In this document: positions 1 through 54,430 of the stretch, piece after piece
Layout of the letters: each line of letters opens with the position of its first letter
Numbering within the stretch: the stretch's first letter is position 1
Source: Clostridiales bacterium
GTDB lineage: Bacteria; Bacillota; Clostridia; Oscillospirales; Oscillospiraceae
Length of the DNA: 54,430 nucleotides
Reading direction: 5' to 3'
NCBI GenBank assembly: GCA_029267755.1
Contig: JAJUHS010000002.1
Location: 1-54,430, forward strand
Notes under the pieces: generated by a model
What the model was told of the DNA's origin: nothing
Database searches by the model: none
What the model saw: the letters and a program-made list of their open reading frames with translations, nothing else
Program-made: the position numbers and the translations under genes

Positions 1-175
1 AGCTTGTCGAAAAAGTGTTTTCGACAAGCTTCTAGGGGGCATCCAATGCCCCCTAGATACGCGGCTTGCGCCGCGAAACCCCCGGTCGCGCACGATTTGC
101 GCGGGCTGAGGTATTTTTCCGAGAAGTGAATTCCCGGAAAAATAGATTTATATATCCCTGCGAGGGAGTTTTTTG
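1..175. repeat. Tandem train of stem-loops (at least six hairpins), ending in a plus-strand terminator-like hairpin
   Basis: Read directly: agcttgtcgaaaa/ttttcgacaagct (1-13/18-30), tctagggggcat/atgccccctaga (31-42/46-57), cgcggc/gccgcg (60-65/70-75), cgcgca/tgcgcg (87-92/98-103), atttttccg/cggaaaaat (113-121/135-143), tccct-gcg-aggga followed by gtttttt (155-173). May continue left of the window. Confidence 0.75.
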
Positions 176-181
176 ACAGCC

Positions 182-218
182 ATATCAAAGCCTCCGGCCT
201 GACCGGAGGCTTTGATAT
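182..218. terminator. Perfect 16-bp stem-loop at the polC stop codon
   Basis: atatcaaagcctccgg-cctga-ccggaggctttgatat; overlaps the first base of the polC stop complement. No long U-tract on the minus strand. Confidence 0.6.
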
Positions 219-3200
219 CAGAACAGAGATATCTGGCTCGTATCGGGCAGGTCGCCCAGAGCGCCCATATTTTTAAGCTGCTCAATGTGTGTTTTTGAAA
301 CCTTGCGGCAGGCGGCGGTCAGTGCCTCTATCGAAACGAACTCCATATTGCGGCAGGCCATCAGATCCTGCGCCGCCGCTTCGCCAAGGCCGCTTATGGC
401 GACGAACGGCGGGCGTAGGGCATTGCCCTCCACAATAAACTTCGTCGCATGGGAATGTCGTATATCTATCGGCAGAAATTCAAAGCCGCGCATATAAAAC
501 TCGTAGCAGGCTTCAAGCGTCGTAAGCAGATCCTGCTCCTTTGCCGAGGCATTGGGGTTTTCCGATATCCGCCGTATGTGCTGGTAAACGGTGTCTATGC
601 CCCTCGTCATCATTTCCGCATCAAACGAGTCCCCGCGCCGATAAAAGTATGCGCTGTAATACTCTATCGGCCTGTGAACCTTGAACCAGGCTATGCGGAA
701 AGCCATCATGACGTAGGCGACGGCGTGCGCCTTGGGAAACAAATACTTTATCTTCTTGCAGGAACCTATGTACCATTCCGGCACCCCGAGCTTCAGCATG
801 TCCTGCTCCCACTCGTCTGTTATGCCCTTGCCCTTTCGCACGGACTCCATTATCTTAAACGCCTTCATCTCGTCCATTCCCATCGATACGAGATAGAGCA
901 TGATATCGTCGCGGCAGCCTATGGTTTGGTTAATCGTCGCGGTCTTGCTTAGAATAAGGTCCTTCGCGTTTCCAAGCCACACGTCGGTTCCGTGCGAAAA
1001 TCCTGAAAGCCGTACCAGCGTATCGAAGGTTTCAGGCTGCACATCCACGAGCATCTGCCGAGTAAATCCCGTTCCGAATTCCGGTATGCCTATGGAGCCG
1101 GTTTTTCCGATAACCGGATCGTCGTCAGGCAGGCCCAAAGGCGAGGGAGATTTGAAAATCAGCATAGTTTCGGGATCATCGAGGCGAATCTTTTTAGCGT
1201 CTACGCCCGTCATGTCCTCGAGCATTTTGATCATAGTCGGATCGTCGTGCCCAAGCTCGTCGAGCTTTAAGAGATTATCCTCCATAGAGTGATACTCGAA
1301 ATGGGTGGTTATAATGTCCGAATCGTCAGCATCGGCAGGATGCTGCACCGGACAAAAGTCGGTAACGTCCATATCCTGCGGGATAATGACAAGTCCCCCC
1401 GGGTGCTGGCCTGTCGTTCGCTTTACGCCGACGCAGCCCTGAGTAAGGCGGTTTTCCTCCGCCTTGGTCACAGTCAGCCCTCTCTCCTCCAGGTACTTTT
1501 TAACATATCCGTAAGCGGTCTTGCTTGCGAGCGTTCCTATAGTACCCGCCCTAAAGACATGGTCGGATCCGAAAAGCTCCTCTGTGTACTTATGCGCTTT
1601 CGCCTGATACTCGCCGGAAAAGTTGAGATCAATATCCGGTACCTTCGCACCTCCGAAACCGAGAAAAGTTTCAAACGGTATGTCAAAGCCGTCCTTATCA
1701 TAAAGCGTTCCGCATACGGGGCAGTACTTGTCCGGCATATCCGCTCCGCAACCGTAGCCCTTGCCCGACTCGAAGTCAGAGTGCTTGCAGTTCGGGCAGC
1801 GGTAATGGGCGGGCAGGGAGTTGACCTCCGTTATTCCAGACATATACGCGACGATTGACGAGCCGACGCTGCCTCGCGAGCCGACGAGGTAACCTGCTTC
1901 AAGCGAGTTATGAACAAGCTTCTGCGCGCTCATGTAGATAACGTCATACTTTCTTGCAAGAATATCGTTAAGCTCCGTGTCTATACGCTTTCTAACTATT
2001 TCCGGCGGGTTTTCGCCGTAAAGCTCGGTCATTTTTCCGTAAACAAGACGCTTCAAATCCTCAGCCGAGTTCTCAATCGTCGGCGGAAAAAGCTGCTTTG
2101 GAAGAAGCTCTATGTTATCGCACATTTCGGCTATTTCATTTGGGAACCGTATGACAGCGTTATAGCAGTCCTCTTCACCGAGATAAGAGAATTCCTCAAG
2201 AAGCTCGTCTGTGGTTTTCAGGTAGAGCGGAAGCTCTCTGTCGCAATCCGAAAAGCCCTTTGCCGCAAGCAGAATCCTGCGGTATATCTCCTGCTCCGGA
2301 TTCAAAAAGTGCACATCGCCCGTTGCAACATACGGCTTTCCAAGCTCCTTCGCGAGCCTCACTATCTTGCGGTTGAACTCCCTCAGTTCCTCCTTGTCCT
2401 TCGCGGTTCCGTCGTAGAGCATAAAGCTGTTGTTGCAAATAGGCTGTATCTCAAGATAATCGTAAAAGGCGGCCAGTCTTTTTAACTCCGACCAGCTCTT
2501 TCTTGCGGTAAGCGCGCTGAAAACCTCGCCCGCTTCGCAAGCCGAGCCGATTATAAGTCCCTCCCGGTGCTGCATCAGTACGCTTTTTGGTATTATTGGA
2601 TTTTTTTTGAAGTGTTTAATATGACTCAGTGAAATTAGCTTGTAAAGGTTTTTCAGACCCGCTTTATTCCTTGCAAGTATAATCATATGCCTTGGGTACC
2701 TTGCGGGCTGGTTTGCAGTGCGAAGGTTCTGCATATAAGGGTTTATGCGGTCCACCGTATTAATGCCGTCCTTTGCAAGCATCTCAAAGAACTTCGCAAG
2801 CATATATGCAACAGTCACCGCATCGTCAACCGCCCTGTGGTGGTTAAATTCCGGCAGCCCCAGGTGGTTTGCCACTATGTCAAGCTTATACTTTTTAAGC
2901 TCAGGCAGCAGGTTCTGAGCCATAACCAACGTATCAAGGGATGTGGCGTTGAATGGAATGCCCTCGCGCTCGCAGTTTTTTGAGATAAAGCCCATGTCAA
3001 AATCTGCGTTATGGGCGCAAAGCGGGTCTGAGCCGACGAATTCAAGGAAGCTTTTCAAAGCCTCGCCTATCTTCGGCGCGCCCATAACATCGCTGTCGCT
3101 TATTCCCGTAAGCTGGGTGATATTGCTCGGAATATGCATCTCCGGGTCAACAAAGGTTTGAAACCGCTCGCCTATCTCCCCGTTCCTGTATCGCACCGCA

Positions 3201-4186
3201 CCGATTTCCGTTATGCGGTCGCGCTCCGAGTCGAGGCCGGTAGTTTCTATATCGAAAGCCACAAAGCCGTCGCTTATTGACTGCTTTGAATCCCCATGCA
3301 CGACCACTCGGTCGTCGACGTCGTTTATGTAATAGGCTTCGGTACCGAAAAGTATCTTGATTCCCGCAGACTTTCCCGCCTTCCACGCCTCCGGGAAGGC
3401 CTGGGCCACACCATGGTCGGTAATAGCTATCGCCTTATGTCCCCAGTCTGCCGCCTGCCTAACCGCCTCGGCGGCGTTCGTAAGTGCGTCCAGCGTCGAG
3501 TAGCTGGTGTGAAGATGGAGCTCGACGCGCTTTTCGGCCGCATTGTCGAGACGTTTCGGCGCCTCTGCGGTCTCTATGCTCGTCGGCTCAAGCACTACGT
3601 CGTTCTCATATCGGTTGAAGCGCGCTGTCCCCTGAACCTTGAGCCATAATTTTGGTCCCTTCTCGCTGCAGAATATCCTGTCGCATATCTCCTTAGCGTT
3701 TTCCTCGCGCATGAACCGTGAAACGTGGATTGAACCCGTATAATCTGTTATGTAAAAGGAAAGCGCCCAGGCCTTTTGCTTTGGAAGCTCGCGCGTGTCA
3801 ACCGCGAACACCTCGCCGCATACCGTAACCTTGCCCGATGCCTCCGAAAAATCCTTCATCGGCAAGATCCTGCCCTTTATCGGTACGCCCATAATGACCT
3901 CGCCCGATGCCTTTTTTGAGCCCTTTCCCTTCTTGTCGACCTTTGGATAGGTTACTCTTATATCTACGGAATTTAAATCGAATTCTCTTGTTATCTCTGT
4001 CTCCATTAGCCCTAAAAGCATCGGCGCAACTGGCTCCGGAAACTGAATTGTTAACTGCATGCTTCGGCTTGCCTTATCTACGGTCGCACCCAAAACCAGA
4101 GCATTATTAAGAGCGCCGAAAATAGCTTCGTCGCCCTTGCAGCTTGAAAATATATCGTAAAACGGAATCGGTTTTTGCTCTCCCAT
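218..4186 (-). CDS. polC: DNA polymerase III alpha subunit, PolC type
   Basis: 1322 aa; OB-fold, PHP domain (VELHLHTSYSTLDALT, AITDHG) with inserted DnaQ-like exonuclease (FVAFDIETTGLDSERDRITEIGAV), C-family polymerase motifs (GSRGSVGSSIVAYMSGITEVNSLPAHYRCPNC, VPDIDLNFSGEYQ). Confidence 0.97.
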   Translation of the reverse strand: MGEQKPIPFYDIFSSCKGDEAIFGALNNALVLGATVDKASRSMQLTIQFPEPVAPMLLGLMETEITREFDLNSVDIRVTYPKVDKKGKGSKKASGEVIMGVPIKGRILPMKDFSEASGKVTVCGEVFAVDTRELPKQKAWALSFYITDYTGSIHVSRFMREENAKEICDRIFCSEKGPKLWLKVQGTARFNRYENDVVLEPTSIETAEAPKRLDNAAEKRVELHLHTSYSTLDALTNAAEAVRQAADWGHKAIAITDHGVAQAFPEAWKAGKSAGIKILFGTEAYYINDVDDRVVVHGDSKQSISDGFVAFDIETTGLDSERDRITEIGAVRYRNGEIGERFQTFVDPEMHIPSNITQLTGISDSDVMGAPKIGEALKSFLEFVGSDPLCAHNADFDMGFISKNCEREGIPFNATSLDTLVMAQNLLPELKKYKLDIVANHLGLPEFNHHRAVDDAVTVAYMLAKFFEMLAKDGINTVDRINPYMQNLRTANQPARYPRHMIILARNKAGLKNLYKLISLSHIKHFKKNPIIPKSVLMQHREGLIIGSACEAGEVFSALTARKSWSELKRLAAFYDYLEIQPICNNSFMLYDGTAKDKEELREFNRKIVRLAKELGKPYVATGDVHFLNPEQEIYRRILLAAKGFSDCDRELPLYLKTTDELLEEFSYLGEEDCYNAVIRFPNEIAEMCDNIELLPKQLFPPTIENSAEDLKRLVYGKMTELYGENPPEIVRKRIDTELNDILARKYDVIYMSAQKLVHNSLEAGYLVGSRGSVGSSIVAYMSGITEVNSLPAHYRCPNCKHSDFESGKGYGCGADMPDKYCPVCGTLYDKDGFDIPFETFLGFGGAKVPDIDLNFSGEYQAKAHKYTEELFGSDHVFRAGTIGTLASKTAYGYVKKYLEERGLTVTKAEENRLTQGCVGVKRTTGQHPGGLVIIPQDMDVTDFCPVQHPADADDSDIITTHFEYHSMEDNLLKLDELGHDDPTMIKMLEDMTGVDAKKIRLDDPETMLIFKSPSPLGLPDDDPVIGKTGSIGIPEFGTGFTRQMLVDVQPETFDTLVRLSGFSHGTDVWLGNAKDLILSKTATINQTIGCRDDIMLYLVSMGMDEMKAFKIMESVRKGKGITDEWEQDMLKLGVPEWYIGSCKKIKYLFPKAHAVAYVMMAFRIAWFKVHRPIEYYSAYFYRRGDSFDAEMMTRGIDTVYQHIRRISENPNASAKEQDLLTTLEACYEFYMRGFEFLPIDIRHSHATKFIVEGNALRPPFVAISGLGEAAAQDLMACRNMEFVSIEALTAACRKVSKTHIEQLKNMGALGDLPDTSQISLF

Positions 4187-4200
4187 AATCCTTGTCTTTT

Positions 4201-5247
4201 TCAGTCCTTGTTTATAATTTCAATCAGCTCGTCGGCAAGCCTTTCGGCTGGCGCTGACTTTATTACCTCGCCGTGTTTGAAAATAAGCCCCTTTCCCTTT
4301 CCGCCGGCTATCCCGTAATCTGCGTGCGAAGCCTCGCCCGGGCCGTTTACCGTGCAGCCCATAACAGCGACGGTAATGTCCTTTTTGCAGCCGGAAAGAC
4401 GCTTTTCAACCTCGTTCGCGAGCGAAATCAGGTCTATTTCCGTTCTTCCGCAGGTCGGGCAGGATATTACCTGAACGCCGCCGCGGCGCATTCCTACGGC
4501 CTTCAGCAGCGCGATGCCCGCACGCACCTCAGCCTCCGGCTCCGCGGTAAGCGAAACGCGGATGGTGTCCCCTATCTCATCAAATAAGAGCGCGCCTATC
4601 CCCGCTGCAGATTTAATGATGCCCATATATTCCGTTCCGGCCTCGGTTATGCCCAGATGGAGCGGATAATCAGATTCCTCCGCCATAAGCCGGTATGCGG
4701 CAACGGTGACCGGCACTGAGGAGGATTTAAGAGATATGCAGATGTCGTAAAAACCGTGGCTTTCTAAAATCCTGACATGCCGCATTGCGCTCTCCACCAG
4801 GGCTTCTGGGCAAGGGCTGCCATACTTTGCAAGGATATCCTTTTCAAGGCTTCCTCCGTTTACGCCTATTCTGATGGGAATCGAACGCTCTCGGCAGGCA
4901 TTTACAACTGCCTTAACCCTGTCCTCGTCCCCGATGTTGCCGGGGTTAATGCGTATTTTGTCGATACCGCACTCGGCGGCACGCAGGGCGAGCTTATAAT
5001 CGAAGTGTATGTCCGCGACCAGCGGTATGCTCGTCTGCTTTTTTATCTCGTAAATTGCGTCAGCCGCCTCCATTGTGGGTACGGCAATGCGCACGATATC
5101 ACAGCCGACGTCTTCAAGCCGCCTGATCTGCGCTACGGTATCGGCTACGTTTTCGGTTTTTGTGTTGGTCATCGACTGTACGGTGATTTTAGCACCACCG
5201 CCTATTTCAACGCCGCCGACCTTGATTCTTCTCGTTAAAACTGACAT
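4201..5247 (-). CDS. ispG: 4-hydroxy-3-methylbut-2-en-1-yl diphosphate synthase (flavodoxin)
   Basis: 348 aa; VGGVEIGGGAKITVQSMTNTKTENV start, SCPTCGRTEIDL and MGCTVNGPGEASHADYGIAGG Fe-S motifs. Confidence 0.96.
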   Translation of the reverse strand: MSVLTRRIKVGGVEIGGGAKITVQSMTNTKTENVADTVAQIRRLEDVGCDIVRIAVPTMEAADAIYEIKKQTSIPLVADIHFDYKLALRAAECGIDKIRINPGNIGDEDRVKAVVNACRERSIPIRIGVNGGSLEKDILAKYGSPCPEALVESAMRHVRILESHGFYDICISLKSSSVPVTVAAYRLMAEESDYPLHLGITEAGTEYMGIIKSAAGIGALLFDEIGDTIRVSLTAEPEAEVRAGIALLKAVGMRRGGVQVISCPTCGRTEIDLISLANEVEKRLSGCKKDITVAVMGCTVNGPGEASHADYGIAGGKGKGLIFKHGEVIKSAPAERLADELIEIINKD

Positions 5248-6302
5248 TACTTGACCAGCTTTACAATATCGTTGAACATTACGAAAACCATAAGTCCGAT
5301 AAGCAGCACAAAACCTGCGAAATGGATATAGCCTTCGTACTTGGGGTCTACCTTTCTGCGTGAAATCTTCTCTATTATCAACGTAATAAACATGAAGAAT
5401 ATTCGTCCTCCGTCAAGTGCCGGAAGCGGAAGCATGTTCATAATCGCAAGGTTTATCGCAATAAAGGCAAAAATATAAAATATATTGGAAATCGCAATGG
5501 ATTTATCCTCAGTGCTGGTGCCAACCTCGTTTATAATACCCACAATGCCTACGGGGCCGGACAAATCCTTTACTCCCGCCTTTCCATTAATGAGGTCGCT
5601 GATCCCAAGCCGTACCAGGCGCACAAAGGATACCGTATTGTACCAAGAATATTGGAGCTTGCTTGCAAACGTGGCCTTTTCACTTTTGATCGAAAAGCCG
5701 TAGCGCATTACCTTCCGTCCGTCCATCTCATATTCGCGGAGCGGTATCGGAAAATTGTCAAGGCGTACCTTAACGCCGTCGCGGATTACGACGATATCCG
5801 CCGTGCTGCCGTTTCCCCTGGACAGAAAGGTTGAAATATCGTCAGAGAGATAAATCCGCTCTCCATTAATCGAATAAAACCTGTCTCCCTCTTTGAGATA
5901 CTTGTCTTCGGTGTTGCCGAAATTCGGCTCAAAGCCCGCTATGGTTGTCGTAGTAAAAACCTTCATTCCCGAAAACAGTATGGCAATAATAACAAACCCC
6001 GCGATAAAGTTCATAAGCGAGCCCGCTAAAAGTATTATAAGCTTTCTCCAGACCGGTTTGTCTATAAATGAGCCGGGATCGTCGGACGCCTGATCCTCGC
6101 CCTCCATGGCGCAAAAGCCTCCAAGCGGAAGCAGTCTTAGTGTATATTTTGTAACCTTGCCCTGCTTTTTAAGTATAACGGGCCCCATTCCTACAGCGAA
6201 TTCATTTACCCGTACACCGAGCGACTTGGCGGCAATGAAATGCCCCAATTCATGTACGGTTACAAGAAAGCCAAAAATAATAATAGCAATTGCAATATAC
6301 AT
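5247..6302 (-). CDS. rseP: Site-2 (M50) intramembrane zinc metalloprotease
   Basis: 351 aa; HELGHF motif in TM1, PDZ region, NMLPLPALDGGRIFF motif. Confidence 0.94.
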   Translation of the reverse strand: MYIAIAIIIFGFLVTVHELGHFIAAKSLGVRVNEFAVGMGPVILKKQGKVTKYTLRLLPLGGFCAMEGEDQASDDPGSFIDKPVWRKLIILLAGSLMNFIAGFVIIAILFSGMKVFTTTTIAGFEPNFGNTEDKYLKEGDRFYSINGERIYLSDDISTFLSRGNGSTADIVVIRDGVKVRLDNFPIPLREYEMDGRKVMRYGFSIKSEKATFASKLQYSWYNTVSFVRLVRLGISDLINGKAGVKDLSGPVGIVGIINEVGTSTEDKSIAISNIFYIFAFIAINLAIMNMLPLPALDGGRIFFMFITLIIEKISRRKVDPKYEGYIHFAGFVLLIGLMVFVMFNDIVKLVK

Positions 6303-7459
6303 CAGACTTTTCCCTTTCCGACAAGCTCCCTCGCCTGTCTGTCCGCGCTCAGTATCTCATCGAGGCTTGGGTTTTCGATATTCGCGATACTCTCCAGAGC
6401 ATATAAAACCTGTTCATATATACCATTAAATTTTATTCTGTCCCGAAGAAAAAGATTCACCGCTTCTTCGTTCGCGGCATTCATGACAGCCGCCGCCGTG
6501 CCGCCGCGTTTTGCCGTGTCCATTGCGATTTTGAGGCAGGGAAAAGCGTTAAGATCCGGCTCAAGAAAGGTAAGCGGAGACATTTTTATAAAATCGGGCG
6601 GGGTGGTGATCGAAGGCCTCCGCTCCGGATAGGTGAGAGCATACTGTATTGGCAGCTTCATGTCCGGCTGTCCACACTGCGCTATTACAGAGCCGTCTAT
6701 GAATTCCACCATTGAGTGAACTATGCTCTGCGGATGTACGAGAACCTTTATCTGTTCCGGTGAAGTTCCGAAAAGATGCATCGCCTCTATAAATTCCAGA
6801 CCCTTGTTCATAAGCGTAGCTGAATCTATTGTGATTTTCCTGCCCATGTTCCAGTTCGGGTGCTTAAGCGCGTCCTCTTTCCCGACATCATTAAGCTCAT
6901 CGAAGCTGCGTCCTAAAAATGGCCCGCCCGAGGCGGTAAGCAGTATCCTTGAAACCTCCGCTCCTCTGTTTCCCGCAAGGCACTGGAATATCGCGGAGTG
7001 CTCGGAATCCACCGGCACTATCTCGGCATTATACTTCCTTGCCGCCGCCATTACGAGGCTTCCGGCACAGACTAAAGTTTCCTTGTTCGCAAGCGCTATG
7101 CGCTTGCCCTTTTTTATTGCCTCCATCGTAGGGATAAGCCCAGCGGCTCCGGACATCGCAGTTATGACCGTTTTGGAGCTGTCCGCAGCCGCCTCGATTA
7201 CACCGTCCATGCCGGAAACCACGCGTATCGGAGTATCCGCCAGACGAAGCTTTATATCCGCCGCCGACTTTTCATCGTATACGGCGACAAGACGCGGCCC
7301 GTATTCCCTTGCCTGCTCCTCTAGCAGCGCAACGTTCCTGTTGGCCGCCAGCGCGGAAACCGAAAGTCCCAGGTGCTTTATCACCTTAAGGCTCTGTGTG
7401 CCGATGGAACCTGTCGAGCCGATAACAGAAATATCGTCAGTCATCATATTCATGACCAT
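6302..7459 (-). CDS. dxr: 1-deoxy-D-xylulose 5-phosphate reductoisomerase
   Basis: 385 aa; ISVIGSTGSIGTQSLKV N-terminus, ANKETLVCAG, PVDSEHSAIFQCL, SATLMNKGLEFIEAMHLF. Confidence 0.96.
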   Translation of the reverse strand: MVMNMMTDDISVIGSTGSIGTQSLKVIKHLGLSVSALAANRNVALLEEQAREYGPRLVAVYDEKSAADIKLRLADTPIRVVSGMDGVIEAAADSSKTVITAMSGAAGLIPTMEAIKKGKRIALANKETLVCAGSLVMAAARKYNAEIVPVDSEHSAIFQCLAGNRGAEVSRILLTASGGPFLGRSFDELNDVGKEDALKHPNWNMGRKITIDSATLMNKGLEFIEAMHLFGTSPEQIKVLVHPQSIVHSMVEFIDGSVIAQCGQPDMKLPIQYALTYPERRPSITTPPDFIKMSPLTFLEPDLNAFPCLKIAMDTAKRGGTAAAVMNAANEEAVNLFLRDRIKFNGIYEQVLYALESIANIENPSLDEILSADRQARELVGKGKV

Positions 7460-7510
7460 TCCTCTAGGTTTTTGTTCTTAAATCTAGGCCGGTATTGGAC
7501 ACTCTCCATG

Positions 7511-7667
7511 TAACCACTGATTAATCGCATGTCGGCGTCTTAGCGGATAATTCCCGCCATTTTGCCTAAAAAGCCTAGTTAATAAAATAAAATATTCCTG
7601 CGTTTTTTGGACAAACCAACGGAAATTTCTCTCGTTCATCCATCCGACGCGATTAAATAAGTGGTTA
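7511..7667. repeat. Imperfect inverted repeat filling the cdsA-dxr gap (possible MITE-like element)
   Basis: Left arm taaccactgattaatcgcatgtcgg (7511-7535); reverse complement of right arm (7644-7667) is taaccacttatttaatcgcgtcgg. Blocks of 8, 8 and 5 nt match. Confidence 0.5.
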
Positions 7668-7668
7668 A

Positions 7669-8505
7669 CTAGAAGCCTGCTCCTATCGCGGGAATCCAGA
7701 TTATCAAGCAGTACATAAGCGGTGCTGCAAACACCACGCTGTCCACACGGTCAAGCATTCCTCCATGACCCGGAAGTAGATTCCCGTAATCCTTAATTTT
7801 AAATTCCCTCTTCATAAGCGAAAACGCGAGATCTCCCATCTGGGCAGCCGGGCTGGCAATAAGCCCGTAGAGGATAAGTATGGGAAAGCTTACCGACATC
7901 CCGCAGGCATATTTAATGATAAGCCCATATATAATCATGCCAGCAACCGATCCCAAAATTCCGCCTATCGCTCCCTCGACAGTCTTATTAGGACTCACAT
8001 AGGGGACAAGCTTCTTCTTTCCAAACGCCCTGCCCACGAAAAAAGCGCCCGTATCACTGCAATATGCGGCGGCAAAGGGAAGCATAACAAGGCACGTCCC
8101 TTTTTCAAGAAGCCTTATCCGCAATATGGAGTTGAATAAATACGGAATGAACAGCGAGGAAAAAAGCACGGCAAAAATTGCGAATATAGCCCCGCTTTCT
8201 CCTTGATATCCCAATACGCCTTTTAAAAACGTAAGCAGTGTGAGCACAAACATGCCAGCGGCAAAAACGGCGGAATTGGCGCCGAAAAAAATCCATTCTG
8301 GCACAGCCGCAGCGAAAAGCATGGCGATAAGCATACCGCACATATCCTTTGCGAATCCGGCTCCGCGCATAAACTCAAACGCCATAAGAGCGTTTACCGC
8401 GGATAGCGCCGCGGTAAAAAGCCAAACCGGCGCAAGAATCGCCAGAGCCAAAAGTACCGGGATACATATTGCGGCAACCGTCACCCTTGCTTTCATGCTT
8501 ACCAC
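7669..8505 (-). CDS. cdsA: Phosphatidate cytidylyltransferase
   Basis: 278 aa; multi-TM; C-terminal signature SPAAQMGDLAFSLMKREFKIKDYGNLLPGHGGMLDRVDS. Confidence 0.95.
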   Translation of the reverse strand: MVSMKARVTVAAICIPVLLALAILAPVWLFTAALSAVNALMAFEFMRGAGFAKDMCGMLIAMLFAAAVPEWIFFGANSAVFAAGMFVLTLLTFLKGVLGYQGESGAIFAIFAVLFSSLFIPYLFNSILRIRLLEKGTCLVMLPFAAAYCSDTGAFFVGRAFGKKKLVPYVSPNKTVEGAIGGILGSVAGMIIYGLIIKYACGMSVSFPILILYGLIASPAAQMGDLAFSLMKREFKIKDYGNLLPGHGGMLDRVDSVVFAAPLMYCLIIWIPAIGAGF

Positions 8506-8517
8506 CCCCGACGAGAG

Positions 8518-10917
8518 TTATTGCTTTATCTGCTCCATCGTAAAGACTTCTACAATGTCGCCTTCCCTGACGTCGTTGAACTTCTCAACGGACAGGCCGC
8601 ACTCATAGCCCGCAGCGACCTCCCTGACATCGTCCTTAAAGCGGCGCAGGGAAGCGAGCATACCCTCGTGAATCACTATGCCGTCCCTTATTACGCGCAC
8701 CTGGGAATTGCGTACGATCTTCCCGTCTTGAACGTAAGCGCCGATAACGGTGCCGATCTTTGAAACCTTATAGACCTGCCTGACCTCGGCGTGCCCGATG
8801 ACGACTTCCTTGTATTTAGGGGCAAGCATGCCCTTCATTGCGGCTTCGATTTCGTCTATGCATTCATAGATGATGCGGTACATGCGCATATCTACGTTTG
8901 AGCGGATAGCGCTGTCGCGGGCGGCGTTGTCCGGACGCACGTTAAAGCCGACGATTATAGCGTTTGATGTGGCGGCAAGCATGACGTCCGTCTCGTTTAT
9001 CGCGCCCACTCCGCTGTGAATCACCCTTACGCGCACCTCTTCGTTGGAGAGCTTCTCGAGTGAGGCCTTGATAGCCTCCGCAGAACCCTGCACATCGGCC
9101 TTGACGATGATGTTGAGATCCTTCATTTCTCCCTGCTGTATCTGAGCGAAGAGATCGTCGAGAGATACCTTCTTGGTTTCGGCTCCGCCCTCCTTGGCAC
9201 TGGACTTGCGCTGCTCGACAAGCTCCCTTGCCATTCTCTCGTCGGTTACCGCGTTGAATATATCTCCCGCGTTAGGGACTTCGCCGAGACCCATGACCTC
9301 GACAGGCACCGACGGCCCCGCTTCCGTGACCTTTTCTCCCTTATCGTTCGTCATAACCCTGACGCGCCCGACAGCGGTGCCTGCTATCAGTATGTCTCCC
9401 TGACGGAGTGTGCCGTTCTGCACAAGCACCGTGGCGACAGGACCTCTGCCCTTGTCGAGCTTTGCCTCAATGACAGTTCCTCTGGCCTGACGGTTCGGGT
9501 TTGCCTTAAGCTCCTTCATGTCCGCCGTCAATACGACCATTTCAAGCAGATTGTCGATTCCCATACCCGTCTTCGCGGATATCGGGCAGATTATTGTATC
9601 GCCGCCCCACTCTTCGGAAACGAGGCCGTATTCTGTTAGCTGCTGCTTTATCCTTTCGGGATTTGCCCCGGGTTTGTCCATCTTGTTAATGGCAACTACT
9701 ATCGTTACTCCGGCCGCCTTAGCATGGTTGATCGATTCGACCGTCTGCGGCATTATGCCGTCATCGGCGGCAACAACAAGGATAGCGATATCGGTTACCA
9801 TAGCTCCGCGGGCACGCATCGACGTAAACGCTTCGTGACCCGGCGTGTCCAGGAATGTTATCGGTCTGCCGTTTATCTGGACCCTGTAAGCTCCTATATG
9901 CTGTGTAATGCCGCCAGCCTCGCCCTCGACGACGTGCGCGCTTCTGATCTTGTCGAGCAGAGACGTCTTGCCGTGGTCGACATGGCCCATTACTACCACT
10001 ACCGGAGCGCGCGGTTCAAGCTCGGTTTCGACATCCTCATGATCGTCTATAAGCTTTTCTTCAATTGTAACGACAACCTCGCGCTCAACCTTGCAGTTTA
10101 GCTCCATTGCGACAAGCGCGGCGGTATCGTAATCTATCACGTCGGACAGCGAAGCCATAACGCCCAGCTTTATAAGCTGCTTCACGACCTCGGCGCCTGT
10201 TTTCTTCATGCGCGACGCGAGTTCGCCAACGCTTATCTGGTCGGGTATCATAACCTTGAGCTGCTGCTTCTTGGCAATCTCAAGCTGAAGCTTCTGGAGT
10301 TTGTCTCTCTCCTCCTGACGCTTCTTCATGCTGGCCGTCATGCTCTGCTGCTTGCCCTGTCCTCTTTTGGTGAACTTTTCCTTGCCCTGATGCATCTTTG
10401 CCGCGCGTTCGGGCACAAGCGTGTCGAGACGTTCGTCATACTTTTCCAGGTTGACCATGGCTCCTCGGGTGTCTATTACCCTTTTCTGAGGCACCGCCTT
10501 CGGAGTGTGCGGCACATGCTCCGCTTTCCTCTCCTGCTGTGCCTGCGCCGGAGCCGTAGGAGCCGCCTTCTGAGCCGTATGCTCATGCTGCCTGACGGTC
10601 TGAGCAGGAGCGCTGGCCGCTTCTCGAGGCGCAGGCGCCGCGGGCTGCCCGGTTGCAGAGGCTTCCGGCTTAACGGCCGGCGGCTCCGGCCTCGTCTCAG
10701 CCTTATTTACGGCGTCCGCAAAAACCTCCTCGATGCTGCTTATCTGATTGTGCCTGGTGATGTATTCAAAAATAATATTAAGCTCCGCCTCTTCAAGCAC
10801 CTGCATATGGTTCTTCGGCGCGGTGGCATATTCCTTTAATATTTCTGCAATAGTCTTGGAATTCATGCCGAAATCCTTTGCGACCTCGTGAACCCTGTAT
10901 TTAACTAAACTAGCCAT
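8518..10917 (-). CDS. infB: Translation initiation factor IF-2
   Basis: 799 aa; [56 protein letters not shown]; Ala/Pro/Glu-rich N-terminal linker. Confidence 0.98.
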
Positions 10918-11362
10918 TGGTATTCCTCCCTATTTGCTTTGAAGACGCATGCTTACCCGATTTTAAATTGCGCTCGTGTGCGCGCGCTTCCCTTTTTTGC
11001 TGATCTGTTTTTTCCGACTTTTTTGAGAGCGTTTCAAGAGCCTCCGTAAACCTGCCCGGCATTTCGGATTCAAGCTTCTCCGCGATATTTTTGGCAAGTC
11101 CCGCATCCGTTACCGCTACCGCGGCGCAAGCCCTAACTCCGAGTGCGCTTCCCAGTTCTTCCTTCGTATATGGGAGCGCTATGTGCGGTATCCCCGCCTT
11201 GCCGGCAGCTTTTATCCTCCTGAGAGTGTTTTCGGCGGCATCGCTGGCGGTTAAAAGCGCTCTCGCTTTCCGGGAATGGGCGGCGATTGAGGACTGTTCC
11301 TCTCCTATCTCCAGCATGCCCGCCTTTCGTGCCATGCCTATCATACCAAGTGCCCTACTCAT
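10910..11362 (-). CDS. ylxQ: L7Ae/YlxQ-family ribosomal protein-like
   Basis: ORF track starts at 11584, but the conserved N-terminus [22 protein letters not shown] begins at 11362, overlapping ylxR by a few nt. Operon position between ylxR and infB is typical. Confidence 0.85.
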
Positions 11363-11624
11363 CTCCGGCCTCCATCTGCCTTTCAAGCTCGGCATACACC
11401 TCTTCGGGTATGGCGGTCTCAAGCGCCCTTTCAAGCGCCTTAGATTTTCTTGCTTTTTTAAGGCAATCGGGATTTTTGCACAGGTAGGCTCCCCGTCCCG
11501 GCTTCTTCCCTTTAAAGTCGAGCGAGATTTCACCTTCCGGTGATCTGACCACCCTGATGAGCTGTCTTTTTTCAAAATTCGCACGGCAACCCGTGCATTG
11601 GCGCACCGGTATCTTTTTCTGCAC
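11355..11624 (-). CDS. ylxR: YlxR-family RNA-binding protein (RnpM)
   Basis: 89 aa; MQKKIPVRQCTGCRANFEKRQLIRVVRSPEGEISLDFKGKKPGRGAYLCKNPDCLKKA. Confidence 0.93.
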   Translation of the reverse strand: MQKKIPVRQCTGCRANFEKRQLIRVVRSPEGEISLDFKGKKPGRGAYLCKNPDCLKKARKSKALERALETAIPEEVYAELERQMEAGDE

Positions 11625-11642
11625 TTTCTGCCCTCCGATTAT

Positions 11643-12716
11643 TTACTTTGCTCTTGAAGCATCCAAAAATTCCGAAGCCGGACGAATGTCTATCTTGTAT
11701 CCCGTCAGTCTGGCCGCAAGACGCGCGTTCTGGCCCTCCTTACCTATCGCGAGCGAAAGCTGGTTGTCCGCAACTATAACGCGGCAGCTTTTACCCTCCT
11801 CAAGTACAGTTACGCTGTAAACCTCGGCGGGAGACAGCGCGGCAGCAATATATTCCTCCGGGTTTTCGCTGTACTTTACTATGTCTATCTTCTCGCCCCT
11901 GAGCTCCTCGACTATGGACGCGACGCGGCTTCCTCGCGGCCCCACGCAGGCTCCTATCGGATCCACTTCCTTGTCGTTCGACCATACGGCAATCTTCGTG
12001 CGGCTTCCCGCCTCGCGTGCGATGCTCTTAACCTCGACGGTGCCGTCAAATATTTCGGGCACTTCCAACTCGAACAGGCGCTTCACAAGTCCGGGATGGG
12101 TTCTTGAAATCATGACCTGCGGCCCTCTCGTGGACTTTCTGACCTCAATAACATATACCTTGATGCGGTCGCCCTCGTTCAAAACCTCGGTCTTCACACG
12201 CTCTCCGGCGAGCAGCACGGCCTCGGTTATTTCGGCGCTGCTCGATATTTTTATATATACGCTTCCCTTTCGTGGATCGATTCTCGACACCACGCCGGTC
12301 AGTATCTCATGTTCCTTGGAGGTAAATTCCTCATATATCATGCCCCTCTCAGCCTCGCGGATACCCTGTATGATAACCTGCTTAGCCGCCTGGGCAGCAA
12401 TTCTCCCGAACTGCTTTGTTTCCACGTCCTCGCGCACGGTATCGCCGACGTTCAGCCTGCCGGACTTCTTTCTGGCCATTTCGAGCGAAATCTCCAGAGC
12501 GGGGTTCTCTACTTCCTCGACAACGGTCTTTGTGACATACATACTGATTTTTTTCTTAGCTTCGTCTATCTCAACGGCGACATTGGATGCCGCCTCAGGA
12601 TTATCCTTGCGAAATGCGGCAAGAAGGGCCTGATGAATTTTCTCCAGCATATACTCCTTCGGTATTCCTTTTTCCTTTTCAAGATCCTCTATTGCCGCAA
12701 AAAACTCAGCGTTCAT
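11643..12716 (-). CDS. nusA: Transcription termination/antitermination protein NusA
   Basis: 357 aa; NusA N-terminal domain, S1 region, KH (KEVDPIGACVGPRGSRVASIVEELRGEKIDIVKYSENPEEYIAAAL), VADNQLSLAIGKEGQNARLAARLTGYKIDI. Confidence 0.97.
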   Translation of the reverse strand: MNAEFFAAIEDLEKEKGIPKEYMLEKIHQALLAAFRKDNPEAASNVAVEIDEAKKKISMYVTKTVVEEVENPALEISLEMARKKSGRLNVGDTVREDVETKQFGRIAAQAAKQVIIQGIREAERGMIYEEFTSKEHEILTGVVSRIDPRKGSVYIKISSSAEITEAVLLAGERVKTEVLNEGDRIKVYVIEVRKSTRGPQVMISRTHPGLVKRLFELEVPEIFDGTVEVKSIAREAGSRTKIAVWSNDKEVDPIGACVGPRGSRVASIVEELRGEKIDIVKYSENPEEYIAAALSPAEVYSVTVLEEGKSCRVIVADNQLSLAIGKEGQNARLAARLTGYKIDIRPASEFLDASRAK

Positions 12717-12777
12717 TTTTTAATAACCTCCAAATATGATGCTAAAGCACCTATGCTAATCCCCTTAGGGGCATAAA

Positions 12778-13233
12778 TTACAGTTCGATGCGCAATCTGA
12801 CAAGCGAGATCTCGTTCTTTTTGAACTCGATCACTCCGCTTTTGGTTTCTATTTCAACATCCCCGTCATTGTATGAAATAAGCTTGCCTACATACTCCTT
12901 TTTGCCGTTCTTGGGCTTGTAAAGATGCACCGCGACGTTGCTGCCCATAAAGCGCTCAAAATCGGACGGACGCTTAAGCGCGCGCTCGGCCCCCGCCGAG
13001 GACACTTCGAAAACATAGCTTTCCGATATCGGATCGGCTTCATCGAGAATGGGGTCCAGCTCGCGGCTTACCGCCTCGCAGTCGGTAATATCAACTCCGC
13101 CCTCCTTGTCGATGTAAACTCGCAGAAACCACTGTCCCGCCTCCTTTACCATCTCCACATTCCAAAGCTCGCAACCGTGCTTTTCCGCAATTGGGCGGGC
13201 AAGTTTTGCTACCAAGTCCGTAACTTTTTTCAT
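12778..13233 (-). CDS. rimP: Ribosome maturation factor RimP
   Basis: 151 aa; RVYIDKEGGVDITDCEAVSRELDPILDEADPISESYVFEVSSAGAERALKRPSDFERFMG. Confidence 0.95.
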   Translation of the reverse strand: MKKVTDLVAKLARPIAEKHGCELWNVEMVKEAGQWFLRVYIDKEGGVDITDCEAVSRELDPILDEADPISESYVFEVSSAGAERALKRPSDFERFMGSNVAVHLYKPKNGKKEYVGKLISYNDGDVEIETKSGVIEFKKNEISLVRLRIEL

Positions 13234-13304
13234 ATTATTATCCTTTACATGTTAATTGAGCCTGCAAAGCAGCATATTTAAAAATACGGAACGGCAATTA
13301 AAAA

Positions 13305-13323
13305 GAGTGGGCGAAACCCACTC
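13305..13323 (-). promoter_or_regulatory. Terminator-like hairpin in the rimP-nusA leader (candidate attenuator)
   Basis: Minus strand: gagtggg-tttcg-cccactc followed by TTTTT (13300-13304), about 22 nt downstream of the predicted TSS. Confidence 0.6.
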
Positions 13324-13351
13324 CAAAAAGCCAACATTACTAACATCGGTA

Positions 13352-13380
13352 ATTATAACACAATCTTCCGCCGAATGCAA
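13352..13380 (-). promoter_or_regulatory. Sigma-A-like promoter of the rimP-nusA-infB-polC cluster
   Basis: Minus strand TTGCAT (13375-13380) - 17 bp - TATAAT (13352-13357). Confidence 0.65.
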
Positions 13381-13539
13381 GCGTCTGCAGAATTTATTTT
13401 GCACAGAAAAACGTCTTTTAATGCCCGGTTTTGCACTTTAAAAATTCATATGCCGCCTTTGTGTCCTCAACCGTCTCCATATTGAATTCGGTTACGACGT
13501 TTCCGGAATTTCGTTGTACTTATTATACCACTATGAATG

Positions 13540-13591
13540 CTTTTTCAACCGCAATTTGAAAAAGTTGACATCGTGCCCCATACCATATAAT
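13540..13591 (+). promoter_or_regulatory. Promoter with adjacent inverted repeat upstream of the ABC importer
   Basis: ctttttcaa/ttgaaaaag (13540-13548/13556-13564) directly abutting TTGACA (13565-13570); TATAAT at 13586-13591 (15-bp spacer). Confidence 0.45.
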
Positions 13592-13626
13592 ATTGATATG
13601 TTTAAAGAACCGGGGAGGGCGGAAAT

Positions 13627-14595
13627 ATGAAAATAAGACGCACGGCCTTTGCAGCGATCGCAGCTATAATGTTATTTACACTTGCCGCTTGCGGCCAAAA
13701 AAGCAAAGCGGAAATCAGGATGGGCGTACTTAAAGGCCCTACGGGTATCGGCAGCGCCTACCTTATGGAGCAAAACGAAAAAGGCAAATCTCTTAACAAG
13801 TACAGCTTTTCGACAGCCATATCACCTGCCGACCTTACAAGCCGTCTTATTTCTGGCGAGCTTGATATGGCGGCGCTTCCAACCAATGTCGCCGCATCTC
13901 TTTATGCGAAGACGAATGGGAACATTCAAATTGTGGCAGTCAACACTCTCGGCGTTCTGTACATCCTTGAAAAAGGAGTCTCAATAAAGACCGTATCCGA
14001 CCTCCGCGGGAAAACCGTCTACGCCACGGGTCTGGGCTCTAATCCCGAATACGCGCTTAACTATATCCTCCGCAAAAACGGCCTTGAGCCGAACAGGGAC
14101 GTAAATATCGTATATCTTGACTCCGCGGAACTTACGACGAGGATGGCGGCGGGAAGTATAGATGTCTGTATGCTTCCCGTTCCGAACGTAACTACCGTAC
14201 TTATGAAAAACCAGAATGTAAAAATCGCGCTTGACCTCACAGACGAGTGGAATAAGGTATCCGGCGGCAGCGCACTGACGATGGGATGCATAGTTATACG
14301 CAAAAACGCCGGGCTTAAATCCGACGCGGTTTCAGATTTCCTGAAGGAGTACAAGGTCTCCATAGACTATGTTAATAATAACATCCCAGAAGCCTCAAAG
14401 CTTGTCGCGAAGTACGAAATAACCGGCACGGCGGAAATAGCCGAGGCCGCGATCCCCGACTGCAACCTTGTCTGCATCGCTGGCCGGGATGAGATAAAAA
14501 AGGCAATAGAGGGCTATTACAGGGTGCTTTTCGAAGCCGATCCCTCGTCCATCGGAGGAAGTATGCCAAATGACGAATTTTACTACCAGAAATAA
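13627..14595 (+). CDS. ABC transporter substrate-binding lipoprotein (NMT1/SsuA-like)
   Basis: 322 aa; lipobox LFTLAACGQ; MGVLKGPTGIGSAYLMEQ, LRGKTVYATGLGSNPEYALNYILRKNGLEP. Confidence 0.85.
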   Translation: MKIRRTAFAAIAAIMLFTLAACGQKSKAEIRMGVLKGPTGIGSAYLMEQNEKGKSLNKYSFSTAISPADLTSRLISGELDMAALPTNVAASLYAKTNGNIQIVAVNTLGVLYILEKGVSIKTVSDLRGKTVYATGLGSNPEYALNYILRKNGLEPNRDVNIVYLDSAELTTRMAAGSIDVCMLPVPNVTTVLMKNQNVKIALDLTDEWNKVSGGSALTMGCIVIRKNAGLKSDAVSDFLKEYKVSIDYVNNNIPEASKLVAKYEITGTAEIAEAAIPDCNLVCIAGRDEIKKAIEGYYRVLFEADPSSIGGSMPNDEFYYQK

Positions 14596-15334
14596 GATGC
14601 CGCCCAGCCTGAAAGGGCTTGTTTCGGCGGCATTCTGGATCGGCGTCTGGTCCGGTACATCCTTGCTAATTGGGCAGGAGCTTCTTATTCCCGGCCCTGT
14701 TTCTGTTTTGAGGAGGCTTATCGCGCTCGCGGGCAGGCTTTCATTCTGGCAGGCGGCAGGCATCTCCCTGCTTCGCATCTTCGGCGGATTTACCGCCGGC
14801 GTTCTGATTGGCGGCGTATTGGCCGTGCTTACGTTCCGGTTTGAGCTTTTGGACGCGCTTTTTTCGCCGGTGATAAGGATTATACGGGCGACTCCTGTGG
14901 CTTCTTTCATTATCCTTGCGCTGCTATGGATAGGCCATTCCCTTGTACCCGCGTTCATCTCGATGCTGATGGTTGTTCCAGTTGTCTGGCAGAGTCTGCG
15001 GGTGGCGATTTCAGAGACAGACGTCTCCCTTATTGAAATGGCGCAGATTTACCGTTTCAGCGCCGTAAAGACACTAAAGCTTATCTATATTCCCTCCGTA
15101 CTCCCTGCTTTTTCCGCGGCCTGCCTTACTTCAATAGGCCTTGCCTGGAAGTCCGGCATCGCGGCGGAGGTGCTGTGCCTGCCCCGCAATTCCATAGGCA
15201 CTGGTCTTTATTATTCAAAGATATACCTCGAAACGCCCTCCCTATTTGCTTGGACTGCAGTCGTGGTTACTCTGAGCTTCATTCTCGAAAAGCTCTTTGC
15301 CGTGGCGATCGGAAAGCGGGGTGCCGGCAAGTGA
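14570..15334 (+). CDS. ABC transporter permease (SsuC/TauC-like)
   Basis: 254 aa; BPD_transp_1-type membrane protein with EAA-like loop (ISETDVSLIEMAQIYRFSAVKTLKLIYIPSVLPAF). Confidence 0.87.
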   Translation: MTNFTTRNKMPPSLKGLVSAAFWIGVWSGTSLLIGQELLIPGPVSVLRRLIALAGRLSFWQAAGISLLRIFGGFTAGVLIGGVLAVLTFRFELLDALFSPVIRIIRATPVASFIILALLWIGHSLVPAFISMLMVVPVVWQSLRVAISETDVSLIEMAQIYRFSAVKTLKLIYIPSVLPAFSAACLTSIGLAWKSGIAAEVLCLPRNSIGTGLYYSKIYLETPSLFAWTAVVVTLSFILEKLFAVAIGKRGAGK

Positions 15335-15912
15335 TCAGCCTTAAAAACGTATGTCTCTCCTTCGGGGGAAAAAATGTCCTTGACAACTTCTCCATCGGCA
15401 TTCCCGATAAGGGGGTTACCTGTTTTTCCGGCCCGTCGGGCTGCGGAAAAACTACTCTTTTCAGGGTAATAGCGGGCCTCAATACCGTTGAGAGCGGAGA
15501 GGTTATCTGTGATTTCAAAAAGCCCGCCTTTCTGTTCCAGGAGGATCGCCTCCTCCCCTGGCTGACGGCGATTCAAAACGTAGCGGCCGTCCTTCCGAGG
15601 AATGGCTCAGGTGAAGCGGCGCGTTTACTCCGAAACGTCGGGCTTGAAAGCGAGCAAAACGCCCTGCCCTCGGAACTCTCCGGCGGCATGAGGCGGCGCG
15701 TCGCTTTTGCGAGGGCACTGGCCTACGGCGGCGATCTTCTGCTGCTTGACGAGCCATTTAAGGGTCTTGACGAGGATATGACAGCCCGTCTTGCGGCAAT
15801 GGTTTCCGGAAGCGGTATACCGGCCCTCGTAATTACCCATTCGGAAAACGAGATCCGGCTTCTGGGAGGGCGGGTGTTAAGGTTCGGCGGCCCCCCTCTT
15901 GCTTTGTTTTAG
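15331..15912 (+). CDS. ABC transporter ATP-binding protein (SsuB/TauB-like)
   Basis: Walker A GPSGCGKTT, signature ELSGGMRRRVAFARAL, Walker B LLLLDEPF. Start assigned to GTG 15331 overlapping the permease stop; the longer ORF-track start (15175) lies inside the permease. Confidence 0.87.
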   Translation: MISLKNVCLSFGGKNVLDNFSIGIPDKGVTCFSGPSGCGKTTLFRVIAGLNTVESGEVICDFKKPAFLFQEDRLLPWLTAIQNVAAVLPRNGSGEAARLLRNVGLESEQNALPSELSGGMRRRVAFARALAYGGDLLLLDEPFKGLDEDMTARLAAMVSGSGIPALVITHSENEIRLLGGRVLRFGGPPLALF

Positions 15913-15945
15913 CGTTCTGCATTATTCGCCGCTATTTCCCTATTT

Positions 15946-15974
15946 TTGACTTGCGGCTTTCCATTATTTATTAT
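15946..15974 (+). promoter_or_regulatory. Sigma-A-like promoter upstream of the GGDEF/EAL gene
   Basis: TTGACT (15946-15951) - 17 bp - TATTAT (15969-15974). Confidence 0.5.
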
Positions 15975-16024
15975 ATAATTTTGCAATAATATGATTCTTT
16001 ATAAGGATCCGGGGATGTGAAAAC

Positions 16025-17971
16025 GTGCTTTTGTATAACCCGTACTTTGAAATATGCGCCTTTGTATTTTTGCTCATGGTCACAGTAATCTTTTTCATAA
16101 AAGAAAACCTGTTTACACTGCAAAGCACGTTTTACGGCGCCTTTCTGATTGTTGTCCTTATCTGCCTTGCGCTTGACGTTACCACCGCCTATACCATATC
16201 TTACAGCGGATCCGTATCGCTTTCGCTCAACATAATTTTGAATACCCTGTTTTTTGCAGCAAACAGCACCGCAGCTCTAATGTACGCGCTTTATGCCATG
16301 ATTCTTACCGACCGGATGGTTTCGATACGCAGGCGTAATAAAGGCGCTTTCCTTTACTTGCTGTTTCTCCCCTACCTTGCGGCCGTGTTCTTCTACTTCT
16401 TTAACATCAAGGCAGGATTATTATTCTATTTTGACGATATGCTTCGGTACACTCACGGCCGGTATTACAGAATTTATTTTTCAGTCTGCCTGCTTTACTT
16501 TCTGATTGGTATATTTGTGCTGCTTCGCAACAGGAAACGTTTGCCGAGCGAACAGTTTATAACCCTTCTTATTTACACTTTCCTTACTCTCGGCGCAATT
16601 ATTATGCAGTATTACATGAGCTACCACCTTGTTGCGGGTGCTTTCGCCGCGTTTGGGCTTATCTGCATGTACTTCACCTTTCAGAATCCGGATACCTATA
16701 TTGACAGCATGACGATGATTTTAGGGCGTTCCGGTTTTCTTGTCGCTGCCGGTCAGGCTATAAGATGGCATAAGAAGCCGATTTGCATCATTACCGTAGA
16801 CATAAATAATTTTAAGTCCGTAAACAATAACTTTGGGATCCTCTCGGGCGACGAACTCATACACCGCGTTGTTGAATATCTTCAGAGCGTCGCTCCGAGC
16901 AAACGCCGGCTCTTTCGAATAGGCGGAGATCAGTTTGCTATTATATCAAACGAAGCCGAGGCAGACAGAACTGTGGATTTGATTCGCCGCCGATTCAAAT
17001 ATAGCTGGACCGTATTTGATAACAAGATTCATATATCCGCGAGCTTGTCCCGGATACCGATATCAAGCTATATCTCGAACGAAGAAACCCTGATGCAGCT
17101 GGTTGAGAATACCCTTGTACTCGCCAAGGAGGCCGGCAGGGGCTCCTATATTGTGGTTGACGACAAAGTCCTAAGCGCGATTAAGCGCAAGGCCAAAATT
17201 GAAAACCGTCTGCGTGATTTTGAGAAAAACAACTGCCTGAGCATTAATTTCCAACCGATATACAGCGTGGCAAAGGGCCGCATTACCTCCGCCGAGGTGC
17301 TGCTAAGAATGTACGACGACGAACTCGGCCTTGTTCCTCCGGACGAGTTTATCCGTATTGCCGAGCACTCCGGAATGATATTGCAGGTAGGGCATTTTGT
17401 TCTGCTTGAAACCTGCCGTTTCATCACCGAAAACAGGCTTTGGGAATACGGCATCGATATAATAGACCTCAATCTCTCTCCTGCGGAATGCATGCAGGAA
17501 AACTGCGCCCGTAATATAAAGGATATAATATCCAATTATCCCTTCAAAAAAAATATTCTTAACTTTGAAATTACCGAAACGGTAGCGTCTACTTCCGCAG
17601 ACCGCGTCAACGAAATTATGGAAACCTTGTCCGAATTGGGAGTTTCCTTTTCTCTTGACGATTACAGCCAGGGATATTCAAACAGCGATACAATCATCCG
17701 CTTCCCGTTCAAAGCGGTCAAGCTAGACAAAACCTTGCTGTGGAGCGCGTTTGAAAACGAAAAGGCAAACATTGTGTACAGAAACATCGTGCAAATGCTT
17801 AAGGAAATGGAAATGCGCATAATAGCCGAAGGGGCCGAAAGCCCGCATCAGGCGGATTTTTTGTCCGCTCTCGGCGTAGACTTCATTCAGGGGTATTATT
17901 ACGGCAAACCGCTTTCCAAAGAGGCTTTTCTTTCCGCGCTAATCCAATCCCAGATAAGAACACAGTCTTAG
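16025..17971 (+). CDS. Membrane GGDEF/EAL-domain protein (c-di-GMP signalling), degenerate GGDEF
   Basis: 648 aa; N-terminal multi-TM region, RIGGDQFAII in the GGDEF position, EAL-domain motifs FQPIYSV, AEVLLRM, FEITETVAS, SLDDYSQGYSN, IAEGAES, QGYYYGKPLS. Confidence 0.92.
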   Translation: MLLYNPYFEICAFVFLLMVTVIFFIKENLFTLQSTFYGAFLIVVLICLALDVTTAYTISYSGSVSLSLNIILNTLFFAANSTAALMYALYAMILTDRMVSIRRRNKGAFLYLLFLPYLAAVFFYFFNIKAGLLFYFDDMLRYTHGRYYRIYFSVCLLYFLIGIFVLLRNRKRLPSEQFITLLIYTFLTLGAIIMQYYMSYHLVAGAFAAFGLICMYFTFQNPDTYIDSMTMILGRSGFLVAAGQAIRWHKKPICIITVDINNFKSVNNNFGILSGDELIHRVVEYLQSVAPSKRRLFRIGGDQFAIISNEAEADRTVDLIRRRFKYSWTVFDNKIHISASLSRIPISSYISNEETLMQLVENTLVLAKEAGRGSYIVVDDKVLSAIKRKAKIENRLRDFEKNNCLSINFQPIYSVAKGRITSAEVLLRMYDDELGLVPPDEFIRIAEHSGMILQVGHFVLLETCRFITENRLWEYGIDIIDLNLSPAECMQENCARNIKDIISNYPFKKNILNFEITETVASTSADRVNEIMETLSELGVSFSLDDYSQGYSNSDTIIRFPFKAVKLDKTLLWSAFENEKANIVYRNIVQMLKEMEMRIIAEGAESPHQADFLSALGVDFIQGYYYGKPLSKEAFLSALIQSQIRTQS

Positions 17972-17995
17972 CCATAAATCCAAACGAGGTTAAAA

Positions 17996-19264
17996 ATGAA
18001 CTTAAAGGATATAAAAAAAGCGGATATCGAATACGGCCTTATCGGTGAGAAGCTCTCGCACAGCTATTCTCAGCTTATCCACGACCGCCTCGGCGATTAC
18101 AGATACGAGCTATACAGCATAGCCCCCGACGATCTCGACGCCTTTATGAAGGCACGCCGCTTTAAGGGCCTAAACGTAACCATTCCATACAAGAAAGCCG
18201 TAATTCCCTACTGTGACGAATTAAGCCGCGCCGCTTTACGCATCGGAAGCGTAAATACCCTCGTTATCCGCGATGACGGCTCGCTTTACGGACACAATAC
18301 GGACTACGACGGCTTCATTTATGCGGTAAGGTCGGCAAAAATAGATTTTAGCGGCAAAAAGGTTCTCATACTCGGCAGCGGCGGAACATCCATGACCGCG
18401 CAGGCCGCTGTTTCCGACCTCGGCGCTTTGGAAGTGGTTGTGGTGTCGAGAAACGGAGAAGTTAATTATGAAAGCATATACGAGCAGCGCGACGCAGAAA
18501 TAGTCGTTAATACCACTCCCGTCGGCATGTACCCGAACAACAGCGAATCCCCCCTGGATTTGAGCCGCTTTTCCCACCTATCCGGCGTCGTCGATGTCAT
18601 CTACAACCCGCTTCACACCGCTCTCCTGCTCCAGGCTGAAAAGCTTGGCATCCCCTGTACCTGCGGTCTGCCGATGCTCGTAGCCCAAGCAAAGGCCGCC
18701 TCTGAGTTGTTTTTCTCAAAATCCATAGACGACAGCGAAACGCGGCGCATCTCAAAAGCGCTTCTCGGCAAGGTCACGAACATAGTGCTTGTCGGCATGC
18801 CTGGTAGCGGCAAAACATCCATTGGCCGCGCCGTAGCCGAATACCTTGGCAGACGTTTCGTCGACACCGACGATCTGATAGTAGAGCGCGCGGGGCTTAG
18901 CATACCAGATATTTTCGAGAGAATGGGCGAGCCTGAATTTCGCAGGATGGAAAACGAGGTCATCATCGAAATCGGCAAGGAAAAAGGACTGGTCATTGCA
19001 ACCGGCGGAGGCGCAATACTCTCGGAAACAAACCGCGACGCTCTGCGCCAGAACGGCAGGGTATATCACATTACCCGGACGCTTCAAAAGCTTGCCACTG
19101 ACAACAGGCCGCTTTCAAAGTCTATTGAGGCGCTTCAAGCCATCTACGCTGAGAGAGAACCGATTTACGACGCTTTCCGCGACATAACGGTGCCGAACGA
19201 GAGCGACATAGGCTCCGCAGCGGGCCTTATTATGGAGGATTATCGTGAGAATTTTGGTAATTAA
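17996..19264 (+). CDS. Bifunctional shikimate dehydrogenase / shikimate kinase fusion
   Basis: 422 aa; AroE half (GLIGEKLSHSYSQLIH, GLNVTIPYKKAVIP, NTDYDGF, NTTPVGMYPN), then AroK half (NIVLVGMPGSGKTSIGRAVAEYLGRRFVDTDDLI, ATGGGAIL). Confidence 0.94.
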   Translation: MNLKDIKKADIEYGLIGEKLSHSYSQLIHDRLGDYRYELYSIAPDDLDAFMKARRFKGLNVTIPYKKAVIPYCDELSRAALRIGSVNTLVIRDDGSLYGHNTDYDGFIYAVRSAKIDFSGKKVLILGSGGTSMTAQAAVSDLGALEVVVVSRNGEVNYESIYEQRDAEIVVNTTPVGMYPNNSESPLDLSRFSHLSGVVDVIYNPLHTALLLQAEKLGIPCTCGLPMLVAQAKAASELFFSKSIDDSETRRISKALLGKVTNIVLVGMPGSGKTSIGRAVAEYLGRRFVDTDDLIVERAGLSIPDIFERMGEPEFRRMENEVIIEIGKEKGLVIATGGGAILSETNRDALRQNGRVYHITRTLQKLATDNRPLSKSIEALQAIYAEREPIYDAFRDITVPNESDIGSAAGLIMEDYRENFGN

Positions 19265-19682
19265 CGGTCCCAATATAAATATGCTTGGAATAAGGGAAAA
19301 AAACATTTACGGAAACGGCACCTACGCAGAGCTTATCGGCCTTATCAGGGATTACTGCGATCAAAATTCGATTGATGTCGAATTCTTTCAATCGAACCAC
19401 GAGGGCTCAATAGTGGATAAAATTCAGGAAACCTACGGCAAATTCGACGGAATAATCATAAATCCCGCCGCTTACACCCATACGAGCGTCGCCATTCTCG
19501 ATGCTTTAAAGGCTGTCAACATCCCCGCTGTGGAGGTCCATATCTCAGATATATCCTCGCGCGAAGAATTCAGAAGGTTTTCGTATGTTAAGGGAGCCTG
19601 CATAAAGACCATTTACGGCCTCGGCTTCGAAGGCTATGTTGAGGCTGTCAATATTCTTAAAAAGCATCTAAACCCAAAATAA
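19245..19682 (+). CDS. aroQ: 3-dehydroquinate dehydratase, type II
   Basis: 145 aa; MRILVINGPNINMLGIREKNIYG, FFQSNHEGSIVDKI, IINPAAYTHTSVAI, EVHISDISSREEFR. Confidence 0.96.
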   Translation: MRILVINGPNINMLGIREKNIYGNGTYAELIGLIRDYCDQNSIDVEFFQSNHEGSIVDKIQETYGKFDGIIINPAAYTHTSVAILDALKAVNIPAVEVHISDISSREEFRRFSYVKGACIKTIYGLGFEGYVEAVNILKKHLNPK

Positions 19683-19720
19683 ACCATTGCAGATCTGTTA
19701 TTTGTTTATTAAAGAAGCAG

Positions 19721-19760
19721 GGCCGTAACCGCTTTCGCGGTGACGGCCTGTATATTTTTC
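19721..19760. terminator. Hairpin terminator between aroQ and the convergent GNAT gene
   Basis: ggccgtaaccgc-tttc-gcggtgacggcc (one mismatch) followed by tgtatatttttc. Confidence 0.6.
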
Positions 19761-19765
19761 AATTA

Positions 19766-20266
19766 TTAATCCTTAAGCTTTGCATACATGCAGGAGTCCT
19801 CTATAATTCCGTTCTTACAGACACTCTTTCTGAGAATGCCTTCAAGCTCGAACCCCGCCTTTTCAAGTACTCTGCGTGAGCCTATGTTGCGTGCGAAGGG
19901 CTCGGCAAAAATACGGACTATATCGTAATTTGAAAAGGCAAGCTCACAGATCTGCAAGACCGCTTTGCTCATTATGCCCCTTCCCCAATACTGCTCTCCA
20001 AGCCAGTAGCCGAGCTCGGCACTTTTGCGGTAAACGTCGTCCTTTATAAATACCCCGATGCTTCCCGCGGCTTCGCCGCCCACTTCTACGGCAAAGCAGA
20101 GCTGTTCCTTCAAGCCCAGGCAGAATTCTATATACCCCTTAGCGTCGCTCAGCGTATACGGATACGGGAACACGTCGCGCAGATTTTCCGCAATCTTGCT
20201 GTTATTGGCATATGACGCAAGGCTCTCGGCGTCCTCTATCCGCCACGGCCTTAATTTAAAATCCAT
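19766..20266 (-). CDS. GNAT N-acetyltransferase (RimJ/RimL-like)
   Basis: 166 aa; LGYWLGEQYWGRGIMSKAV, RIFAEPFARNIGSRRVLEKAGFELEGILRK. Confidence 0.9.
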   Translation of the reverse strand: MDFKLRPWRIEDAESLASYANNSKIAENLRDVFPYPYTLSDAKGYIEFCLGLKEQLCFAVEVGGEAAGSIGVFIKDDVYRKSAELGYWLGEQYWGRGIMSKAVLQICELAFSNYDIVRIFAEPFARNIGSRRVLEKAGFELEGILRKSVCKNGIIEDSCMYAKLKD

Positions 20267-20446
20267 TTTCTTTTCCTCAATTTTTCACTTTTAAAATTAG
20301 TATCTGTATATTGTAAATTCATGCAGATGTAATGTCAAGGAAAATATATCTCCCTGCCCCGGATTTTTGGATCAATGGTTATATTAACCTGTTTAAACTA
20401 TTGAAAGCGGGTTATAAAAGCACTCAATCAGTGGTTCGCTAAAAAA

Positions 20447-21148
20447 TCAGCACAACAACTCCCCGAATTCCGCGCGGAGCTTTTCAAGCGCGCGTTTTTC
20501 TATACGTGATACATAGGAGCGGGAAATACCGCACATTTTCGCAATCTCACGTTGGGTTTTCGGTGGATTATCGTCAAGACCGTAACGGAGCGTTATGATC
20601 TCCTTTTCTCTTTCTGTAAGTATCCGTGAAATGCTTTTCCTTAGATTTCTGCTGTTTTCCTCAGCGCTGATGCTGTCAAGCAGATCGTCCTCAACATATA
20701 TGATGTCGAACAGAGAAAGGCTATTGCCCTCCCCATCGGTATCTATGGATTCTGAAAGCGAAAGGTCTCCCGACATCTTCTTTCGGCTGCGGAAGTACAT
20801 GAGTATCTCGTTTTCTATGCACCTCGAGGCATAGGTTGCAAGGCGAACCCCCTTTTCGGGCTTGTAAGTAGATATTCCCTTTATAAGTCCTATCGTTCCT
20901 ATTGAAATAAGATCGTCCTGATCGGCGGTCTGCGTATAATACTTTTTTATAATATGTGCAACAAGCCTGAGATTGTGCTCTATCAGCACGTTACGTGCTT
21001 CAAGATCTCCCTGAAGATAAAGGTTTACATACTTTCTCTCCTCGGCGGCGTTGAGCGGTCTCGGAAACGAACCGCTGCTTCCTCCGAGCCTCAGCATCAG
21101 AAAAGCGCCGTTAAGCAGTAACGAAAACGCAGCCGCCAGCATAACCAT
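20447..21148 (-). CDS. sigK: RNA polymerase sporulation sigma factor SigK (uninterrupted)
   Basis: 233 aa; N-terminal hydrophobic segment, [100 protein letters not shown]. Confidence 0.92.
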   Translation of the reverse strand: MVMLAAAFSLLLNGAFLMLRLGGSSGSFPRPLNAAEERKYVNLYLQGDLEARNVLIEHNLRLVAHIIKKYYTQTADQDDLISIGTIGLIKGISTYKPEKGVRLATYASRCIENEILMYFRSRKKMSGDLSLSESIDTDGEGNSLSLFDIIYVEDDLLDSISAEENSRNLRKSISRILTEREKEIITLRYGLDDNPPKTQREIAKMCGISRSYVSRIEKRALEKLRAEFGELLC

Positions 21149-21210
21149 CTTCCTTTCAGCTTTTTAGTAAAGTTTATTCGGAAGCTGCAAGTCCTGATGC
21201 AAAACAAATA

Positions 21211-21244
21211 GGGGATATAGCAAAACGTAAATTGCTATGTCCCC
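21211..21244 (-). terminator. Hairpin terminator between dpaB and sigK
   Basis: ggggatatagcaa/ttgctatgtcccc (21211-21223/21232-21244); T-rich tract follows on the minus strand (tatttgtttt). Confidence 0.65.
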
Positions 21245-21300
21245 CTTATGCTGTTTTGTATTGCGGTAACGCTTTTGTTTCCGTCCGCTTTATTGCTTAA

Positions 21301-21879
21301 TCATTTTGCCAGTAACAGAGGCTGCAACTGTACCCCCTGCATCGCGGCGTCGATCGTATCAGTAATCCTGCCCAGATCCGCTACAAGAGAGAATGGCTTG
21401 TTAATCGGGTCATCCTGACAGAAGGGCACAAAATAAAAGTTTTTGCGGTTTAACAGCATCCCTATATTGGCCGCGTTTCCCGACAGTCCGTCGTTTGTGG
21501 AAATTGCAATAACAACCGGCCGGTTGTTTCTCAGATGTGCCTTGCAAACCATTGTAACGGCGGTGTCGGTAATGCCGTTCGCTATCTTTGCGAGAGTATT
21601 TCCCGTACAGGGTGCAATTACCAAAACGTCGAAAAGACGTTTTGGGCCGGCCGGTTCAGCATCTTTTATAGTAGAAATGATCTTTTGTCCGGTGATGCCC
21701 TCAATTTCAGAAATAAAATGCTCTGCCGTACCAAAGCGGGTGTCGGTCTCAAACGATTTCTCGGACATAATTGCCTGTACTTTACCGTATTTGTCCTTAA
21801 CCTCGCGCAGGGCGGCAAGCATTTTATCGTATGTGCAATATGAGCCGCATATAGCAAAGCCCACGCTCAGGTTATCCAC
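21301..21879 (-). CDS. dpaB: Dipicolinate synthase subunit B
   Basis: 192 aa; flavoprotein-like VGFAICGSYCTYDKML, VLVIAPCTGNTLAKIANGITDTAVTMVCKAHLRNNRPVVIAISTNDGL. Confidence 0.93.
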   Translation of the reverse strand: MDNLSVGFAICGSYCTYDKMLAALREVKDKYGKVQAIMSEKSFETDTRFGTAEHFISEIEGITGQKIISTIKDAEPAGPKRLFDVLVIAPCTGNTLAKIANGITDTAVTMVCKAHLRNNRPVVIAISTNDGLSGNAANIGMLLNRKNFYFVPFCQDDPINKPFSLVADLGRITDTIDAAMQGVQLQPLLLAK

Positions 21880-22756
21880 GTTTTTCTTCCTCCTCGTGGA
21901 GTATATTATAAATAGTGTCTCGTATTATCGCTCCGGAAGTAATTGGCGCCGCCTCGCCGGGCAGGGAAAGCGCCCAGATCGCATGCAGGCCGAGCCTGGC
22001 GGCAGCCGAAAAATCGATTCCTCCGGGCTTTGAGGCGAGATCCATGCACAGGCAGTCCTTAGAAACCTGAAGCAAAAGGTTCTCATCCAATATCGGGGCC
22101 GGCACGGTATTAATTATTATGTCGAAATCAGAAAGCTTTCCGCTAAGTGCCAGCGTGTTCATGGGCTTATAGCCATATGCCTTTATCCAAGCGCGGTCAG
22201 AATAGCTGCGTGCCGAAACGAACACGTTGGCTCCCAAGCCATGGAGGCGATGAGCAAGCACCTTGCCTATTCTTCCAAAGCCTATGACAAGGATTCTCGC
22301 GTCGCATATAGTTATCGCGGTGTTATCCATCGCTATGGCGATAGCTCCCTCCGCCGTACATATCGCATTGGCGACCGCCAGCTCCTCTCGGGTGAAGTAA
22401 TCGACTATTTTTAAGCCGTATTTTTCAGCCGCCTTTCGACAGTCCTCCCCTATTCGTCCCGCACAAATCAGCTGGTTCGGCCTCACCGCACTGAATATTT
22501 CGTCCAGGGAACAAACTTCGCCGGATAAAGGCGTGTTGAGAAATCCCGCTTTTCCTGTTACCGGCAGAGGAAGCACAATGCAATCAGCCGGGCACAATGC
22601 CTCCTGCAAGCTTATGTATCTTTTGATAGCCGGCTGCATTTCCGCCTTTTCGAGTGCGAAGGCACCTACGCAGTGCCCATCGGCGGAAAGCATTTCCGCG
22701 AGCTTTGCCTGACGCATATCTCCGCCTATTACGGCAAAATTTAGCTGTTTTTTCAC
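21872..22756 (-). CDS. dpaA: Dipicolinate synthase subunit A
   Basis: 294 aa; NFAVIGGDMRQAKLAEML, AEGAIAIAMDNTAITICDARILVIGFGRIGKVLAHRL; paired with dpaB. Confidence 0.94.
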   Translation of the reverse strand: MKKQLNFAVIGGDMRQAKLAEMLSADGHCVGAFALEKAEMQPAIKRYISLQEALCPADCIVLPLPVTGKAGFLNTPLSGEVCSLDEIFSAVRPNQLICAGRIGEDCRKAAEKYGLKIVDYFTREELAVANAICTAEGAIAIAMDNTAITICDARILVIGFGRIGKVLAHRLHGLGANVFVSARSYSDRAWIKAYGYKPMNTLALSGKLSDFDIIINTVPAPILDENLLLQVSKDCLCMDLASKPGGIDFSAAARLGLHAIWALSLPGEAAPITSGAIIRDTIYNILHEEEEKRG

Positions 22757-23011
22757 GAACTATTCCTCCAATTTTATCTTGCTCCATTCTATTCTCTATT
22801 TAAAGCCCGAGTGAAAATCCGGACAAAATTTTTGCTTTGTAACTTGCGACAGACTGTTTTACTGGATAACAGAGAATTTAATCCTAAAAAAATATGGGGC
22901 TGTCTCAAAATATGAATTGAGATAGTCCCTTTTGGATAGTACAAATCGGGCACTTTCAATAAATGGTACAGCCTACGGTTACAATTATTCGCAAACATTA
23001 ATTAAGGCCGC

Positions 23012-23040
23012 TTGACAAAAGCAAATATAAAATATAAAAT
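23012..23040 (+). promoter_or_regulatory. Sigma-A-like promoter of the aldehyde dehydrogenase transcript
   Basis: TTGACA (23012-23017) - 17 bp - TAAAAT (23035-23040). Confidence 0.65.
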
Positions 23041-23063
23041 ATACATGCAAGAATGTATGTATA
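23040..23063. promoter_or_regulatory. 24-bp palindromic operator resembling an AcrR operator
   Basis: TATACATGCAAGAATGTATGTATA; TATACAT/ATGTATA outer arms; overlaps the last -10 base and the expected start site. Confidence 0.6.
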
Positions 23064-23311
23064 TTTTTATTCCGTACAAACGACCACTTTTGTGGTAATC
23101 CACTTCTTATACTGGCGTATGCACAGCGCTGCTTAGCAAAAAGAGCCGGCGCTGTGTATACAGGCCAAAAGAAATGGTGAACCACAATTATTATCGTAGG
23201 CAATTCTGATTCGTAATTTCGGAGGCTGTGGCCTTTGAGGAAAAAAATAAAAAACCGGGTTTGCAGCTAGTCTGGCCGCAAAAGTAACGGTGAAAAGAAA
23301 GGAAAAATTAA

Positions 23312-24754
23312 ATGAAAGAGTATAAGTTGTTTCTCGGCGGCAAGTGGACTTCCACGTTAAGCGGCAAGGTAATAGACGATATAAATCCCGCGAACGGTGA
23401 GGTTTTTGCAAAGGTGCATACTGCGGGACCTGACGAAACAGAGGCGGCAATAAAAATGGCTTATGAAGCCAGAGAATTTTGGGCAGAAACTCCATCGAGG
23501 GAGAAGGAGCGTATTTTTATAGAAGCCGCTGCCTGTCTCGAGGCGAATAAAGAAAGATATCGTGAAATCTTGATTGAGGAAAGCGGTTCGACCTTTATTA
23601 AGGCCATGGGTGAGCTTGCAGAATGTTCAGATATTTTGCGCGCAGCCGCAGAGGAGTGCAAGCGAGTTGACGGAGCAGTTTTTTCTCCCGAAGCCGAAGG
23701 CCAAATGTCGTATTTTATAAGGCAGCCGCTCGGAGTGGTGGCCGGAATTTCGCCGTTTAACTATCCTTTATTGACCGCTTTAAGCAAAGTTGCGTCGGCG
23801 ATGGCAGCTGGAAATACCTTTGTGCTAAAGCCGGCTTCCGATACCCCTGTGTCGGCATTGATTATCGGAGAATTCTTTGAAAGCGCGGGGCTGCCTAAGG
23901 GTGTGCTGAGTATTCTGCCTGGTTCGGGGTCAGTTGTAGGAGACAGGCTTGTCAATGACAGCAGAATCAAAAAGATTACCTTTACCGGCTCGACAGATGT
24001 GGGAATAGGTATCGCAGAGAAGGCTTCGAAAAGTCTTAAGAAGTTTACTCTGGAGCTTGGCGGAAAAAATCCAATGATAGTCTTAAAAGACTTTAGCGTT
24101 GATAAAGCGGTAAAGGCCGCCACCTTCGGAGCATTTTTCCATCAAGGCCAGATATGTATGGCATCTAATAGATTAATTGTAGAAGAAAAAATATACGATG
24201 AATTCTGCTCAAAGATAACAGAAGCCGCTAAGGGGCTTAAGGTCGGAGACCCGCACGACTCCAGTGTCGTTATCGGCCCTCTTATCAAGGAAGCGCAGTG
24301 TGAGGTTATTGACGCACAAATAAAGGATGCGGTATCCAAAGGCGCAAGGCTTCTGCTCGGAGGGACACACGAGGGCTCTTTTTATCATCCGACAGTCATT
24401 GCCGATGTTACTCCCGAAATGAATATATTTTATGAGGAGAGCTTTGGTCCTGTAGCCGTAATTGTCAAGGCGGAGAATGCCGAGGATGCGCTTAGACTCG
24501 GCAATGATAATCATTATGGGCTTTCTGGAGCGCTGCTTACAAACGATTTGAGCCTTGCGATTAAGATGTCGGCAAAGATGGAGTCCGGAATGGTACATAT
24601 AAACGACTCTACAGTAATGGGTTCGCGCAGAGCTCCTTTCGGCGGAGTGAAAAAAAGCGGCTTCGGGCGCGAAAACGGCTCTTTCTCAACTGATGAGTTC
24701 ACGGAGAAAAAGTGGATAACCATTCAATATGGGGACAAAAGCTATCCGATCTAA
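23312..24754 (+). CDS. NAD(P)-dependent aldehyde dehydrogenase
   Basis: 480 aa; FTGSTDVGIGIAEKA, KKFTLELGGKNPMIVL, FFHQGQICMASNRLIV (catalytic Cys), APFGGVKKSGFGRENG. Confidence 0.95.
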   Translation: MKEYKLFLGGKWTSTLSGKVIDDINPANGEVFAKVHTAGPDETEAAIKMAYEAREFWAETPSREKERIFIEAAACLEANKERYREILIEESGSTFIKAMGELAECSDILRAAAEECKRVDGAVFSPEAEGQMSYFIRQPLGVVAGISPFNYPLLTALSKVASAMAAGNTFVLKPASDTPVSALIIGEFFESAGLPKGVLSILPGSGSVVGDRLVNDSRIKKITFTGSTDVGIGIAEKASKSLKKFTLELGGKNPMIVLKDFSVDKAVKAATFGAFFHQGQICMASNRLIVEEKIYDEFCSKITEAAKGLKVGDPHDSSVVIGPLIKEAQCEVIDAQIKDAVSKGARLLLGGTHEGSFYHPTVIADVTPEMNIFYEESFGPVAVIVKAENAEDALRLGNDNHYGLSGALLTNDLSLAIKMSAKMESGMVHINDSTVMGSRRAPFGGVKKSGFGRENGSFSTDEFTEKKWITIQYGDKSYPI

Positions 24755-24912
24755 ATAATGAACGGCGAATTTCGTTGGAACGCCAAAACCGAAGCATTCC
24801 TTTAAGGCATAAGCTGTTAACGACATTAAGTATTTAGGATAGTTTACTTGCTTGGATAAATCCTTTATACTGAATTTGAAAATATAGTTTTTGCTTTGAG
24901 GGAGAACTTACC

Positions 24913-25500
24913 ATGAGAAAGATTAAAGAGGACGCAGAGCTCACAAAGAAAAAAGTGCTTGACGCTGCGTTTGACTGCTTTTACAACAAGGGCTTTGGTG
25001 CTACCACCCTGGAGGAGGTCGCGAGGAGTGCGAATCTTACTAGGGGAGCGGTATATTGGCATTTCAGCAATAAGGAAGATCTGTATAGACAGGTTGTAAA
25101 TGAAGCTTATAAATATACAGATATAGTTACGTTTGCAAAAGGATTAAGCGAACAGCTTTCTTTCAAAGAGAAGCTTATTGAGGTTTTCACGTTTGTACAA
25201 AACGAATACAAGGAGTTTATGTTTATTTATAAAACAATTGCCTTTGTATCGCAAAATGAGGCCTTTGCAGATCTGATGGAAGAAATGCGACATAAAAAAG
25301 TCGAACTGCTCAATTACTTCATTTCGATGGCGAAAAATGAGCAGGAAAGTTATGAAGAAGTTCACCGCTCTCCAAAGGATATCGGGGTGGCACTGTTCCT
25401 TATGTTTGAAGGGCTGTTTTTACTTGAAAATATGTATATTTCAATACCCATGTCAAGGGAAGATATTGAAAGATACATTTCCTTAATAATTGATTTCTAA
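24913..25500 (+). CDS. TetR/AcrR-family transcriptional regulator
   Basis: 195 aa; N-terminal HTH KKKVLDAAFDCFYNKGFGATTLEEVARSANLTRGAVYWHFSNKEDLYRQV. Confidence 0.93.
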   Translation: MRKIKEDAELTKKKVLDAAFDCFYNKGFGATTLEEVARSANLTRGAVYWHFSNKEDLYRQVVNEAYKYTDIVTFAKGLSEQLSFKEKLIEVFTFVQNEYKEFMFIYKTIAFVSQNEAFADLMEEMRHKKVELLNYFISMAKNEQESYEEVHRSPKDIGVALFLMFEGLFLLENMYISIPMSREDIERYISLIIDF

Positions 25501-25550
25501 CGCTCAAAATCGTCAAGATCGAGGGCGCGCAAAGTTTGTGTAATAAAGTT

Positions 25551-25612
25551 TAAGAATCTTCCTTGATGGCAAGAATAGTAAAAACTATTCGAGTCGGAAA
25601 GGAAGATTCTTA
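25551..25612. repeat. Nested inverted repeat (14-bp outer, 7-bp inner stem) between convergent tetR and sigE
   Basis: taagaatcttcctt (25551-25564)/aaggaagattctta (25599-25612), enclosing gaatagt-aaaa-actattc (25573-25590). Confidence 0.75.
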
Positions 25613-25623
25613 CATATCAATAT

Positions 25624-26337
25624 TCAGATTGCGTCGTACTTTATCATTTCGCGTTTAAGGCGCATTATTATCCTTTTTTCCAGCCTAGAGATGTAAGACT
25701 GAGATATCCCCATGAGGTCCGCCACCTCCTTCTGTGTAAGCTCCTTTGTGCCATTGAGTCCGAAGCGCATTACGATTATATTCTTTTCCCGGTCCGACAG
25801 CTTTGAAAGGGCTCGCATCAGAAGCATTTTGTCGACGTCGTCCTCCATAGGCCGAAGTATCATATCGTTATCCGTGCCAAGTATGTCCGATAAAAGAAGC
25901 TCGTTGCCGTCCCAGTCGGTATTGAGCGGCTCGTCAAACGAAACCTCGGTTTTCTGATTGTTCGTCTTGCGGAGATACATGAGTATTTCGTTTTCTATGC
26001 ACCTCGACGCATAGGTTGCTAGCTTTATGTTCTTATCGTGGTTATACGTATTTATTGATTTTATAAGGCCTATCGTACCTATTGAAATCAGGTCTTCAAT
26101 ATTTATACCCGTATTCTCAAATCGTCGGGAAATGTATACGACCAGCCGCAAATTTCGCTCTATCAGTGTTTGTTTTGCCTTGTCATCTCCTCTTGAAAGC
26201 TCTGCGAGAAGCCTTGCCTCTTCATCCTTATCCAGTGGCGGCGGCAGGACGTCGCTCCCCCCGATATACATTATTACATCCGGCAGGTTGAGACCCAGTT
26301 TTTGCAGAAGCTTATCTACCATTTCCTTGAAATTCAT
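25624..26337 (-). CDS. sigE: RNA polymerase sporulation sigma factor SigE (pro-sigmaE)
   Basis: 237 aa; [101 protein letters not shown]. Confidence 0.96.
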
Positions 26338-27191
26338 TATACCCTTACCTCCAATGCCTGACTGCCTATAATAGCCGAATATATGCCACCCTCCGAAAGA
26401 CGAGTAGGGGAAATTGCCACAAGCATTCCTGTTTTATCCTTTCCGTTAATAATTACTGCTTCCGGCTTAAACGCCAACAACATACCTCGAGATACCCCAA
26501 CCGAGGTATAGGGAATAAGCCTGAACAAATACCCGCTGCCTTCAAGACTTTCAAGCGTTTGCGCGGCGTTTGCGCCTTTTCGCAGCACATCCGCGATCTT
26601 GCCGTCGAAAAGCGGAGCCACTGCCTCCGTTTCCGCTACTATGATGCCGTTTCCGCTCAGCGGGTCTGTAAGCGAATTTCCGGTATCGACCAGCGAATTT
26701 ATTTCTATTTTCCGGTCGCCGTTTTTAATGACAGTATGTACGAAGCCGCCCGGTCTGCGCCTGCCGAGACGCTTGAATAGCAGCGTAATAACAGCGTATG
26801 CAAGTGCGAAAGAAGGAATAAGGATTTTCAGTGAAACCGGAACTAGAGCTTCGTATGCGCTTGCGCCGCCTATCAGCGAAACCGCTAGCACAATTCCTCC
26901 AAAAGCGGCCGATATCGAAAAAAAAATAAGAGTTATCCGAAGGAGTCCGGGCTTTCTTCCGAAGCATACAAGCAGCATAAGCATGGCCGCACCTAGCTTA
27001 AAGCCCAGGCTTTGCATAAGCGTCTGTGCTACCAGAACGGCAGCAAGTGCGTATGCGCTTCCGAGCAGCGCTCCAAAAACAATTTTCAGCCGTTTAACGT
27101 ATGTAGCGGAAATTTTTGCCGTCGCGAGCAATATCATATAATTGACGGCGAAATTTATCAGAAAAAGCGTATCGGCATATATTACCCGCAC
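26337..27191 (-). CDS. spoIIGA: Sigma-E processing peptidase SpoIIGA
   Basis: 284 aa; five-TM N-terminus ([25 protein letters not shown]), aspartyl protease-like [20 protein letters not shown]; 1-nt overlap with sigE. Confidence 0.93.
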
Positions 27192-27214
27192 CAGGCTCCC
27201 CCCTGTCCGTAATG

Positions 27215-27280
27215 ATTATATTGCTCCCGATTAAGCGAAAACGGTCAGAATTTTTGTCATACGAAATTTTTTCGAAATTT
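27215..27280 (-). promoter_or_regulatory. Candidate Spo0A-activated spoIIG promoter
   Basis: Minus strand CTGACC (27243-27248) - 22 bp - TATAAT (27215-27220), preceded by 0A-box-like tttttgtcat (27251-27260) and TTCGAAA (27271-27277). Confidence 0.5.
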
Positions 27281-27331
27281 TCATGAAAACGATATAGCCT
27301 GATGAGGCTATATTTAATCCGAGTATTAAAA

Positions 27332-27373
27332 AAATAAGGGTTCGAGGCACAAATTTGCCTGGAACCCTTATTT
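27332..27373. terminator. Bidirectional-looking terminator downstream of the DUF951 gene
   Basis: aaataagggttc/gaacccttattt 12-bp stem with inner aggca/tgcct; A/T runs both sides. Confidence 0.75.
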
Positions 27374-27390
27374 ATTTAATTTATAAAATT

Positions 27391-27582
27391 TTAAACATAC
27401 TCACCGTCGCGCCAGATCTTTTTGATATTCTTCTCGGCCTTTGACCTCGGCAGCATCACTTCATGCCCGCAGCCCGTGCAGCGAAGCTTGAAATCCATGC
27501 CGATACGAAGCACAATCCACTCGTATGATCCGCAGGGATGCTGCTTTTTCATTGTCAGTTTGTCGTTAATTCTTATATCCAT
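27391..27582 (-). CDS. DUF951 family small zinc-ribbon-like protein
   Basis: 63 aa; MDIRINDKLTMKKQHPCGSYEWIVLRIGMDFKLRCTGCGHEVMLPRSKAEKNIKKI. Confidence 0.85.
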   Translation of the reverse strand: MDIRINDKLTMKKQHPCGSYEWIVLRIGMDFKLRCTGCGHEVMLPRSKAEKNIKKIWRDGEYV

Positions 27583-27660
27583 GGATTTCTCACCTACTTA
27601 TATTTATTCCTGTTTAGGGAAGAATTAATATACTTAAATATATCTATCAGGAGGCAAAAG

Positions 27661-28035
27661 ATGAGCATCAATCTTGAAGCGCACTTTGAAAAAGAAGATA
27701 TGGCCAATCTCGCGGCAGACCGTCTGCGCCAAAGCGGCATGCTTTTTGACATTATTGACCTGAAGCCCGCCGCGGCAAGATGGAAAACAGATGGGGACCT
27801 GCAAAACGCAGCATTTTTTAAACCTGTCGAAAACTTTGTCGCGGAAGCGTCATCCGGAATGCCGTTCAACCATATGTGCGCCCGTGTTCAAGGAACTCCA
27901 AGGGCTGTCAATGAAATCAAGCGTGATACTGTCGGCAGCATGGTGCTGCGCATAAAGGTATCGGAAAAAAGCCTAGGCAAGGCGGAGAAAATCATCCGGA
28001 ACAGCGGCGGCTACGGTCTGAAGATCATAAGCTGA
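27661..28035 (+). CDS. Hypothetical protein (124 aa)
   Basis: ATG at 27661 preceded by aggaggcaaaag; the ORF-track start at 27538 overlaps the divergent DUF951 gene and is less likely. Confidence 0.75.
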   Translation: MSINLEAHFEKEDMANLAADRLRQSGMLFDIIDLKPAAARWKTDGDLQNAAFFKPVENFVAEASSGMPFNHMCARVQGTPRAVNEIKRDTVGSMVLRIKVSEKSLGKAEKIIRNSGGYGLKIIS

Positions 28036-28037
28036 GG

Positions 28038-29303
28038 CTATTTTTCGCCTTTAATCGCGTCCCAGTACGCTTTTGCGGCCTGCTCCGTCTTGTTTTTGCC
28101 GTATTCGTAGTAGCGGACGCCCCGAAGCGTGTCGGGCAAATACTGCTGCACTACGTAGTGGTTCGGAAAATCGTGCGCATACTTGTATTTTGGGACGGAC
28201 TTTACATCGGCTCCGTCGGCATGGACATTTTGGAGATTTCTCGGGATATCGCCGCTTTTGCCGGCCTTCACGTCGGCTAGAGCGGCGTTTATTCCTATAT
28301 AGGCCGAGTTTGATTTCGGCGACGTGGCAAGCAGCACCACTGCATCGGCCAGAGGGATTGACGCCTCCGGAAGCCCGAGCTGCATAGCGCTGTCCACGCA
28401 GGCCTTTACTATCGGTATGGCCATCGGATAAGCAAGCCCGATATCCTCTGATGCGATGACAAGAAGCCTGCGGCACGCTGAAATAAGATCTCCGGCTTCA
28501 AGGAGCCTTGCAAGGTAATGCAGCCCCGCATCGGGGTCGGAGCCTCTAATTGACTTTTGGAAGGCCGACAGCAGATCATAGTGCCCGTCGCCTTCGCGGT
28601 CGTAACGCATCGCGCTCTTCTGAGATGCCTGCTTGGCGTCGCTCAACGTCAGCAAAATCGTGCCGTTTTCCCTGTCCGATACAGAGAACAGGATTTCCAC
28701 TGCGTTTACCGCTTTTCGCACATCTCCTCCGCAGGCCGCGGCTATATGCTCATATACCCCAGGCTCGCTCACGGACTTAAGTCCCGTACGCTCCTCCATT
28801 ATCGAAACCGCGCGTTTTACGGCCGGGACTATGTCCTCCGCTGAAACTGTTTTAAACTCAAATACGGTTGAGCGGCTGAGAATGGCATTGAACACATAAA
28901 AGTAAGGGTTCTCGGTTGTGGAGGAAATAAGCGTTATTTTGCCATTTTCGATAAACTCAAGCAGAGACTGCTGCTGCTTTTTATTGAAGTACTGTATCTC
29001 GTCAAGATACAAAAGCGCGCCGTTCGGAGTCATAAATGTGTCAAGCTGGTCTATTACTTCCCTGATATCGGATATGCCGGCCGTCGTCGCGTTGAGCTTA
29101 TACAGCTTCCGGTTGGTGCTGGCCGCTATAATGTTTGCGACAGTCGTTTTGCCGGTTCCGGAGGGGCCGTAAAAAACCAGATTTGGAATGTTGCCGCTCT
29201 GTATAATTCTCCGCAGCAGCCCGCCCGGCCCAAGAATATGCCGCTGCCCGACTATTTCGTCGAGCGTTTCGGGTCTTATTTCATCCGCCAGCGGTCTGTA
29301 CAC
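28038..29303 (-). CDS. rarA: Replication-associated recombination protein A (MgsA/RarA AAA ATPase)
   Basis: 421 aa; LADEIRPETLDEIVGQRHILGPGGLLRRII, FYGPSGTGKTTVANIIA, LYLDEIQYFNKKQQ, SEDIGLAYPMAI, YKYAHDFPNHYVVQQYLPD. Confidence 0.96.
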   Translation of the reverse strand: MYRPLADEIRPETLDEIVGQRHILGPGGLLRRIIQSGNIPNLVFYGPSGTGKTTVANIIAASTNRKLYKLNATTAGISDIREVIDQLDTFMTPNGALLYLDEIQYFNKKQQQSLLEFIENGKITLISSTTENPYFYVFNAILSRSTVFEFKTVSAEDIVPAVKRAVSIMEERTGLKSVSEPGVYEHIAAACGGDVRKAVNAVEILFSVSDRENGTILLTLSDAKQASQKSAMRYDREGDGHYDLLSAFQKSIRGSDPDAGLHYLARLLEAGDLISACRRLLVIASEDIGLAYPMAIPIVKACVDSAMQLGLPEASIPLADAVVLLATSPKSNSAYIGINAALADVKAGKSGDIPRNLQNVHADGADVKSVPKYKYAHDFPNHYVVQQYLPDTLRGVRYYEYGKNKTEQAAKAYWDAIKGEK

Positions 29304-29386
29304 ATATCCACCCCCAAAAACCGTATTAAAAGCGCATTAAGCCTTACGTCGGTTATTATATCCTCTGCCGGTTCCCATATCAAGCG

Positions 29387-29410
29387 AAAAAGGCGGTTTC
29401 CCGCCTTTTT
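29387..29410 (-). terminator. Intrinsic terminator downstream of glyA
   Basis: aaaaaggcgg-tttc-ccgccttttt perfect 10-bp stem with T-run. Confidence 0.75.
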
Positions 29411-29443
29411 ATGCCCATAGGCCGCCATTATATAATTAATTGC

Positions 29444-30694
29444 TTATTCGTACAGTGGGTGCTTGGCACAGAGCTCGTTTACGGTTTCCCTTATCTTGTC
29501 CGCGCTGTTCTCATAATCCCTCGCGGCAAGGCAGATTATATCGGCAATGACCTTCATGTCCTGCTCCTTGAATCCTCTGGAGGTGGCAGCGGGCGTTCCG
29601 AGCCTTATTCCGCTTGTAACGAACTTGCTTTCAGGATCTCCCGGAATAGCGTTCTTATTGGCTGTAATATAGACGCTGTCGAGGCGTTTTTCCATTTCCT
29701 TGCCGGTAATGCCGAAGCTGCGGAGGTCAAGCAGCATAAGATGATTGTCGGTTCCGTCGGAAACAAGCTTCGCGCCGTTCTCCATCAGCCTCGCCGCAAG
29801 CGCCTTCGCGTTTCTTACAATTTGAGCCTGATACTCCTCAAATTCGGGACGAAGCGCCTCGCCCAGGGCAACAGCCTTTGAAGCTATAACGTGCATGAGC
29901 GGGCCGCCCTGAGCGCCCGGAAAAATAGACTTGTCAATCTGGGCCGCTATTGTCTCGTCGTTTGTCAGGATCAGTCCGCCACGCGGGCCTCGGAGTGTTT
30001 TATGGGTAGTCGTGGTTATGACGTCCGCATAGGGTACGGGGTTGGGATGCTGCTTTCCAGCAATAAGGCCCGCAATATGGGCCATATCCACCATCAGATA
30101 GGCACCGACTTCCCTGGCGATCTCCGAGAACCTCTCAAAGTTCAAAAGGCGGGGATAAGCGGACGCGCCTGCAATAATCATTTTAGGCTTTGATTTAAGA
30201 GCTATTCTGCGAACCTCATCATAGTCTATCCTGTTTGTCACGCTGTCGACGCCGTAGGACACTATATTGTAATACTTTCCGGAGAAGTTAGCCGTGCTGC
30301 CGTGTGAAAGATGGCCTCCGTGATCGAGGTTCATTCCGAGAACGGTGTCTCCCGGACTCAGCAGCGCGTTGTATACTGCATAGTTCGCCTGAACGCCGCT
30401 GTGCGCCTGGACATTGGCGAATTTAGCTCCAAAGAGCTTCTTTGCGCGCTCAATCGCTAAGGTCTCGACCTCGTCAACACATTCGCAGCCACCATAATAC
30501 CGTTTGCCGGGATATCCCTCGGCATACTTATTGGTCAGCACCGTAGCCATGGCCGCCATAACAGGGGCGCTTACGAAGTTTTCAGACGCGATAAGCTCTA
30601 TATTTCTTCTCTGTCTGGCATATTCCATCTCGATCCATTTTCCGACTTCGGGATCATAGCTCGAAATATATGACATTATATCTCTTATCATCAC
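29444..30694 (-). CDS. glyA: Serine hydroxymethyltransferase
   Basis: 416 aa; [49 protein letters not shown]. Confidence 0.97.
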
Positions 30695-30848
30695 ACAACC
30701 TCCAAAAGTATTACGCAGATAGTGGAATTATACCACAGAAATGAATATTAATACAACTCGCAAATGTGGTGAATTTTATGGCCTTCGTCCATGCTTTGTG
30801 GTACAATTTTATCAAAACGGCTCTGATTTGTAAAAAAGAAGGATCATC

Positions 30849-31475
30849 ATGGATTTCAGTACAAGAATCGATAGAATAATCAAGGCTTTGGAAAATGCTT
30901 ATCCCGTCGCCGAATGCTCTCTTAATTATGATAAAGCCTACGAGCTGCTTTTTGCCGCGCGGCTTGCGGCGCAGTGTACCGACGAGCGGGTAAATATGGT
31001 AACTCCCGTACTTTTTGGGAAGTATCCGACACTCGAAGCGCTCGCAAGCGCCGATACTCAAGATATTGAAAAAATAATTCATTCCTGCGGGTTTTTCCGG
31101 AGCAAGGCAAGGGATATTATCCTCGCGTCGCAGATGCTGATTAACGAATTTGAAAGCAGGATGCCGGATAATATGGAGGATTTGCTGCGTCTTCCGGGAG
31201 TAGGCCGGAAAACTGCAAACCTTATTCTCGGAGACATATACAAAAAGCCCGCAGTCGTGGTGGACACGCACTGCATAAGGCTCTCCAACCGTCTTGGCCT
31301 TGTCAAAAGCAAGGATCCCGCTAAAATTGAAATAGCGCTCCGGGAAATTCTGCCTCCCGAAAAATCCTCAGACTTCTGTCACCGCCTTGTCCTGCACGGG
31401 AGGGCGGTTTGCGAAGCGCGCAGCCCGAAGTGCGGGGAATGCTCGCTCTATAACCTTTGTCCAAAGCTGATATAA
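30849..31475 (+). CDS. nth: Endonuclease III
   Basis: 208 aa; HhH LPGVGRKTANLILGDIY, VDTHCIRLSNRLGL, Fe-S loop CEARSPKCGECSLYNLC. Confidence 0.96.
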   Translation: MDFSTRIDRIIKALENAYPVAECSLNYDKAYELLFAARLAAQCTDERVNMVTPVLFGKYPTLEALASADTQDIEKIIHSCGFFRSKARDIILASQMLINEFESRMPDNMEDLLRLPGVGRKTANLILGDIYKKPAVVVDTHCIRLSNRLGLVKSKDPAKIEIALREILPPEKSSDFCHRLVLHGRAVCEARSPKCGECSLYNLCPKLI

Positions 31476-31492
31476 GGAATTACTATGATCCC

Positions 31493-31530
31493 AGGGCCGT
31501 CCAATCCGGACGGCCCTAAGTTTTATTTAT
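31493..31530. terminator. Intrinsic terminator between convergent nth and pyrI
   Basis: agggccgtcc-aatcc-ggacggccct then aagttttatttatttt. Confidence 0.75.
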
Positions 31531-31943
31531 TTTGCCTCGGACTCGCAGTAAATACAGCGGTAAATTCCCTTTTCCTCTGAAGTCAGGCGGAATATGTGGT
31601 CGACCTCGCGTTCCACTGTTGTAACGCATCTTGGATTTTTGCATTTTATGACATTTTTCACTTCACGCGGAAGCTTAAGGTGCTTCTTTTCGATGAGTTT
31701 TCCATCCTTCACAAGATTTACCGTTATATTTGGGTCGAGATAGCCCAGAACCTCAAGGTCGAGATCCATTTCTGCGTCGATTTTTATAATATCCTTTCTG
31801 CCGAGCTTTGTGCTCTTTACGTTTTTGATTATAGCAACGCAGCAATCGAGCTCGTCAAGATGCAGGTAATTGTAAATTTCCATGCTTTTTCCGGCCTGTA
31901 TGTGGTCGAGGACCACGCCGGTGGTAATTCCGTCCACATTCAT
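31527..31943 (-). CDS. pyrI: Aspartate carbamoyltransferase regulatory subunit
   Basis: 138 aa; [25 protein letters not shown], four-Cys zinc site CKNPRCVTT...YRCIYCE. Confidence 0.95.
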
Positions 31944-32857
31944 TTCGTCACCCCCAAAAGCATCATGATAAGCGCCATGCGTATAAATTTCCCGTTCTCA
32001 ACCTGCTTGAAGTAGCAGGCCCTCGGGTCTTCGTCCACCTTTACGGATATTTCGTTAACCCTCGGCAACGGATGCAGTATCGTGGTGTCGGGCTTTGCGT
32101 ACTTCATCTTTTCCGTATCGAGAATGAAGCTGTCCTTAAGCCTTAGGTAGTCGGCTTCGTTAAAAAAGCGTTCTCTCTGAACCCTTGTCATGTAAAGTAC
32201 GTCCGCCTCGCCCAGGGCATTTTCCATATTGTCCGTCTCGTACCATTCAAGATTCTTCTTTTCGAGGACATCCTGCCTTATATAGTTTGGCACCTTAAGT
32301 TCCTCAGGGGATATCAGAATGAACTTTACGTTGTCATAGAACGACATTGCCGAAATCAGCGAGTGTACGGTCCTTCCGAACTTAAGGTCGCCGCATAAGG
32401 CGACGGTCATATTGTCCAGTCTGCCCTTCTCTCTCATAATTGTCAAAAGATCTGTCAGAGTCTGTGTCGGATGGCTGTGTCCGCCGTCTCCCGCGTTTAT
32501 TATCGGCACCGTGGAACTGAGGGATGCCAGAAGCGGTGCGCCCTCCTTTGGGTGGCGCATCGCGATTATATCCGCATAGCAGCCGACCGTCCTGACGGTG
32601 TCCGTGACGCTTTCCCCCTTGCTTGTGGAGCTCGCATCGGCCGACGAAAACCCGAGTACGCTTCCCCCGAGCTCCCACATCGCTGCCTCGAAGCTCAGTC
32701 GCGTCCTTGTGCTCGGCTCGAAGAAAAGCGTGGCAAGTTTTTTCCCCTTGCAAACCTCCGAGTAGGCCGCACGGTTCTCTATTATATCGTTCGCCGTATC
32801 GATAAGTCCTTTTATTTCCTCGACGCTCAAATCCTTTATATCTATCAAATGGCGCAT
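31940..32857 (-). CDS. pyrB: Aspartate carbamoyltransferase catalytic subunit
   Basis: 305 aa; [43 protein letters not shown]. Confidence 0.97.
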
Positions 32858-32869
32858 ACCGCCCCCTCC

Positions 32870-33526
32870 TTACCTCAACCAGCCTTCATCCGACGGGTTG
32901 TTGCGAAACGCGATTATCCGGCGCGCATCGGATTCCGGTATATAGCCCTCCTCAGCCGCAACCTCGGCAAGCACATCGAAGTTTGAAAGGCTGATGTTCT
33001 TGACTCCCGCCTCACGAAGGCGGTCGATTCCTTTCTGCATATTGTAGGTAAAGATGCTTACGATTCCGAGCACCTCGGCGCCGGCCGCGCGCAGAATTTC
33101 CACAACCTCTATGACGCTTCCGCCGGTCGAAATAAGATCCTCGATGACAACGACCTTATCTCCTCTGTTGAGCTTTCCCTCTATCTGGTTTTCCCGTCCG
33201 TGATCCTTCGCACCCGAACGCACATATCCCATCGGAAGCTTAAGGATGTTCGCTGCGAGAGCGGCATGAGCAATGCCCGCTGTACTGGTACCCATCAGGA
33301 CCTCGCACCCGGGATAGTTATTTTTGACGGCATCCGCTATCGCCTGCTCAACCCTGTCGCGGACTGCCGGCTCCGATAAAATCAGGCGGTTGTCGCAGTA
33401 AACCGGGCTCTTAATTCCGCTTGCCCAGGTAAAGGGCTCCTGAGGGCGCAGGAACACCGCGCCTATCGACAAAAGATCCTTTGCGATAAGTCTTTCCATT
33501 TTATCCATTCCTTTCGTTTGTTTCAA
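32870..33526 (-). CDS. pyrE: Orotate phosphoribosyltransferase
   Basis: 218 aa; [48 protein letters not shown]. Confidence 0.95.
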
Positions 33527-34221
33527 TCTACAAATTCAGCAATACATCTCCGGTATTCCTTAACGGGGTCCTCGGCCTCAGTTATCGGCCTCCCGACCAC
33601 GATATAGTCGGATCCTATCTCCTTTGCTCGTGCAGGCGTCGTTATCCGCACCTGATCGCCCTTGTCCGAATCCGCGAACCGCACCCCCGGCGTCACGGTC
33701 ATAAACTCCTTGCCGCAGGCCGCCTTTACCATTTCCGCCTCAAGCGGAGAGCAGACGACTCCGTCTAGCCCTGCCTCCTTAGCGTTTTGAGCGTATTTGA
33801 CTACTGTTTCGCTTATAGTAGCGGAAATCAGCAGTTCCTTTTGCATGCGTTCCTCGCTTGTGGATGTGAGCTGAGTGACCGCTATAAGCTTTGGCCGAGT
33901 TCCGTCAGCTCTCACAAGCCCTTCTATAGCGGCTTTCATCATTTCTATGGTTCCCGCTGCATGGAGGTTGCACATATCCACGTCGAGAGCCGAGAGAACC
34001 GCCATAGCCTTTTTTACGGTCGTCGGAATGTCATGCAACTTTAAATCGAGGAAAATCTTATGCCCGCGCCTTTTGATTTCGCGAACGATCCCGGGTCCCG
34101 CCGAGTAAAAAAGCTCCATCCCGATTTTAACATAGGGTTTTTCGTCCCTGAATTTGTCGAGGAAGCCGTAAACCGCATCCTCCCCGTTGAAATCGAGCGC
34201 AATAATAACGTCCTTGCCCAT
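33523..34221 (-). CDS. pyrF: Orotidine 5'-phosphate decarboxylase
   Basis: 232 aa; [47 protein letters not shown]. Confidence 0.95.
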
Positions 34222-34245
34222 TCTTTTCTCCTTTCTGCTGCCGAA

Positions 34246-35157
34246 TCAAAGCGCGGCGCCTATGATATCGCTTAGCTTTTCTATTTTGAGCTCCTCCATC
34301 AGCTTCGGGAGCTCTTCAATGATGTCCTTGCAGACGTAAGGGTTCCTGAGGTTTTCGGCGCCCACCTGCACCGCTGTTGCCCCTGCCATCATCATTTCTA
34401 TAACGTCCCTTGCCGTTGCGATGCCGCCAATGCCGATAATCGGGATATTGACTGTTCCCGCAACCTCGTAAACCATTCGGAGCGCCACAGGGAATATTGC
34501 CCTGCCTGAAAAACCGCCCATCTTGTTTGCAATAATCGGCTTTCTTGTTTTTATGTCAATTCTCATTCCAACGAGAGTATTTATCATGCTGATACCGTCC
34601 GCCCCAGCATCCTCGCAGGCCTTTGCTATCTCCGTTATGCTTGTTACGTTCGGGCTTAACTTGATGTAAACCGGCTTGTCCGTAACCTTTTTTACCGCCG
34701 CCGTAACCTCGGCGGCCGCCAGGGGGTCTGACGCGAAGTTTCTGCCGCCCTTGTGAAGGTTCGGGCAGCTTATATTGACCTCTATTATCCCGACCTGTGG
34801 CGAAGAATCAAGCATCTCTGCACAGCAAACGAACTCAGCTACCGAGAAGCCGCCGATATTCGCTATAACCGGCTTCTTAAAATAAGTCGCCATCTTGGGA
34901 AGAATTTCGCTCACCACGGCCTCGATACCTGGATTTTGCAGGCCTATCGAATTTATCATTCCGCTTTCGCACTCCGCTATGCGCGGAGTCGGGTTTCCGA
35001 AGCGCGGTTCCTGTGTAGTGCCCTTAAAGGAGAAAGAGCCAAGTATATTGATATCGTAAAAATTCTTAAATTCCGCGCCGTAGCCGAAGGTTCCGCTTGC
35101 GGGAATCACCGGATTGTCAAGCTTAAGTCCGCTAAGGATAACGCTTAAATCCTTCAT
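34246..35157 (-). CDS. pyrD: Dihydroorotate dehydrogenase B, catalytic subunit
   Basis: 303 aa; NPVIPASGTFGYG, IEVNISCPNLHKGGRNFASDP, VYIKLSPNVTSITEIAKACEDAGADGISMINTLVGMRID. Confidence 0.95.
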   Translation of the reverse strand: MKDLSVILSGLKLDNPVIPASGTFGYGAEFKNFYDINILGSFSFKGTTQEPRFGNPTPRIAECESGMINSIGLQNPGIEAVVSEILPKMATYFKKPVIANIGGFSVAEFVCCAEMLDSSPQVGIIEVNISCPNLHKGGRNFASDPLAAAEVTAAVKKVTDKPVYIKLSPNVTSITEIAKACEDAGADGISMINTLVGMRIDIKTRKPIIANKMGGFSGRAIFPVALRMVYEVAGTVNIPIIGIGGIATARDVIEMMMAGATAVQVGAENLRNPYVCKDIIEELPKLMEELKIEKLSDIIGAAL

Positions 35158-35170
35158 TTCTCTCTCCTCC

Positions 35171-35920
35171 TCACCATATTACCTCGTCCGATCTTAAGAC
35201 CGGCCCGTCCCTGCAAATGCGCTTTGACCCGTACCTGGTCTTGCAGGAGCAGCCCATGCACGCCCCGAAACCACAGGCCATGCGTTCCTCAAAGCTAAGC
35301 TGTCCTTTTATCGTCAACGTGTCGCTTAAGGCTTTCAGCATCGGCTCCGGCCCGCAGGCGCAGTATGAGCTGAATTCCCTGTCCAATGTTTTTATCGCGT
35401 CTGTAACAAAGCCCTTGACCCCAATGCTGCCGTCCGCCGTGGCAATAATCGTTTGAACTCCCAATTCTTCAAATTCGGCCTTATAGAAAACATCAACAGC
35501 CTTGTTAAAGCCGATCACAACGGTTGGCAGAGCTTCCGCCTCGACCAGCTTCTTGCACAAGCCGTACATTGGGGGAACGCCGGCTCCCCCGCCGACGAGC
35601 AGCGGCGTTTTTCCGCACTCTGTAAGGTTGTAACCGTTGCCGAGGCCAACAAGAATATCGAGCCTTCCGTTTTCCATTTTTGAAAGTGCCTCTGTTCCCT
35701 CGCCAACCACTTTATAAATAATTTTAAGGCTTCCATCGTCCCAGTCGCAGACTGAAATCGGCCTTCTGAGAAAAAAGCCGCCGATCATTATATTTACAAA
35801 CTGCCCTGGTGCGGTTATGCCGCTTGTATCTCCCGATAGTTTGAGCTCATAAACCTTGTCCGCAATCAGTATGTTGCTTGCAATCTCAAAAAACACCTGC
35901 TTCAACGCTATTTCCTCCAT
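35171..35920 (-). CDS. pyrK: Dihydroorotate dehydrogenase B, electron transfer subunit
   Basis: 249 aa; FAD-binding RRPISVCDWD, C-terminal 2Fe-2S motif ERMACGFGACMGCSCKT...ICRDGPVL. Confidence 0.94.
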   Translation of the reverse strand: MEEIALKQVFFEIASNILIADKVYELKLSGDTSGITAPGQFVNIMIGGFFLRRPISVCDWDDGSLKIIYKVVGEGTEALSKMENGRLDILVGLGNGYNLTECGKTPLLVGGGAGVPPMYGLCKKLVEAEALPTVVIGFNKAVDVFYKAEFEELGVQTIIATADGSIGVKGFVTDAIKTLDREFSSYCACGPEPMLKALSDTLTIKGQLSFEERMACGFGACMGCSCKTRYGSKRICRDGPVLRSDEVIW

Positions 35921-37170
35921 ACGATTTTGCCGTCATGAAGCGTCAGAACGCTTTCCCCATAAATGTCCATCCCCGCGAAAGGCGTCGCTCGCCCCTTGCT
36001 TAGAAAATCCTCGGGATTTATCCTTCCATGCTTATCAAGGTTGAATACCGCGAGATCAGCTTTGGCGCCAATCTTGATTTCACCGCCGCCCAGATTAAAA
36101 ATACGTCTCGGATTTGTTGACAAAAGCCCAATAAGCTTCTCGAGCTTCAGTATTCCCGTTTTGACAAGCCTTGTATATAGAACCGGAAAGGCTGTTTCAA
36201 GGCCGACAACGCCCATAAGACTCTTTTCAAGACCTCTGCCCTTCTCCTCTTCCGAGTGCGGAGCGTGGTCGGTCGCAACAACTTCTATCGTGCCGTCGAG
36301 TATCCCCTCTGTAAGCGCCCGCCTGTCCTCACTTGACCGAAGCGGCGGATTCATCTTAAATCTTCCATCCTCTTCAATGTCCATATCGGTAAGCGTCAGG
36401 TAATGCGGAGCCGTCTCGCAGCTTATTGGCAGCCCCTCAGCTTTGGCTTTTCTAATCAGCTCTACGCTCTCCTTAGTCGATACATGGCAGATATGGTAAC
36501 GACAGCCGGTTTCGCGTACAAGCTCGATGTCTCGCTTTACCTGCCCCCACTCGCTTTCTGAGCATATACCCCTGTGGCCGTGAATTCTGGCATACTCCCC
36601 GTCGTGTATATAGCCTCCGTTAAGAAGTGTATCATCCTCGCAGTGCGCGGCTATTATTCCTCCGGCATCTTTTACTTCAAGCATCGCAAGACGCATAAGC
36701 TCTCTGCTCTGCACACCCCGTCCGTCGTCCGAAAAGCCCGCCACTCTGCCGACGAGTTTTTTAAAATCTACAAGCTCGCCGCCGTTTTCTCCTATTGTAA
36801 TAGCGGCGTAAGGATATACGTCGACGCAGGCTTTTTTCTTTATCAGCTTCTCAATTTCCGAAAGTGTATCGGCGTTGTCCGGCACTGGCTTTGTGTTTGG
36901 CATCGCGCAAACCGCGGTAAAGCCTCCCCTCGCCGCCGCTTTAGTCCCGGTTTGTATGGTCTCCTTATAAGAAAAACCGGGCTCTCGCAGATGAACGTGA
37001 ACATCCGCAAAGCCCGGAAAAATGAAACAATTATCCAATTCATACAAATCAAAAGAATCGTTGCATTCAATACTTGGTGAAATATCGGCAATAATGCCAT
37101 CGTCAATGAGAACGTCTCTTTTCTCGAAATTTTCATTTATAAACACACAGCCGTGCCTTAGTAGCATCAT
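35908..37170 (-). CDS. pyrC: Dihydroorotase
   Basis: 420 aa; FPGFADVHVHLREPGFSYKETIQTGTKAAARGGFTAVCAMPNTKP, VVATDHAPHSEEEK. Confidence 0.96.
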   Translation of the reverse strand: MMLLRHGCVFINENFEKRDVLIDDGIIADISPSIECNDSFDLYELDNCFIFPGFADVHVHLREPGFSYKETIQTGTKAAARGGFTAVCAMPNTKPVPDNADTLSEIEKLIKKKACVDVYPYAAITIGENGGELVDFKKLVGRVAGFSDDGRGVQSRELMRLAMLEVKDAGGIIAAHCEDDTLLNGGYIHDGEYARIHGHRGICSESEWGQVKRDIELVRETGCRYHICHVSTKESVELIRKAKAEGLPISCETAPHYLTLTDMDIEEDGRFKMNPPLRSSEDRRALTEGILDGTIEVVATDHAPHSEEEKGRGLEKSLMGVVGLETAFPVLYTRLVKTGILKLEKLIGLLSTNPRRIFNLGGGEIKIGAKADLAVFNLDKHGRINPEDFLSKGRATPFAGMDIYGESVLTLHDGKIVWRK

Positions 37171-37286
37171 CCTGTTGCCCCTCGCTTTCTCTGCCCTTTC
37201 GCGCCAAGCCCTGATTCTTATATAATTTACTAGGATTTTTGTTCTTCGTCAAGATAAAAATCAAACTTCTCTATGACGCATAAAAA

Positions 37287-37310
37287 CAGCGGCAAAAATA
37301 TGCCGCTGCT
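37287..37310 (-). terminator. Intrinsic terminator downstream of csoR
   Basis: cagcggca/tgccgctg hairpin; on the minus strand followed by tttttatg. Confidence 0.65.
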
Positions 37311-37315
37311 AGGTT

Positions 37316-37666
37316 TCATTTTACAAATTTGTCGATGGCATCGGTCAGTTCGTCCACGATTTCCCATTCTCCGGATTGTACCGCTTCCACAAGACAATGA
37401 TCGATGTGGTTCTTCAAAACAAGCTTTCCGGTATTATTGATAGCGGACTTCACCGCCGAAAGCTGTATCAGCACCTCGCTGCAGTCTCTTCCGTCCTCAA
37501 CCATTTTTTTGATGGATTCGAGATGACCTATAGCGCGGGACAGCCTGTTCAAAACAGCTTTGTTCTCCTCGGGAGTATGAACATGCTTATGGTGTATCGC
37601 GCCGCTGCTTTCATCATGCTCGTGGTAATACTCTTTGCCGTCCGGACCGATATGCGAATGTCCCAT
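37316..37666 (-). CDS. CsoR/FrmR-family metal-sensing repressor with His-rich N-terminus
   Basis: MGHSHIGPDGKEYYHEHDESSGAIHHKHVHTPEENKAVLNRLSRAIGHLESIKKMVEDGRDCSEVLIQLSAVKSAINNTGKLVLKNHIDHCL; Cys-His-Cys core. Start moved from 37696 to 37666, which has a good SD (aaggggtgag). Confidence 0.88.
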   Translation of the reverse strand: MGHSHIGPDGKEYYHEHDESSGAIHHKHVHTPEENKAVLNRLSRAIGHLESIKKMVEDGRDCSEVLIQLSAVKSAINNTGKLVLKNHIDHCLVEAVQSGEWEIVDELTDAIDKFVK

Positions 37667-37814
37667 GTTCTCACCCCTTGAAGAGTATGATATCAAAAGT
37701 GAAAAGCAAAGTCAAGTTGTAAGACACGGCGTCGGTCCCATTCTGCTTCTTAACGCAAAAAATAAAGGAGACGAGCAAAGCCCATCCCCTGTGTGTGATG
37801 TGTGTGAATACCTG

Positions 37815-38636
37815 CTATGAGTAAAAAACGTGATTGCCTATGACAGTGGTCAGTTTCAGATTCGATTCAAACCACCTGTTGGACGAGTCGCTGGGATTTA
37901 TAAAGTACAGGCTGTCCCCCGCTACATTATATCCCTCCAGGCAAATTTTTGCCGCAATAACGGACATTTCGGAAGGGGTTCTGTTGATTGCACCCGTTAC
38001 GGCTGGCCCGAACTGATTGGGAGCAAAAATAACATCATAAATCGTATCAGGGTACATGTCGCTTTTGACTCTGTTCAAAACCACATTGCCGACCGCAATC
38101 TGCCCCGCGAGAGGTTCTCCTCCGCTTTCTGAATATATAATCCTGGAAAGCCAGTAGACAGATGACGAATCATAAAATTTTTCCCCTGATACAACCGTTC
38201 CTAGGCCTTTCTTCACATATACCGCATTTTTTTCGCCGTTCCACTCCACCGTCGCGCCAAAGGCTTTTGCAATTTCCCTCACAGGTACCATTAATGAATC
38301 GTTAATTATAAGAGCTCCGCCCGGCAAATAAAAGTAACGATTGTTTACCGTTAGGTATTGGGCATTTGGCTTTACTGAGAGATAAATAGATGAATTATAA
38401 ACATAAGCCGTTCGGGTTCCGTTGTCCCAGCTTACGGATACGTCAGCCATCTTCTGGCTAAACGCACGAAGCGGAACGTATGTAGTAGAGTCTATTAGTC
38501 TCACCGGTACATCGGTTGCAAATAATTGTCCATCTATATAAATAGTTACATCCTGAACTCCCACCGCGCGAGCGCCTGGAGTCAGCGCGACGCAAATCAC
38601 ACACACAAGTAAAAAAGCAAAAAGTCTTTTTTTCAT
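37815..38636 (-). CDS. Secreted cell-wall hydrolase: stalk (copper amine oxidase-like) domain plus SleB/hydrolase_2 domain
   Basis: 273 aa; signal peptide; YVPLRAFSQKMADVSVSWDNGTRTAYV, VPVREIAKAFGATVEWNGEKNAVYV; WLSRIIYSESGGEPLAGQIAVGNVVLNRVKSDMYPDTIYDVIFAPNQFGPA. Confidence 0.9.
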   Translation of the reverse strand: MKKRLFAFLLVCVICVALTPGARAVGVQDVTIYIDGQLFATDVPVRLIDSTTYVPLRAFSQKMADVSVSWDNGTRTAYVYNSSIYLSVKPNAQYLTVNNRYFYLPGGALIINDSLMVPVREIAKAFGATVEWNGEKNAVYVKKGLGTVVSGEKFYDSSSVYWLSRIIYSESGGEPLAGQIAVGNVVLNRVKSDMYPDTIYDVIFAPNQFGPAVTGAINRTPSEMSVIAAKICLEGYNVAGDSLYFINPSDSSNRWFESNLKLTTVIGNHVFYS

Positions 38637-38675
38637 ATGTTCTCCTTCCGCATTATTTTTGCATGTCGCAGAGAA

Positions 38676-38704
38676 ATAATACTACATGTTTTCAGGAAAA
38701 GCAA
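38676..38704 (-). promoter_or_regulatory. Sigma-A-like promoter of the SleB-like gene
   Basis: Minus strand TTGCTT (38699-38704) - 17 bp - TATTAT (38676-38681). Confidence 0.5.
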
Positions 38705-39031
38705 GAAAAAAATATTGGAAATGCAGTTATAAATATTAATTTTTTATGAATTCTCTATAATTTTTATTAATGTTAACATAATTTTATTACTATATCTGGT
38801 TATTTTTATCTTTGATTGTAAGCTTTTTTAGGAAAAAATGACATATATTGTTATTTTTTCATCATGTTTAAATACAAATCGCAATCAAAATATAACTTGC
38901 ATTTTATCCTGTTATAAAATACAATTGCAGTATATAAAATTATAAATTTTACATAAATAAAACGTTTCACTATTATTTTTTATGCATTTCTATCGAAAAA
39001 AACAGTAGTGTGTAAAAATGGGAGAAGGGAG

Positions 39032-40513
39032 ATGAGTTTTTTGGAAACAACCGAAGAAAATAAAAATTTCGACGAACTGCCCCGTGAGGAGCCGCAGATG
39101 GCCCCCGATACTTCTTCGGAGGAACCCGGAGAGGCGCCCCTTGCGGTGGACGCGGTAATTCACGTCTCCATCATCAATTTCGGTATCGAAGCATGTGTTG
39201 AAATCGAGCCTCCCCAGGGAGAAGGAGCTCCGCCCACATTAAAAGCCCTTGAGTCCGCGCTTGCGGCAAACGGAGTTGTTTACAATATTGATACGGAAAA
39301 GCTGAAAGAGCTTGCAGAGGCTCCCGTATACAATACCAAAATCGTTGTGGCTCGCGGAATCGCTCCGGTTAACGGAATCGACGGAACAATTACTTTAAAA
39401 TTCAATACCGATAAAAACAAGGCTCCAAAAATCGACGAAAAGGGGAACGTGGACTATCATGACCTCGGAATAGTGGAAATCGCAAAAAAAGGTCAGGTCC
39501 TCTGTACCATTACACCGCCCACGGAAGGCAGCCCGGGAATGTCTGTTAAAGGAAAACAGATGCTTCAAATGAAAGGAAAACCGGTTCCGTCTTATGTCGG
39601 CAAAAACACTGCCCTCAGCGAAGACGGCACGGCAATCATCTCGCTTATAGACGGGCAAATAGACTATTCAGGCAAGAAAATCAACGTACACGAAACTTAT
39701 ATTGTCAGGGAAAACGTTGACAGTTCCACCGGAAACCTCAAGGTGGCCGGAAACCTTATTGTATACGGAATGGTAATGCCCGGCTTTGTAATTGAGGCTG
39801 GAAATAACATCGACGTCTATGGTACGGTCGAGTCGGCCACTGTCATTGCGGGGGGTAATATCAAGCTCGCAAGCGGCATCACCGGAAGCGAAGTCCGATG
39901 CGGCGGAGATTTAAGAAGCAAGTTCATTGAAAACTGCACCGTTTTTGTTAAGGGAGAAGTTAAGGCCGACTATATGCTCAACAGTAATATAAACTCCGGC
40001 AAAAGCATAAAGGCTGAAGGCTCCATTTCAAAAATTATCGGAGGCAAATACCTGTCGGGGCATAATATATCGGCAAATATGATCGGTTCCGCTTCAAATG
40101 TTAAAACGAAACTTGAGCTTGGAGCAGATCCTGCATATCTGGAAAGGCAGCAGATACTGCAGGCTCAGATACCTCAACTGGAAAAGCAGATTGAAAGTAT
40201 AAAGCCCCTTTACGATCTGCTGACCGAGCTGAAACGGACAGACCGTCTCTCTCCCGAAAAAGCCGAGTTGTATGCATCGATATCAAAGCAATACGTTTCG
40301 AGCGTCAGTCTTCTCAGGGCTTCAAAGGCCGAGTTGGAATCTATCACGCAGTCGGTTGTCGGCAGAGGTTACGGCCGCATCATATGCACCGGTACAATTT
40401 TCCCGGGGACAAGCGTTTCAATCGGCCCTGCGAGCTATGTAGTCAACGAAAGCTTAGTCAACTCCTCGTTGTATTACAACGAAGGCTATGTCAATATCGG
40501 CAGCGCCCGGTAG
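39032..40513 (+). CDS. FapA (DUF342) family polymerization-domain protein
   Basis: VEIAKKGQVLCTITPPTEGSPGMSVKGKQM, ETYIVRENVDSSTGNLKVAGNLIVYGMVMPGFVIEAGNNIDVYGTVESATVIAGGNIKLASGI. ATG 39032 with SD agaagggag preferred over 39008. Confidence 0.9.
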   Translation: MSFLETTEENKNFDELPREEPQMAPDTSSEEPGEAPLAVDAVIHVSIINFGIEACVEIEPPQGEGAPPTLKALESALAANGVVYNIDTEKLKELAEAPVYNTKIVVARGIAPVNGIDGTITLKFNTDKNKAPKIDEKGNVDYHDLGIVEIAKKGQVLCTITPPTEGSPGMSVKGKQMLQMKGKPVPSYVGKNTALSEDGTAIISLIDGQIDYSGKKINVHETYIVRENVDSSTGNLKVAGNLIVYGMVMPGFVIEAGNNIDVYGTVESATVIAGGNIKLASGITGSEVRCGGDLRSKFIENCTVFVKGEVKADYMLNSNINSGKSIKAEGSISKIIGGKYLSGHNISANMIGSASNVKTKLELGADPAYLERQQILQAQIPQLEKQIESIKPLYDLLTELKRTDRLSPEKAELYASISKQYVSSVSLLRASKAELESITQSVVGRGYGRIICTGTIFPGTSVSIGPASYVVNESLVNSSLYYNEGYVNIGSAR

Positions 40514-40529
40514 CAAGAATAAATACGAA

Positions 40530-40556
40530 AACCCCGCCTTTTTGCCAGGCGGGGTT
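40530..40556. terminator. Bidirectional intrinsic terminator between the FapA-like gene and ndk
   Basis: aaaccccgcctttttgccaggcggggtttt, T-runs in both orientations. Confidence 0.8.
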
Positions 40557-40574
40557 TTCGTATTTGCCGCAATT

Positions 40575-40985
40575 TCAATCGTGATAAAAAAATCTTTTGA
40601 TTTCTATCCGCGCATTCTCTGCGCTGTCCGATGCGTGGATAAGATTTTCCGTCGTGCTGACTGCGAAGTCTCCGCGTATGGTGCCCGCAGGCGCCGTCTC
40701 GACTTTGGTCGGCCCAACCAATATGCGCATGCCGCTTACTGCATTTTCCCCTTCCACAATCATGCCCAGCACAGGTCCGGACATCATATACTCAACGACT
40801 TCGGGAAAGAAATCGCGGTCCGCAATATGCGCGTAATGCTCACCTATCTTCGCTTTATCCAGTGTCATCATCTTCGCTTCAGCAATTCGGTAACCCTTGT
40901 TCTCGATTCTGGAGATAACTGCGCCAATCAAGCGTCTTTTGATGCAATCGGGTTTAAGCATAACATAAGTCTTTTCAATAGCCAT
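40575..40985 (-). CDS. ndk: Nucleoside diphosphate kinase
   Basis: 136 aa; EKTYVMLKPDCIKRRLIGAVISRIENKGY, GTIRGDFAVSTTENLIHASDSAENARIEIKRFF (catalytic His). Confidence 0.97.
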   Translation of the reverse strand: MAIEKTYVMLKPDCIKRRLIGAVISRIENKGYRIAEAKMMTLDKAKIGEHYAHIADRDFFPEVVEYMMSGPVLGMIVEGENAVSGMRILVGPTKVETAPAGTIRGDFAVSTTENLIHASDSAENARIEIKRFFYHD

Positions 40986-41269
40986 ATTACCTGCCCCTTT
41001 GTTATTATGTTAACGCATAAAAGCGGAAGACACTCCTATAAGGTAGGTTACACTTTTGCAACAGATTCTAACAACAAATATATTGACAGCCGGCATTACT
41101 TAAAACCTTTTCTCATTATAGTTCTTTTCTATCGGATAGGCAATATAAATGCCGTTTTGCAAGCCTCATAATTCCCGGGTTCATACAGGTTCTGAACCCA
41201 TTTAAGTTTATCAGTTACATCTTTGAATTTTGTTAAAAACGAACCGGGAGTCACCCCACTGTCTGTAAA

Positions 41270-41299
41270 AGCATATTCCGGCCGCACTCTGGCATACTA
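41270..41299 (+). promoter_or_regulatory. Candidate forespore sigmaG-type promoter upstream of ku-ligD
   Basis: AGCATA (41270-41275) - 17 bp - CATACTA (41293-41299), about 46 bp upstream of the ku ATG. Confidence 0.65.
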
Positions 41300-41344
41300 A
41301 TGGCGCGAAATAACACCAGTTTACATGAGTTCGGAGGGTAAATT

Positions 41345-42118
41345 ATGCCATCCCGCAAATCTGTCATAACTTTCGGTATGGTTGCCATACCAATCGCAAT
41401 GTATACGGCAACGCAGGATAACGACATCCATTTCAACCAGCTTCACAAGGAGGACAACAGCCGTATAAGGTATAAAAAAACCTGCGCCCACTGCGGCAGA
41501 GAGCTGTCGGCCGACGATATCGTAAAGGGGTTTGAATACGAAGACAACAAGTTTGTGGTAATAACCGACGATGAGATTGAAAGAATCAAGACGGAAAAGG
41601 AAAAATCCATTCAGATACTGCATTTTGCTCAGCTCAACCAGATTTCACCCGTATATTACGACAAAACCTATCAGGCCGCGCCGGAAACAGGCGGCGAAAA
41701 GGCGTTCGAGCTGCTCCGCGCCGCACTGATGGCCGAGCAGAAGATTGCTATCGGCAAAACCGTCATTGGCACAAAGGATACGCTTATGGCAATCATCCCT
41801 CGTGAGGACGGTATTCTTATATCCACCATGTTTTATGCAGACGACATCAGGGCTCTTCAAAAGCAGTACAATAAGCCCGCCGTTTCCGAACAGGAGCTGA
41901 ACATGGCGAAAATCCTTATAAATTCCATGGATACTCCCTTCGATCCTTCAAAGTACAAGGATGAATATCAGGCCAGACTGCGCGAGCTCATCGAAACAAA
42001 AATATCCGGTAAGGAGATTGTCGCGGCCGAGCCTGAAAGCACCGGCAAGGTCATAGACCTTATGGACGCCCTCAAGGCCAGCGTTGAAAAGGCTCAAAAG
42101 GAAAAGGTAACGGCGTAA
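41345..42118 (+). CDS. ku: Non-homologous end joining protein Ku
   Basis: 257 aa; VAIPIAMYTATQDNDIHFNQLHKEDNSRIRYKKTCAHCGRELSADDIVKGFEYEDNKFVVITDDEI. Confidence 0.95.
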   Translation: MPSRKSVITFGMVAIPIAMYTATQDNDIHFNQLHKEDNSRIRYKKTCAHCGRELSADDIVKGFEYEDNKFVVITDDEIERIKTEKEKSIQILHFAQLNQISPVYYDKTYQAAPETGGEKAFELLRAALMAEQKIAIGKTVIGTKDTLMAIIPREDGILISTMFYADDIRALQKQYNKPAVSEQELNMAKILINSMDTPFDPSKYKDEYQARLRELIETKISGKEIVAAEPESTGKVIDLMDALKASVEKAQKEKVTA

Positions 42119-42121
42119 ATT

Positions 42122-44563
42122 ATGACTGCTTTATTGCAAGAATACAACCGAAAAAGAAACTTCGAAAACACCGCCGAACCCGAAGGAAAGGCTGTCGAAA
42201 CCGAAGGTGCCCTCAGATTTGTCGTGCAGCACCATCTGGCTCGCAGGGATCACTATGACTTCCGACTTGAGTGGGAAGGTTCCCTCTTAAGTTGGGCGGT
42301 TCCAAAGGGGCCTTCTTACAATACCCGTGATAAAAGGCTCGCAATACGGGTAGAGAACCACCCGCTCGAATACAGAAACTTCGAAGGGACAATTCCCATG
42401 GGCGAATACGGCGGCGGTACGGTCATGCTCTGGGACGAAGGCTTTTGGGAACCTCTGGGCGATGCCGCGGAAGACCTCCGTAAAGGCTCGCTTAAGTTTC
42501 TCCTTTACGGACGTCGGCTTAAGGGAAAGTGGACCCTGGTTCGGCTCAAAGGCAATGAGGAAGGCAAAAATGAAAACTGGCTTTTGCTGAAGGAAAAGGA
42601 CGAGTTTGCCAAAAACTCGGACGGGATTGCAGAGTTTGATACCAGCATTAGGAGCGGACGCAGCATGGCGGAAATCGAGGAAGGTCAGAGAGAAAAAACG
42701 TCCAAAAATCCATTCGACTCTGCAGACGTTCAGCTCGCAAAGCTTGTAAATACGGTGCCTGAAAGCGGAGAGTGGCTTTATGAGCTCAAATACGACGGCT
42801 ATAGGATAGTGGCTTATATCGACGGCTCCGGCGTCCGGCTCATGACCCGAAACGGCAAGGATTACACAAGCAGATTCCGAAGAGTGGCCTTCTCCCTGCT
42901 TGACTGGGCCGCCGGAAGAGCGATGGTTCTGGACGGCGAAATGACGGTTGCTGACGAATTCGGCAAAACCGATTTTCAGGCGCTTCAAAGCTATTTGAAA
43001 AATGATAACAGGCAACGCCTTACCTATATCGTTTTTGACCTTCTTGCCCTGGATGGCGCTGATCTTCGTGGGAGGCGCCTGACAGAGCGCAAAGAGGCGC
43101 TTGAAACGCTGCTGAAGGATGCCCCTGAAAACCTCCGTTACAGCCGCCACGTCAAGGGAAACGGAAAGGAAAGCTTTGCGGCGGCCTGCAAACTTGGTAT
43201 GGAAGGAATCGTTGGCAAAAAAGCCGACTCAGTGTACAGCGGGACGAGAAACGGGGACTGGATAAAGCTTAAATGCGAAAGGCGGCAGGAATTCATAATC
43301 TGCGGCTACACGCTCTCGGAAAAAAGGATGAGCGGTATAAGCTCGCTCATCCTCGGCGCATACGAGGGCAACGACTTGATTTATGCAGGACGCACGGGCA
43401 CAGGCCTAAGCGGCTCTGAAATAGAAAAACTCGAAAAGGAATTCAAGGGCATAACAAAAGATGTTTCACCATTCAAAACAGCACCGAAGCCAAGGGCGGG
43501 AGAAAAAATCACATGGCTCGAACCGAATCTGGTCGCGGAAATCAGGTTCGCCGAACGGACAAAGGACGGTCTGTTAAGGCAAGCCAGCTTTAAGGGCCTT
43601 AGGGCGGATAAAAACCCAGAGGATATAAAAAATGAGAAAACGGATGGTGAGCATGAAACGCGGCCGTCCGCCGGAAATATAAAACGGCCTGTGGAATCGG
43701 TTAAAAATGAACTTATAATCGAGGGAATCAGGATTACCCACCCCGGCAAGATTTTATTCTATGACCCAAAAATCACGAAAGCAGACGTTATCCATTATTA
43801 CGAAAGGGTTTCGGAGCGTATGTTGCCCTACGTTTCGCATAGGGTTTTAAGCGTTGTCCGCTGTCCCAAGGGAATATCGGAAACCTGCTTTTACAAGAAG
43901 CATCCGGAAGCTTCCGTTAAGGGCGTATCCATATTGTCTGTTGCCTCAAGCAGCGGCGAAGCGGAGGAATACTTCTATATTGAGAGCAAAGCGGGCCTTA
44001 TATGCGAGGCACAGATGGGGACGCTGGAGTATCACACATGGGGCAGCCGTGCTGAAGATCCCGAAAAGCCGGACATAATGGTGTTCGATCTCGACCCGGA
44101 CGAAGGTATGGATACAGACAGGGTTCGTGAGGGCGTCAGGGATCTTAAAAGTATCCTCTCGGAGCTTTCGCTCATTTCCTACCTGAAGACAAGCGGCGGC
44201 AAGGGATACCATGTTGTCGTCCCATTTAAGCCCTCCGTTTCGTGGGACGTGTTCCGCGAATTTGCAAGACGCATCGCCGAAGTAATGGAGAAAAAGTGGC
44301 CCGGGCGCTATACCGCCAACGTCAGAAAAACCAGGCGAACCGATAAGATATTCATAGACTGGATGCGAAACGGCAGGGGCGCCACCAGCATAGCCCCCTA
44401 TTCCCTAAGAGCGAGAGCAGGCTGCAAGGTATCGATGCCGATAAGCTGGGACGAGCTTGATACTGTCGCGCCCGACGGCGTTGACATGAATGACGCGCTT
44501 TCTAGAATCGAAAAAGCTGACCCGTGGAAGGATTTCTTCAGCACAGATCAGCTTCTCAAATAA
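42122..44563 (+). CDS. ligD: ATP-dependent DNA ligase D, domain order PE-LIG-POL
   Basis: 813 aa; 3'-phosphoesterase FVVQHHLARRDHYDFRLEWEGSLLSWAVPKGPS...MGEYGGGTVMLWDEG; ligase LYELKYDGYRIVAYIDG...VLDGEMTV; primase-polymerase ITHPGKILFYDPKITKADVIHYYERV...MVFDLDPDEG...LKTSGGKGYHVVVP. Confidence 0.95.
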   Translation: MTALLQEYNRKRNFENTAEPEGKAVETEGALRFVVQHHLARRDHYDFRLEWEGSLLSWAVPKGPSYNTRDKRLAIRVENHPLEYRNFEGTIPMGEYGGGTVMLWDEGFWEPLGDAAEDLRKGSLKFLLYGRRLKGKWTLVRLKGNEEGKNENWLLLKEKDEFAKNSDGIAEFDTSIRSGRSMAEIEEGQREKTSKNPFDSADVQLAKLVNTVPESGEWLYELKYDGYRIVAYIDGSGVRLMTRNGKDYTSRFRRVAFSLLDWAAGRAMVLDGEMTVADEFGKTDFQALQSYLKNDNRQRLTYIVFDLLALDGADLRGRRLTERKEALETLLKDAPENLRYSRHVKGNGKESFAAACKLGMEGIVGKKADSVYSGTRNGDWIKLKCERRQEFIICGYTLSEKRMSGISSLILGAYEGNDLIYAGRTGTGLSGSEIEKLEKEFKGITKDVSPFKTAPKPRAGEKITWLEPNLVAEIRFAERTKDGLLRQASFKGLRADKNPEDIKNEKTDGEHETRPSAGNIKRPVESVKNELIIEGIRITHPGKILFYDPKITKADVIHYYERVSERMLPYVSHRVLSVVRCPKGISETCFYKKHPEASVKGVSILSVASSSGEAEEYFYIESKAGLICEAQMGTLEYHTWGSRAEDPEKPDIMVFDLDPDEGMDTDRVREGVRDLKSILSELSLISYLKTSGGKGYHVVVPFKPSVSWDVFREFARRIAEVMEKKWPGRYTANVRKTRRTDKIFIDWMRNGRGATSIAPYSLRARAGCKVSMPISWDELDTVAPDGVDMNDALSRIEKADPWKDFFSTDQLLK

Positions 44564-44612
44564 TATCTCCCAGGACAAACAGCTGATGGAAATCCTCAGC
44601 AGATAATAAGCT

Positions 44613-45215
44613 TTATACTTTTCGTTTTACGCCTGATACAACATACATCTCTTCATCCGAAATCACGGTATCCACATCAAAATATGGTTTAAAAAGCTCC
44701 GCAAGCTTGTCTTCATGCATAAGCCCCACGGAAACCTTTCCCGCGCTGCCGGCATGGTGGCGGTCGATCTCCGCTCGGCTCATTCCATGTGCGACCGTCA
44801 GCCTGCCGCCTGATCTCAGCTTCCCCGAGAGGCTGCCGATAAGTTTTGCGGGATTCGGAAAATGCGGAAAAGCGTTATATACCATGCAGCGGTCGAAGGG
44901 TTCGTGAAAATCGACCTCCTCTATGTCGCCGTTTATAAGCTCTATCCTCTGGTCCTCAAACTTTTTCCGCGCAATTTCAATCATGGCTGGGGATATATCC
45001 ACGCCCGTCACATGCCCGACACCCCTGGAAAGGTAATCCGGAAACAGCACTCCCGTTCCGCAGGCAACGTCCAGCACCCGAACTCCCTCCGTAATGTCGG
45101 CGATATCCAATATCCTTTCAATCTTCCAGTCGTGACGAATGAGATTTTCATCCCAGGTAGGCGCCAGCCCGTCAAAAAACTCAACAAGTTCCCTTTTATC
45201 CATTTTTGTCCTCAC
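44613..45215 (-). CDS. Class I SAM-dependent methyltransferase
   Basis: 200 aa; VRVLDVACGTGVLFPDYLSRGVGHVTGVDISPAMIEIARKKF. Confidence 0.9.
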   Translation of the reverse strand: MRTKMDKRELVEFFDGLAPTWDENLIRHDWKIERILDIADITEGVRVLDVACGTGVLFPDYLSRGVGHVTGVDISPAMIEIARKKFEDQRIELINGDIEEVDFHEPFDRCMVYNAFPHFPNPAKLIGSLSGKLRSGGRLTVAHGMSRAEIDRHHAGSAGKVSVGLMHEDKLAELFKPYFDVDTVISDEEMYVVSGVKRKV

Positions 45216-45230
45216 AGGTTTACAGATTTT

Positions 45231-45782
45231 TTATTTGCAAATCGCCTCAGGGTAGCGAAGCGGAATCAGCCTTGCCTTCTGAAGCGCAAACACAATCGCC
45301 GGAACTAGCGCGAGCTGAATTATTATTCCCGGCAGGCTCGTTACGAAGTAGCTCGTCGCCCAGACTGTCAACGAATACTTTCCGGCGGAGAAGATAAGGG
45401 CCTTCGCGGCGCCGGCCAGCACGCGGCCGCAAAGCATGGCTGCTACAAGGCTGATATATAGGTCAGCCAAAACAGCCTTGGTGCGGACAATCTGCATAAA
45501 AAGCCCCGTGAAAAGTCCGTAGGCTGCGAGCTCAACCATCATGGCGGGCAGTATCGCCGCAGGCGGCATTCCAGTGAAAAGGCTTGAAAGCAGCGGGCCT
45601 ATGATTCCGCAGAGAAGCCCGAAGGGTGCTCCGCAGATAAGTCCGCAAAGCAGGACTGGTATGTGCATCGGAGCGAAAATGCTTCCTGCGTTTTTTACCG
45701 AATGGAACGCCATGGGCAGAACCACGCAGAGTGCGATGCAGACCGCAGTTATAATCGATCTTTTTACATAAGTCATTTTCAT
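45231..45782 (-). CDS. ECF transporter S component, substrate unknown
   Basis: 183 aa; six-TM-like, IFAPMHIPVLLCGLICGAPFGLLCGIIGPLLSSLFTGMPPAAILPAMMVELAAYGLFTGL; directly downstream of ecfT. Confidence 0.8.
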   Translation of the reverse strand: MKMTYVKRSIITAVCIALCVVLPMAFHSVKNAGSIFAPMHIPVLLCGLICGAPFGLLCGIIGPLLSSLFTGMPPAAILPAMMVELAAYGLFTGLFMQIVRTKAVLADLYISLVAAMLCGRVLAGAAKALIFSAGKYSLTVWATSYFVTSLPGIIIQLALVPAIVFALQKARLIPLRYPEAICK

Positions 45783-45851
45783 AAAAATTCCTCCCGTTTT
45801 TATTTTATAATTGAGCCGTGGAGCATTTCTGCAGCCTCCTCGGCATAATTA

Positions 45852-46649
45852 TCACCGAAAGCAAAACTGTACTGCACATATCGCCGCGCTGATAAAAAGC
45901 GCCGCCAGGTCCCGCGCTTTCAGCGGCTCCTTTTTTCTCTTTGTCCGGTTTTTGGCGCCCCTGTATCCCCGTGCTTCCATAGCTGTTGAAAGCTCGTCGG
46001 CGCGCCTGAATGCCGATATGAAAATCGGAATTACCAGAGGAATGACGCATTCGGCCTTATGCCGGAGGCTTCTGCTTTCAAACCTTGCCCCTCGAGCCGT
46101 CTGAGCCTTTTTTATCATGTCCGTTTCCTCGAGCAGCGTTGGAATAAACTGTATCGCGACGCTTATTATCATTGCGACATCCTCAACCGGGACGCGGATT
46201 ATTTTAAGCGGCTTCATAAGGCTCTGCAAAGCCGATGTCATATCCATTGGAGTCGTCGTGCACGTCAGGACTGAGCTTAAGGCCATGAGAAGCGCGACGC
46301 GAAGCACGACGTTCGCGCCCTGTGCAATCCCTCCGTAGGAAAGGCGGAATATCCACCATGAAAAAATCGGATTTTCCGCTTCAAAGAAGAAGGCGTTCAT
46401 TAGAAAAATCACAAAGAAAAACAGCCACAATCTCCTTATGGCCCCCAGTGCGGTACCGAGCGGCAGCCGTGATATCCAAAGCAGTGCCGCGGTAAAGCAG
46501 AAAACGGCAGCATACCCCGCGAAGGACGAGGCCAGTACCACCGCGGCGATCAAAAGGATAAAGCTTAGCAGCTTTGCCCTCGCGTCAATCAGGTGGATAG
46601 GGGATTCGCCGTATATATACTGTCCCGTAGGCAATCGGCTCATGGGCAC
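45852..46649 (-). CDS. ecfT: ECF transporter transmembrane component EcfT
   Basis: 265 aa; IHLIDARAKLLSFI, two Ala-Arg-Gly-type motifs (AQTARGARFESRS, STAMEARGYRGAKNRT). Confidence 0.92.
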   Translation of the reverse strand: MPMSRLPTGQYIYGESPIHLIDARAKLLSFILLIAAVVLASSFAGYAAVFCFTAALLWISRLPLGTALGAIRRLWLFFFVIFLMNAFFFEAENPIFSWWIFRLSYGGIAQGANVVLRVALLMALSSVLTCTTTPMDMTSALQSLMKPLKIIRVPVEDVAMIISVAIQFIPTLLEETDMIKKAQTARGARFESRSLRHKAECVIPLVIPIFISAFRRADELSTAMEARGYRGAKNRTKRKKEPLKARDLAALFISAAICAVQFCFR

Positions 46650-47536
46650 CCACCACCTATGAGCCGCTCCTTAATGGCGGATACAAGTTCGCCGCAGCTG
46701 ACGATATCGCGAGGCATTTCAAAGCCCCTTTTGGAAAGCATATCTGCAATCAGCCGAGGCTGGCTGACACCGAGCCTCAGTTCCTCCATACGCTTTACAT
46801 CGGAAAAAACGTCCCGCGTCTTGCCATCCATGATAAGCCTGCCGCTGTCGAGAACGATTATCCGCTTTGCGTACTCGGCCATGCTGTCGGCGTTGTGTGA
46901 TACGGTTATAATTGTGGTGCCGTCTTCATTAAGATCCGAAATCAGCTTAAGGAAGGCCTCCCTGCCCAGAGGGTCAAGCCCCGCGATAGGCTCATCAAAA
47001 ATAACTATCTTCGGTCTTACCGCGAGTACGCCAGCGATAGCGACTCTGCGTTTTTCCCCTCCCGACAGTGATAGCGGGGACTGATTCCGAATAGAATCAA
47101 AGGAAAATCCCATTATTTCGAGCGCCCATCTGACTCGCTCCGACACTTCCCCCCGGTCAAGGCCGCTGTGCTTAAGCCCGAAAGCGACGTCCTTTTCTAC
47201 GGTCGTTTCGAAAAGCTGGTATTCTGGATACTGAAAGACTATGCCAACATTTCGCCGCAGCACGCTCCTGTCATAGCCTTTGGCGTTTATATCGTTCCCG
47301 TCGAGCAGCACCTTGCCCTCCGACGGGACAAGCAGCCCCGCTATCAGCTGTATCATTGTGCTTTTTCCGCAGCCGGTGTGACCCATTACGCCGACGAACT
47401 CTCCGTCTTTTATCTTAAGGCTCATATTTTCAAGCGCTTCCGTCTCGTAGGGCGTGCCGGAGGCGTAGGTGTAAGACACGTTCTCTAATTCAACCGGCAT
47501 ATTTCCTCCACAAGCTCCTCGTTTGTAAGCGGGCAT
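46640..47536 (-). CDS. ecfA2: ECF transporter ATP-binding protein (EcfA')
   Basis: 298 aa; GHTGCGKSTMIQLIAGLL, SLSGGEKRRVAIAGVLA, IVIFDEPIAGLDPLGREAFL. Confidence 0.92.
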   Translation of the reverse strand: MPAYKRGACGGNMPVELENVSYTYASGTPYETEALENMSLKIKDGEFVGVMGHTGCGKSTMIQLIAGLLVPSEGKVLLDGNDINAKGYDRSVLRRNVGIVFQYPEYQLFETTVEKDVAFGLKHSGLDRGEVSERVRWALEIMGFSFDSIRNQSPLSLSGGEKRRVAIAGVLAVRPKIVIFDEPIAGLDPLGREAFLKLISDLNEDGTTIITVSHNADSMAEYAKRIIVLDSGRLIMDGKTRDVFSDVKRMEELRLGVSQPRLIADMLSKRGFEMPRDIVSCGELVSAIKERLIGGGCP

Positions 47537-48345
47537 TTCTGAAGCTCCAGCCCCGCCGCTTTAAGTTCGTAATAAACGCGTACAGGAACCGGCGGTATGA
47601 GTCCCGTTCTTTTCATAAGCTCCTCATCCGTCAGCATCTCGCGCGGAGTTCCGCTCGCAAGTATCCTGCCGTCATGAATAAGATATACTCTGTCAGCGAA
47701 AACGGCTTCCTCGACGTAGTGAGATATCATTACGACAGTTTTGCGCTCTTGCTCACGGAGCCTGCGTATGACCGACAGAATTTCCCCTCGTCCTGCGGGG
47801 TCAAGCATGGCTGTCGCCTCGTCGAATATGATTATATCAGGCTCCATCGCAAGGACACCGGCAAGCGCAACGCGCTGCTTCTGTCCGCCCGAGAGCATGT
47901 GCGGAGAGCGTTTTTCAAAGCCCTCCATCCCTACGAGGCGTAACGCCTTGCGCACTTTCCCCGATATTTCTCCGCGCGGAGTCTCGTAATTTTCCAAGCC
48001 GAAAGCTATGTCCTCTTCAACCGACGAGGATACGAACTGATTGTCCGGGTTCTGAAAAACCATTCCGCAGCGCCGCCTAAGCTCCCAGACGTTTTTCTGA
48101 TCCGCGACGTTGAGGCCCGCTACGCTGAGTTCTCCGCTTTGCAGCTGAAGCAATGCGTTGAAATGCTTGACGAGCGTGGACTTTCCGCAGCCGTTATGGC
48201 CCAGAACCGCCACGAGCTCTCCTTCTCCGACGCTTATATCGACGCCATCAAGGGCAAGCGCAAAGCCACCATCGTACATATATGAATAGCTGATATTTTT
48301 ACCCAAGACCCCCGCCACTGAAGCACCTGCCCTGCCGAAAATCAA
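47485..48345 (-). CDS. ecfA1: ECF transporter ATP-binding protein (EcfA)
   Basis: 286 aa; GHNGCGKSTLVKHFNALL, MLSGGQKQRVALAGVLA, IIIFDEATAMLDPAGRGEIL. Confidence 0.92.
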   Translation of the reverse strand: MIFGRAGASVAGVLGKNISYSYMYDGGFALALDGVDISVGEGELVAVLGHNGCGKSTLVKHFNALLQLQSGELSVAGLNVADQKNVWELRRRCGMVFQNPDNQFVSSSVEEDIAFGLENYETPRGEISGKVRKALRLVGMEGFEKRSPHMLSGGQKQRVALAGVLAMEPDIIIFDEATAMLDPAGRGEILSVIRRLREQERKTVVMISHYVEEAVFADRVYLIHDGRILASGTPREMLTDEELMKRTGLIPPVPVRVYYELKAAGLELQKCPLTNEELVEEICRLN

Positions 48346-48470
48346 ATATTATTAATATACATTAATATAAGTATAAATATACTGAAATTATCTGCAAGCC
48401 CCCAGGGGGGATTGATCGTGTTGTTTTTATCCTTAATTATATAAAAATATATTGATTTGTAACCCCCAGT

Positions 48471-48550
48471 ACTTTTGAGCCGCTGCATGCATGTGTTTCA
48501 AAAGTCCGAGCGCGGCCGAACAGAATGTGTTCGAACCGCGCGCTTTTTAT
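48471..48550 (+). ncRNA. Candidate small RNA: hairpin plus intrinsic terminator with no associated ORF
   Basis: acttttga/tcaaaagt (48471-48478/48498-48505), then gcgcgg...ccgcgc (48510-48515/48536-48541) with inner cgaaca/tgttcg and T-run 48544-48548. Confidence 0.4.
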
Positions 48551-48665
48551 TGTCCCATGTTTTTAGGCAAATCCATTCAATTAAATTTATTGAGTTTTTT
48601 TGTTAAAATATAGTAGAATATATCGATAAATATTTCAGGGAATTTCATAGAAAAGGAGGGATAAA

Positions 48666-49244
48666 ATGATTAACCCGGTCAGTTCATCTTCCGTCTCTGC
48701 TTATAAGACGGACGACGACAAAATTGCCCAGAAAAAGGCTGAGAAGTTAGTATCCTGCGAACCCGCATACAGCATCTCCCTCAGCTCGGAAAGTCTTGAA
48801 AAAGCCAGCAAAGGCCCTCTCGGTTCGGAGGAGATCTCTCGAATCAAGGAGCAGGCGGATAGGGCTGCCGCGCCCCTGCGCGATCTTGTTGAAAAGCTGA
48901 TTACCAAGCAGGGCGAAAATTCATGGAAAATTTCAGTTTCGCTCGAAATCACGGGCTCATACAATGTCAATATGACACAGGCTGAGGCCGCGGCCGCTAT
49001 CGCGGAGGACGGAGAATGGGGAGTGGAGGCCGTCAGCGACAGGATAGTTGAGTTTGCCAAGTCCATTTCAGACGGAGACGCAAGCAAGCTCGAAACTTTG
49101 AAGGCGGCAATTGACAAGGGTTTTTCCATGGCAAAAAAAGCTCTTGGCGGCACACTGCCAGACATCTGCGGCAAAACATACGACGCCGTAATGAAAAAGC
49201 TTGACGACTGGGCAAGCGAATCCGATGCCGCCGCAAAGGAATAA
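48666..49244 (+). CDS. Hypothetical protein, DUF5610-like (often flagella-associated)
   Basis: 192 aa; AAAIAEDGEWGVEAVSDRIVEFAKSISDGDASKLETLKAAIDKGFSMAKKALGGTLPDICGKTYDAVMKKLDDW; N-terminus MINPVSSSSVSAY; SD aaaggaggg. Family name from memory. Confidence 0.6.
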   Translation: MINPVSSSSVSAYKTDDDKIAQKKAEKLVSCEPAYSISLSSESLEKASKGPLGSEEISRIKEQADRAAAPLRDLVEKLITKQGENSWKISVSLEITGSYNVNMTQAEAAAAIAEDGEWGVEAVSDRIVEFAKSISDGDASKLETLKAAIDKGFSMAKKALGGTLPDICGKTYDAVMKKLDDWASESDAAAKE

Positions 49245-49401
49245 TTTCCAAACAGAAGAACTTCGGCTTTGATCGGTTCATAGTCGAAGTTCCTGTTTTA
49301 ATAAAAAATAAACAATATTCAAAAACTATAACGATTACTGCGCCATTTCCGCCTTTTCAATCAGGATGATCGGCGGATGCAAAAAAGGGAGCGGAGGACA
49401 T

Positions 49402-50649
49402 ATGACACTTAACGAATTGTATCGCAGCCTGTTGAAAACAGCGTCTGAAAAGGGCGCGGGCGCCGAAATTGAAGAGCTTAAAAGCGACGATTTCGATCAG
49501 CGCCAGTTAGACTGCCTCCTGCATCCGGAAAGGTACGCCCCGGTCTGGCATTTTGGGGAATGCTCCTGTCCGGAGGGAAAAACGCCCTGCGTTGCAAGCT
49601 GCATCTTCAGCGCCATAGTACGCGATGAAAGCGGACAGGTTGTAATCGCCACCGAGAAATGCGTCGGCTGCGCTGCCTGCGTAGAGGCCTGTAAATCCGG
49701 CAGGCTTACCGCCAGCAAGGATATACTTCCCGCGCTTTACGCCATAAAAAACGCAAAAGGCCCCGTATACGCCATGATAGCCCCTGCATTCATTGGGCAG
49801 TATAGCCGCGACGTCACGCCGGGGAAGCTCAGAAGCGCCTTCAAGAAAATCGGCTTTACCGGCATGGTCGAGGTGGCGCTCTTTGCCGATATCCTTACGC
49901 TGAAAGAGGCGCTGGAGTTTGACAAGAAAATCCCGAAGTATCAGGATTTTATGATAACAAGCTGCTGCTGTCCGATATGGATAGCCATGATACGCAAGAT
50001 TTACTCAGAGTTTATCCCCTATGTGCCCGGCTCCGTATCCCCCATGGTGGCCTGCGGGCGTTCGATAAAGCGGCTTGAGCCTGAGGCGGTCACAATATTT
50101 ATCGGCCCCTGCATAGCCAAGAAAGCCGAGGCTCGGGAAAAGGATATTGCCGATGCCGTGGACTTTGTACTCACCTTTGAGGAAACAAAGGACATTTTTG
50201 ACGCTTTCCATGTCGACCCGTCCAAAGAGGAGGAAGACTCTCGAGATCATTCCTCAAGGGCAGGAAGGATATACGCCAGAACAGGCGGAGTCAGCGAGGC
50301 AGTGCAGAAGACCGTTGAAAGCCTTAATCCCAGTCGGAAAATCGCCGTCAAGGCCCGGCAGGCGGACGGTGTTCCAGCGTGCAAAGCACTTTTGAATGAA
50401 CTGAAGGAAGGCAAGATCGCAGCTAACTTCCTTGAAGGGATGGGCTGTGTCGGCGGCTGCGTTGGCGGGCCGAAGGCGATAATCGGCAAGGATGAGGGGC
50501 GCGAAAACGTAAACGATTATGGGAACCTCGCCCCCCACTTGACGCCCGTGGACAACCCATATGTCATAAACCTTTTGAACCGCATCGGCCTCGATTCGGT
50601 CGAGCGGCTTCTTGAGGACAGCGATATTTTCACCCGTCATTTCGAGTAA
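49402..50649 (+). CDS. [FeFe]-hydrogenase-like protein with N-terminal ferredoxin domain (non-canonical motifs)
   Basis: ATG 49402 with SD ggagcggagg (ORF track 49366). CVGCAACVEACKSG 4Fe-4S; L1 TSCCCPIW, L2 IGPCIAKKAEA, L3 EGMGCVGGCVGGPK. Confidence 0.85.
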   Translation: MTLNELYRSLLKTASEKGAGAEIEELKSDDFDQRQLDCLLHPERYAPVWHFGECSCPEGKTPCVASCIFSAIVRDESGQVVIATEKCVGCAACVEACKSGRLTASKDILPALYAIKNAKGPVYAMIAPAFIGQYSRDVTPGKLRSAFKKIGFTGMVEVALFADILTLKEALEFDKKIPKYQDFMITSCCCPIWIAMIRKIYSEFIPYVPGSVSPMVACGRSIKRLEPEAVTIFIGPCIAKKAEAREKDIADAVDFVLTFEETKDIFDAFHVDPSKEEEDSRDHSSRAGRIYARTGGVSEAVQKTVESLNPSRKIAVKARQADGVPACKALLNELKEGKIAANFLEGMGCVGGCVGGPKAIIGKDEGRENVNDYGNLAPHLTPVDNPYVINLLNRIGLDSVERLLEDSDIFTRHFE

Positions 50650-50663
50650 AGACATGATATTGG

Positions 50664-52115
50664 TTAGGCGCCGCACCGGCCTCCGCGGCGCTTATTTTTT
50701 GTTTTCAAGGATCCAAACTCGCCTGCGGCGTAAGCGAACATTATATAAAGCTCGGGCAGTATAAAATAGCGGTACCTGGGCTGTATCTCAATAAACATGA
50801 ATGCGGTAAAAAACATGCACAAAACCGCGGCGCAAATAAGATACGACCGGTGTGGCTCCTTTTTCTTAGCAAAGGCTTTAATGCAGCCCGCGCCGGCAAA
50901 GGCCGAAACCGCCGTGAACAGAACCCTGTCTGCGATTGATACAAAATATGCGGCGTTGCCGGCGGGCATTCCAGCGAACTTATTATTGGTCAGATCCAAA
51001 TAATTGAGCGCCCAAGTGAAATCAAAGGGGCCTCCGTAAAAAAGCTTAACCTTTCCCCATAAAAAACCCGCAAAAGCCCTGAATGACGAAAAGTATCCGG
51101 ATATTATGCGCACGGCCTCCCCCCGTCTGTACGACGAGTCGGTTATATACAGGATTCCCCCGTGAGTCATATCGTAGGTCCCCATGGTATCGGGATTCAG
51201 TCCAACGACGAACTTCCATTCCGGGCAGTTGTTTGACACCCCGTAGGGCGCCAGTCCAACCTGCCGTACTATAAATGAATATAAATAATAGATACCGATG
51301 TATGATGCCAGGGCAATTCCCGCATAAAAAAGCTCCTTTTTTCTGTCGGACGGCCTCTTAAGAAAGTATATAAGAGCCGCAATGACAACGCCTGCAATCA
51401 TTAATACTGCTTCCGGCCGCATCAAATTGCCGATTCCTATAAGAAGGCCTCCCCCGAGCGACGACAGCGGGCTCTGGTTCAAGGATATTACATACAGCCC
51501 CAGCATAATGAAAAACAACGATATATGCTGGTTTGTAAGAAGCGACGTCAGGAAAATCGCTTCCGGGCAAAAGGCATAAATCATGGCGGCCTTAAAGGAC
51601 GCCTCCGCCGAAGTAAACAGTCTTGAAAGCTTATATATCAAAAGGTTTGTTCCGACCATAAAGAGGCAGTTCATAAGCTTCAGCGCCAAGATTGAGCCGA
51701 ACAGCTTATATACCGCCGCCTGATATATAACGAAGGGTATCTGATACGGCCATAGCTTGAAATAATCGTAATGAAGCCATGACAAATCGCCATTTGTAAG
51801 CTTCACCGCCGCGCTGTACATCTCCCAGAAGTCGCTTCCCGGCTGTGTTTTGACAAAAATGGCAAAAGCCGCCCTGAGTATCAGGCTCACGGCGGTAACG
51901 GCCAAAAGCAGACGCCTTTCCGATCCGCCGATAAACCTGTACGCGAGCTTTATAAGCAGATAAAGAACAACGGCCAGAACGGCATATAATAGAATTTGCA
52001 GCGGGGATTCGGCATACACCGAAAAGCCCATAAAGCAGGAGACAACCAGGAGCGCGATTACTGTCGACGCCGCAAGCAAAACACAGTATTTTAAAACGTC
52101 AGATAATTGCTTCAA
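50664..52115 (-). CDS. Multi-TM glycosyltransferase, GT39/ArnT-like
   Basis: 483 aa; about ten hydrophobic segments; FVKTQPGSDFWEMYSAAVKLTNGD loop and LMNCLFMVGTNLLIYKLSRLF typical of GT-C enzymes. Confidence 0.75.
   Translation of the reverse strand: MKQLSDVLKYCVLLAASTVIALLVVSCFMGFSVYAESPLQILLYAVLAVVLYLLIKLAYRFIGGSERRLLLAVTAVSLILRAAFAIFVKTQPGSDFWEMYSAAVKLTNGDLSWLHYDYFKLWPYQIPFVIYQAAVYKLFGSILALKLMNCLFMVGTNLLIYKLSRLFTSAEASFKAAMIYAFCPEAIFLTSLLTNQHISLFFIMLGLYVISLNQSPLSSLGGGLLIGIGNLMRPEAVLMIAGVVIAALIYFLKRPSDRKKELFYAGIALASYIGIYYLYSFIVRQVGLAPYGVSNNCPEWKFVVGLNPDTMGTYDMTHGGILYITDSSYRRGEAVRIISGYFSSFRAFAGFLWGKVKLFYGGPFDFTWALNYLDLTNNKFAGMPAGNAAYFVSIADRVLFTAVSAFAGAGCIKAFAKKKEPHRSYLICAAVLCMFFTAFMFIEIQPRYRYFILPELYIMFAYAAGEFGSLKTKNKRRGGRCGA
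50668..50700 (+). terminator. Terminator of the hydrogenase-like gene, inside the 3' end of the convergent GT39 CDS
   Basis: gcgccgc/gcggcgc (50668-50674/50685-50691) followed by ttattttttg. Confidence 0.65.
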
Positions 52116-52152
52116 ATTGTTCTCCTCCCCCGCCTAGACCCTAAAAGCGTAA

Positions 52153-52617
52153 TCACAGAGAGAATTTCATCGGGGCATTCCGTGACTTTTCATCCTTGAA
52201 GCCTAGCTTTTTATACATCGGGCGGCCGTCGGCCGTAGCCTTCAGCTCGACGAAATCGAGTTTCATGAGCTTCGCGTCGATAAGCAGCATTTCCATGAGC
52301 GTCGACGCGGCTTTTTGTCTTCTATATTGAGGTTTTGTGTAAACGTTTAGAACCGTACCCGTTCTGCCGGTCGGAAAATCAGGGCTGCAGGGCTTTTCGA
52401 CCACAAGGAGAAAGGCGCTTGATACTATTTCGCCATTGTCGATAGCAATATAAGCTGTAAAATCGCCGTCTATGTGCCTTTCAAAATAGGCAGCAAGCCT
52501 TTCCTCAAGCTCCGGAAGATCTTCAAGGTGTTCAAATTCATGGAGCAAATAGGCTTTTCTTATATTTACAAGCTGAGGAATGTCCTTCCTCTCCGCTTTT
52601 CTGAATTCCATCAGCAT
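52153..52617 (-). CDS. GNAT N-acetyltransferase
   Basis: 154 aa; FRKAERKDIPQLVNIRKAYL, TVLNVYTKPQYRRQKAASTLMEMLLIDAKLMKLDFVELKATADGRPMYKKLGF. Confidence 0.9.
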   Translation of the reverse strand: MLMEFRKAERKDIPQLVNIRKAYLLHEFEHLEDLPELEERLAAYFERHIDGDFTAYIAIDNGEIVSSAFLLVVEKPCSPDFPTGRTGTVLNVYTKPQYRRQKAASTLMEMLLIDAKLMKLDFVELKATADGRPMYKKLGFKDEKSRNAPMKFSL

Positions 52618-52797
52618 CCCTCACAGTTCATTCTATATTTTATACTACTATTGGAAACATTTTGCAAGCTTTTCAGTCGGCTTTTGCAGCGTTTTCGCTT
52701 TATATGAATTTTAGACTGATTTCAAGGCACAATAGAATTCAAAATACGCTTTTTTATTACAAATTAGCCACTAAAATCTGTTAAGCGGGAGAAAAAA

Positions 52798-54219
52798 ATG
52801 AAGCATAAAGGTTTAGGAACATTTCAGCTTACAATGATGGCCCTCGGCACGGTGATCGGCGGTTCGTTCTTTCTCGGCTCCGCCGTAGCCATAAACGCCG
52901 CCGGGCCCTCGATTATAATCGGCTTTGCTCTCGGAGGGATTCTAGTCTACTTCATCCTGACCGCCCTCTCCGAAATGACAGTCTCGAGTCCTGATACCGG
53001 TTCCTTCCGCTCCTTTGCGGCAAAAGCCTTCGGAGAAGGCGCGGGCTTTGTGACAGGCTGGGTCTATTGGACAGGCATGGTTCTCGCAATGTCGAGCGAA
53101 GCCACCGCGATCTCAATTCTGGTGCGGACCTGGATACCTGCGGTGCCAGTTTCCCTGCTCGGCTGCGCAATCATTGTCGGCATAACGCTTTTAAATTTAC
53201 TTGGGGCGGACAAGCTTTCAAAGCTTGAAAGCGGCCTTGCGGCGATAAAGCTTTTTGCTATACTGTCCTTCATATTCATATCAGCTCTTCTTGTTCTGGG
53301 CCTGTTCCCGGGTAAGGCCGCCGTCGGCATAGGAAATCTATCCGGAGAGCCGTTCATGCCATACGGAATCGCAGGCCTCGCGGGCAGTATGCTTATAGTC
53401 ATGTTCACCTATGCCGGTTTTGAAATAATCGGGCTCGCCGCCTCCGAAGCGGAAAACCCTAAGGTAACGGTTCCACGAGCTATAAGAAATACGGTTATCA
53501 GCCTCGTTGGACTGTACATTGTTTACGTCATCATGCTGCTCCCTCTTATCCCCACCGCGGAGGTCAGCGAGCATGTAAGCCCCATCGTTGCAGCCCTAAA
53601 CCGGCACGGGATTGGCTGGGCGGGAACCGCGCTGAATATAGTTCTTATATCGGCGATACTCTCGACCATGCTCGCCGCCATGTTCGGACTCGGACGGATG
53701 ATGCGTTCGCTTGCAGACGAAGGCCACGCCCCGGCCTGGCTCAGGGACAAAACCGACGTGCCGCGCCGTGGAATCACCGCCTCGGGTTTTGGGATGCTCC
53801 TCGCTCAGGGGCTTGGCCTGCTTTTTCCGAGCGTTTACCTGTTTTTGATAAGCTCCGGCGGCTTTGCGCTCCTCTTTTCCTACGCCGCCATAATGGCGAC
53901 ACACGTCAAGTATAGAAAAATGAATGGCTGCCCCGACGGGAAATGTCAGGTATGGGGCTATCCCTACTCTTCAATTATTGTATTAATTGCGCTTATAGCC
54001 GCAATGTTTAGCATGCCGTTTGTCGCGGGGCAGGCTTCCGGCCTAATCGCCGGCTTCACTATAGTTGCGCTTTTCTCGGCTGCATATTTTGCAATGAGGT
54101 TGAGGCCAAGCAGGTCCTCGATCGGTATCTACAGAAAGCGGCCGCAGCCGTCCGAGTTTTCCAAGGAGCTTACAGACTTCAAAAATGGCGGGGACAAAAA
54201 TAAGAAACAAGCCCCATAG
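52798..54219 (+). CDS. Amino acid permease (APC superfamily)
   Basis: 473 aa; LTMMALGTVIGGSFFLGSAVAINAAGPSIIIGFALGG, MFTYAGFEIIGLAASEAENPKVTVPRAIRNTV. Confidence 0.93.
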   Translation: MKHKGLGTFQLTMMALGTVIGGSFFLGSAVAINAAGPSIIIGFALGGILVYFILTALSEMTVSSPDTGSFRSFAAKAFGEGAGFVTGWVYWTGMVLAMSSEATAISILVRTWIPAVPVSLLGCAIIVGITLLNLLGADKLSKLESGLAAIKLFAILSFIFISALLVLGLFPGKAAVGIGNLSGEPFMPYGIAGLAGSMLIVMFTYAGFEIIGLAASEAENPKVTVPRAIRNTVISLVGLYIVYVIMLLPLIPTAEVSEHVSPIVAALNRHGIGWAGTALNIVLISAILSTMLAAMFGLGRMMRSLADEGHAPAWLRDKTDVPRRGITASGFGMLLAQGLGLLFPSVYLFLISSGGFALLFSYAAIMATHVKYRKMNGCPDGKCQVWGYPYSSIIVLIALIAAMFSMPFVAGQASGLIAGFTIVALFSAAYFAMRLRPSRSSIGIYRKRPQPSEFSKELTDFKNGGDKNKKQAP

Positions 54220-54236
54220 CCGCGGGGGCTTGTTTC
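54204..54236. terminator. Perfect 12-bp stem terminator overlapping the permease stop codon
   Basis: gaaacaagcccc (54204-54215)/ggggcttgtttc (54225-54236); the stop TAG lies in the loop. Confidence 0.7.
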
Positions 54237-54249
54237 TGCTAAACAATTG

Positions 54250-54430
54250 TTATTTGACGGTTTCGGCAAATCTAGCTCCGAAGTCGAAGGCCTTTTGCAT
54301 TTCATCATTTGAGGGAACAAACCGACAGATGAGGCCGTCCTCAAACACGTTCAGCTTCAGCGTTCTGAGCCTCGATATGAGCGCCGGTACGGCCTCCCCG
54401 CTCCAGCCGTAGGAGCCGAAGGCCGAAGCG
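54250..54430 (-). CDS. C-terminal part of a flavodiiron (FprA/A-type flavoprotein) protein, truncated by the window edge
   Basis: Manual translation of the reverse complement: ...ASAFGSYGWSGEAVPALISRLRTLKLNVFEDGLICRFVPSNDEMQKAFDFGARFAETVK*; matches the flavodoxin-domain tail (FGSYGWSGEAV). Absent from the ORF track because incomplete. Confidence 0.8.
   Translation of the reverse strand, partial: ASAFGSYGWSGEAVPALISRLRTLKLNVFEDGLICRFVPSNDEMQKAFDFGARFAETVK

Follow-up and report, generated by a model that had tools for sequence, protein, structure and literature searches.

Stem-loop replacing transposition has been described for IS1272 and TnSha1, members of the IS1182 family of insertion sequences (PMC4923244, PMC5678879). 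An attack on the 3' foot of the target stem-loop removes it, which is the outcome observed for IS1272, and an attack on the 5' foot, the hypothetical pathway b, would duplicate it (PMC5678879). Other short elements resemble the one described here in form: the RUP and BOX/SPRITE elements of pneumococcus are likewise non-coding, structured, intergenic and present in many copies, yet they are not known to seek or duplicate terminator hairpins and belong to another or an unknown IS family (PMC3049150, PMC10969869), and REP/BIME sequences are intergenic palindromes (PMC2817692), comparable to the inner part of the present element, a multi-hairpin intergenic repeat near stop codons.

The locus analysed here lies at the left edge of a 54,430-nucleotide stretch of DNA (the window) from a Clostridiales bacterium, where a train of hairpins abuts the 3' end of polC. 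Positions 1-180 very probably constitute a miniature inverted-repeat element (MITE) that is moved in trans by an IS1182-family transposase and duplicates whole terminator hairpins. Such elements share with IS1272 the IS family, hairpin targets (often terminators) and little sequence preference; IS1272 chooses its target by structure, and the present elements presumably do likewise. IS1272 deletes the target hairpin without duplication, whereas these elements duplicate the hairpin in full. The parts of the locus are as follows.

1-180, plus strand: full-length family A element, a MITE bounded by IS1182-type ends; the sequence common to about 20 copies in its own genome stops at both ends.
1-30, plus strand: left end, a 13-bp perfect inverted repeat containing the left terminal repeat TTGTCGAAAAAGT at 4-16, Spo0A-box-like; it recurs in other element families and in IS1182-family elements.
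31-144, plus strand: inner module of four hairpins (31-57, 60-75, about 78-111 and 112-144), supported by covariation and a covariance model match (C17:31-144, E 1.3e-26).
155-174, plus strand: small hairpin (155-167) and T-tract (169-174), terminator-like for rightward transcription by sequence and fold.
167-179, minus strand: right terminal repeat, reading CTGTCAAAAAACT on that strand, from the motif scan.
182-218, no strand assigned: right copy of the duplicated polC terminator hairpin, a 16-bp inverted repeat with 33 bp in common with the end of contig C105.
218-4186, minus strand: polC (ORF of 1322 amino acids), entered by the element at its 3' end; its orthologues in congeners have empty or independently filled terminators.

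The original prediction, made from the sequence alone, listed six consecutive hairpins left of polC, and sequence and fold confirm all of them. The stems of 13 bp (1-13/18-30, a perfect inverted repeat), 12 bp (31-42/46-57), 6 bp (60-65/70-75) and 5 bp (155-159/163-167, with GTTTTTT directly 3' of it) are as proposed; the fourth, given as 6 bp, is present at about 78-111 in imperfect form, and the fifth, given as 9 bp, extends over 14 positions, 93% of them paired (112-125/131-144). A seventh hairpin of 16 bp, absent from that list, spans 182-218 just past the polC stop codon. This is the polC terminator and the duplicated target, and hence the most telling of the seven.

About 20 near-identical copies of the roughly 180-bp element are dispersed through its own genome. 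A BLAST search with window 1-180 returned 24 matches there, 15 of which cover 150 bases or more with an identity of about 89% or higher; the final three are short, and at least two of these are palindromes matching themselves. In a comparison of the flanks, the common sequence is bounded by AGCTTGTCGAAAAA (left) and TTTTTTGACAG (right), and a scan for the end motif gave 42 matches against 8 for the reversed control. The two ends form imperfect inverted repeats (CAGCTTGTCRAAAAAnT and CAGACTGTCAAAAAACT), with the consensus CAGnYTGTCRAAAAA common to the element and to IS1182-family insertion sequences of related genomes. As the ORF list shows no transposase gene within 1-180, an element with these ends is to be regarded as a MITE. 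It is thus short, non-coding and multi-copy, it has terminal inverted repeats in common with intact, autonomous IS1182-family transposons, and target duplications whose length varies with the hairpin accompany 34 of 43 elements, with empty sites existing as well. In each of these respects it appears to behave as an IS1182-family MITE, apart from a partner in the same, incomplete genome. The proposal that the array was the end of a non-autonomous element was therefore right as far as it went, since the entire element is present; the fallback, a single copy with unconserved hairpin order, does not describe what was found, as copies are many and the order is conserved.

The arms of the first hairpin had also been likened to inverted Spo0A boxes. 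The motif in question, TGTCRAAAAA, is the transposon end: intact IS1182-family elements and elements with TGTCAAAAAA have it at the same position. A Spo0A-regulated site was rejected on the same grounds, because the TGTCGAA motif coincides with the element end, is located at the 3' ends of genes and varies to TGTCAAA.

Of the alternatives, that of a functional structured non-coding RNA or 3'-UTR element, read rightward and ending at the T-tract 169-174, survives best, although it appears unlikely. The region folds stably (-85.5 kcal/mol, z -6.9, with 0 of 200 dinucleotide shuffles as stable), a T-tract stands at the element end, and the inner module covaries. A scan of named genomes for the pattern of the inner hairpins picked out Angelakisella massiliensis, Flavonifractor, Butyricicoccus and one uncultured Clostridiales MAG, bin54. 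In bin54 and Angelakisella the module lies within similar transposon ends, and in Flavonifractor and Butyricicoccus it occurs without such ends, just 3' of stop codons; one bare copy is situated between genes that, from reading the flanks, we take to be purH and purD. In an alignment of eight module sequences 98% of the paired cells are maintained as pairs, and 52 cells are changed on both sides as compared to 17.7 after shuffling, a signal that collapses when the arms are slid against each other. A symmetric stop-codon test on 50 module copies without transposon ends showed a preferred orientation: in 38 of them the stop codon of a long ORF falls at -40 to +5 of the 5' end in the sense direction, as opposed to 13 of 50 in the mirror test, and the distances cluster near 6 nt.

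Several observations speak against a rightward RNA, which the original prediction had offered as one possibility and which thus lacks support. Rfam 15 yielded only chance matches in the window, none at gathering score, and among ten module-bearing loci only T-box and TPP elements outside the module. Moreover, G-U pairs make up 4.1% of module pairs in sense and 4.2% in antisense, whereas folds of shuffled sequence contain 11.5%; this equal rarity on both strands suggests that the module is kept up as DNA palindromes and not as a one-stranded RNA. Finally, copies of the MITE occur in both orientations, even at one and the same polC terminator. An alternative pairing of GGGGGTATC with GATACCCCC within the module was discarded, as the observed changes preserve hairpin 1 instead.

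The covariance model finds the module in 19 of 149 related genomes, with at least 13 copies in one complete genome of 4.3 Mb. The module is probably a widespread multi-hairpin intergenic repeat, and cargo captured between transposon ends; it may have a role after insertion. The likeness to REP/BIME is one of form, the module being longer and composed of four ordered hairpins. Tandem arrays of two or three modules occur at five loci, including in Angelakisella (L303 and L301 in G145; L149, L202, L220). At another locus (L280, G127:C1:935562-937703) a module copy follows what looks like a T-box terminator and precedes the start of an acetolactate-synthase-like gene; this position would place it in the leader of the read-through mRNA.

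A palindromic, REP/BIME-like repeat family, spread by another route such as a RAYT transposase and with incidental terminal repeats, had been suggested for the array. The type of repeat is apt for the inner module 31-144, which does exist as an intergenic repeat without ends; for the window element itself, a MITE, it is contradicted and very unlikely, because the same ends recur around unrelated interiors and also bound IS1182-family transposase genes. The scan for the end motif revealed a family B of 15 copies, which has the ends of family A and an unrelated interior, and in genome G005 these ends also enclose other interiors, in two additional types of element. One of these packages between IS1182-type ends a CATTCCGAGGAGCGAAGCGACGTGG repeat (L075, L079, L320-L329) that is present in 81 copies in 1.7 Mb, and 7 of 10 examined copies of this interior core are devoid of the ends. 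Since the core is found both bare and between ends, resident repeats seem to have been captured between IS1182-type ends more than once.

Family B elements (L050-L059 in G000; L061, L068 and L072 in G004) measure about 190 bp, contain a different multi-hairpin interior and, like family A, sit between duplicated terminator hairpins. In two A+B composites (L013/L050 and L016/L054; G000 C132:10409-10750 and C91:8-335) the families abut and have one end palindrome in common; at L013 a single terminator hairpin, present in two copies, encloses the entire composite, which would fit an insertion of B into the end palindrome of family A.

No intact IS1182-family transposase was found in the element's own genome, a fragmented assembly estimated at 93% completeness, and the sole PF13751 protein encoded there, an IS5-type transposase (L060), was rejected as a mobiliser because its element has no matching ends. 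Related genomes, however, do contain elements of about 1.5-1.6 kb with the same ends, which code for transposases scoring 386-404 bits against the IS1182-family model NF033551 (cut-off 270) and thus belong to the family. These autonomous elements lie between directly repeated hairpins of 30, 34 and 35 bp, and three further genomes harbour others with hairpin duplications of 28, 30 and 31 bp. Genome G280 contains five IS copies of equal score, all with the same single TGA, at five sites, and four of these show duplications of 20, 22, 23 and 30 bp; a single enzyme accordingly yields duplications of different length. The congener G003 retains a degenerate IS1182 transposase, and intact elements of the family occur in related genera; a candidate in G037 (L067) turned out to be an internally deleted IS1182 fragment that keeps its right end. 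The IS1182-family insertion sequences (NCBIfam NF033551) and the MITE therefore agree in terminal repeats and flanking hairpin duplications, and differ in that the former carry a transposase and the latter carries hairpin modules in its place.

In families A and B one host hairpin is repeated to the left and right of the element. The sample comprises all 43 complete elements in the examined loci from several related genomes, mostly a few genomes, and may include some redundancy, as bin54 is possibly identical with G003. If an element offered more than one candidate left end, the choice fell on the candidate whose flanks matched best. A duplication was called when the score exceeded 10; this cut-off is the 99th percentile for mismatched flanks, and the observed median was 27. 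By this measure the whole hairpin, loops included, is directly duplicated at 34 of the 43 elements. The duplications range from 15 to 45 bp, and their length follows that of the hairpin (r=0.97 over the 34 elements), equalling the hairpin plus 1 nt in 23 cases; in nearly all, the first base after the right end is the start of the hairpin. The duplicated hairpins look like terminators: an outer T- or A-tract is present in 26 of the 34, and the stop codon of a long ORF lies within 60 nt in 26 of the 34.

Some of the nine elements without a matching pair can be explained. One (L013) is the composite between two copies of one hairpin mentioned above, and another (L016) is a composite at a contig end. 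A third (L006) is likely a chimera; it and L005 (G000 C13:5334-5514 and C25:148-327, respectively) have one flank in common and differ in the other, which looks like strain mixture or a chimeric assembly. Three elements (L008, L071, L088) are flanked by two different terminator hairpins, compatible with recombination between copies and hence genome rearrangement, and at the remaining three (L012, L014, L173) a hairpin is missing from one side or from both.

The elements might also replace a terminator hairpin in the manner of IS1272, in which case the flanking hairpins would be older, unrelated terminators. The IS family and the kind of target are indeed alike (PMC4923244, PMC5678879), and two different side hairpins are found at three elements. 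Nonetheless, the chance that replacement took place is exceedingly small: a hairpin stands on both sides and is not deleted, at 34 of 43 elements the two hairpins repeat each other directly, down to the loops, and empty sites in congeners show one hairpin and not two. Group IIC introns also insert at terminator hairpins. The window element differs from them by matching no Rfam intron RNA, encoding no reverse transcriptase and having its target duplicated.

The polC locus illustrates the pattern found for these MITEs. The final 139 bases of contig C105 are identical to window 1-139 and are preceded by the left copy of the terminator hairpin, which thus lies outside the window, before C105:7130, and has 33 bp in common with the right copy; beyond it lies dnaE. 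The hairpin array does not extend beyond the window, although such an extension had been considered: the assembly broke within this repeat, which is why the left end of the element coincides with position 1. The element has evidently inserted in the polC terminator. In the congeners G001 and G002, a single hairpin and no element follow polC, and these sites are empty. In G003 the terminator hairpin occurs twice and encloses a family A element of opposite orientation, and in G004 a family B element occupies the polC terminator and runs to the contig end; to judge from these sequences, one orthologous terminator was struck three times independently. An assembly artefact, as hinted at by the position of the element at a contig start and by the chimeric-looking junctions of L005 and L006, is contradicted by about 20 copies, many well within contigs, and by other assemblies with this arrangement, one of which consists of two contigs, and is almost certainly not the explanation.

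The elements have IS1182-type ends, they are located at terminator hairpins, and a whole hairpin of any length is repeated on both sides. DDE transposases normally produce target duplications of nearly constant length, and the hairpin-dependent length is most simply accounted for by a structure-reading mechanism. The transposase would recognise the hairpin as a structure, namely an extruded cruciform, and, on each strand, join the 3' end of the element to the hairpin's 5' foot. The hairpin would then be copied by gap repair, and one terminator would become two; since the whole hairpin is copied to the far side, the duplicated DNA is as long as the hairpin that was struck. The gene-side copy would thereby be cut off from its T-tract by the element, and the tract would stay with the far copy. 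L007 and polC show this arrangement, with the element in place of the T-tract after the hairpin copy beside the gene and the tract itself after the far copy, so a terminator should survive downstream. The element would become part of the 3' untranslated region of the gene with the terminator retained, and insertions would therefore be nearly harmless.

The present elements appear to fit pathway b of PMC5678879. Taken together, it seems reasonably likely that a branch of the IS1182 family reads terminator hairpins as extruded structures and attacks their 5' feet, that secondary structure sets the duplication length, and that short derivatives repeatedly package resident multi-hairpin repeats into terminator-seeking elements. 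The literature covered contained the hairpin replacement of IS1272 and no systematic duplication of whole hairpins; ISfinder and subscription reviews were outside its scope, and priority is thus uncertain. The duplication lengths given for IS1182 in ISfinder vary widely, and single cases of hairpin duplication may therefore be on record there.

The elements would provide natural examples of an outcome previously only drawn as a possibility for IS1272 (pathway b, PMC5678879), and cruciform extrusion at terminators in living cells becomes open to genetic test. The inner module, with four covarying hairpins, is a repeat that many related genomes share and that Rfam does not list. For the host, insertion would extend mRNA 3' ends by a structured segment, and for the element, leaving a terminator on the far side may be a low-harm way to spread.
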